Shown piece after piece: positions 1 to 64,000 of a stretch of 64,000 bases of DNA (position 1 is the stretch's first letter; each line of letters opens with the position of its first letter). Source of the DNA: Climacium dendroides (lineage: Eukaryota; Streptophyta; Bryopsida; Hypnales; Climaciaceae); NCBI GenBank assembly GCA_950106755.1, contig OX467086.1:29530001-29594000 (forward strand). The letters run 5' to 3'. The position numbers and the translations under genes were made by a program. A model generated the notes under the pieces. It did not search any database. It saw only the letters and a list, made by a program, of their open reading frames with translations, and was not told the origin of the DNA.

Positions 1-116
1 ATAAATTTAATTTTTTTTCTTGTTGACCTAAAAAAGCGTCAATTTTGTTTTTGACAATATATGCCAACTATGTGCTCCAATCTTCAAGAATTGAGCTTCA
101 AGTTCAAGGTAAGTCT

Positions 117-396
117 GAGGTAGGTACACCCCAAAACGCCACTTCTTGCTACTAATCCTATTTTTCTATTATTAGATTGGTCAAATTTTCACATGTTCTT
201 GTTGGCAAGTGAAAGGAGGTTCCAACGCACGAGGGAATGTGGCATTTGGATACGGTACACGGAAGTGATTAAGGAACAAAGTTTGATTCTGAAAAGCGTT
301 TCTTCCACATACTTAAGTACAGAATTGATTTTGGAAATATGCATATAGTATAGATGGCGGTTTAAAGTCAGTGGTCCATTTGGAGGTACGTACCTT
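117..396. mobile_element. Short MITE, GGTAGGTAC-end family, copy 1
   Basis: A 280-bp AT-rich unit has inverted ends: AGGTAGGTACACC on the left and, on the right, the complement of AAGGTACGTACCTCC. The interior matches the unit at 28469-28741 almost base for base in places, for example the shared stretch GTGAAAGGAGGTTCCAACGC. TA follows the right end, as expected for a Tc1/mariner-type TA target duplication, but the left TA has changed to TG. There is no coding capacity. It is a non-autonomous element by structure; the superfamily is inferred. Confidence 0.6.
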
Positions 397-1078
397 ACCC
401 CAAATCAAGAAACTTAGAACAAAAGTGACCCCCCCTCCATCCTACCCCACCCCATGTAGGCACATGTTTGTCAAGGTAAGGTACAAGAAGAATACCTAAT
501 GTTGGTTTCGGGTGCGTGTGCTCCAATTTCAACCTGAAAGTCCCCATGAACTCATCAAATCAAATGAAACACCACTCAAATCTAATAAGAATAATCCATC
601 CCCACTCCACTCCAGTGAGTTTTTCCCTGTTCTTCCAGGAAGTTCCCTTCGACAGCTGGCCCTCTCTACAGTACGTTGGGGGGGGCGTGGATCTCGAGAC
701 GAGAACGGCAGACACTGTTGAGCATGGGCAGTAAAAGGAGTATTGTAATTGAACTCATCAGGAGGCAACTTCCTGGAAACCAGGAACGGGACTTCCGATG
801 CGGGCAACTTCCTGGAAACCAGGAAATAGTAAGTAAGTAATATGGTAAGGCACTACAGGAATGATTCTTCCACCTCCCCTATTCTAATTCTACTATTCTA
901 CTATTCTACTATTCTACTACTCTCCTACAGTACTCTACTACTTACGTTTGTTTTCTCTGTTTGTCCCAGAATCAAAGCAGCTCAGACACATCTTCAGTTG
1001 TGGGACCAAAAGGCATTTGGAGGGGAGGGGCACCCCACAGCATTCATTGGGAACCCTGAACCCGGCCAGGCCAGGGTG
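397..1078. other. Moderately GC-rich spacer with hairpin repeats and an 8-bp microsatellite
   Basis: No recognisable gene. The stretch contains two identical 22-bp copies of GGCAACTTCCTGGAAACCAG+GA at about 764-785 and 803-824. Each carries the inverted repeat TTCCTGG-AAA-CCAGGAA. An 8-bp microsatellite of TACTATTC type lies at about 885-930. The open frames on both strands overlap each other and resemble no family I know. Confidence 0.5.
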
Positions 1079-1298
1079 AACTGACCCCTCATTGCCCCGT
1101 TTTACCCCTGGGGAAAATGCTGTAGATTTTTTTTATTTGCAATCAGATGAATTTTTTTTTGCAAATTCTGAATTCAGATTTGCAATCAGCGGTCCCAAAT
1201 TAGCTAGGGGTGGTGTAGAAATATAAAAAATTGTGGGAAAAAAATATAGGGCTATTTTTTCACAATTAACCTTGGCCATGGCAATGAGGGGGTCAGTT
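1079..1298. mobile_element. Short MITE, TGACCCCyCATTGCC family, copy 1
   Basis: A 220-bp element has near-perfect inverted ends: AACTGACCCCTCATTGCC on the left and GGCAATGAGGGGGTCAGTT on the right. The interior contains a TTTGCAATCAG...GGTCCCAAATTAGCTAGG block that recurs at 30022-30218 and 57062-57273. It has no open frame of note. Confidence 0.7.
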
Positions 1299-1526
1299 CT
1301 CCCTGGCCCATTTTATCCATAAATGACGTGGAGAATGTTTTATGGCCAATGAATGATAAGGAATCTCTCCATGTTGGACAAAAGTGCAACAATTTTGTGT
1401 GGAAAAGGGAAGGTCTTCAATAGTAGTTTGGCTTCTAAAGAGTACTTTTGCATTTATTTTTTTAAAACCAAAAATTCACATGATACCCAAACAGATGATT
1501 TCCACGTTCACAAGCCCATCATTTAA

Positions 1527-2454
1527 CCCCTATAGTTCCTTGACTATGTTATCACCAAAAACGCTCCAAAACTGTCATTTTTAGTACAAGTACTAGATTT
1601 TTGAAAAAAAAACTTTTTTTGACATGTGTAACCATAGGATCTTGTAGTATTCTGACTTGATAAACGCATGGTAAAAAATTTAGAAATTTCCATCGCATGG
1701 ATTGCAAGATATAAGCATTCAAATTCATTGAAATCGTTTTTTTAGCCCTGCAAAAAACATGGTAGCTGCACTTCACAAGCTCACTTTCCTATGAAAAAAT
1801 GTCCAAAATGGTGGTGCTTTTTTGGATTCTTTTTCCTAGGCAAGTTGGTCACATGCTTGAAAATTTTCAGATCATTTGGAATTGTACAAGTTATAGGGAA
1901 AAAAATAGTAAGTAGACAGCAGTAGAGAATGATTCAAAAATATTAAATTGTTAAGAATTTAATTATTGAATTGAAAAATGCCAATCCCAAAGGTTGAAAT
2001 GTTGTTATAAACAAACTACATATTATGATTTTATTTTTTTCAAAAAATATTGAAAATTGAGTAAGATAAAGGACTTCAAAGTTTATTTTAGAGTAGAGAA
2101 TCCATAATTGCCCGCAAACAAAAACTCCTTATAACTTTTCACTCATTGATCAAAATGGAATGATTCAAAGCTTTCTACGTACATATAACTCTTGGAAATC
2201 AATTTCAAATTTTTGTTTTAAAAAAAAAGTGATTTTTTTAATTTGCTTGGACTGCTCAGACAAGGAAAAAGTAATATATTCAGTCATAACTTTTGACTCA
2301 TATTTCCAAATGTCATGAAATTTGGTGCATTTGAAAGATTTTCCTTGTCCCCACCTTCTATTAGAATTTCAACCTAAAATATGCAAATATCTAGTCACAT
2401 GTACCTGCCCAAATTTTCTATGTTGCCAAAAAACACATATTGGTCCTTTAGGGA
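1527..2454. mobile_element. TTAA-flanked TIR transposon, full length (928 bp)
   Basis: The element is bounded by TTAA at 1523-1526 and 2455-2458. Its ends are CCCCTATAGTTCCTTGAC on the left and the complement of TCCCTAAAGGACCAA on the right. The interior is about 75% AT, has no long open frame, and is closely matched by the copies at 28953-29867 and 33488-34305. TTAA target duplication with ends starting CCC/TCC is the known signature of piggyBac-type transposons. No transposase is encoded, so this is a non-autonomous member. Confidence 0.75.
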
Positions 2455-2693
2455 TTAAGGGTTAAAGGAGGTGGTCCTCCATGACCAAGGTAGTCACCAA
2501 AATGCTTCAATTATTAAACCAATAAGTACATTATTTGTTTCAACAAGGAACAATCAAGTGGCATTTGTTGACCACTTTTCAACCTCAACATCTTTCAAGG
2601 ATTAACCATGCTTGGAAGGTTCTTTTGCTCCCTAGAAAATAGGAGCCTCAGCATTACAACTTTCCAACTAACAAATGATTATTTGTAGATTAA

Positions 2694-4229
2694 TTCCTAG
2701 AGGACCATTGACCCCTCAAGGGACAAATTGGATTTCTACTAGGAAGTGCCTATGGTCTCAATTTTGTCATGATATCTTGAAACTTTTCATGAAGATAGAA
2801 AAGTTGGATAGCTTTGTGAGAATATAATATTTTTTTCAATTGGTACCTAGGAACAAAAGTCATGTCTAAATAAGCTCAAAATAGGAAAAACCATGTAGAA
2901 AAAAAATCACAAAAATTTGAATTTTTAAGTCTTTTCTCCCATAGATTATATTTTTGTCTATATAAAAAGCTTTGATTTATTTCATTTGGATAAGTCATAT
3001 GAAACTTATGGACAATCTTGTTTTTTGGGCAATCATAGCAACATTTTGAGAAAATAATACTTTGGATTTGTTTTTGAATTCAAGTTTTATCATTTTTCAA
3101 AAAAGAAAGTTCCACATGGTTTAGTTTTCTTAATAGAAAAATCTCATTTTGGAGATTAGGATGCTTCAATTTCATCTTAGAGGTATTAATCATTTAAATT
3201 TTCTTTCAGTCTTGTACCTACTTCTACTTAACAATTTTTTTAGGAATGAAAATTAAGGTTTCTTTTTAAAAAAAAAATTGAACTCTCAACTCAATTCCCC
3301 ACCATAAAGATTTAACCCCTAAATGCCCAAGGCCTATTTTGACCTTCTTGGAATTTGCTCTAAATTGAACAAAAAGTCAACCTTTTGAAAAGTTATATCA
3401 ATTTTTTTAAAATTTTAACCGTACAAATTCAAAGTAGACATACTAGAGAGCACATAGAAAAAGAAAAACACAACAATGTCATTTATGAATTGAATGATTA
3501 TAATGTATGATCATCAAAATGTCAAATCTAAAAAATTGATCACCAAAAAAATTTAAGGTTAAAGGGCCTAACATACATAACCCCAATCAATTTATGGCTT
3601 CTTAAAATCTACTCTATAATTTTTTTTAAAGAATTTATAATGTGATTTTTTCTCCAATATCTAGTGTATTTGAGGCTCATTTCCAAGAGCCTTCAACACT
3701 AAGTTACTATGGAAAGTCAAGATTACAATAGACACCCTTGCACAAAATCTTGAATAGAAAAGGCATAATCGTTCATTTTCAAAATCAGATTTTTGATGCT
3801 AAAACTAGACTTTGAAAAGGATTTGTCAAAATTATAAGCTATTAAAAAAAGTAACTTAGTTGGGTATTATTAAACTTCAAAGCATTGTTGACACAAAAAT
3901 TTGGTGCCTCAAGCATTTAGGGGTTAAACCTCAAAACTTTGTAGTACAAAAAATTTGAGTTTAGAAGGTTCAAAGACAATTAATCTAGTCACGCAAGGTC
4001 CAATTTTTTTTTGTTTTCTTCACTTTAAATACAAATATTTTGCAATCTGTGCAGTAAAAATTTCTGAAATTTATTCCGCATATTCTTGTACCATGTAGGT
4101 GTAAGAAGCTACAATTAAATGTAAAAAGAAAACAATTTTTAAGGTTTCATACTCTTTGCAATAGAAATGGCAGTTTTGAGTGTGTTTTTTGGTATAAAAA
4201 AAAGAAAAAAGGTCTTGGTCTATTAGGGG
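2694..4229. mobile_element. TTAA-flanked TIR transposon interrupted by a second one
   Basis: TTAA lies at 2690-2693 and 4230-4233. The left end reads TTCCTAGAGGACCATTGAC and the right end reads GGTCTTGGTCTATTAGGGG. The element belongs to the same subfamily as 34356-35271. It is 1536 bp long only because a 608-bp element and its TTAA duplication (3316-3927) sit inside it. Without them it is 924 bp, matching the ~916-928 bp of the full-length copies. No coding capacity. Confidence 0.7.
3316..3923. mobile_element. Nested TTAA-flanked element (608 bp) with a readable empty site
   Basis: TTAA is present at 3312-3315 and 3924-3927. The ends are CCCCTAAATGCCCAAGGCC and, on the right, the complement of CCCCTAAATGCTTGAGGCA. 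The related copy at 34356-35271 has the uninterrupted site AAAGATTTAAGCTTCAAAAC (about 34966-34985), with one TTAA where this copy has the insert plus two. This is direct evidence of a transposition that duplicated TTAA. Confidence 0.8.
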
Positions 4230-4242
4230 TTAAACTAATTAA

Positions 4243-4790
4243 CCCCTAAATGGCCAAGTTGAATTTTGGGGGCAACATAGTGATTTTGGGCAACTCACTA
4301 CAAATGAAGTTTTCATTTTTGTTCTTTGAAATTTTCATACAACATGGAGAAGAGTTTTTTCTTTTAAGGTCCAACAATTTTCATAACTTTTGACCGCATG
4401 GTTAAAAAGTTATTGTATGATATGTAGTTATTTTCTCGGTCTAGTAGTCTAGGTAGATCAAACATAATCACTTTTTTTCAGAAGAAAAAATTTGAAATTA
4501 ATTTTCTAGATTTTTAATATACATGAAAAAACTTTGAATAATTCCATTTTGATTAATGAGATGAAAGTTACGAGGAGTTTTAGTTTGTGGGTAGTTATGG
4601 ATTCTATACTCTTGCAATTTACATGGTGGAAATTTTTGAAATTTTTTCCACATCTTCTCAAACTAGTGTATTACAAGATCCTATGGTTATGTGTCCAAAA
4701 ATGGTTTTTTTCCCTAAATTTTTATACTTAGACTAGAAATGGTATTTTTAAAGCGTTTTTGGTGAAAACATAGTCGAGGAATTTTAGGGG
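4243..4790 (-). mobile_element. TTAA-flanked element, short copy (548 bp), inverted
   Basis: TTAA lies at 4239-4242 and 4791-4794. The left end is CCCCTAAATGGCCAAG and the right end is the complement of CCCCTAAAATTCCTCG. The last ~250 bp are the reverse complement of the first part of the 1527-2454 copy, so this is an internally deleted member in the opposite orientation. It begins only 9 bp after the 2694-4229 element ends. Confidence 0.7.
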
Positions 4791-4794
4791 TTAA

Positions 4795-6490
4795 ATTCAT
4801 TTCTAGGGATCCATAGAGGGGTTATACCAATATCTAAGAGGGAATGGTTTATCCTACTTAACAATTTTTTCATTTTTGTATTTGCAACATAAATTTCTTT
4901 ACTAATGAGATAGGGGTCCCTTTTGCATCCTTTAAAAGGGGCCCCTATAGCTAACAAAATCGTCCTATATGACTCCTCAGCCAATCCCACTCCTTGAATT
5001 AATTGATAAAACCCTTTCAACATCTAGCAAAACATAATGCCTTCCCAACATGGAAGGACCATTGTTGGATTATACAATGTTATGAATGACAAGTGAGTCA
5101 TTGTAATTTATTTTTAAAAATTAAAGATAGATTAATTTTAGCCAAAACATGAAATATTTTGCACTAATTTTTATGATATAAATTTTGAAGAACATAAAGT
5201 ATAACTTTAACAATGTGATAAATCAAATTGGTCAATAAATGATCACTTTGTGATCTTTTAGGAGTTAATTTTAAGTATGTACTTTATTTTGTGTAGTTAG
5301 AGAAGGCTCAAAAATAAGGTGAGAATGCTATTTGTCTTTGAAACATTGAAGTGAGTGAAAATAAGGTAGGAAGGCTCATCCTAGACATTTTGTTCCAATT
5401 CTATCACAAGTTTAGGAATGGATGTATAAAAATAGTCACAAATTCAATCTAAGCTACCTCTCTTGGATAATTGAGAATTGGGCCATAATGTATAATATAC
5501 TATTACAATCAAAGCTTTGAGTGACAATATTAGAAAATGATGGCCCTAATAGAAATTTTTATTTCTTGAATGTAAACCCATTACAAAAATTGACTATTTT
5601 GATGCAACAAGTAATGATTGTTTTAGGAAAAGCCTACACCCATTTGGTTGAGTAAGATAATCATCATGGATCACTTATGTTGATTTTGAAGGTTGATGAT
5701 GGTTCATAACTATTTCAAGCAATATATTTTTAAAAATAGTAATAGATTTATACTTTAATAGAAACAAATAATTACTATTGCCTTGTTTTATACTTGTCTA
5801 CATGTCAAAAAATAAAAAATAAAAATTCATTCATCCACAAGAGCAAGGCAACATTTTTCTCAATGGGTTCATTTTCTTTAGTGTTGTCTTCAAGCCGTTT
5901 GATTAACAATAGGTGCATGCAAGATGGTTGGCGTAGTAGAAAAATTGCTCGAAATAAAATAATTGGCATTAGGTAGACTAAACTTTAGAAGGACATGGCC
6001 CTAACATTGTGAAAGTTATCCAAATTCTATCAAAATCCAAGGTAAATAGATTTTTTTTAAATAATTTTTCTAAAAACTTAATCTAACAAACAAATTTTTT
6101 TTGTCCCCCCCATAGCTACATATAGTAAAGAGTGTACTAGATGAAGAAGATGCCACTATTGTATACTGATTTGTCCAAATCAATGGTGTGTTACGCATAC
6201 TTATTTACCAAAGTCACACCTTTTATGAAATAATTAAATTAGTGCATTTCTTAAATATTTTTGAGTACTATTTACAATCAATTGCCACCCAAATAATGTT
6301 TTTTCAAGTAACACCAGTTTTCTAGGCCACAATCATTTTTCCCCTTATTTATAGGACAAATCAATAATTGATAAATAATTTTGAGGGAGGAGGGTATTTT
6401 ATCATACATGGCAAATAAAAAAATCATGTATTTTTTTGAGGGGATAAAACTAGAGATGAATGAGGGGTAAGGTAGAAGGTTCTGAAAGCA
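4795..6490. other. AT-rich spacer with a recurrent degenerate repeat
   Basis: No supportable gene. The part at about 4820-5030, read on the minus strand, is related to 21900-22080 and 27715-27870 (plus strand). All three share a block translating as LIQGxGLxEExYxTIL-like in at least part of the alignment. The rest is A/T-rich with short spurious frames. Confidence 0.4.
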
Positions 6491-6780
6491 TACATGTTCT
6501 GAAAATCGCCCACCTCTTCAAATATACACTATTTGTACTTGTTTCTTTTTCGTAACCTTCAGCAATGTACTGTACAAACAATGTACATTTTAGGAGATAG
6601 GCGATCTTAGAGCCTTATGCCATTTCAACTTCAAAAATTCATAACTAATTCCACAAAGCTCCAAAAAATATGAAACGACTTAGGTTAAATGCCAATTCCA
6701 CTTATCTTTCAAGGAAAACTCACTGAAAAATATTTCAAGGAGATTCACCTCCCCAAAATTCTTAAATGGGCGATTTATGG
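6491..6780. repeat. Degenerate inverted-end repeat (GGGCGATTT ends)
   Basis: The unit runs from GAAAATCGCCCACCTC to AAATGGGCGATTTATGG. An internal block on the minus strand (TTTTCAGTGAGTTTTCC ... AAGTCGTTTCATATTTTTTGGAGC) reappears on the plus strand at about 30395-30500, and more weakly at 38390-38520, 39210-39300 and 56880-56960. It is a dispersed non-coding repeat of unknown class. Confidence 0.45.
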
Positions 6781-7248
6781 ACCTCCTACTTGAGGTTGGG
6801 GGAGGGGCAATGAGAATTGCGGTGGTGGGCCGAATGAGCCTTCGCAGACAACTGAGTGACCAACAGTCCAGTCTCTGCCATGGCCCACCACTTGGTCAAC
6901 AAGGAGGGAGGTCAGTCAGCCAGTCAGTCAAAGATTGGAAGTGCGTGCCCAAGACATGGGTTTTTAAAAGTCTGAAAACAGTGTTTTCATGACATGATGA
7001 GCAGCTGCAGCGAAGTTGCCGACGACAGGGGAATCTTCGGTAGTAACTACTGTAGTAACTAGTAACGTAGAAGCACCCATTCCTGGGGGCATGTAAAGCA
7101 GTCCCGCATCATGATTGTTGGAGGCACCTTTTCCTAGAAAGAAATATTTTTTCAATATTGGCAATTGAAAATCACGAATTTTCAAGAAAAAAAAGGGGAA
7201 CTTTTGGATAAAGCATCTGTTTTTTTGTGAACTTTTAAGGGGAGCTCT
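6781..7248. other. Small GC-richer patch without a recognisable gene
   Basis: Both strands have frames of about 70 codons (6777-6992 plus, 6964-7185 minus), but neither has a known motif and they overlap. It may be a degraded gene or promoter fragment. Confidence 0.3.
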
Positions 7249-7525
7249 CTACACCAAATGGTGCAATTACGTTGCCTTACCCCCATGACTCATGAGTGAC
7301 TCATTGCGTCCATGTAGAGGCAACTACATCTCTCTCAATAGATCTTTATATTAGGGTTTTGTTGGTTTAGCGCTTGTGTTGTACTGCTAATTAGTTTTTA
7401 GCAACTTCAAAAATGTTTATTGTATTAAATATTGATGAAAATCACCATAGTAAAAGTAAATATTTATATAGTGTGAAATGTCGAGCAATTAGTGTGGGGC
7501 AACCTAATTGCACCATTTGGTGTAG
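7249..7525. mobile_element. 277-bp MITE with ~28-bp inverted ends
   Basis: The left end reads CTACACCAAATGGTGCAATT followed by ACGTTGCC, and the right end is its inverted copy with a single mismatch (7497-7525). Each end also contains the near-palindrome CACCAAATGGTG. The interior is AT-rich and non-coding. A target duplication could not be assigned with confidence. Confidence 0.7.
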
Positions 7526-7929
7526 GGCATCCAAAACCACATTCATATAAAGTTGCTTTGATTTTGACATGGAAATCTAAAAAAAAATAAACACCCACCA
7601 ACCACAGCTAAGCATGGGGATGGTTTCAAGGTCTTTTAGGGGATACTTTAAGGGAACTCTACAATAAATTAATGCGTATATGGACTATAATGGTTGTTTC
7701 TACCTTAAATAGAATTTAAAGTAACTTGACTACACCTAAAAGTCAATATAATAATGGAAACCTTCCTAAATTGCTTGTTTGTATGAGAGGGTTGTTAGTG
7801 AGGGTCTTAGGAATGAATTCACATTGCAAATATAATCCCTAAGACCAAGTGGGAATATACCTTTAGGACATTTCCACCCCTGGGAGGCAATTGCATTCAT
7901 TTTCTTAGAGGTGCAAGTAAAATTTGGAT

Positions 7930-8220
7930 GAGGTGGACAACCCCCTTAAAACACCACTTTTGGTTGATGTACCTACTTACAATTATGAAATTGGTCAACT
8001 TTTCATATTTTCTTGCTAGAGAATGAAAGGAGGTTCCAATACAACAAAGAACATGGAATTTAGATACTATATGCAAAAGTTACAAAGGGTCAAAAGTATT
8101 TTTTTGGTAGAGGTTCTAAAATTGTTTCTTCCACATACATACATATTGATTATATTGGTGTACCAAGAGTGACGATGGGAGTTTTGGGTTGGTGGTACAT
8201 TTGGAGGGGCGACCATAATG
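7930..8220. mobile_element. Degenerate copy of the GGTAGGTAC-end MITE
   Basis: The interior aligns with 117-396 and 28469-28741 through shared blocks such as AATTGGTCAA, AATGAAAGGAGGTTCCAA and TTTCTTCCACATAC. The ends have decayed. Confidence 0.5.
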
Positions 8221-8350
8221 AACATTTTGTAGAATTGTAGTAAAATATTGAATTTTTTTGTTACCATCTATGATTAAATTTGGAATTTGAATTCATATTA
8301 GGAATTAGAAACCTTGAATCGATACATGTTTCAAGAAATTCAAAATTTAA

Positions 8351-11300
8351 CCTCTAAAGGACCACAACATTCAATTTGCCAAAAACACTCAAAATTGTTA
8401 TTTTTATTGCAAAGATTTTTAAAAATTTACACAATTTTTTTGTGCATATCTAATTGTAGGATCTTATACTAAATTTGTAAAAGAATATGGAAAAGAAATT
8501 TAGAAACTTTGATCTTGTAGATTGCAAGATAATTGTATTTAAAGTAAACAAAAACAAATTTTTTTGGTACCTCTTCTAGATAGATTATAAGACTTTGCAT
8601 CTTCTCAACTTTAAATTTTTGACCTTACAAAGTTTGAAAATTTCTTAGGTTGAAGAATTTAGTTGAGAATCAAGGAAATAATTTTTAATTTTCATTCTTT
8701 AAACTTAATTTTCATTCTTTAAAAATTGTTAAGTAGAACTAGATAAAAAAAATAGAATGAACTAAATGGTTGACACTCTAGAATAGAATTTAAACACACT
8801 AATGTCAATGGTGAGATTGTTCTAGCAAGCAAATTAAACCTTTTTAGAACTTCTTCTTTTTAAATTGTGAAAATTGAGTTCAAAAACAAATTCCAAGTGT
8901 TATTTTCCCAAGAGGATGACATCATTGCATACAAAAACAAAAAAATTATGACTTTCACATTATTAATCCAAATGGCATGAATCAAAGCTTTTCATACATA
9001 TAGATAGGAATATAATCTATGTATGTGAAAACAAGATTTTAAAATTTGTATTTCTATTTTTTTATAGTTTTATTTCATTTACTAGAAAACTAAAATTTGA
9101 GCTTATTGCAACATAAATTTTGTTCTTGGAAACCGATTGAAACAAAAATTATATTTTGATAAAGCTAGTATTATTTTTCAAATTTGACAAAAAGTTTCAA
9201 AACTTCAACAATGAATAAATGAAATAATGTCTTGTGCACATAAAGTTTTCTTCTCAACCATCCAAATATTTGTAGATTCTTGTATTAGTTTTCTAACATT
9301 TGTACAGTATAGATTTTCAAAACCTTCATTTCAGAAACATTCTATAATTTAAAGAGCATAAATATGTTTCATTCAAAAAATAGTTTTTTTAGTCAAAAAA
9401 TGGCACTTCAAATATGACTTCAAAAAATAAATAAAGTCATAATATTTTTTATACACCATAATTAAAACTCACCTTTCTAAAATTAAAAGAAAACATTTTG
9501 GTAAAAATATCTAGTAGCAAACCTATTATCATTTTTATAAGAAATTCTTTATTTGGATGTTCAACTTTATTGGATAGTAAAATGGTAGATCCAACCATGT
9601 GGATGAGATCTTTGAGTCATAGTTCACAACTTTTATTACAAAATATTACATTAAATGATTCATCAAAATTTGTAATACATCTTTCATTTTTAGAAATTTG
9701 GACTATCTTCTAATTCTTAAGAGATTAGAATATTTAGAATAGTGATCTTTTAATAACACCAATCACTATATATTCTTGCCTAAAATATATAACTTTGGGT
9801 CATGAGACTTTAGGATCAATTTGAGGCACACCTATAATCATCACTTTGAAATTTCATTTTTATTCATATGATATTAAAAAATACATGCTAAAAGAATTTA
9901 ACATCTTTTTTAAATCACAAAGAAGGTCCAACAAGAATTTAAGGAGGGAACTACATGTTGTATTTTCCATATATGTTCATTTCAATAATATTTTAGATAG
10001 GAGGGGCACTCCTTTTTTGAATTTATGGTACCCAATTTTTATTTAACTTCTAAGATGATTTTTTTTAGATAGAGATATTTTTTGTTTAAATTCTTTGCTT
10101 ACTATTTTTCATATGGGTGTATTAATTTACAAGTTTTATTTTTTTTCTCCTCGATGACCATGCTTACACATTCACTAAAATTGCACCAACATCACTTTGA
10201 ACCTACAAAACTACATTGTGAAGCTTTGTTTAAACACAATTCTACATATTGATTATGATATATTCAATTTAAAAGGAAACCAATATATTTCAAAATGTGC
10301 ACTTAATCTCAATGATTTATAGCAAAGACATATACAAACACCATACAAAGGATATCCAATGACACAAACAAATGTCTTGCTACATGTTGAGTGGTGAACC
10401 AAAAAACTCAACATCATGCTTCTTTACACTCATGAATTAGAAAACTTCTCGTGGACAGAGATTGAAACATCCATTTATGAATTGATGATGCATTTATTAT
10501 TACAAAAAACCAATACTAAACCATTCTCATTTTCAAAATACATTCATATGTCTTGCAAAAACTTTGAAGTGGTGCTTTTGAAAGTCCCAATAACTTCCCA
10601 ACTATTCATTTTGGGTTTGCAATGGATTTGCAATCGATCATAACATACTAAAATCTGTGGTCTACAAACATGTCTAGGTTTTATGTTGTCACTTTCTCTT
10701 CATTTTCCTAACCTCATTTACAAATAGACATTAAAATAACAAGAAAAAATGATACTACTCTCTATCTACAAGTACAAGGCCTCGGTTGTAACAATTGTAC
10801 TACATTATAGAACAATCCCAATTTCTGTAGCAAATGAATCTATATGCTTAAGATCGTGCTCATAGGTGGTTTCAGGAATGAGAATGTGACCAAGTGTTAA
10901 TGTATTACAAAATAATCATAGTTCCACTATGCTCAATTGTGACACTAGTGTAGTGAGTGCACCATTGGAAGTGAAGTTAGAGATTGCTTAGTTGCACTCA
11001 AAAGCATCCCAAATATAACGATGCGCAAAACAACCTCCTCTCTAATTTAGTCACCTACTATGGAAGAATGTAAATGCTTGCCTTTATGGTACATCAAAGA
11101 GTCGCAACATGTGATACTCCAAATAAGTGTCAACTTCCACAAGAAACCATACTACTATTGAACCTAAGATGTAAAATTATACAACCCCCTCAAATTAAAA
11201 AATAGATCATTATCAATTGAACTTGCCTCATCTACCTTTTTTTAGTTTGAACAATTTTAGAACAACAAAATGCATAACTCAAGCGAAAAAATGCAAATAC

Positions 11301-13123
11301 AAAATATAAATTTGAAATCAAACCACAAATTTGGAAAGAAAAATGACCTCCTACACCACCATAGCATCAATGTAATTCTAATTTGCCTTGCACAACACAC
11401 AACATCAATGGCCTAACAAACAATAAGAAAATCAATAATACTTCAATCACAAATATTAGTGGATGAAAAAATGTGAACTTTGTGGCACAAGTAGAAAACC
11501 TTGGATGCAATACATTGTTAAGTCTAAATTATTGAAGGAAACCCCATGATGTTGAATCTAAAAAGGTATGTGAGACTCCTACCCTAACTTAGTTATAACC
11601 TTTTTAATCTTACAATTCACACCCTATATTAGAGGTAATAAAATCTAAAATTTTAGCTCCAATATTTTGAGGGACTCTATCTTTGAATTCACGTATATTT
11701 CTAAGACTAACACCCAATCAAAGAATGAAACTAAGATAATTTAATAATAGGAACTACACTTATACACTTAGTTATATGTTTTTACATGCACTTTAGTATG
11801 ACAATAATGTTGTTGAAGTATTTTCATTTGAATGTACTCTATAGAAATACTAATTGATGTCTAACTTCCAACATTGATTTATGAAAATCAACTAACTAAA
11901 TACATCCAATCAATAGTATTGACAAAGGTAATGCACGAAAAGAAAAGAAGCTAGAAAGGTTGAAAAACAACATTTAATGGATTCAATGGTATAATTTGAA
12001 ATGTTTGATGTTAAATCAAGCAATAGCGATCTAACTTTACAACAATTTTCAATTGACAAAGAGACAATATAGCCAATTTTTCATATTAATATTAATATTT
12101 GTGTTTGATAATTTGGTTGGAGGTGTCGTTAAATTTGTGATCAAAGTCTATTTTTTTTCCAATCTAGAGGTATAAGACTAGTATTAGTGTGGAGTTTAAT
12201 AGTATAGTTAGTTAGCCAAAATCTACTTAGCATATATAGATATCTATTTAACAAAATTTGACATGCTACACTCTAACATTGAACTCTCTATACTATCAAT
12301 TTTGAATTGTTTTTTAGATTTATTTTGAAATAAAATATGTACATATAGATGTTCTCTACTTGATGTTTTGTACTTATGGCATGAAACCAAATGTATAGTT
12401 GGACATTCCTTGCTAAAATCTATGAATTATATAATGTATTCACAATCAAATCTAAAAATTCATCATTGATGGTTTTCAATCAATTATCATGTAAAATCAT
12501 GAAATATAACTTAAAAAAGCTCATCACAAATAGAGATTTTGATCTGTAAAACTGAAATTGATATGCTTACATATGTACTTAAAAGAGGCAAGCATTGCCT
12601 CACAAATATAATGTTTGATTGAGATTGCTTAAGAATGCAATGTTAATTGTGCATTACATGAAATACCAATTGAATTTCATGCTCTCAAACGGCATATTAG
12701 GCAACTTATTAGAAAATTGTATCCAACTATTCAATCAACCCCCATACAATGAAAGTATTCTTTTATTTTCATAATATTGAAACCATTAAACATGTAACAA
12801 TTTTTATATTGAGAAAGAATATTTGTATGTTTCTTCAAAACAATGCTTCAATTTAAATATGAGATTCTTCATAATACAATCTTGGTGTCCAAAAAAAGAT
12901 TGAATAAGTAGGAAAAAACTTATAGAGTTTAAGGTTATGTGTATTGGAATGTATTGTATTCATGCACTGTCTTTGTTTAGATATCAAAGCATCCCCTTCA
13001 TATAAATTAGTCAATTAGGTATTTCATTTCACATCTAATCAATAATCCATCCATTGTGTCTATGATGTTTATGCCATAACTAAATTTTAGCCATAATGAA
13101 ATAATATACATGACTTTTTTTAA
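8351..13123. other. AT-rich gene desert with one truncated TTAA-element end
   Basis: A left end of the TTAA family (TTAACCTCTAAAGGACCAC, 8347 onward) is visible with no matching right end. The rest is AT-rich sequence whose frames of at most ~75 codons show no conserved domain. No gene is supported. Confidence 0.5.
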
Positions 13124-14800
13124 CCCCTCAAGGACCAAGGTAGTAACTAAGAAGTAGAATTTAATGATGACTCAAACAATAGTTGTAAAACATGATTTAT
13201 GTATCATATCCATGTGGTAAATCAACTTGAACACAAACCAATGTTTTTCAATAAAGTTTGAAGCCAAAAATTGAAAATCCTTCTAAAATCCATTGTAGAT
13301 TGAATATTTGTGATTTTCATAAGAAAACTTTCCTTAACATTTAAAATAGTAAATTCTAGTCATAATAATTTTGAAGATTTTTATTTTACTTTTTAAGAGT
13401 TACTTTTGAGGCTAGATCTACTAGTGATGTTTGAATTATAGAGCAAGGTCTTCAAAATCTATACCACACAAATATTAAAGAACTAATACAAGAATCTTCA
13501 AAAAAATTGATGAACCAAAAAATTCAATTTTGTGTACCTTGGAATGTTTTTGCATTCATCCATTGTTTGAAATTTGAATGTCTAGTCCTTAACCTCTAAA
13601 GGACCAAAAGAACACAATGTGTCATCTTCAAATTTTCAATGGCACATTCTTGGTAGGGTGAAACAAATCTCAATATTTTAAAAACTAGGATCTTGTAGAG
13701 TAACAAGTCGACATAAGTCTTGTTGCATTTTCTGATTTTCAAAATTTAAATGTGAGAAGTATTTAAAAATTTATTTTAGGAAATGTAGTCTAATAGAAAA
13801 ACTTTGTACAAGCAAGTTGGGTTCGGAGAATTCTTTTTTCAAATTTGTATCTTTAGCAATTTTAAAGAAACAAGGTCCAATTTGGTGTAATATAAAATAA
13901 TTGGAATGATTCCAAATTTTCTGAAGATGTTCCATGCAATGCTCTAATAATATCAATTGTTCAATTTCAAAAAATGACGCATATAGGATTTTTAAATTTT
14001 TTTGTAGGATCCAATTTGGTCAATTTTAGCTTTGCATTTCTTCTATTTAAAAATGTGTATAAATTTGAGAGAATTTTTTGTTTTTCAATTTAAAAAATAA
14101 AAATATTACATTTGCCAAAGATTCCAGTACTGTTTTTTTAGAGGTGCTTATTAAAAAAGAATTATCCATCATCTTATAATTTTTCTTCTCTAGAAGTTGC
14201 ATTTTTTACCTATAAATTTGATCATCCAAAATTTTTGGCTAAAAAGTTATTGTAGGAAATGTAATTTGTTTTTCAACTTGAGTAAATATTTTTTCATAAT
14301 TAAAATTTTGAAATTGCTTCTCTAGATTTATATATACTTGGAAAGCTTTGAATCATTTTATTTTGATTAATGAATGAAAATTATGAGGAGTTTTAGTTTG
14401 TGGGGCAATTATGGATTCTATACTATTTGAAAACAAACTTTGAAGTTCTTAATTTAATTTAATTTTCAATATTTTCTGAAAAAAAAATTCATAGGATGTA
14501 GATTGTTTATTACAACATTACAAACATTGTCATTTTTCAATTTCATAACCTAAAAATTCTCAACAATTTTATATTTTGAATCATTCTTTACTTCTTTCAA
14601 CTTACTATTTTTTTCCCTATATGTTGTGCAATTCCAAATGATTTCTGAAATTTTTTCTGCATCTTCTAAAACCAACGCACTATAAGATCCTATGGTTACA
14701 TGTGTCCAAGAATGTTTTTTTTTTCAAAAATTTGGTACTTGTACTAGAAATGGTAGTTTTTGAGTGTTTTTGGTGAAAATATAGTTAAAGAACTTTAGGG
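13124..14800. repeat. Truncated and rearranged TTAA elements
   Basis: Left-type ends occur at 13120 (TTAACCCCTCAAGGACCAAG) and 13589 (TTAACCTCTAAAGGACCA). The sequence up to 14800 (GTTTTTGGTGAAAATATAG ... AACTTTAGGGG) matches the right end of 4243-4790 but has lost its TTAA. The block at about 14340-14800 is the reverse complement of parts of 1527-2454. Confidence 0.5.
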
Positions 14801-15149
14801 GGGGTACGTAGCCGTGGGTGGTTGTGCTCTATTAAGGCAAGATTGCTTGATAGTCTTGATGGAGTTCATTTCACAATAGGTGGCACTCTCTCAATGGATG
14901 AGAAGAGGCACATTCTTTTGCACAACGTAAAGCTCAAAGCTTGCCATGTTATTTCTCAAAATGAGGCTTTACTTTTTCACATTACCTAGTCCAAAATGCT
15001 AGGATAGGTTCTCCTTTTGGTGTGTGACAATCCAATTGAGTGGATTATGCTTACTATATAATGTACCACCACTATACATTTCAAAATTTAGTAATGTGGC
15101 ACAATCTAAAGATGGACTATTCTTCTCGTTCTATTGTGCTCAATTAATG
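14801..15149. other. Spacer with no recognisable feature
   Basis: The stretch begins at GGGTACGTAGCC and is slightly less AT-rich than its left neighbour. No coherent frame, repeat or motif was recognised. Confidence 0.3.
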
Positions 15150-15960
15150 TGACCCTTTCCAAGTCTCCAATTGTAACATGGAAGGGGCCAACTAATCAAC
15201 TTTGTTGTCATTGACATGCCACTCTTCATTGTTCTATTAATTCGTCCCCTTTCCAAATCTCCAATTGTGGCGTAGGAGGGGTCACTAGGGGAGGGGGTTA
15301 ATTGATCAATCTTTTGTTGTTGTCATTGACATGTCACTCTCGATTGTTCTATTGCTTTGTCCCTTTCCAAATCTCCGATTGTGGCATGGCAGGGGCCAAT
15401 TGATCAATTGATCTTTTGTTGTTGTCATCGACATGCCACAATTCACATTGTTCTATTACTTTGTCCCTTTCCAAGTCTCCGATTGTGGTATGGGAGGGGC
15501 CAAATGATTGATTGATCTTTCGTTCTTGTCATCGACATGCCACTCTCGATTATTCTATTGTTTTGCCCCTTGCTTTCCAAGCCTCCGATTGTGGCATGAG
15601 AGGTGTCAACTAATCGATTGATCTTTTGTTGTTTGTCATTGACATGCCGCAATTCACATTGTTCTATTGCTTTGCCCCTTGCTTTCCAAGCCTCCGATTG
15701 TGGCATGAGAGGTGTCAACTAATCGATTGATCTTTTGTTGTTTGTCATTGACATGCCGCAATTCACATTGTTCCATTGCTTTGCCCCTTGCTTTCCAAGT
15801 CTCTGTTTGTGACATGGGAGGGGCCAAATGATTGATTGATCTTTTGTTGTTTGTCATCGGGATGCCGCAACTCACATTGTTCTATCGCTTTGCCCCTTGC
15901 TTTCCAAGCCTCCCCTTGTGACGTGGGCTGGGCCAACTGATTGATCTGCTTGTCATCATC
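15150..15960. repeat. Tandem satellite, ~94-113-bp units, about eight copies
   Basis: Each unit carries TTTCCAAGCCTCCGATTGTGG, then a GATTGATCTTTTGTTGT block, then CATTGACATGCC. TTTCCAA starts recur at about 15156, 15250, 15363, 15467, 15573, 15682, 15791 and 15900. The last spacings are exactly 109 bp, and the units starting at 15573 and 15682 differ by one base, so they duplicated recently. Minus-strand frames through the array repeat a peptide pattern, but this follows from the DNA repeat and is not taken as a gene. Confidence 0.85.
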
Positions 15961-16450
15961 AACATGACGTGCCGTGCCGTGTTGCGCTCCCCTCCCCTCC
16001 CATGACCTCCACCGGCTGCTGTGCTGTCTCAGGTCACGAATTGTCCGTTCGTTACTCCGTCCTCTGGAGTCTGGATCCCTTCAGAAGCACTTCTTCTTCT
16101 CCATGAAAGAAGAAGTGAAGCTCCGTGAGGTGACTTCTTCCACCAGCCCACGATCCATTGGAGATTCGCAGCAGGCCACTTCAGCAAGGTACTAGAGCAC
16201 ACACTCCCTTCTCGCCTGCGTGACATGATTCCCTGGAGTTGGCAGCATGGCATAGGGCCCCGCCTTCTCCAAATGATGGTCCGTGCCCCTCTTTCCAGTC
16301 AGTCGTGAGGAGCTGCTTCAGCCGCTTGACCTGGCTTGCATGGTCCCAGGGTCCCTCCCCCATTCAAAACATGTGCGTACCTGGGCCAGCTCATCCAATA
16401 TGCCTAAGGATATTCTTGCTCCAATCCATACAAAAAGCAAGCCTGCCTGC
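15961..16450. other. GC-rich island, no gene recognised
   Basis: The composition changes abruptly between the satellite and the microsatellite. Overlapping frames exist on both strands (15974-16195 plus, 16029-16253 minus, 16181-16363 minus), but none matches a family I know. It could be a promoter or exon remnant. Confidence 0.35.
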
Positions 16451-16630
16451 CTCCCTCCCTCCCTCCCTCCCTCCCTCCCTCCCTCCCTCCCTCCCCCTCC
16501 CTCCCCCTCCCTCCCCCTCCCTCCCCCTCCCTCCCCCTCCCTCCCCCTCCCTCCCCCTCCCTCCCCCTCCCTCCCCCTCCCTCCCCCTCCCTCCCCCTCC
16601 CTCCCCCTCCCTCCCCCTCCCTCCCCGCCC
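16451..16630. repeat. C-rich microsatellite: (CTCC)10 then (CTCCCCCTCC)13
   Basis: A 4-bp repeat (16451-16490) passes into thirteen perfect copies of a 10-bp unit (16491-16620), followed by a degenerate tail. The minus strand reads GGAGGGGGAG repeatedly, with G-runs able to form G-quadruplexes. The long Pro/Ser/Leu and Gly/Arg/Glu frames across it (16239-16721 plus, 16391-16772 minus) come from the repeat and are not annotated as genes. Confidence 0.95.
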
Positions 16631-17892
16631 GCCCTCCCTGCTCACTAAACTGAAGGGACGTTATTTCTTTGTGTTCAAAAAACATTTTAACACAAAAAAA
16701 TGGAGGGACGTTCAATTGTAGTGTCCCAGGTGGTGGTCTTGATCTATCACGTACAGTAGCAACATGGTCCACAAAGCCATTGGTGCTGTGTACGATTCAT
16801 CAATTGAGCTACAGTACAAACAACAGTACAATCATTTTGGATACTTGCAAGGGTTGTGCAGTGCAGCAACCGCGGAAGCTTCCCAAGTGGGAATTAAATA
16901 AATCGTTGCTGAAACAGTTGGGAAGATTTTTATTCTCATTGGGTCGGTTTGCAAAGCCTTATCACTGAGGGCTCATCTTACGGACCAATCAGGAAATAGA
17001 GATCCATCACGTAAGTGAACTGACTGTACTGTACTGTACTATACTATAACTTACTACTGTATTTGGGTCAAAAACGAAATCCGAATCGTAACAATTGAAC
17101 TTCAAGTTACCAGCATTCGCTTTCAGCTTACAATTGGGGCCAAGACGAGGAAGTGAAAAATTCTGAGAACTCAGGGACCACCATTGTAAGCTCCAAACAG
17201 TGGAATTGCTCAGATATTTTTACTTTCTTGCATGGCCGTAAACTAACAAAATCACCCGGTGGAAATACAAACCAGAAAGTACATGACCGGTATTACTCTT
17301 TATAGACGGGAAACTAGGAGCAAATTCACAAAACGTCCGGAAATCATATCCTACTTCAGCTAGAACGTTCAAAGAACTTGGCTGGAACTGGTGAGTGCAG
17401 ATACAACGCACCTATCCAAGACATCAGTTACCCATCTCATAACAATCAACATACAAAGAGACCAATCTAACCGAAACATCATTCGACAAAAACAAAAAAG
17501 ACAAAGCAGCAAAAAAGGTTTCAAAGAATCCACAACCCATTATTTCATGGTGTTCAAAACATAATTGAAAAGATCAATACAGTGACAAGATCAATACAAA
17601 AAGAAGTCATGAATAAGTTAAACCGCTTCTGTACAAAAGAATTTATACTCAAAAGATGGTAGCCGCATTTTACAATATGTACCTCAACTGCAACATCATT
17701 GTTACCTCTAACTAAATTACTTGCTTCTTCCCGAGTAGGTGTGGGTGGTTATCATCAGCGTAGCCAAAAAACGTAGGTGGGATCACATCAATACCATTCT
17801 ACTTATACGAGACCTTGGGGCGAAGGTAAGGTCTCATCCAGCCGTAGAAAGAAGAAAATAGAAGTAAAAAAGATAGGAAAAGGAAACGAAAC
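16631..17892. other. Spacer and probable 3' UTR of the first AP2 gene
   Basis: The part next to 17892 (about 17450-17892) lies downstream of the minus-strand stop codon and probably holds that gene's 3' UTR. A GTACT pentanucleotide run lies at about 17024-17045. No other gene was recognised, and the poly(A) site cannot be fixed from sequence alone. Confidence 0.4.
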
Positions 17893-19581
17893 CTAGCAAT
17901 CGTGGTGCCATAACTCGATCACGTCCCCAACAAGATCATCAGCGAAGTCCAAGGAACTCTGAATGCATCCTGCTGAAGGGAACGGCATGTCAGGCACCAG
18001 GTTGAAGCCAGGAGTAAACACACCGGAAAGATAATCGAAAGACGGTTCTGGCAAGGACCCAGGATTGGTGAAAGGGTCTAGATTGGTGAAAGGGTCACCA
18101 GCATCTGTGGCACTTGCTACTTCCTGTTGTGCAGACTCTTCCGCAACTTCATTTTCTTCATGAGCAGGGTCAATAACACCAGAGCTCAAAGGACTCTCTT
18201 GGTTAGAGCTCGGAAAGTTGTCGCAGTTGGTGTCACGGTGGGTGTCGCGGTTGGTGTCGCGGTTGGCAGTTCTAGCACCGAGCACTACTTGTTGCACAAT
18301 AGCATCTGGCAATGGAATTGTAACAGACGGCCGAGCAACGTCGACGGATTGCTTCGCCCTCTGTGCATCCAACACCTTTCTGATAACCTGCTTCGCACGT
18401 TTCTTGAGCTCAACGTTGAATGCTTTGTCTTTTACGTCCTTGCTGACCGAGGAGAAAGGGCGATTCAAAGGTCCCAATTCGCTAAACAGAGCAGGCGAGT
18501 CCTTGAAGTAGAATCCACCCTTGTCTTGACCAGCATAAAACCTTGCACAGTCACAGGCTCGCCGACCCTCATCCACCGTAGCATAAGTGCCCATCCAGAG
18601 CTTCCATTTGAAACGTGGCGGCCTGTACTCCACCACGAATTTTCCCAGATTCTCTCTGAAGCGTACACCGCCCTCTTTGCAACCTATGTCGTCATTATCA
18701 TGATCCAGTTTCTCAGCAGATTCTTTCACATCCCTGCACATCCAGAACATGAAACTCAATGCCGAGCTCTCCACACACAACACACCAATATGTTCAACTT
18801 AATCATGTACTTACATCCTAGAATCAATACACTCAGGAAAAACTATGTGAGATACATCCTAGAACATGCACAACAGTTGGGCTAAGTCGGTGCAATGCAG
18901 GAATACAGTAGAAAACATCCCAAAATGTTCCTTAAAACATGGAATACATCCCATAGTCGATGTGCACAACACAACTGATATATCTACGTGCATGACATAT
19001 TGAACAACGTGCGACAAGAGATATTGAACGATGGTAAAGGCCATATGGAACAAAACTGGGTACCTGCAAAGGTCACTGGTGTCATGAGGTTTCGGAGTTG
19101 CAGCTTCGGTGCTGGGGGCTGCAATCACTAAAGGAGCACTCGCAGGTACAGATGCAGCTGGCTTGATTGGACCTACAAACTTCGGAGGAGACTGAATTCC
19201 AAAGCTAGAAGGAGCTGGCATGCTCAGCTTGGGAGCAGGAGACGGCATGCCAAAGCTGGAGGAGGATGCTGGCCTCGTCGGAGTTGGAATGAGGAAGTTG
19301 TTGTCCCTGTCGTTGGTAAACTGTCTCGAGGAGGCTGGAATAGTAGGGCGTTTGGACTGCGGCTTGAGGGGACCTGCTTTGTGATCGTCCGTGCCAAATG
19401 CTTGCATAAAGTCATCAAAGGCGTCAAACATCCCCAGGCGCTTTCCAAGCACACTCGAGTCCACTGACATCGGTCCTCCATGGTCAATACAGTCTGTACT
19501 GCCAATCCTCAAGCACTCCCCACAGTACTTGTCCAGGCGCTGACACACTTGGTTGTTGCGGTTCTTCAGTAACTCAGGCAT
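17893..19581 (-). CDS. AP2/ERF-domain transcription factor, divergent (452 aa, two exons)
   Basis: Probable nuclear DNA-binding regulator. The coding join is 19581-19064 and 18733-17893; the 330-bp intron (19063-18734) has donor CAG|GTACCC and acceptor GTGCAG|G, and splits an Arg codon (phase 2). Start is the first ATG of the exon (CACCATGCC). Residues 13-34 hold a Cys cluster (C20-x2-C23-x7-C31-x2-H34). Residues 75-165 are Pro/Ser-rich with SFG repeats. An AP2 domain follows at about 194-253, recognised by GKFVVEYRPPRFKWKLWMGTY and a C-terminal FYF; the usual RGVR is GGVR, the usual Trp after it is missing, WLG is WMG and RAYD is RACD. The rest is acidic, with a duplicated DPFTN, a 4-residue NRDT repeat and a hydrophobic/acidic end (DDLVGDVIELW). 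AP2/ERF proteins bind GC-rich cis-elements, but the altered contact residues make its binding uncertain. It shares intron position and layout with the gene at 47707-49593. Confidence 0.85.
18219..18266 (-). repeat. 12-bp coding minisatellite inside the first AP2 gene
   Basis: Imperfect 12-bp units (plus strand GTTGGTGTCGCG type) encode successive Asn/His-Arg-Asp-Thr tetrapeptides between the AP2 domain and the acidic tail. Being a multiple of three, copy changes would keep the frame. Confidence 0.75.
18734..19063 (-). other. Intron of the first AP2 gene (330 bp, phase 2)
   Basis: GT-AG intron lying between the Pro/Ser-rich exon 1 and the AP2 exon. Short imperfect repeats (ACATCCTAGA, ACATCCCA) lie inside it. 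Reading through without splicing gives an in-frame Met start (18783), but that would add a hydrophobic leader with no family support. Confidence 0.85.
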
Positions 19582-21460
19582 GGTGACTAGTAGATGGGAA
19601 CTGGATCAAAGGATATGCTAATAGAGAGATTATAGTCGCAGAGATGCAAAGATCGTTCAACTTCGACCAAAGTCTTGCATCAACCCCAAATGGAAGGTGA
19701 TGCTAGCAGTATTGTAGACGGCCAACGAGTAAGCCGCCACTTTAACAACCATGATCTGCCTGAATGCTCCGTTTCCACCCAATCTTAACTCGCGTCGATC
19801 ATTAGGGCCAACGCAGAGTGATGCTTGCTTCCCTGCGCAACATGAACCATTACTGTCAGATACACTAGTTCAGGACAATACAATGGCATGAGGAAGTGCT
19901 GGAAAAATGAAGCCATGGCACTCAGCGATTCCATACAGATGACATGCAACTTGCTACACATCCACAGCATACCTTTGACCTTGAACCAACAGCAGGAACC
20001 CGTCCGGTATGTTGATATTACTTGAATGGAATGCATGAAGAGTTGCATTTAAGAAGAGATCAATTGGAGTGACGATCAGGAAAATATCACGGAAAAAATA
20101 ATTATAAAATATGATATAATAATGGCCACGCTCATTGTTGTAGACACGTGACATATTCATTTTCATAATTCCAAACGAAGAAAATCACGATAAATGTTGG
20201 TTAAGGAGACGCCTTGAATATGTTCAACAGAGAGGATGTGCCAGTGTACATTTCAGGGGCTGGTGTCTCCTGATCAGCACTCGTAGGGGAAATAAAAAAT
20301 ATTTAGAATCCAAGCACACGTGTTTTCAGCACATCAAATACAAGGAAGAAAAACTACTTATAAGAATTTCCAAGAAATTCTGTTCAGAAGGTTCTCGAAA
20401 CCAACAGGCCATGAACAGTAACCATTGTCCCATCATCGGCTTCCCACCCTCACGAATACAATAGCAGCCATGGGATAAACAACACAAAGAACCGTACCAA
20501 CCTACACCGCAGGCACTTCACCTCATCTTAATCTCAAGAAACGAACACTCTATCTCCCTCGAGTACACAAATGCAACAAACTCAGCACAAGAAGAGACGT
20601 ACAAGCACCAAACTCCGCAACCAAGACGAGCTACTCGTGTCCTGACTTCACCAACACCAACGCAACTGCCCCCACGCAGAAAAACTCATAGTAGAACCTT
20701 CCAGAACCAGTAACACCGAGGCCAACACAAGAGCAACATCTCACCTCAAGAAAAAAGAAGCGCGAAGCAGCAAGAGTCACCACCAACAACTCCTCAAATT
20801 CCACAGTGCCTCGCACACATTCTCTTGAGCAACCTCCTACCTCAAAAGATACAACCTTAGCTCACTCCTCCAAACTAAACACAGACAGCACTGGGAAAGT
20901 GTACGTTCAAACTCTCTGAAACACAGTCAACTTGAGCTGCACCTCCAACCTCGAGCAACGCTGAAGGATAGAAACTGAGAAGCAGTACGAGCTTCTCACA
21001 GACAACCAGAAACGGAGATCACAGACACACTACAAGAATGCAGAATGAAACCCCAGGGCACCCTGAATGAGCAAAGATCCAGAGGAGGTTGGGGGCGGAT
21101 GGGCGCCACGACCTGGCAAACCGCGCGGTAGCGCGCACGGAATCTTTTGGGGAAGATCCGAGGGACGGGTGAGCGAGAGCCCAGCAAACCGCGCGGAATC
21201 TGGTTCGAACGGCGCGGCGCGCGGGACGAAGTGTCGTCCCTAGATGCTCTTCCCGTCTTCGCCTACTCTGCCCCCACCCTCCCCTCGCCCCTGCTCCCCC
21301 TACCTTTTCCCTTGCGTTTCCTTTTCTTTTTCTTTTTAATTGGACCCCTCCCTTCCCTTTTGGCAGGGAAGGGCAAGGAACTTGCGGGGGGTACTATTCT
21401 ATGGTTTCCTGGCTTTGATTTCCTTTCTTTAGGGGGGGGCGGAGTTGATTTTTCCCTATT
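19582..21460 (-). promoter_or_regulatory. Upstream region and CpG-rich island of the first AP2 gene
   Basis: No gene recognised. The sequence is CA-rich on the plus strand (thus T/G-rich as read by the minus-strand gene), then becomes strongly GC- and CpG-rich at about 21060-21450, with a twice-used AAACCGCGCGG motif (21118 and 21186). It probably contains the 5' UTR, possibly with a leader intron, and the core promoter. No TATA box or start site can be pinned down. Confidence 0.45.
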
Positions 21461-21555
21461 CTGAAAAACAGGGTCAGGTGACGAGTCACTTTATCATGGT
21501 CTTCAGGATGACTCACTGCCATTTGTCACACCTCTTGCCTACTACCCAGTTCCAG

Positions 21556-21578
21556 AAAAAAAAAAAAAAAAAAAAAAA
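21556..21578. repeat. Poly(A) run of 23
   Basis: Uninterrupted A23 follows CCAGTTCCAG. It could be a simple repeat or the tail of a short retroposed sequence. I see no matching target duplication. Confidence 0.8.
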
Positions 21579-23140
21579 GGTCCAAAGGAAAAAACAATTG
21601 GTCTCCAGCTGTGTGAGATACTTACTTTGCTGCAGTCTTTGGGTTTATTCAAAGACATTGTGAGATACTTACAGTCCGCATAACTATTTTTTACTATGTT
21701 TTTCTACTTCTGTTTGTTTCATAGTTTACTGCAATAAGGAAGATTTCGCAAATTCGTAGCCCTCACTTGGATGGATTTGGCAAAATATGCTTGGAAAAAA
21801 AAAGTCCGAAGTTTTCAATGTTTGTGCAATAAAAGGCCTAAAAGGAAAAGAAGTCATTTTTTTGCAACAGGCATAAATGTATAATCAAGCAATGATCCTC
21901 CCTTATGTTGAGAAGGTATTATACCTCACTAGATGAATAGGAGAGACTTTTAGTTAATTCAAGGACTAGGGTTGGTGAAGGAGCCTTATAAAAGAATTTT
22001 ATTCATTCTAAGAGTTCTCTTTTCAAAGATGCAAAAAGGATCCTACCTCATTGGTAAACAATGTTATGGATTAATGTAGAAGCACCCATAGTCGGGTTTT
22101 TATGCGATTTTGGAGCAAATAGTGATGAGTATGATGGGATGGAAATTTTTGCCATGTAGGAAGATAGGAAATATGGGGATTCCAAATTATTCATAATTTT
22201 ATTTTCAAAATTGAGGTTATTGTGAATTTTTGGGAGCCAGAAAATATTCTTGACCCATAGCCATTGTACAGAGTCTTCCAATTCCAATCATTTGAGAATT
22301 ACTTTTCCACTCACTACTTAGGGACATGTCTTAATTTTTCACTCTCTACTTAGGGACATGTCTTATAACCTTATTAGTGTCAACATTGAAAAGAACCAAA
22401 AAAAACATTCCAAGCTTGAATTATAGACTAAGGTTGGAAGTAGTGCACCCTACAAGTTGGATATTGGGCATGATTGACAATTGATTGTGCTTTTACCTTA
22501 TCCAAAAAAATTATATTGCCTAGTTCCCACCTACTTATAGAATTTTCTAGATGAGACTCCTTTGTTATTAGCATTTGTTTTTAATTTTAGGTTGGATTTT
22601 AATATGGGGATTTTGTACTCAATGGAAAAATCAAGGAGGGTTGAATATTTTGTAAGTAATTCTTCAATTTTGAATGGATGGAATCACCAAGAATTATCTA
22701 AAAATATTTAAAGGGTCATAAGCCATACAAATTAATCTAATTGTAGAGCAATTGGATGAAAATTTGTTCAAATGGATGCATGTGGTACTTTGAATATATG
22801 TATGTGTTTGTCACAACAGTTTTGAATAGAAAGGCAAGAGGACCTTCTAGAATTCACAATTGTAAAGGTTAGTCCTTCCATGTATAAATGTTCTTTTCAT
22901 TCGTAAATTTCTTTCTATATCCAAACATGCATTGGAGTGTATTTTAGATACAAATGAATAAGTAAATATTGATTACATGTTCTATATTTGAATTTTTTGT
23001 TTATTTGGTTGCATTCATGTATCCGTAAATATTATTACTATAGCGAAAGATCACATAAATAAAGAGTTTATTAAATATAGATTTCATGCACCTACACATC
23101 ATGTATTGATTTTAGTATACTAATAACATTGTGTATTTGT
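21579..23140. other. AT-rich spacer with a degenerate repeat block
   Basis: About 21900-22080 matches the repeat seen at 4820-5030 (minus) and 27715-27870 (plus). A tandem duplication of ACTTAGGGACATGTCTTA lies near 22315-22365. No gene is supported. Confidence 0.4.
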
Positions 23141-24140
23141 TTAACTCCTAAAGGATCAAGGCCTTTATTTTGTCCCAAAACACTCAAAAATGTTATTTCA
23201 ATTGCAAAGTGCATAACATTTAAATTTATGTTTTTTTGCATATCTAACCATCAGATCTTGCACTTAATTAGTATGAAATTGCAACAAAGAAATTTCAAAA
23301 ACTTTCATTTCATAGATTGCAAGATATTTGCGTTTAATTAAAAAAAAAATCTTAATCCCTAAAGGACAAGTGTCCTTTGAACAAATAATTGAAAATCCAA
23401 GTAGGTTCCTATGATTGAAGTCAATTTTGATCACATGTTCATGAAATTTTGATTAGGGTGTGGACATGTATTTCCTTAATAGAAATATAATTTTTTTTCT
23501 GATTGAATGCCTAGATAAAAAATAATAGAAAAATTTGTGCTGGAAAAAAAGTGAGATTGTTGTAGCAAGAAAACTAAACCATCTAGAATTTTTTCCGAAA
23601 AATTATGAAAATTGAGTTTAGAAATGGTTCCTATGAGTTATTTTCTGAAGAAGATGCTTTCATTGCCCCAAAACAAGATTCTTCATGACTTTCTCATCAT
23701 TAATCTACTTTGAATTTCTGCAATTTTTTGTATTGTCTAGCAAACTCCATTTTGAATTTTGAATAGCATAACATTTGTTCCTTAGCATCAATTGAAATCA
23801 AATTCATATTCACAAAAAGCTAATGAGTTTTTCTATCTTCAAAAACAAATTCAAAAAACCATGCCAAAAATTGAGATCGTAGGAACTTGCCCATATCTTT
23901 GAAAGTCCCTCTTGGTATTTTGGTGGTTTAAACTTTCAATTTATACCTTAAATGAGTTTGTTTTTTTGTTTATTTTGTTTGTTATAGTGAAATCTCTAGA
24001 ATCATGTGTCTATCTATTGCATTCTTGATATCGTCACCGTGGAAGGGTGCATAGACTTTGTGTTCCAATTCATAGAAAAAAATATTGAATTTCAAAGATT
24101 TTATGAATTAGAAAATTAGAAAATACTTTTTATTTTATTT
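23141..24140. repeat. Two truncated TTAA-family ends
   Basis: Left-type ends occur at 23141 (TTAACTCCTAAAGGATCAAG) and 23352 (TTAATCCCTAAAGGACAAG). The first starts like 8351 onward and the second like 34356 onward. No right end was found for either, so both are treated as fragments. Confidence 0.5.
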
Positions 24141-24559
24141 TATTACATTGTGGCAATAGGACAGGTGTGTTGCATCTTTTGGGCGCACAATGGCAATGGC
24201 ACAAGGCATATTAGTACAAGTGTCAAAGAAGTATCTATTTCCAATGGAAACATTTGCAACAGTCATACACATTTCAATCAAAAATCAAAATGGTTGGTTT
24301 ATAAAGTGTAATGGAAAGTTTAGAGAGACTATTTCCACACTATACAATGTTTTTATATAGAAAAATATAAAATATACATCAATTTGAATTATTTTGGCAT
24401 GATGTCTACCATCTAGTACAACCACCGTGAACATCAACAATAACCTTCATTCTATGAGATAATGTCGAAATGAAAACATCAAGCACATTTTTGGAGATTC
24501 CTTTCCATTAACACTGAATTGTAGTAGCCGTTTACTCCATGTTCTACGTTCAATAAGTA

Positions 24560-25345
24560 CTTGTTTCAAATATGGTCATTCATAATTTTCCATAGATTTT
24601 TAATAGGATTCAAATCTAAAAAATTAGGCAACCAATTTAGTTTTGTCATGCCGTGAACATCTCTCCACCTATTAGATAGACAATTGTGATGCCTTGGAAC
24701 ACCATACTTCATGATAATCATATCATTTGGAGGATATTGGAGGATATAGAAGTCAAATAATGTTCTTTCATGTATAATGTTGGCACAATCATCAACTCTC
24801 CTACTTGCATGCATGCATAGTGACTATAGGGGACTTATCATAGCCACTAAAAACGCCCCATATTATGATAGAAACACAACCAAACTTAATGGTAGGATAT
24901 AACAATTCCATAAGTACCTTTAGTAAACTCAACACCAAACTCATATCGACTACAAATGCTTGCCACTCTCAAAAGATAATTTGTCCATCTATATAATTTT
25001 CTTTCAGTTGTCCACACTCTAAAGCACATGAGCTTGTGCAAGCATGTGTTCTTTACGTGCATCTTTGAAAGAAGTTATCTTTACACAACAAAATGATTAA
25101 AACCAAGAAGCTAAATATATTTCTCAATGTGGTTAGGCGAAATTTTATCATCATTTGGCCTTGAATTACAAATTTATTATAAAAGTTGAGCTTACATCTT
25201 CTATTCAAAGACTTAAAAGAGATGATAGTATCTTGAAGCTAATACCGCTTCATAAGATCATAAGCAATTTGGCACGCCATGCTCAATTCACTTTCAATTT
25301 GAGCATCGGAGAGTCCAACTTCTTGCATGCCAACAATGTGATCAT
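24560..25345 (-). pseudogene. Decayed Tc1-like DDE transposase
   Basis: Read on the minus strand across several frameshifts, the order of Tc1-family landmarks is kept. The first is a helix-turn-helix segment at 25343-25242 (IVGMQEVGLSDAQI ... YDLMKRY). Then comes a KFGCVSIIIWGVFS block at 24892-24842, corresponding to the family KxGGGSxMVWGCFS motif. The last is a C-terminal block ending at about 24570 (GMTKLNWLPN, then DLNPIKNLW). The distance from helix-turn-helix to the DLNPIxNLW block is that of an intact Tc1 transposase. The protein cannot be functional: besides stops and frameshifts, the second catalytic Asp position reads Tyr (KYGVP) and the final acidic residue of NPIENLW is Lys. The remnant lies among MITEs, but no terminal repeats were located. 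Confidence 0.8.
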
Positions 25346-25659
25346 TTTCTTATGTCATAAGAGATTGCAACTTCATTGTGAACACCAAAAATGGCTACAA
25401 GATACTCTTAAGTTGTCACAATTTTTTTATATTGAAAATGAAACTATAAAATGCAAGCCAAACTTTTCAATTTGAATCCCTCTCTCAATTTGCCTTGGAG
25501 AAATGTTATAATACTTAAGTACAATTCTATTATGTTTATACAAGCTAGAATACACACATCGATGTTAGCATCTATGTTTGAGATGAGATCACTAACACAG
25601 TACATGTACTATCTTCACCAATTGAATGTAACTTTTATCACCTAAGGTAGACAATTTTG

Positions 25660-26620
25660 CAAACTAGCACTCTAAATATTTTGGGACCAACTTTTAGAAA
25701 GGCATATATTTTTTATGAGTGTACACTTGTTTCACAAATCAAACCTAAGTAGAATTATAACTCTTTAATTAAAATTGTAATTTATGTGAATTTATAAAGT
25801 GGTCTACTTTGAAATTACAAAACCATTCATAGGGTGGCCCGGGGGGGGGGGGTGCACTTAGTTCTACTACAACAAATCATGTGCAAACAAGTGGTTTCTA
25901 TTAAACTATAATTTTCATTTCAAATTTTGAGCATTGTTTACTAATGACTATAGGATTCTACTCCCAAATTTTCAAACTCAAATAAAATATGGAATGATGT
26001 CTAGAAGAGCTTAAAAATGTACTAAAATGACATGCTTTTTAACTCAAATATTTTTAGAGAACACATTTAGATGACCATTGCATCAATATTCAACTCAAAA
26101 TGAGCTATCAATAGAAAGTTATTTTTAGAAATTTTTAGTTCATTTTTTAGATAATTTTTTCTTATATAATATAGGGGTGTGAAAGTTATTTTTCAGTTCT
26201 ACAATGTATCTTTTTACTTCAAAAATTTGTAATTAATTATTATTAACAAATAAAAATATCAATAATTCAAAACATAAACTTTCAAAGTAGAAAAATCTAT
26301 TCATATTTTTTCATTTAATTTTATTTAAAATTCAAAAAGTATATAGGGAGTCCAAAGGTTTACTCGCACGCTAACATAAAAAAAAGGGGAGTGCCCCCTC
26401 CCAGTAGGGTGGAGTCATGAGCATCCTATAAACAACCCATAACTGCTCTCCCATGTATGCAATGGTATTTAAGTATTCATCATTAAAAGATTGACACATT
26501 ATCCTTTGTTGGCATTAATGTAGTGATTTTGTTAAAAAATGAACAGATTTGGATGATTTTTTGACAAAATTGGGGCCAAAAGTAGGATGATAGAATTAGT
26601 CAACAAACAAAAATGGATTG
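25660..26620 (+). repeat. Dispersed repeat interrupted by a hAT-like insertion
   Basis: The flanks 25669-25837 and 26405-26600 are together the reverse complement of the continuous unit 31740-32105 (shared blocks include CACTTGTTTCACAAATCAAA and TTTGTTGGCATTAATG-like stretches). A partial third copy occurs at about 35510-35700. The central 567 bp are missing from the other copies. Confidence 0.65.
25838..26404. mobile_element. hAT-like non-autonomous insertion (567 bp, 8-bp target duplication)
   Basis: An identical TAGGGTGG lies on each side (25830-25837 and 26405-26412). The ends are inverted but imperfect: CCCGGGGGGGGGGGGTGCACT on the left and the complement of CTGGGAGGGGGCACTCCCC on the right. 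The related unit 31740-32105 lacks the insert. An 8-bp duplication is the hAT hallmark. The left end contains a run of 12 G (25841-25852). No coding capacity. Confidence 0.65.
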
Positions 26621-28468
26621 GTATTACCTTAATTGTTGATTTGTTTTAAAGACATTGGGATTAATGTAATGTAATTTTTGTCACTTGGAAACAATTGCAA
26701 TACAGAACTATTCTTCAAGGCATATGCAATTTTTGAAAATTGATTATTATGCATTCATGTAAAATTGATCACTAAATTGTTTCATAAAAAGTTCCAAAAT
26801 AAGTGTCTATAACTTAGTTGTTGGTTATTGTACAAGTGCCTATGATGGCCCCTATGTACCCAAGCATCAATGCTCAAAATATGATGAGTTTGAATGCCGA
26901 AAGAGGGCTTGGTGATTAGCAATGGGAGAAGATATTGAGTATCTGTCATTTTGTGAATTCGCCATTTTGTGCACTCAATAGAGGTATTTGGAAATTCATG
27001 GTGTATTTTCATTTTTAATCTGATTTTTATAACTCCTCTTTGCCCCTCATTGAATGCATGTCAATTACATTCTAAATTGCATTTGAATTCTTGTTCAACT
27101 TTGTGTATTTTGAAAAGAAACAATTCATGGTTGCATAATATCTAGTCAATGAGATTTATAAAGGAGTTTTTAATATTGACTTTGAAAATTTTCACAAAAG
27201 TTTAAAAGTTTTAATAACCAAAGATTAATTATTATTTATTTTGATTGCCTATAAATAAGACTATAATTATAAATATTATTATAAATTCCATTGATAAATA
27301 TATTATAAAACTAATTTTTTTAAATCATTTTAGTTATAATTTCTCAATGTGCACAATATACACAAAAATGTGCTCTTAGTTCCAAAGCCATTACAATATG
27401 TATAGTGTGAAAATGCTCTAAAACAAAAGACTCGTTCTAAGTGTAGAACAACAATACTTACAATTAGCCAAAAAATCAATCAAGGATGGTTCTTAAGATT
27501 AAACTATCCAATTTTTTTGTTGGAAGTTTATACATGATTCTAAATTTTCTTAGAATTTATTTTTGGAACACCATATGAATGAACTATGGATAAACTATAA
27601 ATTTCAATGTGATGAAAATAGGTGCACCTAATCAAACCTAATCACCCATGAATAGAGGCTTATAAATTTCATGCAAGAACATGTCATAACAAGGTATAAC
27701 CAAGCCACGGGCCTCCCATACTAGAAAGGTATTATACCCCTAGATATTCGGGAGGAACTTATCATTTAATGCAAAGGATTGGAATTGGACGAGGATCCAT
27801 ATAAGACAATTTTGTTCATTGTAGAGGTTACTTTTCAAGGATGCAAAAGGGCCCCCACCCATTGATGCATTGTAGTAGGGGTTGGTTTTAGAAACAAGTC
27901 ACAATGAAGTAGAAGGTAGAGTTACCTTCTACATATTTGGACTTAGACGGAACTCTATACTCCCTCAGGTATGTGCACTCAAGTGTAGTAGGAATTATTT
28001 ATGGACACCTAAAATAAGCTCTAAATTAAAGCACATGTAACTCCAATGCTGACTCACAAATGAATTTCTATAAATGTGTTATAGTGACAGGGCTAGGTTT
28101 TGTATTGGCTAATGAAATGACCTTGATACAAGCTTAGGGTCTACTGCTTTTGGGTGTTATTGTGTCCACTTTTGCAATAGTCTATTGTCCACAATAGATG
28201 TATCTATGTATCTATTCACAAATTTCTATTATATTCATACAAGCTCGAAAAAATACGAATCTAATTTTGTTGGTTTCCTAAACCATCTCCTAACAAGAAC
28301 ACATCATTTTATTTTGTCCCTACCCTCAAGATATGCAAATCTTGAATAAGTGTCACAATTTGGTGCTTCTACCTCACATTAATCCATGTAAGCCTATAGC
28401 AATGACTCAACAACGTGGACACATTGTTTCCATTCTCTCGTTAGTCAACTCAAATTTGCACGTCTTCT
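26621..28468. other. AT-rich spacer
   Basis: No gene supported. It includes the degenerate block 27715-27870 related to 4820-5030 and 21900-22080, and a 10-bp-stem hairpin at 27909-27932 (GTAGAAGGTA-gagt-TACCTTCTAC). Confidence 0.4.
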
Positions 28469-28741
28469 AAGGTAGGTACACCCAAACCCATCATTTTTTG
28501 CTATTGATCCTATTTCCTATTATTAAATTGGTCAAATTTTTATATGTTCTTATTGGCAAGTGAAAGGAGGTTCCAACGCACCAGAGAACATGGCATTTGG
28601 ATATTGTATGCAAATGTTATTAAAGAGCAAAGTTTGTTCTAAAAGCGTTTCTTCCACATAGGTACAAAACTGATTTTGGAAATGTACATATAACATAGAT
28701 GGTGGTTTAAGGTTAGTAGCACATTTGGATGTACCTACTTT
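28469..28741. mobile_element. Short MITE, GGTAGGTAC-end family, copy 2 (273 bp)
   Basis: The left end is AAGGTAGGTACACCCAAA and the right end is the complement of AAAGTAGGTACATCCAAA, an 18-bp inverted repeat with three mismatches. If the repeat starts at AGG/AAG, TA lies on both sides, as for mariner-type MITEs. The best-preserved copy of the family in this window. Confidence 0.7.
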
Positions 28742-28952
28742 ATATTCATGATCATTATATAAGATTTCAGATTTTGCACATTAGAGAGTTAAGAGAGTGT
28801 GTGGAGAGGTTGAAATAGAATTCCCATTTAATGCTACTTCAACCTTTAAGGTATGTTCACACTTGATGTTACGGGTGATTTTTGCAATGTGAATCCGCTC
28901 TAAAAGTAGGGCTAAATTCATTCCTAAGACCCTTAGTAACAACAACCTTTAA

Positions 28953-29867
28953 CCCCTAAAGTTTCTTCGCTATGTTTTTACCAAAAATGCTCTAAAACTG
29001 CCATTTCTAGTATAAGTACCAAATTTTTGAAAAAATAACTTTTTTGTCACATGTCACTGTAGGATCTTGTAGTATACTGACTTAAAAACACATGGTAAAA
29101 ATTTCAGAAATTTCCACCACGTGGATTACAAGATATAGGCGTTCAAATTCATTGAAATCATTTTTTTAGCGCTGCAAAAAAACAGGGCAGCTGCACTTCA
29201 CAAGCTCACTTTCCTATGAAAAAATGTCCAAAACGGTGGTTATTCTTTAGATTCTTTTTCCTAGACAAGTTGGTCACATGCTTGAAAATTTTTATATCAT
29301 TTGGAATTGTACAACATATAGGAAAAAAATAGTAAGTACACAGTAGTAGAGAATGATTCAGAATATTAATTTGTGAAGAAATTAAGTATGGAATTAAAAA
29401 TTGACAATTTCAATGGTTGAAATGTTGTTATAAACAATCTACATCCTATGATTTTATTTTTTTCAAAAAATATTGAAAATTGAGTAAGATAAAGAACTTC
29501 AAAGTTTATTTTAGAGTAGAGAATCCACAAACAAAAACTCCTCATAACTTTCATCTCATGATCAAAATGGAATAATTCAAAGCTTTCCATGTACACATAA
29601 CTCTAGAAAACCAGTTTCAAATTTTTGTTTTAAAAAAAAGTGATTTTAAAAATTCTGCCCGTACTGCCTGGCCGGTTTAAAAAGTAACATATTTGACCAT
29701 AACTTTTGACTTGTATTTCCAAATGTCATGAAATTTGGTGCATTTGAAAAATATTCCTCGCCCCCACCTTTTATTAAAACTTCAGCCCAAAATATGAAAA
29801 TCTCTAGTGACATGTACCTGTCCAAAATTTCTATACAGCCAAAAAACACATGCTGGTCCTTTAGGAG
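28953..29867. mobile_element. TTAA-flanked TIR transposon, full length (915 bp)
   Basis: TTAA lies at 28949-28952 and 29868-29871, with ends CCCCTAAAGTTTCTTCGC and the complement of TCCTAAAGGACCAGC. It aligns along its whole length with 1527-2454 and, from about 29066 on, with 33488-34305. Non-coding. Confidence 0.75.
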
Positions 29868-30021
29868 TTAACACGAAGTGAGAACAGAACTTTGCCATGG
29901 AAATGAAGCTGGTACTGTACTGTACTAGAATTAGGGTTTCAGCATGAACTGTTCCAGCCTGAATTGACATAGTGATGAACATGTTCTCATTTGAAACCAA
30001 CCCCACTTGAACACTCCCTGG

Positions 30022-30218
30022 TTGACCCCCTCTTTATTGCCCCTCAATTGGATTTCTTTGTTGCCACTTACGATAAAATTTGGAAATTTTGAATTCATAT
30101 TTGCAACCAGGGGCCCCAAATTTGGTAGGAAAGGTGATGAAATATAAAATTAACACACCACAAAATAGGGGGGCATTTTTTTACATTTATTCTTGGCAAG
30201 GGTAATAAAGGGGTCAAT
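30022..30218. mobile_element. Short MITE, TGACCCC family, copy 2
   Basis: Ends TTGACCCCCTCTTTATTGCC and GGTAATAAAGGGGTCAA are inverted repeats. The interior has the shared block TTCATATTTGCAACCAGGGG. About 200 bp, non-coding. Confidence 0.7.
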
Positions 30219-31739
30219 CCCTCAACCCATTCTTCCCTTTGTGGATGGTAAACTTACTTGTCATCAATTAGAAAGATGACTCAAATTTTCCTGATCATGA
30301 TGAATTATTTCATTTTAGAGTAAGAGGCTCAGAAATCGCTCATTTAAGGGCTGGTCTGTCATTTTCATGTGTTTACTCATATGAGAATATTTTTAACTCA
30401 TTTTTCAGTTAAAGAAAAATAGATGAGGAATCTAACCCAAGTCGTTTTATAATTTTTGGAGCATTTGTGAATTATTTATGAATTTTCAAAGGAAATCTGG
30501 CATAGGGACCTAATTGTGATTTGTAGGCCTTGTAAAACCACACATACTTAGTTTGGAAAAAAATCAAGCTTTGTTGAAAAACTAGCATTGCAACATGTAA
30601 AAAGTAAATAAGTAGAGATGGTTTCTAAATGTGACCATTTCTAAAACTGAAATGAATGTTTGAATCATACACTATTTCAGATTTTTTAATACATGGAAGA
30701 AGGTAGTTGGACTACCAATTCTTATTTTGAATAATATTAATAGACACCTATCCACTTAGTTAAGATAAAACCCATTGTGACTCTTAAACCATCCATTGAA
30801 GATATATAAACCAAATCTACTCATCCTCTGAAGTAATCAAAAGTCCATTTCCCCACAATCAAGGTTCCAATTCATTTGTTTTTGAGGTTTAAAATGGGTT
30901 GACCACCTTTGCTACTCTTCCAACTCAAAGCAACCACATGGTGCTTCCCCAACACTATTCACAATGCTTTGAAGCCAAGAATCAACCTCTTGTAAGACTA
31001 AACAATGTAAGAGATACAACAAATTTTTGCTCTCAAGTATTTGCGTGGGCCCTAGATTATTACGAGCCCTAACTTGTTTTTATAAAGCCCACTCAAATTC
31101 TATCTCTTACTAGGGCCTAGGTGGTGGACCTTTTTTCCTACAAGCCATCAAAGAATTGTCGAGGCCACTTGTTTGGAGCATGAGTGTAGATGCTTTAAAC
31201 ACAATGTCAATACACAATGTCAATTGTCTCTCTTCAATCAAGAATGTCATGATCTATTGTACCTTAATTCTATAGTAGTTGATCTAAGGACTTGCAATGA
31301 AAAGAAAGATTATTGACTAGATAATGCTCAAGAGCCAAGAGGTCCAAGAGCAATTGGAGACATAATGTCAAATCTAATAGTTCATCATAAACATCCATAT
31401 ATATACTTAATGCAAATCTAAGGGTGTAGCAAAAAGGAAGGCATTATGAGATATAACATTGGGTTGACTTTCAAACATAATGATGGCAAATCTACCTCAA
31501 AAATTGAACCTGCCATTATATACTAAATAATTGGTCAAGTGTAGAGTAGAAAATCAATTATTGGACATATCTTTCTCTTGCAAACTTGATCAAGATCATC
31601 AAATATTGAAGATCTATGCCTCTCTTCAAAAGCAAATGGAGGATAGATTATTACTAAAACCATCTTCACTCTTTTCAATTTCCTTGAGCCATATGGCAAA
31701 CAAAGTAATTAGAAAGGATTATTACATTAGGGATTAAGG
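30219..31739. other. AT-rich spacer with a dispersed repeat block
   Basis: About 30320-30530 is related to 6491-6780 in the opposite orientation. From 30530 to 31739 I see nothing beyond short spurious frames. Confidence 0.35.
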
Positions 31740-32105
31740 TAGACAAATCCAAATCTGACATCTTACTTTTGGCCCCAGTTTTGTTAAAAAAACATTCAAA
31801 TCCATTCATTTAATGACCAAATCAATGCATTAATGCCAATAAGGGGTAACGTGTTAATCTTTTATTGGTGAATACTCAAATGCCACTAGATATACAAGAA
31901 GGCAAATATAGGTTGTTTATAGGACGTTTATGATTCCATTTTGTAAATAATTTTGTAATTTTAGGACAAATCACTTTAGAAACTCACAGAAATTACAACT
32001 CTAATTGGAAAGTTATAATTCCATTTGATTCATGAAACAAGTGCACACCTTTGAAAAAATATATGCCCTTCTTCAAGTTGGCCCCAAGATATTCAAATTA
32101 CTAAT
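31740..32105 (-). repeat. Uninterrupted copy of the 25660-26620 repeat
   Basis: Reverse complement of the flanks of the hAT-like insertion at 25838-26404, here continuous. It provides the empty site for that insertion. Confidence 0.65.
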
Positions 32106-32136
32106 GAGGGTGGTAATATGCTTGATTACCTTGGTG

Positions 32137-32885
32137 TAAGGTGGAACTACCCGTAACCACTCAAATCTGCTATCTAGGTACTTTGGAGAAGCTATTTGTC
32201 ATCTCTCATAATTTTCAGAGATTGAATTGTTTGAGAGAAGTCAATTGCGAAAAGATTGAAGACATTCCAACAAGAATTGAATTTTTTGTGATTTTTCAAA
32301 GCTGAAATGTAAAACTGTGAGTAGACCCTTGTTGAAGCATGACCAGACCATTGTTGAAGCGTGGGCTGATGTGTCCACTCCCCCAAGTGCATTGCCATTG
32401 TGATAAGAGATTAAGGCAGAACTTCCCAATACCACCAATTATCCAATTCCTCCACCTACAGGTTCCTCCCATTTCCGTCACTTGACATATCTATTACCAC
32501 AATCTTATTAATTCTTCATCATGATGGCAATGTACTTGGTGAGCAGACACATCAGCCACCGCTTCAACAATGGTCCGGTCATGCTTCAACAAGGGTGTAC
32601 TCACAGTTGAACATTTCAGTTTTGAAAAATCACAAAAAATTCAATTTTTGTCGGAATGTCTTCATTCTTTTTGCAATTGACTTCTCTCCAACAACTCAAT
32701 CTCTGAAAACCATGAGAGCTGACAAATAGCTTCTCCAAAGTACCGAGATAGCAAATCTGTGTGGTAATGGATAGTTCTACCTTAATAAGATTGTGGTGAT
32801 AGATGAGTCAGTGACAGAAGTGGGAGGAATTTGTAGGTGGCAGAATTGGATAGATGGTGGTATTGGGCAGTTCCACCTTAGTCAC
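32137..32885. repeat. Large compound inverted repeat
   Basis: The arm 32139-32398 pairs with 32530-32790 at high identity, with shared blocks such as TTTGGAGAAGCTATTTGTCA and CACCCTTGTTGAAGCATGAC in the reverse-complement arm. In addition, about 95 bp at 32405-32505 are inverted at 32785-32885 (blocks CCCAATACCACC and ACCACAATCTTATTAA). The simplest reading is an element of about 480 bp with ~95-bp inverted ends (32405-32885) beside an inverted copy of its core. No protein is encoded. Confidence 0.75.
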
Positions 32886-33487
32886 AACCGCCTGATTCAG
32901 GACAAGAGGACATGCAATGACTGTCAGAATCTTCAGTTTCCACGTTGATTGCTCTGCTCACCACGCAAGTACAATAAGCTTCGTCTTCATCAAATAACTT
33001 AAATCTCCTCAGATCCAATGTACCCCATCCAACTTTGCAAGAGGACTTTAAAAACCAACCTCTCTACTAGATACATCAATCATGGAAGCACAACACAACA
33101 ATGAATGGAGCTGCTTGTGCTGCCTTGAGAAATCAGGAGCAGGATTGATCTCAACTAACAAGTTGTGTATGTGCAACTTGAAGGTTCATGAACGTCTCAA
33201 AATCAAGGCAGATGGCTCAAGTTCAGCCTTGTCAGATAACTCACTGTCTAATACCTTAAATTTGTTTTGTTTTGTTTGTTTGTCAGGTTCAGGTTTTCTG
33301 GATTGTACATCCCTGGTTGCATGTTTGGTACCATCGGAAAGCTCTTGGCGAGGAGGGGTGCACCGGCTTTGTTTTGTGGCGTTTGGATGGACTGTGTGAA
33401 AGTTATTGATTTTTGAAGTATTTTTTGAATTTAAAAGATTTAAAAAAATATTTTTATTTTTGTTTTGATTGTGGCAATGGTACAGGG
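32886..33487. other. Unrecognised, less AT-rich block
   Basis: An open frame runs at 33082-33399 on the plus strand (105 codons, Cys-rich start) with another opposite it at 33186-33515. Neither resembles a known family. A T/G-rich tract ending in CAG at about 33286 could be a splice acceptor. I do not call a gene. Confidence 0.25.
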
Positions 33488-34305
33488 CACTTGTAGTATG
33501 CTGACTTAAAAACACATGGTAAAAATTTCAGAAATTTCCACCATGTGGATTATAAGATATAGGCGTTCAAATTCACTGAAATCTTTTTTTTTAGCCTTAC
33601 GGAAAATAAGGCAGCTGCACTTCACAAGCTCACTTTCCTATGAAAAAATGTCCAAAATGGTGGTTATTCTTTAGATTCTTTTTCCTAGACAAGTTGGTCA
33701 CATGCTTGAAATTTTTTATATCATTTGGAATTGTACAACATATAGGAAAAAAATAGTAAGTAGACAATAGTAGAGAATGATTCAAAATATTAAATTGTTA
33801 AGAATTTAAGTATGGAATTGAAAAATGACAATCCCAATAGTTGAAATGTTGTTATAAACAATCTACATCCTATGATTTTATTTTTTTCAAGAAATATTGA
33901 AAATTGAGTGAGATAAAGGACTTCAAAGTTTATTTTAGAGTAAAAAATCCATAACTGCCCACAAATAAAAACTCCTCATAACTTTTCACTCATTGATCAA
34001 AATAGAATGATTCAAAGCTTTCCACGTATATATAACTCTAGAAAATCAATTTCAAATTCTTGTTTTCAGAAAAAGTGATTTTAAAAATTCTGCCCATACT
34101 GCCTGGCCAGTAAAAGAAGTAACATATTTGGCCATAACTTTTGCCTCGTATTTCCAAATGTCATGAAATTTGGTGCGCTTGAAAGATATTCTTTGCCCTC
34201 AACTTTTATTAAAATTTCAGCCTAAAATATGAAAATCTTTAACCACATGTACCTACCCAAAATAATTTTTATACAACCAAAAAACGTATACTAGTCTTTT
34301 AGGGG
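33488..34305. mobile_element. TTAA-family transposon lacking its left ~113 bp
   Basis: It aligns with 29066-29867, and its right end (ACTAGTCTTTTAGGGG) is followed by TTAA at 34306-34309. The left junction at about 33488 is abrupt and joins unrelated sequence. Confidence 0.65.
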
Positions 34306-34355
34306 TTAAGAACCACCTTATGTCCATTTTAGCTATTTATAGGGGCAATTCTTAA

Positions 34356-35271
34356 TCCCTAAAGGATCATTGTTCCTTTGGAAGACAAATGGGATTTTGA
34401 GTAGATACCTACGGTCTCAATTTTTGTCATGATTTTTGAAGATAGAAAAACTAATTATTTTGGTGGGAATATAATTTTTTTTCAATTGCTGCCAAGGAAC
34501 AAAAGTTATATCTAGATGAACTGAAAATAAAGGAGATTGGACAACCAAAAAATTTCAGAAATTCAAATTTTTGAATTTCGAATTTTTTTCTCATAGATTA
34601 TATTTTTGTCTATATGAAAAGCTTTGATTTATTTCATTTGGATAAGTGATGTGAAAGTTATGGACAATCTTGTTTTTTTGCAATCTAACCATCTTCTTGA
34701 AAAAACTTGTGAAAAAACAACTTATAGGATTCATTTTTGAATGCAATTTTTACAATTTAAAAAAGAATCCTCGTGGTTTAGTTTGATTTCTAGAATAATC
34801 TCACCATTGGAATTCGTACATTTTAATTCCATGTTAGAGATATTAATAATTTAGATTGTCCATCTATCTAGTACCTATTTCTACTGAACAATTTTTTTAA
34901 AAAGGAAAATTAAATTTTTAAAAAAGAAAAATTATCCTACACTCTCAACTCAATTCTCCACCATAAAGATTTAAGCTTCAAAACTATGTAGTGAAAAAAA
35001 TTTAAGTTACAAAGGTTCAAAGTCAAATAACCTAATTCCATAATGTGTTGAAAAAAACTTGTTTTTTTTACTTTAAATACAAATATCTTGCAATCTGTGC
35101 AGTCAAGATTTCTGAAATTTATTCTATACATTCTTATACTAATTAGGTGTAAGATCATAAAATTAGATGCGCAGAAAAAAAAACAATTTCCAAATTCTTT
35201 TATTCTTTGCAATAAAAATGGTAGTTCTGAGTGTTTTTTGGCAAAATATAAAGGCCTTGGTCCTCTAGGGG
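34356..35271. mobile_element. TTAA-type transposon, full length (916 bp), carrying the empty site
   Basis: The left side has TTAA (34352-34355) and end TCCCTAAAGGATCATTG. The right end is the complement of CCCCTAGAGGACCAAGGCC, followed by TTAT (a changed TTAA). Same subfamily as 2694-4229. At 34971-34974 it keeps the single TTAA that corresponds to the insertion site of the nested 3316-3923 element. Confidence 0.75.
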
Positions 35272-36890
35272 TTATTGTTCATGTGATTTTTGAGCCTCCT
35301 ACCTTACCATATATGAAGGTCTCAATTAAGAGCCGAAGTTGAATTTTCATGTCAGATTCTCATGGGTCTAGGACACTTCAAACCACACAAGACGACATGT
35401 GGCACTTTTATTCAAAATGACTTAATTTCTACTGAACATGGCCTTTGTATAGGATACTATATTTTTCATGCCAACAAAAAGTAGAGTAAATAAGGTAAAC
35501 CAAGGGAGACAAGCCTATTACTATACGAACTAGCAACCTGAATATCTTGGGGCCAACTCCAAGAGGGGCACATTTTTTCCAAATGTGTACTTGTTTCACA
35601 AATCAAACACAAAGTGGAAATTATAATTTTCCAATTAATATTGTAGTTTTTGTGAATTTTTGAAATGGTCTACCTTGAAATTACAAAAGCACTTATACAA
35701 ACAGAATGTAACCATAGGATTTTGTATTTCATATTGAGAGTGAGCACGTCAAAAAAATTTAGATTATTTGATAACACAATTTAATAGATTTTTAAGTTTG
35801 AAGTTTTATCTGGGTTAATAGAAAAATAGGGTAGTGCACTTTGAAGGAGCACATTTTAGTGAGAATATTTTGAAATGATGCCCCTTATCTACTTAGTGAA
35901 AGACAAGAAAATTGAAAAAGCTCATCTAAAATTTCACAACATTTTGGTCATTTTTGCAATTTTGGGTGGAGCTTGCAATGCATGGTGGTCACTAAAACAA
36001 GAATAGTGTTTTTAAGAAAAACAAGAGTGGGCACACTTGTCTTCTCTTTGACCTCCTTGGATTTACCCTTTTTGAGGTGGGCAACAATTGTGGTGGTAGG
36101 TTGACTTTTCAATCCATGCCTAAATTCAACCAAAAAAAAGAAGCAGCGACCAAAAAATGGTCACTTGGATCATTAGGGGATAACAAGTTTATAAAATGTA
36201 TTTGTATACAGAGCAAGGTTTTTTTCTCGCGTTTAAACACCAATTCTAGCATAAGGAAACGAATATCATGATGTCCCTCCTAATATAATACAATGACATG
36301 TTGCCAAGAACACAAGTACTACAATAAAAAAAACATTGATGCAAAGTTCTTCACTTTGTATACATACTTTAAGGTGAAAACACCCAAAACCGTCAATTTA
36401 AGCAATTTAGCATAGTTGGAGGCACTTTTAAAAAAAACTGCAGTATTAACAAGTGAAAATCATGAATATTAAAAAAAATCGGATATAGTATGTAATTTCT
36501 ATAAATTTTCAAAGTGTTGGCTTCCTAAACCACTGAAACGATCCCTTAGGTGCACCTACAACCAAAATCTACAAAAATCAAGTGTCAACGACTGAAAATT
36601 AAATACGTGTCTTACAATTACGTCAGCGAATTAAAATCAAACATTTATATGACACCTTAATAGATGGTCAGGGACAGATTTAAGAGTACAAGAATGGGAA
36701 CAAGGACGGTTTTAGATATTTCTTACCTTACACAGGGACACATGGAGAAGGGGACAGGGGTCTGCTTCTAACTAACCCTTTTAATAAACAAATGCACAAT
36801 CTCCATTGAAAAGGGAAACAGTACATCAAACCAAGGGACAGAGTCCCAGCCAATTTTTTTTCTTCTTATAACTAACTTTGAGTACATAGT
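35272..36890. other. AT-rich spacer
   Basis: Contains a partial copy (about 35510-35700) of the 25660/31740 repeat. No gene supported. Confidence 0.35.
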
Positions 36891-36934
36891 ATGCTGGCAG
36901 ATGGGGGTTCAAATGCTGGCAGATGGGAGTTCAA
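36891..36934. repeat. Two tandem 22-bp units
   Basis: ATGCTGGCAGATGGGGGTTC+AA occurs twice in succession with one mismatch. Confidence 0.8.
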
Positions 36935-38180
36935 ATTCACTCAGATCTTTTGTAGCAACTGAAGGTATGATATTTTTTTACAATTTTTTAGAACTTTTTT
37001 TTCCCCCTCCCTCCTCCTGAGGAACAAGCCTTCACAAGTGGCACAATTCTGAAGTGATAGACAAAAATGTGTCAGAGAGTGTGGAATTCCACCCCCCAAA
37101 ACCCCCTCCATCCCGCTCTGTTGCTGATAGAGCACTGGCAACGTCACTTAAGTTATCGCCTGCGCAGTGGTCACAGTCACAAGCGCAGCTCCCACAAATG
37201 CAATCAATGGTCACTCCGAAATGTATAGGCCTCCTGCCCTATTTGCTTCATGGTTTGCTGGCACACAGGTACCGAAGCTTATTATTATTATTTGTTGTTT
37301 TTCTTGTTTTTTGTTTTGTTTTTCCAAACCAAATGGAACAGAGTTTTTTATCATTGCCACAAAATTCAATTCTGGACCAACAATTGAACCAATAAGTTGA
37401 AATGTGACAGTTTGAATTTGAAATGTGTTACCAACTTAGTTATTGTTCCACTTCTGGACGGAGTGAATTCCTGCATCCGGTCCGGTATTTCACTTCTCCC
37501 CGTCTCTCTCTGGCTTGGATTTTTTGCCATTCAGGAACCTTTCAGGTACACTTCTCCCATTCCGAATCTCACAACTGGGTGCACAGACAAGGCTGCTCGC
37601 TCCGCTCAGGCTTGTCATTGTCATGCTTACATGATTGATGTACTGTGCTGTGCAGTAAGTTAAGTGATCTCCCCACTTTTGGGGGGGGCGCGAAACTTCG
37701 CTAGTTCTGACAAAATGGAGTGAACATCCTGACGTCCCTCCAAAAACAAAAACAAAAATAAGCCCTGCTCCCCATGTGGACAACAAACTGATTCGTGTCC
37801 CTCCCTCCCTTCCCACTTTCAATCCGAAGTACGACACGGAGATGAGATTGAATTCAATGAAAGGGGCAAGCTGCATGTGAAATCTTCTCATCCAGAGGAT
37901 CAAAAGAGTTGCGCTGGTTGTAAGGAAATCATGGAGTGATGAAACCATGTTGGAGGGATGAAACCACGTCGTGTTGGGCAGGATGAGGAAGACAACATGG
38001 GAACTTGGCAAATAGAGATCAAATGGTTACATGGGTGGAAACATGGGTTGGAAGGAAGGAAGGATCGTGTGAAGGTAGCATCACTTCAAACTGACAATAG
38101 GAAGAGGAAGTGAAAGAGAAACGTGAAGAGAAAGGGGAAGAGTTTAAGGTAGTTTGATCTAAAAGCAAGTGGCCTCTTCA
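36935..38180. other. GC-richer island with frames on both strands, no gene recognised
   Basis: Frames at 37054-37395 (plus) and 37490-38011 (minus, 173 codons) carry no recognisable motif and overlap others. Polypyrimidine and TTGTTTTGTTTT tracts resemble plant intron sequence, so a decayed or multi-exon gene is possible, but none can be assembled. Confidence 0.3.
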
Positions 38181-40674
38181 AATCGCCCCTCTATTTAGGT
38201 CTGAAATGGATAGTAGGTGGTTTTTAAATGGCCTTCTCAAGCCATTGAGAGAATCGAGAGAAAAGCATTATTTATTGCAAGAGCCAATTGTTGGCCTTGG
38301 TTTACTGAAATCACTTTAGAAGTTGCAAGTGGTCAGATTTTGGAAGACCTAGGGTCACAAAAAGGTGTCTACTACAAGTTTTTTTTAATTCATAAGTAAT
38401 TAAAAAATGATTCAAAAAATATGAAACCACTTTGTGTGATGTTCTACATCCATTTTTCTTTCTCTAAAAATGATCCCAAAATATTTCTATTTATGGAAAC
38501 GTTTAGAAAAGGGAGGACCAGCCGGTGAATGGTCACTTTAAGGCTATACTACCTTAGTTTTCAGTGCCTTTGGTGTAGCCATGTTGTGGTGAATGCATGC
38601 ATGGCTTTTTGTTGTAAATGGATTAGCAAATTGTAGAGAAAGATGTTGCAAGTAGAATCTCTTCAAAGAGTATGATATAAATTCTCAAAAAGAACACACT
38701 TGGATTGTAGACTCAATAGGAAACAACGCATTTGGAACCTTGAAGTAACAAAGAGGGATATATTAATGGCTGCTGAGTCTCCTACTAATCTATTCATTCA
38801 AGTTATGAGTGGGAGACTTGGCGGTTGTAAAGCAAAAAAGAAGTGTTTATCTTAGGTACTTGTTTTAAGGTGCATGCTCGAGAATTCATCTCACTACCCA
38901 AATCATGGGTTGTTTTTGGTACTTTTTCCAACATGGTCTTTGATACTTAATTATTGAAAATGAGATGCCATTGAACTCACAACACTTTGATAGTGTTTTC
39001 AAACAAGAATGTGTTGAAAACAATGTCAAATTCTTTTTCAACATTTTCTTCCCCCAAGAGAGTCCAAAAAATTCATGGTAAAAAAGATGTCAAAATGAGA
39101 GTCAACAAGCATGTTCGAGGAAGGTGGAAAAAGAAGAGTTGAAAAAAATGTCTAAAATAATATTAATAAAGTGCTAAAAGAGGTATAAAAAAAGGTTTTC
39201 TTGCTTGAAAATTCATAACCTATTCTACAAATTAAGGCACAAAAAGTACAAAAGAATTTGGAGTTAGATTGTCTTCCTCTTGTCTTTCAAAGAATAATTA
39301 ATTTTAAAAAACATGTTGGTGGATTGTACACCTTGAAAAAGGTAGACTAGTGCTTCCAAAAAATATTATATGATTACCTTATTAATATAAGTGATCTTCA
39401 ATTTCACACATAAATAAAAAATTTAAGAATTTCCTTCCCTAACCATTGGTTAGGAGTTTTATTCCATGACTCAAATAGCTAGGGCAAAAGAAGGGGTGGT
39501 TAACTCAAGCAACCCTAATATGATTAAACTTTTCAACACTCATTTTGATATTTTTTCAACACTCTAACTTGTGGAATTTCTTTTTAAATTCTTTGTGACA
39601 TATATCAAGTTTAACATGATTTTTGACACTAAACTGTAAAAAAATGAGTTTTTTCGACAATTTTAAGTCAAAAGCCCCTTACAAACAACAATCTCTAATA
39701 GTTTCTCTTCATTTTTTCTTTTGGCTAGGAGGTGGTAAGGTCCTTATTTTCCTATAGTGTTGCTTTTTAATCCCAAAATTTTTAGTCTCTTCTTAGAACA
39801 CATAAAAGTTCATGCAGGTTTCTATGATTTCAATTTCCAGCATAATTTTTTGAAACTATCTTAGATTTTCTTTCCATCTACATAAAAAGTTTTGGTTTGT
39901 TCCATTTAGATAGTGATGAAAAAAATAATGGAGTATCTTGTTTTGTGGGCAATTAGAGTACTTTCTTTAAAAAAAAAAATAATGTATTGAATTTGTTCTT
40001 GAGCTCAATTTTCACATTTTTTTCAAAATAAATTTTTTTCCATCGTTAACTTTGATTATTAGATCAATATCACCATTGTAATAAGTACATTTTAATTTTA
40101 GCTTAGAGATATTAAAGATTTAGTTTTTCCCTCTATCTCATACCTACTTCTACTTAAGAAAAAAATTTGAGAACAAAAATCACGTTGTTATTTTTTGAGT
40201 TTTTTTCCTTAGACTTTCCACTCAATTATTCATTCATGATAAAAAAAATTCAATTCAAAATCCAAAATGTTGAAAATTTAAGTTAAGAGGATTCAAAGTC
40301 TTGTAAATTAGTTTGCTATGGTGTCAAAAACTATGTTTTCTTCACTTTGAATGCAATTACTTTACAATCTATGAGGACAAAGCTTTTGAAAATTTTCCAC
40401 ACATTCTCATATTAGTCTATTGCAAGATCCTATACCGTAGTTAGAATGCAGAGAAAAATAAAAATAGAGAATTTGCAATTTGCATTAGAAATGGTAGTTT
40501 TGAATATTCTTTGACAAAAAAGTCTTGGAAGTATAGGGGACTATTTGGGGTCTTCAGATAATTTAGACTTTTAAACTATTAGGTCACTTACTTTTGCGAA
40601 TGTTTGTCTTACTTTTTTCATTTTTTTCCATTTTATTTAAAATCCAATGGGGATTCATCACTGTTTGTATATTA
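38181..40674. other. AT-rich spacer with weak TTAA-family relics
   Basis: About 39880-40560 resembles the interior of 2694-4229 and 34356-35271 at low identity (blocks such as CTATCTCATACCTACTTCTACTT). No ends are intact and no gene is supported. Confidence 0.35.
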
Positions 40675-40945
40675 AAATGGCAATTATTCTGTGACTTTGG
40701 CATTCTCACAGTTCAGACCATGCGGTCTAAATTCTACTAGCGTCCTAGATTTTTGAGATCTATACCATTATTAGATATCTGAAATCTAGAAAATATGTAG
40801 ATTTTTTAAACCGATTGGTTTGAAATCTACATCTTTCCTAAATTTAATACATCTATTAGTGGTATAGAGTTCACAAATCTAGGACACTAATAAATTTCAG
40901 ACCACCCGGTCTGAACTGTGGGAATGGCACACTGTGAAAATGGCA
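40675..40945. repeat. Foldback (long hairpin) element
   Basis: The core 40707-40920 runs from CACAGTTCAGACC to GGTCTGAACTGTG, and nearly the whole unit is self-complementary. The left arm GTCCTAGATTTTTGAGATCTATACCA pattern is mirrored on the right with a few mismatches. Weaker pairing extends into the flanks (GGCATTCT / GGAATGGCAC). Transcription would give a long hairpin. Confidence 0.8.
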
Positions 40946-42639
40946 CATGGAATATCACCATTGTAATGAAATTCCCCATTTGTGCACATGATAACATTAT
41001 TTTAAAAATATTCCTTTAAATAGATGAAGTATAAAATTTTATGCAATTCAAGTCTTCAAGCATTGAAATTAGGGTAAATGGTCTTCTTCATTAGTTATTT
41101 TTTTCATGTTTTTGGACAAAATCCCCATTTGTGTATGAGCTCCAAAACATTGCTATGTTTCTTAAGATTTTGCTGGCATTGTAAATCTCCAAAATAGATA
41201 TTATTGAAATAATTTATATTTGGTGAATTCGTGAAGGAATAAGGAATCCATTTAGAATTTCATGAAAGCTCATGCAAGTTTTACTAACTTCATAATGTGA
41301 AATTTTTGCATAAGATTTTTAGGATGGATGTTTATTATCCTTCTCTATATGCGAAGCTTTGTTTCACATCATTCTAATAAATATTTCAATAGTTACAAGT
41401 TAAAAAAAGTTCAATTGTGCCTTCATTATTGGAGGTGTCACTAATGGTTTTAGAAAGAGGGAAGTGTCCAAAATTGGGTGCCCTTTATGTTGAGTGACTA
41501 AAAATTTAAAAACTTTATAAGTTAAGTAGGGCCTTCAAAATTAAATTAGAAAATATTCTTCAAATATTCTATATAGAACTTTGAATGTTTTTTTATTTCA
41601 AGCACATTATATATAATCTCTTCTAAAATATCCCTTTGATGCTCCTAAGTATCAAAGTATATAGAAAATAACAAATGTAAGCCTTCATTACATAAGGTCC
41701 TAGTAGAGCTAGAATATACATGGACAATTTTGGGTGAAGAATAGGATAGAAGAAGGATGGATAGTATTTTCTTATAATTCTATTAAATTTGTCATTGAAT
41801 ATAAAAGAATTCAGTTGTTCAATCAAATCTTATAATAGATGATCTAATTTTTCAGATTTTTTTAACAAATATATTAATTGTTAATTTTATTATGTACTAA
41901 AATAACATATATAAATAGACACACTATGAAACCTCATGGATTTATAATTAAATGTTTTGGTATGCTTCATGAGTTTTTGAAGATTCATTGAAGTATGGGT
42001 GATGAAAGATAATTTCAAGCCTTTTTGAAGCATTAGCCCAAGTAGACTAAAACCATGTCTCTTGGTTCTAAAATATCAAACTAAGTAGGATTAACAATTG
42101 GTGGTGATTTGCTACATAACAAATCAACAAAATTTACTTTAAGCCTTAATCCCTGAAGGGCATACAATTCTTCGTTTTTGAAAATACACAAAGATTTATT
42201 GTAAAATAGAATGTAGAGGAATATTTTGGAATTGAGATATGAATAAAAGTTAAAATTTTTGAATTTAACTTTGGCTTAGTACAACAAAATCTAATACCAA
42301 TAGTTTAATAAAATATTTAACAATTGAAACTTAAAAGCCTACTAAATTTGATTACAAACAAAGTGTTCATGCTTTTTGACTGAAATTTGTCGAAATGGAT
42401 TTGAAATGAAATGACATAATTGTGGTAAGTTCTGGAAAAAACCTATTACTTGAATCTATTGAACTCTTATTTGCAATGCTACATTAATATTGGAAGTCAA
42501 CATAGTCAAAGTTTCACATCCTTCAATTTCTACAATTGAATTGGGTTGCATCTTTTGGACATTAATGACTCCCAAAGATACTCCTTGCTCAATAAGGTTA
42601 TGTAATTTATATTGGCTTTAATCCCTTATATATATAACT
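40946..42639. other. AT-rich spacer
   Basis: A left-type TTAA-family end (TTAATCCCTGAAGGGC) occurs at 42146 without a clear continuation. No gene seen. Confidence 0.35.
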
Positions 42640-43400
42640 GATTTTAAATTTTTGTTTTTGAAAAAGTCATTTTTTCAAATTTGTCCAGATTGCTTGAGTT
42701 GACAAACAAATTATATATGAGGCATTGTTGCTAGTACGTGAACCTAGGATCTTGAACCCATGAGCCTAGGCTTCTATGTTGTAGGTACCTTTATCATAAG
42801 AACCTTCCATAGTTATAGAATATTTATATTATGGGTGCCTGTATTATAGATGTCTATATTGTAGGTACTTATGTTATAAGAACCTTCCGTGGTTATAGGA
42901 TGTTTATATTGTAAATGCCTAATTATATTATAGTTGTCTATATTATAGGTACCTTCCATAGTTATAAGATATTTATATTATAGGTATCTATGTTATATAT
43001 ACTTATGTTGTAAGCATCTTCCATGGTTATAGAAAATTTATATTATAGGTGTTTATGTTATATGTACTTATGTTATAATCATCTTCCATAGTTATAGGTA
43101 CTTATATTATAAACATGTATATTATAGACACCTTCAATAGTTGTAAAGCACCTATTTTCACCTAGGCTCAAGACTTGTAGGCTTGCATATATTTCTAAGC
43201 TCACATGCTAGCATCATTGCATATGAGGCCATAACTTTTGATTCATACTTCCAAATGTCTTGAAATTTAGTGCACATAAAATATATTCCTTGTTCACACT
43301 TTCTATTAAAATTTGAACCCAAAACATGGAAACCTCTGGTCACACATACTTGCTCAAAATTTCTATGTTGCCAAAAAAACACAACTTGGTCCTTTAGGGG
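42640..43400. mobile_element. Right half of a TTAA-family transposon with an insertion
   Basis: The flanks of the insert align with the right half of 28953-29867, and the right end (ACTTGGTCCTTTAGGGG) is followed by TTAA at 43401-43404. The left end is lost or too diverged to define. Confidence 0.65.
42722..43220. mobile_element. TIR insertion carrying a minisatellite, inside the TTAA element
   Basis: ATATGAG (up to ATATGAGGC, 7-9 bp) is repeated at 42715 and 43221. The ends GCATTGTTGCTAGTACGTGA and, on the right, the complement of GCAATGATGCTAGCATGTGA form an inverted repeat whose similarity continues to about 55 bp. The interior is almost entirely a tandem array of ~65-80-bp units beginning CTTCCATAGTTAT (at about 42803, 42883, 42952, 43018, 43083, 43129). 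Related TTAA copies lack the insert. The duplication length fits MULE (9) or hAT (8); which is unclear. Confidence 0.65.
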
Positions 43401-43404
43401 TTAA

Positions 43405-44151
43405 CCTTGAACATTGCATGCACCATTTTGTGGGGTTTGGATGACAATCAAAGGAATTGAACAAAGCTTGAAAAAGATTTTTTTCATCCACATTTTTCTT
43501 GTTGACTGTTCATATTGAATTATGAAGAGCATGCAATTGAGTTTGCAATTTTTCCAGTGTTTGTCTTTACGTAAATGAGAAGTTAGTAAGAGGAACGAAT
43601 TACAAAATTTGCTATTTTAGTGTTTTTTGGAAAGTTGTTGCTTCTCGCTTTTAACTCCTTTAGGATGTTATGACCAGGAATGGCCTACGATGCCTGTATT
43701 CTGCAATTTTGGAGGCCTTCATTTAGTTAGTTGTGCACTTGCGTTCGGCGTCGTGGAAGAGATCGAAGTGGAGTGCTGTGTTTGAAGCTTCGGGTGGCAT
43801 GGTCTTCTTCTAACAACAAATTCGATCCCCCAGCTATTGAATTCATCAAGTCAGAGAAGCACAAAGTTCCCTGAAATTTAAACCCTAAACTAACGAAGGA
43901 CTGAGGTCTCGAGGGTTACCCGAAACCCTTGTTCTCATAGTGGCAAATGATTGAAATTGTAACGCTTCCAAATCCTGACATGAACTCGATCAAATTTGTG
44001 AGGGTTCAACCCACTCGATTCATGACGTGGAAGTTGAAGCTTTGACATTTCATCTGCGGCGAGCAAGACATTTGGTAGTAGAATTCTACTACCAAAGTTG
44101 GTAGTAGAATTCATATTGGCAGCCACTCTGCAATTACGTAGCAAGCCATCA
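43405..44151. other. Spacer becoming gene-like, with a 26-bp perfect palindrome
   Basis: From about 43680 the composition shifts from AT-rich to plant-genic. A perfect 26-bp palindrome, TTTGGTAGTAGAA and its complement (44071-44096), is followed at once by a third half-copy. If the exon at 44152 is real this would be its leader region. Confidence 0.4.
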
Positions 44152-44199
44152 ATGGCACCGGTCGCGAAGCTGCCCTTCCAGCGCTGGATCAAACCAGAG
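44152..44199 (+). CDS. Possible first exon of a B12D/MLRQ-like small mitochondrial protein
   Basis: Sixteen codons read MAPVAKLPFQRWIKPE and end at a good splice donor (GAG|GTACTT). Plant B12D-family proteins (related to the MLRQ subunit of mitochondrial complex I) start with a short leader and RWLRPE followed by VYPLFA, so the motif and break position are suggestive. I could not find a second exon with the expected VYPLFAAVG-like membrane segment downstream, so this is either a fragment or a coincidence of a short motif. Confidence 0.3.
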
Positions 44200-44437
44200 G
44201 TACTTGACGCTTGCTCAATTCTTAGATTTCATTTCATGATTGTGCTTTGCATTCGAATGTTGTTGACTCCAACCCCTTGGATTTGATTTGGTGGACTCGG
44301 CTGTTTCAATCAAATGTGGCTCTTGGTTTTGAGTGGTGGTTTCATTCTACAACTCTGCCTCTGTTTGGGTGGCTAAGTTTTTGATGTATGCTCTGTTCAG
44401 AGAGGTGAAGATCAATTGGAGCTACATTTCTAGCAAT

Positions 44438-44510
44438 CTTGCATGATTCGATCATGATTTGACCACTCTTGCATGATTCGAGCATGGCTTGACCATTCTT
44501 GCATGATTCT
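44438..44510. repeat. 30-bp tandem repeat, 2.4 copies
   Basis: CTTGCATGATTCGATCATGA-type units start at 44438, 44468 and 44498, with few mismatches. Confidence 0.85.
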
Positions 44511-46674
44511 CCTTCGTTCTCATGTTGTGATAACAAGACTCACGAGCCCCGCCAGGGATGTTTCCGGTCAATACTTGACCAACAACCGGTGCTGATACGG
44601 CAGAGACGTGTACAACGTTTTTTCTTCTGTCCTCTGCAACTTGGTATAGTACACTTACAAGAGCACACATCCCTTGAATTTACTTTTAATTGTGGAACTG
44701 TGTGGCACACTTGTAGGCGTTGGTTGAGTAAAAATGTCAACTCAAAAAGATGTGTTCTAGAGTTACCAAATGGTGATTGTACAACAATGTTCTTTAGAAT
44801 ATGTTGGAATGACTCTTGTATGCCATTCTTGGAACATCCTAAAGGGGTCAAATCTGAAATTCTTTATAAAACTAATATGTTTTAAAGTTTGAGCCCAACT
44901 AATGAAATGAAGGTCATCCACCAAGTTTCTACTCCAATTTGAATTTTGAAAAAATTCCTAAATTTGAATATTTAATTGCAATTTGAACTTTGGGTGTATT
45001 TTCAATGTTTACTTAATTCTACTTATAGAATGACACATTAATTGAGTTTACACTATGATGCGCTTCACTATAATATACACATAAGGTGAAATTTCCAGCT
45101 TTTTTTGAGATAATTTACTATTTGATATGATTTTTCTTCACTTTTTCTTCAAAAATCCTCAAAAAAATCACTTTTCTAAAGAAGAAAGACATCAATTCTT
45201 TGTGAAGTAAAGAAAACATGTAAATTTATCTCTGAAATTTTTTTCGTTGTTGTAGCATGTACTGGAGTAGTTGCTAAATGAGCATACGGAGTGATGGAAT
45301 TTCACCTCCAACTCTGAGGTCATAAGTCCGGCGTTTCAGGGTTGAGGCGATGATGGTTGTTGCAGAGATAGACTGGACAATCAACTGAGCAAATCCAAGC
45401 AACTCATTGTTGCCACTCAATAGCTACGTTTCTTGTAATCCAGACTCCAGAGGAAGCAATGTGATTCAGTTCAAGCCAGATTCACCATTGAGTAGGACCA
45501 ATTTATTATCATTAGGGCGCGCATTTATACAAAGATTTGTCATGAAATTGTAAAGTCAGATAATAAACTGGTTACTGAATACTCCTGCAAGTTTTCAAAT
45601 AGATTCGTACAGCGATCAGTACACACGCCCCAGACGAATTAATTTCATTGTTGCAAATGCCAAAACTTTGTTAGTAGATGCTGTATCGGGAAACGTGTTG
45701 CCACGGACTAGCTCGAAGGATTCTTGTCGAAGCAGATTGACGTGACTAGAGTTATTCATTCACTCGAGACTTTTGCAGCGAGTTAGCCATACTCATTATG
45801 GGCGAAATTGGGAAGAGGCTCCATAATGGGTATGCCTCCCTTACTGCAATAAATATGCAATGCAAAGTGCATAATACGAGGTGCTAAACAGGTTTACAAT
45901 GTCGTGAAATTTTATTTTTTTTAAAGCTGAAATTTCTTCACGACACATACTTAAAAATGGAAAATTCACAATGCTTATGTATATACTTGCGCTTAATTGA
46001 CCCAACAAAGTGACAGGTTACAAAGACGTTCACTCATCGAATGAATAACATATGACGGCCAAATTGCAATCCATCAACTTCCTACACAATTATCCTGGCA
46101 CTGGATCTTCAGTCAACTAGTGTTTTAGATCGCATTACCAAATTGTCTTCATGAGTGATTTCATGATTCGTTTACAATTTGCAGAATAGAAGTCAAATAA
46201 AAGATCAATGGTGTCCATGGGCTTCCAAATTTGCCCAATTAAGTAAATCATATTTGTCGATGGACTCGGAGCATCTTCGTTGACACATTTAAAATTTGCA
46301 AAGTTTGATGAATCACAGCTAAACAAAAAGAATGGATTCATCCACCGTCTTCCACTGGTTAGAATCGGTTAAGTTTGGAACATGCAGTACAATCTGCTTC
46401 AGTCCCAATTTTGTGGATCTCTACGTCATTTGTTGGCTCAGGATCGCTGGGAGGAGGCCCTGCATCGACAGAAGGAGGGGGGGGGGGGGGCGCTGCAGGC
46501 GCATAGGACATATATTGTAATTGCGAACATATATTGTCTCATGCACTAGAGTTGTGTAGACCTGCCAATTTCCATGGTGAATCACAACTCTTGCAAATCC
46601 TAGCGCACCTCCGCGGAGCACACATGCAGAACACAAACCTCGCAAACTGTAAATGAGAAAATTTTGAGTAGGAC
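44511..46674. other. Mixed-composition spacer, possibly part of a gene
   Basis: A plus-strand frame at 44499-44885 and a minus-strand frame at 46135-46341 look somewhat protein-like but match nothing I know. A run of 14 G lies at 46477-46490. A gene with several exons cannot be ruled out. Confidence 0.25.
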
Positions 46675-46907
46675 CTCTCTTGAAATAGTGAGTGCTTCAG
46701 CGACGAAACCTTCAGTAGGATTGCAGCTTGTTGATATTGATTGCCATAGAAATCTTGTGACAGAATCAGTTTCCACAATCAACTTCAGCACTGGATCATT
46801 ATCCTTTCTGATGTTTTTGTCTTCGACATTTAACTCATCTCCCCTCACAAGATAGTGAACTTTGATGTGCAGAATTCGGAGTCTGGACTCCGGTGCGCTC
46901 CTTTCTC
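46675..46907 (-). CDS. Candidate internal exon of an unidentified gene
   Basis: After a plausible acceptor (TTTAAAAACAG|AG at about 46907), an open stretch of about 75 codons has balanced composition and mixed polar/hydrophobic content (RILHIKVHYLVRGDELN ... LKLIVETDSVTRF). It ends near a weak donor (GAG|GTCCTA). I recognise no domain and could not connect it to other exons, so it may be spurious. Confidence 0.25.
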
Positions 46908-46929
46908 TGTTTTTAAATGCCAACATCAA

Positions 46930-47706
46930 GTTTCAAACAAAAAAAGGAACCACTTCGATGTGCGGAAAACCTTCCCTGCGTAGTGCAGGGGAGAAAGAGT
47001 TCAATCCTGTAGCCAAATCCCATCATCATCTCACACAAAAATTCAGGCTAACATCATGCAATATGTGAAAACAAGTGTTCCTCACTCAGCTCATTTTCCC
47101 AGAACCAAGAACCATTGCATTAGTACAAGATGAATCCCAAATGAAACACCAGCTACATATGCCAACAGAGTAACACACCAACACTCTTATCTGCACTAGC
47201 AACCTGCCCCCAGTAACTGCACAAAAAACGACCAAACGAGTAACTAAGTTACTCCTTGAAACCTCAGCGCCTGATTGAAAGCAAGCACCAAAACCACCAA
47301 CATTTACAATCCAGACACCAACAAATCCAATACTCATTCCACCTCCATAATTAACACCCTGTCCACAAAGACAAAGACGTAATTAATCCTCACTCTGGAT
47401 TAGGTCGAGACCAATACAAATGCTCAGCAGGGACTCGGTCATTCGCTTGCACAAAAGCTAACCAAATACAACGTGCATCCACTCACTCGTCTACGTATAT
47501 GTACACTGACACGCGGCCTCTCTAGAACGCCCCAATTCTCCCATACCGCTACCTACTCCTATCCCCGTCCCCGCTACTATTATATCCACAGCCCAAAGTC
47601 CCGAAGTCCCGAACAAATCGAAGCCGCACATCCATACTCGCCAATAAATCCGTTGCAGCTCGATTCCAATTTTTCCAGTGCCTCCGAAAATCAGATACAG
47701 ATATCT
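46930..47706. other. Spacer and probable 3' UTR of the second AP2 gene
   Basis: The sequence next to 47706 lies just downstream of the minus-strand stop codon. No separate gene recognised; the frames seen are short. Confidence 0.4.
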
Positions 47707-49593
47707 TCAAGGTAGCGAGTGTGTGAAGTCCAAGCTGACGGGCTCGTAGTCGAGCTCCTCCTTCGAGTCATACGCCATCATCGCCGTCGTGAAATCAAAC
47801 ATCTGTTGCAGGTGGAACCACTCATCATCATCTGCAGGCATGGGCAAGCCCGTCTCCTCGGACGTGGAGTCTTCGCTCGACGACGTTGCGCTCCCGGCTG
47901 CGCTGCTGACAGGCATGTTGGAAGAATCTCCGCCGCTGTTGTCCGTCCGCGTGTCGGCGGTTAGGTTGGGTTCCGTAGGGAGAACTGGGAAGCTCCTCAC
48001 CTTGACCGCCGCCTCCCGGGCCTCCTGCTGCACGAAGGTCTTGATTTGGTCGGAATGGTCGACATTGTCGAGGCGGAGTGTGGCCGGGAGCGGAGGGAAT
48101 GTACCCTCGAGCGCCGGGAAGTTGTAGCGAGTCTTCTTGTTGGTGTAGAAGATCCCCGCGTCGTAGGCGCCCGCGGCCTCGCGGTCGGAGTTGTAGGTCC
48201 CCAGCCAGATGGTCTTCTTCCATCTGGGGGGCCTAATCTCCACCAGGAAGCCGCGGACGCCTTTGCGCTGGCGGACGCCCCTGAAACCCACTGGGCCCTT
48301 CCGGGAGCCGTTGGGGGGGCGGCCGCGTTGGCCATGGCTGTGGAGGTAAGGGGAGGGGGTGACCACTGTCTGGGGAGAAGTTCTGAAAACGAAACACAGC
48401 AAAAGAAACATGAGCACATATCTATGGGATGAAACTTGCAGTAGTTGAGGAAACGTAGCATGGTTGCTAGTTCTAGGATCCAAGAGAGTGAACCCCAAGG
48501 TGAACCAATCGCGTAGGTAGCCGGTACCAACCGTGAGCGAAGATATATCGATCCGATGTAAAACTTGCAGACTGGATGAAACGAAACATGGTTGCTAGTT
48601 CTATGATCCCATGTTGAACCAACATACTCTGATCGAACCCCATGTTAAACAAACTTCCTAGGTGGTGAACAAGCATGAGTGAACATCGATGCGATGTGAA
48701 ACTCCAGTACTTGATGAAACAAAACATGGCTGCTAATTCTCTGATCGAGGAGCGTGAACCCCAAGTTGAACTAACTTCCTAGTTGGTTGAAACAAGCTTC
48801 CTGGTGAACTAACTTTCTAGTTAGTTGAACGACCCCCTGGTTCAACCAACTACAAGGTTTACACAACACTCAAGGAGGGGCAGTGATATTCGCAAGGAGC
48901 TGAGCACAACTTGAAGCTAACACAACGAGTTGCGGGCATTATCGAGCCATAGCCACGACGCATTGCAGTTGAAGTTTCGGGTGATGACCACTACTAGGAA
49001 TTTAAACTCGTTCAATTGTGAGGATTGCCACTGACATCGAAGAGAGGATAATGAGTAACAAAGCGGTGATATAATGTGAGAGCTGTTGAGCACAACAGAC
49101 TTTACCACGGAGGAAATACAACAGAGTTTACCGTCTCAATTGAATCATTACCACCTCCTGAACGGAAAACTACCAGATGGTATACTCTTAAAACTCCCTT
49201 GCGGAGTAGTGATGTAGACGTAAGAGTTCTGTGACTGAGAGCGTACCTGGCTTGGTGCTCTCGTTCTGCGGACGAGGACGACCGGCGTGTGACTCTCGTG
49301 AGTGACGACGAGCCGAATGGGATGGCGACCGCGGTTGCAGCAGGAGCTGCAGGCGTGGGCGCCGGTGCTAGTGGGATTTCAGCCGCGGGTTTCCAGCGGT
49401 TCAGGACCTGGAGAGGCGGCTTCTGGTCGGGCTTCACATCCTGGACATCATGGCAGGACGAGCAGTTGTGGTAAGTCTCCGATTCGCTGAAGCCACAGAA
49501 GAAGCAGCTTGAGGTAAATTGTTGCAGGCTGCTCCGTTGCAGGCGCGTGTCGACGCCTTGCAAGTGCCGAGAGTATTCGCCGACCTCCGGCAT
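47707..49593 (-). CDS. AP2/ERF-domain transcription factor (340 aa, two exons)
   Basis: Probable nuclear DNA-binding regulator. The coding join is 49593-49247 and 48382-47707; the 864-bp intron has donor CCAG|GTACGC and acceptor GTTTTCAG|A and splits an Arg codon (phase 2), exactly as in the gene at 17893-19581. Start: first ATG (CACCATGCC). Residues 30-48 carry C30-x2-C33-x10-C44-x2-C47-H48, a zinc-ribbon-like spacing. An Ala/Pro-rich linker and a basic segment (GRPPNGSRKGP) precede the AP2 domain at about 148-206 (FRGVRQRKGVRGFLVEIR, PPRWKKTIWLGTY, then YNFP). RGVR, EIR, WLG and AYD are kept; the Trp usual after RGVRQR is absent and there is one extra residue there, both shared with the first gene. 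The tail is Ser/Thr-rich, then acidic (DDDEW, SKEELDYEP), typical of activation regions. EIRPPxxK AP2 domains form a subclass within the ERF family; the target and pathway cannot be told from sequence. Confidence 0.9.
48383..49246 (-). other. Intron of the second AP2 gene, with three ~130-bp tandem repeats
   Basis: GT-AG intron. Three diverged units lie in tandem, marked by AAACTTGCAG/AAACTCCAG at about 48431, 48560 and 48698. Each is followed by GAAACATGGTTGCTAGTTCT-like and GAACCCCA/GTTGAAC blocks. The intron is 2.6 times the length of the paralogous one, largely because of these units. Confidence 0.8.
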
Positions 49594-51500
49594 GGTGAAT
49601 GTGCTGAGACTGAATGTGCAACTCTTCGAGATCCGGTTCCGGTGAAGATTGCAACAGTATGGGGAGCCTCCGTAGCCTCAGTGACAATCAGCTCGAAGGG
49701 ATTCGATATAATGGCATGTCATAGTTACGGGTTCGTGAAATTTTCGTGGCCTCTCTGGCATGCTGTAGACGGCGATCTATTACTGCAAGCAGGAGAAATG
49801 GCCCCACTATTAGCACAAGAATTCAAGCTAAGATATCAAGTTGTAGGGTCGGGTATCGATATCCCAGAAGTACAGAAGCCCACACGTATATCGTAATTTC
49901 TTCGTTCTCGCCATGGCTACGTAGCTTCAATATTGTCAAGAGGATCACAAACTGAAACGGGGAACACAGGTTCTCACACCCGAAGCCACAAGTGCAGAAC
50001 TCTCATACGTGTACCAAATCGTGTTGCGAAAAAATGAGATTTCTTTACTTGCTCAGGAGCACGGCACTTGAACATGGCTTACCCAAATTCGCTACAGAAT
50101 GTAAACAGAAAGTCTCCGAGAACACATCAGCAACCCACGGGCCACAACACATGTGTCACTCCTGAGAAGCTAATTGTAATCCCCAAAGGAGAGAATTTCA
50201 GGACCAGTGGACATCCACAACCCCGGAAGTAAGTTAAGGAATCTCAAGAGCATCCCCACGAGCTCAAACCTTTGTCACAAGCATTGAACAATCAAATCTC
50301 TGAGCCGAACCAAATCAGCACACAAGTTTGAATCATCAATGTCCACGCCTACACAAACCACTTAGAAATCCCAACAAAGACACCGAGCTTATCAAAAAGC
50401 AACACACACACACATCCTCCTCCTCCTCCTCCTCCTCCTCCTCCTCAACGTGACTTCGAGAAACCCCGCTTCCCCAACTAATTCCCACAAAACCATCAAC
50501 GAAACCCCACCCCATCCATCATTACAAAACCAAACCACCGCCACAATCCAAGGTTCCGAAGCATCCCCAACTTGCCCCAAAGTCTCACCTTCAGGCCACC
50601 AACGCTCGGAACATGCTCAGACACTCACACCCCTTGTAATTGCTTCAGTCCCGCAGCTTCTCAGTACAAGAGTCAACCAGGTCCCCAAGTGCGTCGAACC
50701 TCCAGTTGTTCGAAATGGGAACGTTTCCAACTCCGGACTCGTCCTTCCTCCTCCAACTTGCGCTGCCAACACACGTCTCCCCTTCGACTACGTACTAACA
50801 CCCCTTGGATAATAACCTACTTGGCAACCACCACGGCACCACCTGACTTAGTCGGTGGAAAAAGCCACACACACCTCTCTTTTCACAGACAAGTCACCCT
50901 CGATCACTCCTCCACAGACCACTGAGGGCCACACGGCTTGCGGGTTCCGGTTCCAGTTCCAGTAACCAGATAGAAAGAGACTACTGCTGTCCCCGTCTGC
51001 AACTAACTGAAGATCTAGTCGGACATGGAGCTCGCGATGAGTGAGCCCGAGGTGGGGATTGCAAGTAAGTTAACCTCGTCGCTGGGAACGTGACAGACAG
51101 GGAATCGAGATCAGGTAAGTTAAGTTAGTAGTAAGCTGAGGGGAAAAGACAAGCTGGGCAAGCGGGGGAGGGGGAGGAACTGTGACCCGAAGGAGAGGGT
51201 CCGTGTTGTCAGATGCAAAAGTTGTCTGTATTTCGATACTTAAAGGCTTGGCTGGGCCTGGGGTCAGTCGGGGGGCCCGAGTGAGGAGATACAAGTGGGT
51301 CCGGATTTAGAACGCCTCTGGCATCCTGGCAAGAGAATTCCCTGCCGGGTGGACGTTTTTATTTTTGGGTGTTTACGAAAATCAGATTTGGAGGCCTGTG
51401 GGAGGGACTGTAGACCACTCGCTCGGCTCGGGTGAGGAGGAGGGGAGGAGGGGACTGTTGCTTGGTGCGCTCGCTGTCGCCGACTTCACGTTCTTTTAAC
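49594..51500 (-). promoter_or_regulatory. Upstream region and GC-rich island of the second AP2 gene
   Basis: No other gene recognised. The region is CA/CT-rich on the plus strand and contains a (CCT)n microsatellite at about 50413-50445, which would read as (AGG)n in the minus-strand leader. A leader intron is possible: donor-like GGGTAAGC at about 50080 and acceptor-like TTCAGTCTCAG just before the ATG, both on the minus strand. A PIF-MITE-like end (AAGAGCATCCCCAC) occurs at about 50244. The layout parallels that upstream of the first AP2 gene. Confidence 0.45.
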
Positions 51501-51827
51501 TCAATGAGATTGATTTCAACATGATGATCGGCACTTCGGTCTGTCCCTTGTGGAATTAACTGACGTTACCTTAGTGGCATGGTTACTGACTTTTGCTGCA
51601 ATTAGTTTTGGGCCAGTTGCGCCAGATGGATTCTGGTTTCCTCGTCTTCTTCATGGTCACGGTTCGTGTGAAGAAAAACAAACTGAGTGATGGTAAAAAT
51701 GGCTTTCAGTTGCGAAAGAACACATGTTTATTACGGGGAAGTATTTGAGTTTGATTTCGTTGCCGCAGGCTCGATGCAGCAGGGAGTGAAGACTGAAGAG
51801 GGGTTGGGTCCAGAGCCCAATACCTTA

Positions 51828-52290
51828 GAGTATCCCCACATGGCTGCCAAAATGGATGGCCGGAGCTGTGCGGAGGATGGCCTCTTAACCGGCACTGGCA
51901 AAACTGCCCCACCCGTCTCGCAAAGGGGATGACTTCTTCAAAAGCTGACTTGAAAAATGGAGTGCGGCTTAAGAATTGCGTAGTTTTTTAGGTTTGGGTT
52001 TCGACCTCTTCTTGGTTAGCAAAGTAGCATGCAACAAAGCTTTCCGCAACTTTGCCACCACTTTCAAGTAGTTTTCACCTCTCTTCCTCTAACGTTTCAC
52101 CTCTCCTCTTTCGATGTTCCTAATAATTTATGTGAGCTCCATGAATTGTGTGGGTAAGCAATCACTGGCCTGTTAAAAAGCCACAAGTCATGGGTGGGGC
52201 AACCCTTCACCACCCGCCTTGCAAAATGGATGGCCCCCATTTTGCAGGGCCAAAATGGGCTTGCATTTTGCAAGGTGGGTGGTGATGCTC
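51828..52290. mobile_element. PIF/Harbinger-like MITE (463 bp, TTA duplication)
   Basis: TTA lies on both sides (51825-51827, 52291-52293). The ends are GAGTATCCCCACATGG and the complement of GAGCATCACCACCCACC. The inner sequence has GCAAAATGGATGGCC-type blocks repeated and inverted. A 3-bp TWA duplication with GAGCATC ends is characteristic of PIF/Harbinger MITEs in plants. Confidence 0.75.
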
Positions 52291-52293
52291 TTA

Positions 52294-54309
52294 GTGCAGT
52301 ATGTTTCCGCAGCTTGAAATTAGGGATCAAGGTGTAGAGGAGCAGTGTAGCATACCAACTAGAACAAACTAGAACAGTGAGGAGAGAAACTAGCATAATA
52401 AGGTAGGATCACTGCATTTGGAGTGTATTCCACCAAGAGTGAGCTCCAAATAATCCAAGAATAAAGACATCACCAACATGCCAAGAAGTTGCAACTAAAG
52501 TGTTGTGAAATTCAAGAACTATACTTGAATATATTATGCAAAAGTTGTAGAAAGATTAACTTGAACTAGTGAATTTTCTAAAATTGTATCCTTATTCCTA
52601 TATTCACAATTTGAACATTATGCACCCACCAACAAGACATAATGATTGCTAAACAAATTCACTTGTTTCCAAGTGATCCTACCTAACAAATAATTCCAAA
52701 GAAGAAAACCTAAAGTATCATTAAGAATTTTGAAGAAGAAACTTAGCATGCTATAGAGAATTTTGAAGAAGAAATGTAACCTACCATAGAGAACTCTACT
52801 TAAGGAGAAATTTAACCTACCATACATAATTCTAATGAAAACCCAATAGCACATTATACAAAAATCTAGAGAAAAAACTTAGCATACTAAAGAAAGCTTT
52901 GAGGGCCACTTTACATTGCATATCAAGTCCTAAGTCCCACCAAATTTCTAAAATTTGATTGGTGGAAAGCTAAAAATCAAAATTTGGGACTTTACACTTT
53001 TAGTATGAAGTTGTGGTGCCCTTAGAAGTATTTATATGACAACACTTTTTGGAAGTTTTGGTGCCAAGAAAGTAGGGTGTGAAGTAGGAATTGGGATTCT
53101 ATTTTTGCTAAACCACTAATTTTGTCTTCTAATATGTCTATTACTGATTCTTTACTTCAAATGTCCTTAAGATGTTTCCTAAATGGATTTATTGACATGA
53201 TTTTTCATATTACATTATACATGAAAAACTTGGGAATTATAACATTCCCTATCCACTTCTTTTCAACAATGATAATTTCAAATAGAAAAAGTAAATAATG
53301 AAAAATAATCTATTTTTAGCATATTTCAAATATTTAGTAAAGATGTGCCAATTGTGTTATTTATATATATGGGGTTTAGGCAAAAAAAATCAATAGATGG
53401 AGTCATGAGGTTAACTCCTAAACGGCCAAAACAAATTGCAGGCAAAAATGGTTCAAAAATTTCTAGTGCATTGTAAAAAATTGAAAACCAAATTTATAAA
53501 AGTACAAAATCCAATACTAAAAAATTATATAAGACTTCTTTAAAAATATGTCAAAAAAATTTGGAACTTTAGGCCATATAGATTGCACAGTATATTATAT
53601 TAGTTATATGCTTGCCAAATTTTTGACATAGAAGATGGATTACACACATGCTACTTGATATTGTATATCTTGTACAAAAAATTCGGGCAACATAAATTTC
53701 GATTTAAGTGATAGATTGGATTTTTTTTTTGCAAAGGAATTATATCCGCATTTAAGGTCACTTTATGCCAATTTATAAGTTATCATGAGAATTATAAGAT
53801 TGGGATTTAAAAGATATAAATTTTTTGGCATTGGCATATATTATGATGTAGAAGATCATGGTATGAACCAAAGTTTTATGTCATTCTAAAATTAGAAAAA
53901 TCAACAAATCATGGTTATAGGCCTAATGTTCAAATTGTAATAAAATGTTGAATTTTATGAATTTTTCAAAATTTCAACATGGAATAGAAATGACACCAAA
54001 TAAACTTCATTTCATTGATTGAACTCAAATTTGAAAAAGATAATTTCTACACTTAATATTTAGATCAAGAGCAAGGAAGTTAGAGTTGATAAAATATACA
54101 AGAAACGCATCTTTTGTGATTTTCTTAGCATCTTATATATATCCTAAAGGAAAGTCAATAATATCTCAATGAGGGAAATTACATGATGCACTAGAAACAT
54201 ACTCAAAGAATTCTCTCCAAAAAATTGGATGCAAATTTGTAGTTTTACATCCTCTATTGGTCATTCAAAAATTATCCAAAAGCGGTTTTGAGGTACCGTG
54301 ATCCTTTAA
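52294..54309. other. AT-rich spacer with one TTAA-family left end
   Basis: TTAACTCCTAAACGGCCAAA begins at 53411, and the following ~890 bp are related in character to the family, but no right end is seen. A ~55-bp imperfect repeat of GAATTTTGAAGAAGAAA type lies at about 52725-52830. No gene. Confidence 0.4.
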
Positions 54310-55225
54310 CCCTTGAAGGACACTAAGGGAGGTTGGTGTATTATTCAAAAATGAAAATTGAAACTTTTTTTGAATTTTCAACCATACACAATTGAAGTTA
54401 AGTATTTTACCAAAACGTGGAAAAAATTTCAGCCCATTTGACGACATGGATTGAAAGATTATAACATTTGAAGTAAAAAAAAATTTAAATAAAAATAAAA
54501 ACTTTTTTTCAATCCTAGAAAACATGGTCAATAGACTTTGGACACTTTTGGAGTAAATTTTTTGTTCTACACAAACATGAGAATTTAAACCATTCACAAG
54601 TATATGATATTTGGTTCACTCATGAAAAAATTTAGAATAAAACATGGAGTTGAGCTTATTTTAAATCTCCTTGCAATGCAAAGAGGTTAAGTGCATTTTG
54701 CAATATATTAGTCATTTTTTGACGATTTCTTGTGCAATGAGGAAATCCATTATTTGAAATCCAAAGAGTGAAAAGTTAGAGACAAACATTTAGACTGTGT
54801 CTAAAAAAAATTCAATAATTTTGACTTCACTAATTGCAAGATAATAGGACTTGAAGTGAGAAGAAAATGTTTTTTTTTCTTGAAATTGCCCCAATATAGC
54901 CAACAAAGTTTGACTCTTCTTAGAATGTGATTTGAGAACTAAATTTTTTTTTGGACAATTGTATGACACATTTTATTAGTTACACATGCCAAATTTCATA
55001 AGTTGATGATCTTTTTTGCAAAAGACTCTCCAAAGATTCCCCAATTGCCCAAACCGCCCAAAAAGTTCAAGGCAACATAACTTTTGATTCATGCACCAGA
55101 TTGGAAAAAAAATTAGTTTTTTCATGAAGGTTACACACTGCGTCCAAATTTGACCAAAAATGACTTCTTAGGAACCGATCCGAGATTTCTTGTGTACTTT
55201 GAACTGACACTTGGTTCTTCAGGGG
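54310..55225. mobile_element. TTAA-type transposon, diverged full-length copy (916 bp)
   Basis: TTAA lies at 54306-54309, with left end CCCTTGAAGGACACTAAG. The right end is the complement of CCCCTGAAGAACCAAGTG and is followed by TCAC where TTAA is expected. The length is that of the other full copies although the interior is strongly diverged. Confidence 0.6.
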
Positions 55226-56320
55226 TCACACCAAATTCAGTTGTAAGGAGTACCGTCCAAAGATGAAAACATGTCCTGAAAATCACGGCCAGGCACGACG
55301 GCCTCCGTCTCTCTGCGCTGCGCTGCGTTCGGTTGTTGGTTGCTTGAATGCTCGTCTGTCCGTCGTCGGGGTCTGTCCCTGTCTGTAGTTCGCGTTGTGG
55401 TCGCTCCTGCCAGGCCACTTGTAAGTTAGGTGTCGGGCTTCCTAGCATGCAGTGCACTCAGTCCCACTTCAGTTGTCATTTGTTTCAAAAACAACAAAAA
55501 AACCCATTGATGTCCCAAACTCGCTCCACCTTGCACCGTTAAGTTAAAAAATCTTTCTACTCTAGTCCGCTCTACAGTGAATTAAGCTTGGAGGCCGTGT
55601 CCGGAGCTCCCGGGCTTGGCCGAGGTTGGTTCCGTCCTTCGTTTCGAAACCCAAACTACAGGAGGTGTTGACTTTGGTGACCCTTCCATCTGCGGCAAAC
55701 GTCAACACTGTGGACCAGGTGGGCTCCCACGATGACCGAGTGCAGACCGCAGACCACGATTCGAAGGAAAGGTCCGTCGTTCGTCTCTCCTGCTTTCTGG
55801 GGGCTCCGCATCAGCCATGCAGGAGCTCCAAGTTTAGAATGATGCTCTTCTGACAGTTTGGCTTTCGAAGGCTCGACTAAACAAAGCCCAAGTGGAAGAG
55901 CTGAAAATAACTTGTGGAGGGAGTATTTTTTTCACAGCATTTCATGGGGAGGCGTGCGGGTCCTGTCCGCCCCCACCTCCCTCCTTCGCCACCGGCACAT
56001 TAAATGAAAACTGGGATGAAGGACACTGTAGCCACTGGAAAGGGGAAGCAAATCTGTATTCTAAGATCGTCCGGACCGGAACTTGAAGGGAATTGAATGA
56101 GGCCAGTCACAGCCCTGACCCAGGTGAAATTCGCTTCAGCTGGCCTGGCGGATACAGGCAGGACGACGATGGTCGAACTCGACAGGAAGGTAAACTAGCC
56201 CGTTGTGGTCAGAGGAGCCATTGTGGTGAGATGACCCATTGTGGTCAACTAGGGAATGTGAAATTTTGGCCTTAATGCATGTAAGAAATGACAGTCATGG
56301 ATTGATTAGTGACCTCATTA
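55226..56320. other. GC-rich island without a recognised gene
   Basis: The GC/CpG-rich start (CTGCGCTGCGCTGCGTTCGG) is followed by frames such as 55626-55853 (plus), with no family match. A short CCATTGTGGTCA-like triplication lies at about 56200-56250. It could be a decayed gene or promoter. Confidence 0.35.
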
Positions 56321-56715
56321 GAGCATCACCACGGGCCGGACAGAGACCCAAACTCGGTATTTGGCCGGGCCCAGCCATTTTAATTGCCCTACGACACACA
56401 TGGCGAAGCAAAAAAATGGTCGGGCTGGGCCAAATTTAATGAAAGCTCGGCCAAGTGGAGAGTGCTTCACAGTGACTTGGTAATATTTTTTTTTGTATTT
56501 AATTCTAAATTTCAAGGCACTTTGGAATTGAAAAACGGTTTTGTCTTGTCGGCACTCATGAGGTGGCATCTCGGAATCAAAAAAAGTTTGGTTCCTAATA
56601 TTCGTAGCCCGAGTTGGGGTGGAGCAAAATCATTACGTCAGGCCCGGCCTCATTTAAGGACTTGCCAAGTGGTCCCTGGTTGAGCTAATTGGCCACGCCA
56701 GGCATGGAGATGCTC
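56321..56715. mobile_element. PIF/Harbinger-like MITE (395 bp, TTA duplication)
   Basis: TTA lies at 56318-56320 and 56716-56718. The ends are GAGCATCACCACGGGCCGG and the complement of GAGCATCTCCATGCCTGG. Subterminal GGGCCGGGC-like blocks are GC-rich. Confidence 0.75.
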
Positions 56716-57061
56716 TTAGGAGGCTTCAACTTTTTAGAGGGAATTCATTGTCAAAAATGACTTTTTAGTCCTCCCTTTTTAGAAAATATTCATAATTGCT
56801 TTGGGTGAATGACGTGAGCATAGTGGAGTGAGGTGTTGTTGGTGATGGGATGATCTAGAGACTCTTTTGGACTGAACACTTCAAAAATTTATAACAAATC
56901 CATACTTTGTTGAAAAAATACAATCCTAATTGCTCTCACTATTTCTCACATTTACCTGTATGTGGAAAAAATAGAAAAAATTCAGCAACAGCACATGGAT
57001 GAACTCCTAATTTTGAACACGATAGGCTGATTTACCTTAGTGCAACGAGCAGTCAAAGAGG

Positions 57062-57273
57062 AATGACCCCTTATTGCCCCATGTTTTAACCCTAGAGAAA
57101 ACACTAAAAAAATTTATTTGCTGCCCATCACAAAATTTGGAAATTTTGAATTCATATTTGCAATCAGAGGCCCTAAATTAGTTGAGATTTACGCAAAAAT
57201 ACAAATTTGATGCAGCACAAAATAGGTGGCAATTTTTACATTTATCCTTGAATGGGGCAATAAGGGGGTCAAT
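57062..57273. mobile_element. Short MITE, TGACCCC family, copy 3
   Basis: Ends AATGACCCCTTATTGCCCC and GGGGCAATAAGGGGGTCAA... are inverted. The interior block TTCATATTTGCAATCAGAGG is shared with the copies at 1079 and 30022. Confidence 0.7.
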
Positions 57274-57600
57274 CCTCCTTGGCTTGCAACAAGCCTCCTA
57301 CAAAGGCCCTATCCTTGGGGAAAGCGCTAGAACCTTTTATTTGCTATGCAAAATTTATTTTTGCAAATTTTGAGTTCATATTTGCAATCAGAGGCCCCAA
57401 ATTAGCTAGGATAGGTATTAGCAGTAAATTAAAACGTCACAAAATAGGGGGTCTTTTTTTTACATTCACCCTTGGTTGGACTTCCAGTAGAGGTTCATTG
57501 CACTACTATAGACTCGATCAACAAGGATGGAGATGGCCAAGGAGGACAAATGACCCTTGTATTTTACCCCTATAGAAAACACTCAAATTTTTTATTTTGC
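57274..57600. repeat. Two further partial copies of the TGACCCC MITE
   Basis: The block TTCATATTTGCAATCAGAGG recurs at about 57378, with CAAAATAGGGGGTC following at about 57440. ATGACCCTTGTATTTTACCC at about 57550 starts another left half. The copies lie head to tail with 57062-57273. Confidence 0.55.
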
Positions 57601-57922
57601 TGCATATCCTAAAATTTATGAACTACCCTCTTGATGAAAAAAGACAATGACAATAAAAATAACTTATCAAAAATAAGATCAATGAAAATCAATTTCATTT
57701 TTTGAGCTTGCAACATAATTCATATGGTAGTCAAAATATGTATGGAGGTGCATTGGGAGGCTAAAAGTAACACTTTAGGATTTTATACATCATTTATAAA
57801 ATGTCTAAATAATACATATTTTAGTACAATTTTATTCTTCAAAAACAAAATGGAGACAAGACACTCAATTTAACAATAACAAACACACTTAGCAGTAGAA
57901 AGCCAAATTTATAGAGAATTAA

Positions 57923-58667
57923 CTCCTAAAGTCCCATTAGTCTTACAAGGGGCAAATTGCGACTTCAAGTAGATTCCTAATTTTCCAAAATTTGTCATCA
58001 TTTTATGAAACTTTTTTCAAACGTATGCATTTGGTAAAGCTTTGCATGCATATAATTTTTTCATCGGTTCAACTTATCCTTCAAAAGTTATTCTCATGAC
58101 CTCTTTATTATTCCTATATTCTTCTAAATTTCATAAGAATTAGAGATTTAAAAAAAAAAAAAATTTGGATGTTCTCAAGGATGACTAAATCTTTGAATTT
58201 ACTATTTGGATTACATTTTTACATTATCATGTGGTGGAAAATTAGCTCGAAAAAAAGATTAGTGTATAATCAATTTTCACTACATCCTGCTATTGCAAAA
58301 AAAATTGGCATGTATTCTGAGTCCTATTTTGGCATGGAAATTGGTGGAGATATGCCTAACAAAATGTAGAGTATGAAAAAAATTTAAATTCAAAGTGTGT
58401 AGTTCAAGAATTTCCACAAATGGTAGTCAAAGTCATCTAAAATTGTAGGACAACATTGAAATTTTTTTTAAAACTTTGAATGCTTATATCTTCCAATTTA
58501 CATGGTCAAATTTCATGACAATTTTAATACATGATTTGAGGCAACTGAATTATAAGATCCTACGGTTACATTTAAAAATTAAAAAAAATTTGCTTTCTCC
58601 GGTGAATGCAACAGAAATGGCAATTTTCAGTGATTTTTGAAGAAAAATGGCCTTGGGACTTTAGGGA
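57923..58667. mobile_element. TTAA-flanked element (745 bp)
   Basis: TTAA lies at 57919-57922 and 58668-58671, with ends TCCTAAAGTCCCATTAG and the complement of TCCCTAAAGTCCCAAGG. The beginning resembles 34356 onward (a GGGCAAATTG...AGTAGATTCCTA block). Non-coding. Confidence 0.7.
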
Positions 58668-58671
58668 TTAA

Positions 58672-59640
58672 ATTATGCAAAACCACAATAACAATCTTCT
58701 ATGAAAGAAGAGATATAGATGATTGTTTCTAAAGGTATACTTTGCAAATCAAGTGCAGCATTTTTGTCACAAGTGCCATGCATGATAGTAGTATTCATAT
58801 TACAACCAAAGTTGTAATAGTGTGTTGGTTTTGGTTGAGTGCATATCAAAGTATTTATTTACCTCTCTCCATGTGTTTGATATAAGAATGGTGTACGTTT
58901 TGAACCTTATCATGTCAATCCCTTGTTGTAGAAGTGATATGGTCATAAACTTATTTGAACTTCTAATGATCAAACAATTTGGGATAAAACTTAGATGTAC
59001 AATGAAATACGTCTTTGGTGACTTTAATTTGGAAATTTTAGTTCATTGTATGCAAGAAATCTTGAGTTGGATCCTATGAAGTGAATTTTGGTTGGATGTT
59101 TACAAAATTTGACACAAGGTGTAAACGTGTACCCCTACAATGGGAATATAAATTTTGTTTTTGTTATTGGGATTGTAGATCAAAAATTATATTGCTTTGA
59201 AATTTTTAGGTAGCAAGTAAAATTCCTCATATAATTTTGAAATTTGGCATGTATGTATCTAACATGATACAAGATGCAAATGTCAAAGAAATAACCATGT
59301 GTAGTGTAAAAATCTCAATCTAGAAGGAATTAAAGTTTGTTGGCCCTATCAGGCAAGGTTGGAAAAATAAAATTCATCTAACTTCAAACATTATAATCTT
59401 TCAATCTGTGCAGTTAAAGTTTAAAAAGAAATTTCCACCCATTCCTATAGTAATCTAGTACAAACTTGAATAATTGAATGTGTGTGTGTGTATATATATA
59501 TAGAGAGAGAGAGAGTATTCATTGTCCTAAAAAGTGGCAATTTTTCACAATTCTTTGCCCCAAATGTGCCTTGGTCCTACACGGGTTAAAATTTTTAATT
59601 GCTCGGTTAGCTATGGTAGTTTTTGTAAGTCTACAAAACA
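58672..59640. other. AT-rich spacer with a right-type TTAA end and a compound microsatellite
   Basis: CTTGGTCCTACACGGGTTAA ends at 59589 without a matching left end. A (TG)n(TA)n(GA)n run occupies 59479-59515. No gene. Confidence 0.45.
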
Positions 59641-59792
59641 TTTTGAGAACCATTGTAATCCTTGGGAGAGCCACTATATTCCTTTTAGAAAACCACCGTA
59701 TTCCTTTCAAAAAGACACTATATTCAATTCATAGAGCCATTGTATTTTTTGGGAGAGCCGCTATATTCCTTTTGGAGAGACACTAGGTTTGG
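59641..59792. repeat. ~24-bp minisatellite, left part
   Basis: Units of GAGAGCCACTATATTCCTTTT type are repeated about six times imperfectly. The same motif resumes at 60516-60660, so the array has been split. Confidence 0.75.
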
Positions 59793-60247
59793 TCACCTCC
59801 CTTCTTAAGAAGGAAATTTTCTCACAAAATACGAGTCGGTAGCAAAAGAATCGAGGAACCAATTCAGAAGGCATTGAAGAAGAAGATGTTGTGACACCCT
59901 TCAGAACATGAGCACCATTGTTTTCTCGCAGGTTGAGACTAATTCACTGTCATGAATGCTCACATGTGGTGGAAAATGCAGTTGGCGTAAGCAGCGTAGA
60001 AGCATGAGTGAACCCAGGGGGTAAAAAATAAGACAAGCGTCAATCATGCAAGGTGAAAGTGATGTAAGCGGGAGTGAAACATTGTCGGAAAAAACCATTC
60101 TCCAACCCATTTCTACCCCTCTGGAGCAAGAAGATCGCCACCTCCAAAAACTCCGTGGTTGAGAGATCTGGCAAACACAAACACCCACTAAAAATGTTCC
60201 ATACGTCCAACCTCCAAGAACCGTCTGCTTCTCAGAGGGGGGAGTAA

Positions 60248-60502
60248 GAGCATCCCCACCAGTGAGTTCCGTATCCTTAAAGCTTTAGGGAGAGGACCTC
60301 ATAAGCAGATAGAGATACATAAATTTCACCACACCAACCTTTATCCAAAACCTGTATCTCTAAAATATACAGATTTCTGTAAAACTCTTCTCCAGTTCTG
60401 TATCCAGAGGCTCATATGGAGAACTCGCGAGGTCTCATCCCTATTTGATGTCCCAAGCTCAGTAAACAGATAGAAAAAACGGAAGAGCTGGTGGGGATGC
60501 TC
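60248..60502. mobile_element. PIF/Harbinger-like MITE (255 bp, TAA duplication)
   Basis: TAA lies at 60245-60247 and 60503-60505. The ends form a perfect 15-bp inverted repeat, GAGCATCCCCACCAG. Best-preserved of the three related MITEs here, hence probably the youngest. Confidence 0.85.
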
Positions 60503-60515
60503 TAACTGCCCCTAC

Positions 60516-60660
60516 TGTATTCCTTGCAGAGAGCCACTGTACTCCTTCGGAGTGCCATTGTAATTCTTCTGTATTTCTTTTGAGAGCCATTGCACTCCTT
60601 CAGAGAGCCACTGTATTTCTTCGCAGAGCCACTCACTGTAAATCCTTTTGAGAACATTTT
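60516..60660. repeat. ~24-bp minisatellite, right part
   Basis: Units such as AGAGAGCCACTGTACTCCTT and GAGAGCCATTGCACTCCTTC match the array at 59641-59792. The ~720 bp between the two parts contains unrelated sequence including the MITE 60248-60502. Confidence 0.75.
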
Positions 60661-61049
60661 TATTTTGTTGCGATGCCGCTATAACCCACGGTATATTCGA
60701 CTGTTTTGTTTTCGACACAAGACAAGTAAAGAAACCTTTACTGCAACTGAAGAATGATATAATATTTTGGCTGGTGTTCATTTGCACTCCTAACATGCCG
60801 CGTACTGCACTGCACTGCTCTCCATCATCAATACTAGAATGCATTTTGTAACCGCCGCACACTGAACCGACGTTGACTCCTGGAGTGGGTTGCTATTTCC
60901 GGCACCGATAACTGGGCGCACACACGGCACTGCACAGCGAGATTCGAACGGTCCCCACTTCGGGGAAGGAAGAAGGGAAGCATGAAGCTCAAGGTCACCG
61001 GGGAAGGGAGATTCCCTCGGAGGAAGGAGTCTCTCTCTCTCCGTGTCAT

Positions 61050-61250
61050 AAGCTATTGTACGCTGTCCTCGCCAAAAGAGTCACGCGTACCTTCGTTCCA
61101 ATACCAACGCCCCCATTTCCAAAAGCAATCTTTCTCTCTCAAGTGCTCTCTAGGAAAAATTCTTGCATCATTGCACTCTTACCGAGCCCCCCATCATGTA
61201 TATCAAATTTTTATTTCAAAATAATCGAAATTCTAAATTGATTGAACATT
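61050..61250 (+). repeat. GC-richer copy of a repeat duplicated in inverted orientation
   Basis: The stretch ending AATTCTTGCATCATTGCACT...ATATCAAATTT is matched on the minus strand at about 62285-62470. The two differ mostly by C-to-T and G-to-A changes. The frame at 60982-61224 (starting MKLKVTGEGRFPRRKESLS) crosses it but shows no known domain. Confidence 0.6.
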
Positions 61251-61264
61251 TTTTTAAATAGTAA

Positions 61265-61815
61265 CCCCCAAAGGACCAAGGTACATTTCAAACCAAAAAA
61301 TTGAGACAGCTGTCATTTTTAAGGAAATGAGGGAAAAAAGGAAGGATTTTTTTTTCCTGGTCAAAAATTCAGACTAATATAGGAATTTGTGGAAAAAATT
61401 CAGAAACTTTGACTACATGGATTGAAAGAATAGTGTATAGTGTTTGAAGTTAGAGAGAAAGTTTTTCTTTTCCAACCTCGTTCAATGGAGCCAATTGATT
61501 TGAATTCAGCCTAGAGTGAAATTTTTAAACTACACATGAATTTTTTTCCACATTTGCATCTTGTATCATGTAAGTCAAAATTTAAAAGTAGAGAAGGACT
61601 TTTGCTTATGTTGTCTAAAGGTATCCAAGCTATCCCAAAAGTTTAAGGTAGCATAATTTTTGTTCTAAGCACCTCATTGGAAAAAATTATGTTTCCACTA
61701 AAGAGATACATGTTTATACTTTGTTTCAATTTTGCTAACATCCAACCCAAATTAATTGTGTGTAACTACCTGAAATCTCTTGCATATGTTGAACGATCAC
61801 TTGGTCATTTAGAGG
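61265..61815. mobile_element. TTAA-family element (551 bp)
   Basis: The left end CCCCCAAAGGACCAAGG is preceded by GTAA. The right end is the complement of CCTCTAAATGACCAAGTG and is followed by TTAA (61816-61819). It has family-typical internal blocks (ACATGGATTGAAAGAATA). Probably an internally deleted member. Confidence 0.65.
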
Positions 61816-61820
61816 TTAAA

Positions 61821-61850
61821 TTCCATGATATTCCATGATATTCCATGATA
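61821..61850. repeat. Three perfect copies of TTCCATGATA
   Basis: A 10-bp tandem repeat starts directly after the TTAA of the preceding element. Confidence 0.9.
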
Positions 61851-62284
61851 ATTGATTGAAAGTTGTCAATGGTGAATTTTCAAAATTCAATTGCACATGC
61901 ATGTTTGAATTGTTGATAAGTGCATCTTTCCTTTTAGAAAAAATTGCAATCTTGTCCAATGGGGCAAGTTTTATAATTTGAATTGTAGAAAGACCATTTG
62001 CCAAAGTTTTATGTGTCCAAATTTTGTAAAACAAATGTATATGTATTGTAACTATATTTTAATATTGACCTTCATACTAAAACCAATAATACACCTCTCA
62101 AGTAAAATGGTATGATTAATTTATCCAAATATAGTTACAACATATAGACATCTACTTTAGAATGATAGATGAGCCTACAGACAATCCAAATATGTGCGTG
62201 CAATTGAATTTTGAAAATTTATCAGTGAGATTTCTTGATCAATTATCAGACAATATTATAAAATTTAATGTAAGAAATTAATCA

Positions 62285-62470
62285 AAAATAGAATTTTGGT
62301 TTTTTGAAGTTGAAATTTGATATGTATGATCAAGACTATATAAGAATGCAATGATGCAAGAATTGCAAAAGATTGTGTTTGAAATTGGGCAATTTTTGTG
62401 AGACACAAAAGGATGTGTGAATCTTTTTGTCCAAGCATTGTACAATACAATACTAATATTTCTAATGCAC
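62285..62470 (-). repeat. AT-decayed inverted copy of 61050-61250
   Basis: On the minus strand it shares TTCTTGCATCATTGCATTCT and ATATCAAATTTCAACTTCAA blocks with the copy at 61050-61250, with CpG and other C/G positions changed to T/A. Confidence 0.6.
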
Positions 62471-64000
62471 ACTTTTGTGTAAATAATGTTGTTTGGTTAA
62501 GTCTATGTGAATATACCATAAATAATTTTTGTAAGCCCTTGAAGTTGTTGTGTAGGTAGTTATAGTCAAACTTCTTTATATATATTATAAGTAAAGAATA
62601 GAGGATTTTTTTAACACATACAACATTATAACATGTATATTTAACTTATCAACTTTAGGGCTATTAACAACAATATGTATTTTAATTGATCAACTTGGGA
62701 ACTATTCTAATACATAGTGAGGTTTATTTACAAAGGATGTTATGAAGAATAGGTCGTATTTAACATCTATTATTTTTCTTTGAAGATCTAAAAGGGAGGC
62801 AAAATTCTATGACATATACGAGATTTTAATTAATGCTTATTGAGGTAACAAATATAGAGGTTTGAGCGTAGATGTATATGAATTTTGACTAAGTCACAAT
62901 TACTGCATTGGATCATTGTATTTGTATGAAAGATATATTAGCCACCAAGCTCCCCATATTTAAGCCCCATATAAAATCTATGAAAAATAATAAAAGAACA
63001 TATTCAAAAGCAATAGCATTTGAAAAAATGTTGCTTTTAAGTGTTATTACCTCATAAGCTTTTGTCAATGCAAAGTTTCCTAAACTTTAACCAAGAGCCT
63101 AAAAACACTATGAATAGGTGTAATAAGTTTAAATTCATTATTTTGAATAGGACCCATATTGAATTGTGTTTTTTTATTAGCTCAAACTTCATATCCTTTC
63201 ATTATTATGCAAAAAAGAAGAACACAACAAAAGCTATAGAACTAATATAAGTCCCAAGGAAGTATAGGAAGATTGGATGAAAGTGAAAGGGCCAATTCCC
63301 ACAAGATAAGTGAATGCCATTAGAACAAAAGACATTGGCTTGACACCCTAAACTAAAGATAATTTCTCACTAATCTAAACTTTATGTTTGTCTCTAGGCT
63401 TATCAAAAGAACTTAAAAGAAGAAAGACTTTCCTAGCCATATCTGTTTGGATGGGATGCTGCTAAGCTAAGTAACAAATCCAAACATAATGTTGATGTAA
63501 GTTGAATTTTATTACTTCTTATTACAACTTGGTCTTGGCAACTATTGTATATGTCCCCTATTTATATGTAGGTACCATTTTAGCTGAGAAATATTGGATT
63601 AATATATTTTGGATTTTTTTGAAAAGGAATCATTTTTAGTACACTTACCTTATCTCAAGGTAACAATTGTGCTAATAATACTAACTCCAACATTTTTTTA
63701 GAAGTTGGCCCAAATGAAGAGTCTATTTATCCAAGGACCTATAAAATACCTAAGAAACAAATTGAAATGACTATAAGACTACATACTTTTTGTTGTAGGT
63801 ATGGCTTGTAGGAACTATATCTTCACTTATTATGACAATTGTGGTGATGGTTGCAAAGAAATACTTAGACATGAATTTGCAACTATTTGGTATAGGAATT
63901 TTTTTCTCTCTCTAATAGCCTTCTTTACCCCTTTAGGACACTTGAGTTTTATTCTCTTCTCCACTCTTTGTCTTAGACAATCCAATTGAGTCAAATTCCT
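62471..64000. other. AT-rich spacer to the window end
   Basis: No gene, repeat boundary or RNA recognised. Frames at 63041-63250 and 63801-63989 are short and featureless. Confidence 0.4.

What the first reader, a model, noticed from the sequence alone, without database searches (positions are those of the whole stretch)
2690..4233. Nested TTAA-duplicating transposon with its empty site preserved elsewhere
Element 3316-3923 sits inside element 2694-4229 with TTAA on both sides. The sister copy at 34356-35271 shows the site with a single TTAA (34971-34974). Removing insert plus one TTAA brings the host to 924 bp, the size of the other copies. So TTAA duplication is read directly, not assumed. 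With CCC-starting ends this fits the piggyBac superfamily, which to my knowledge is not a standard component of plant genomes.
Basis: partly seen in the sequence, partly recalled or inferred. Interest (0 to 1): 0.75.

Follow-up and report, generated by a model that had tools for sequence, protein, structure and literature searches.

The report
piggyBac transposons in a moss genome
A short piece of mobile DNA sits inside another one in a moss genome, and both look like stripped-down passengers of piggyBac, a cut-and-paste transposon known mostly from animals, whose enzyme genes are also present in this moss, some of them with an unbroken reading frame.

Summary
Element 3316-3923 lies inside element 2694-4229 with TTAA on both sides; the sister copy at 34356-35271 keeps the unfilled site as one TTAA, and removing the insert plus one TTAA leaves a 924-bp host. 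Genome-wide, 545 of 695 exact inner-element ends carry TTAA. The host looks like a moss.

This genome gives 119 matches to the piggyBac transposase domain PF13843, against 0 of 14 control genomes. One 5.9-kb TTAA|CCCC-bounded element encoding this domain matches both ends of the outer element family. So the outer element is a non-autonomous piggyBac derivative by sequence.

The inner element is assigned only by its TTAA duplication and CCCCTAAATG ends; no parent with its subterminal sequence was found. Two 5.36-kb copies on different contigs are 99.8% identical with open transposase frames, so movement was probably recent.

This is a known superfamily in a host group where a review of land-plant transposons does not list it, although plant piggyBac-type MITEs have been named before.

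The parts
3316..3923 (+). Inner non-autonomous element (MITE), 608 bp; family consensus 637 bp, TIR CCCCTAAATGCCCRAGGC, no open frame over 63 codons in the consensus
3312..3315 (.). TTAA target-site duplication, left of inner element
3924..3927 (.). TTAA target-site duplication, right of inner element
2694..4229 (+). Outer non-autonomous element carrying the insert (924 bp without insert and one TTAA); its left end corresponds to the end upstream of the transposase in the C39 piggyBac element
2690..2693 (.). TTAA, left flank of outer element
4230..4233 (.). TTAA, right flank of outer element
34356..35271 (+). Sister copy of the outer element, unfilled; flanked TTAA / TTAT
34971..34974 (.). Empty site: single TTAA where the inner element sits in the outer copy
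4243..4790 (+). Third TTAA-flanked element next to the outer one (548 bp; TTAA 4239-4242 and 4791-4794), related to 1527-2454 in reverse; ends weakly similar to the C39 element (z 6.1 and 7.1)
1527..2454 (+). TTAA-flanked element of a second non-autonomous family; ends similar to the C39 piggyBac element (z 16.0 and 6.5)
28953..29867 (+). Another copy of the 1527-2454 family, TTAA both sides; left end similar to the C39 element (z 14.7), right end not (z 1.4 or less)

Best explanation
Both elements are non-autonomous (MITE-type) passengers of the piggyBac superfamily in a moss. A piggyBac transposase made elsewhere in the genome binds their ends, cuts them out and joins them into TTAA targets, so one TTAA is found on each side. 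The outer element (about 0.92 kb) shares both ends with a 5.9-kb piggyBac element of this genome and inserted first; the inner element (about 0.61-0.65 kb, several hundred ends genome-wide) later inserted into a TTAA of that copy. Shown: nesting, empty site, TTAA duplication, outer ends shared with a transposase-bearing element, catalytic Asp triad in 22 of 31 aligned domains, near-identical transposase-bearing copies on two contigs. Inferred: that these transposases moved these particular copies, and which one moves the inner family.
For: Empty site and TSD. TTAA at 545 of 695 exact inner ends and in the copy table. PF13843: 119 matches in this genome (a few are pieces of one gene; 116 of 667 candidates scored), 0 of 14 controls, whose kinds the answer does not name. 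The C3 transposase matches solved piggyBat (E 1.1e-36) and 6x67/6x68 (E 1.7e-24). DDD complete in 22 of 31 aligned domains, the C39 element among them. Element C39:23812123-23818040 is bounded by TTAA|CCCCTAAAGGACCA on both sides; sister 2-59 matches one end (81%, E 1.5e-10), outer 3-140 the same end (71%, E 2.3e-12), sister 819-916 the other end (70%, E 2.6e-7), each at or within two bases of the tip and in consistent orientation. With the first four bases left out these give z 16.8, 27.6 and 16.1 against shuffles; the same query ends against the C3 and C37 elements give z -1.2 to 1.1. C3 and C35 copies 99.81% over 5,372 bp, each with a 1,055-codon stop-to-stop frame.
Against: No element with the inner element's subterminal sequence was found: its ends score z -0.9 to 1.8 against the three complete elements compared. 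The 9 convergent exact-end pairs among the first 100 listed of 545 ends span 613-654 bp, none of autonomous size. The outer copy's own right end matches C39 only weakly (z 5.5). The C39 transposase has a stop in the domain. The C35 copy has TTAA on one side only. In the loci downstream of transposases, 16 of 40 stretches held no TTAA|CC[CT] site, and several pair boundaries do not fall at TTAA. Four of 31 domains have a changed catalytic residue and five are only partly aligned. No transposition was observed.
Confidence: 0.93

Rival explanations
1. The elements are PIF/Harbinger (Tourist-like) MITEs with a 3-bp TTA or TAA duplication that happens to look like TTAA.
For: Tourist MITEs of plants have TAA/TTA duplications (PMC10004981 passage).
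Against: A 3-bp reading makes the two ends asymmetric (ACCCC against CCCC); TTAA is present on 545 of 695 exact ends and is duplicated as four bases in the empty-site alignment; the outer family shares ends with a PF13843 element.
Confidence: 0.02
2. The inner family is moved by another TTAA-duplicating superfamily (Kolobok or Sola3), while the outer family is piggyBac.
For: TTAA duplication alone does not separate these superfamilies (recalled); inner subterminal sequence matches none of the three complete piggyBac elements compared.
Against: Four piggyBac element ends fixed by pairwise alignment start with CCC, three of them CCCC (C3/C35, L017/L019 and L025/L032; L026/L038 has CCCT); the C37 element (875-codon open frame) has ends CCCCTAAATGACCC, the first 10 bases as in the inner TIR. 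Kolobok and Sola transposases were not searched for.
Confidence: 0.05
3. The transposases are animal contamination in the assembly.
For: The protein relatives that bear an organism name are all animal.
Against: All but one of the listed matches lie on contigs of 28-52 Mb that also hold the MITEs (one is on the 2.5-Mb C16); the 30 rows taken from this genome fall in one part of the tree with three unnamed relatives, as several deep lineages; contig C34 carries both piggyBac matches and the window's AP2 gene with its moss relatives.
Confidence: 0.01

Closest known systems
piggyBac superfamily (Trichoplusia ni piggyBac, Myotis piggyBat; PDB 6x67/6x68, 9c0f)
   Same: TTAA target duplication, CCC-starting inverted ends, PF13843 transposase with DDD triad; C-terminal Cys/His positions invariant in seven aligned sequences
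   Different: Host is a moss; the complete elements read are 5.4-5.9 kb, and the longest open transposase frames are 875-1,115 codons stop to stop, against 578-594 residue chains in PDB
piggyBac-like MITEs of animals (e.g. coral MITEs, PMC2872659, search listing only)
   Same: Short, non-coding, TTAA-flanked
   Different: Plant host; several families in one 64-kb window, nested and adjacent
Tourist/PIF-Harbinger MITEs of plants
   Same: Short, abundant, A+T-rich target, plant host
   Different: 3-bp TTA/TAA duplication, not met here; different transposase

Membership tests
piggyBac superfamily (outer element family) | TTAA target-site duplication | tested here: met
   Outer copy TTAA both sides; sister copy TTAA/TTAT. 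Only these two copies: the genome-wide searches for this family were unanswered
piggyBac superfamily (outer element family) | Shares ends with an element encoding a PF13843 transposase | tested here: met
   Both ends match C39:23812123-23818040
piggyBac superfamily (inner element family) | TTAA target-site duplication | tested here: met
   Empty site; 545 of 695 exact ends
piggyBac superfamily (inner element family) | CCC-starting terminal inverted repeats | tested here: met
   CCCCTAAATGCCCAAGGC / CCCCTAAATGCCCGAGGC
piggyBac superfamily (inner element family) | Ends shared with a PF13843-encoding element beyond the first bases | tested here: inconclusive
   First 10 terminal bases as in the C37 element; no subterminal similarity to three complete elements. 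Flanks of only 63 piggyBac loci were read, so a parent may exist
piggyBac superfamily (transposases of this genome) | PF13843 domain with DDD triad | tested here: met
   119 matches; DDD in 22 of 31 aligned domains
piggyBac superfamily (transposases of this genome) | Seamless excision in an assay | not testable with these tools
   needs an experiment
PIF/Harbinger (Tourist) | 3-bp TTA/TAA duplication | tested here: not met
Kolobok / Sola3 | Own transposase with these ends | not tested
   no search made; the TTAA duplication of these superfamilies is recalled

The most novel reading that the evidence does not exclude
Mosses carry their own long-resident, diversified and recently active piggyBac lineage, with autonomous elements still able to move and several MITE families riding on it. 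It would be the first fully documented native piggyBac system of land plants.
Probability: 0.45. Interest if true: 0.65.

Novelty: new member of a known kind. Interest (0 to 1): 0.5.

Why it matters
piggyBac is used in plants as an imported moth element for footprint-free excision, and the same review says that DNA transposons found in plants leave a footprint (PMC10905368, passages); a Physcomitrella paper notes that piggyBac had yet to be tested in that moss (PMC5505980, passage). A native, recently mobile piggyBac in a moss would offer plant-adapted transposases and shows that the usual list of plant TIR superfamilies is incomplete for bryophytes.

Tried and rejected
PIF/Harbinger 3-bp duplication: rejected. 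Search for the inner family's autonomous parent: ends near transposases (24 of the 40 downstream stretches held a TTAA|CC[CT] site, some of which may be chance or MITE ends), BLAST of the MITE families against the transposase loci, spacing of exact ends, and a comparison by eye, not by script, of the first 100 listed ends (C1 and part of C2) with the places (nearest about 32 kb apart). No parent found. Other matches were taken as neighbouring MITE copies and not as links: inner-family right part in L082, whose end points away from the L034 transposase; outer-family stretches in L078 and L082; second-family stretches in L097, L112 and others. They were not followed further. The 7-kb pair on C40 (99.94%) has its right boundary at TTAA but its left boundary lies beyond what was fetched, so it is not used as proof of transposition. 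In one search two pairs (L025/L032, L026/L038) break at TTAA|CCC; breaks of the other pairs are not at TTAA and were read as internal differences without further test. Rfam scan of the window: no match at gathering scores. In some searches the copy at 28953 was given one base too long (29868 for 29867). The z-scores use block-of-three shuffles and are rough; unrelated comparisons in that table reach z 3.7. Literature: 10 searches of the open-licence library; among the papers listed none is titled or abstracted as describing native autonomous piggyBac elements in a moss, but several searches matched more papers than were listed and most subscription papers are not held.

Full report
What was checked. 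The window is bases 29,530,001-29,594,000 of contig C34 in a 412.6-Mb, 123-contig genome. Two frames in the window match the AP2 domain below Pfam's cut-off. One of them was searched: 63 protein hits, of which the three that bear an organism name are from mosses, Ceratodon purpureus (62% over 61% of the query) and two Sphagnum species. The host is therefore taken to be a moss; the species was not identified.

The nested insertion. Element 3316-3923 lies in element 2694-4229, each with TTAA on both sides. The sister copy 34356-35271 aligns to the host in two blocks which overlap by exactly TTAA at 34971-34974. Splicing out the insert and one TTAA leaves 924 bp and gives the better alignment, 721 against 712. 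The sister has TTAA on the left and TTAT on the right, so one of its flanks has probably changed.

The inner family. A genome search listed 44 matches; 40 of 4,569 first-look candidates were scored. 39 stretches were fetched. They gave 43 alignment rows, of which 37 near-complete ones were kept: TTAA is on the left in 26 and on the right in 29; of 32 with both ends recognisable 20 have it on both sides and 30 on at least one. An aligned set of 33 sequences, window copy included, gives a 637-bp consensus with TIRs CCCCTAAATGCCCAAGGC / CCCCTAAATGCCCGAGGC, no frame above 63 codons, and median divergence 7.2% from consensus (range 5.5-16.3%). These are the copies scoring best against the window copy, so the family as a whole may be older. 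Genome-wide the exact 18-base end occurs 695 times, 545 of them preceded by TTAA; reversed control patterns gave 0 in both. Among the first 100 listed places, 9 convergent pairs span 613-654 bp including both TTAA.

Transposases. PF13843 (piggyBac) gave 119 matches in this genome, some of them pieces of one gene, and none in 14 control genomes. The protein from contig C3 matches piggyBat 9c0f at E 1.1e-36 and piggyBac 6x67/6x68 at 1.7e-24. In an alignment of 31 domains the DDD triad is complete in 22; L036, L016, L025 and L015 have a changed second residue, and L029, L026, L022, L020 and L038 are not fully covered. A tree of 49 rows places all 30 rows of this genome in one part together with three unnamed relatives, P0001, P0002 and P0004 (support 95/91), as several deep lineages; long branches and a root set only for drawing limit this. 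In two protein searches the relatives that bear an organism name are all animal, and the closest relatives are on unnamed short contigs.

Autonomous-type elements. The C3 element is 5,363 bp, TTAA|CCCCAGAACG...CGTTCTGGGG|TTAA, with a 1,055-codon stop-to-stop frame; the C35 copy is 99.81% identical over 5,372 bp and has the same frame. The C35 copy has TTAA on one side only. Two further loci, L108 and L111, carry the same end at about 97% over some 890 bp. The boundaries of the pairs L025/L032 and L026/L038 also fall at TTAA|CCC, on the one side read. The C37 element is 5,793 bp, TTAA|CCCCTAAATGACCC at both ends, with an 875-codon open frame. Of 40 stretches downstream of transposases, 24 held a TTAA|CC[CT] site and 16 did not.

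The link. The C39 element (C39:23812123-23818040, 5,918 bp) contains the PF13843 match C39:23813931-23815073 (one TGA) and ends in TTAA|CCCCTAAAGGACCA on both sides. Sister 2-59 and outer 3-140 match the end upstream of the transposase; sister 819-916 matches the downstream end. With the first four bases left out these reach z 16.8, 27.6 and 16.1 against shuffles; the outer copy's right end reaches only 5.5; the same query ends against the C3 and C37 elements give z between -1.2 and 1.1. The 1527-2454 element (z 16.0 and 6.5), its 28953 copy (14.7 for the left end, 1.4 or less for the right) and the 4243-4790 element (7.1 and 6.1) also resemble the C39 ends, in a table where unrelated comparisons reach 3.7. 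The inner family does not (z -0.9 to 1.8). Its link is TTAA, CCCC and ten terminal bases in common with the C37 element.

Mechanism. By established knowledge of piggyBac (recalled), the transposase cuts at the TTAA-CCC junction, excises the element and joins it into another TTAA. The nested pair records two such events in order: outer, then inner. That the present transposases did this is inferred.

Literature. A land-plant review places plant TIR elements in six superfamilies and does not contain the word piggyBac (PMC9033089, passages). A MITE review names PiggyBac among seven angiosperm MITE superfamilies (PMC10004981, passage). A fern repeat table lists 1,230 PiggyBac pieces, 122 kb (PMC6890710, passage). 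Two animal papers say in general that piggyBac occurs in plants (PMC10140906 and PMC10813416, passages). So the news lies in the direct evidence and in transposase-bearing copies in a moss, not in the first use of the name for plants.

Noticed in passing
window 4230-4242: Two TTAA-flanked elements sit 13 bp apart (outer element and 4243-4790), and locus L066 has two inner-family copies with TTAA-joined ends: clustered insertion.
   Followed up: partly
L017/L019 (C40:22.47 Mb and 22.40 Mb): A piggyBac-bearing stretch 99.94% identical over 7,063 bp at two places about 76 kb apart, right boundary at TTAA; left boundary not read.
   Followed up: partly
window 15135-15945: Repeats spaced about 104-109 bp apart.
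   Followed up: no
window 32137-32784: Large inverted repeat, 247-bp arms 89% complementary, 154 bp apart.
   Followed up: no
window 47710-48594 and 17896-18798, minus strand: Two open frames with weak AP2/ERF domains (below Pfam cut-off); the first has its best named relative in the moss Ceratodon.
   Followed up: partly
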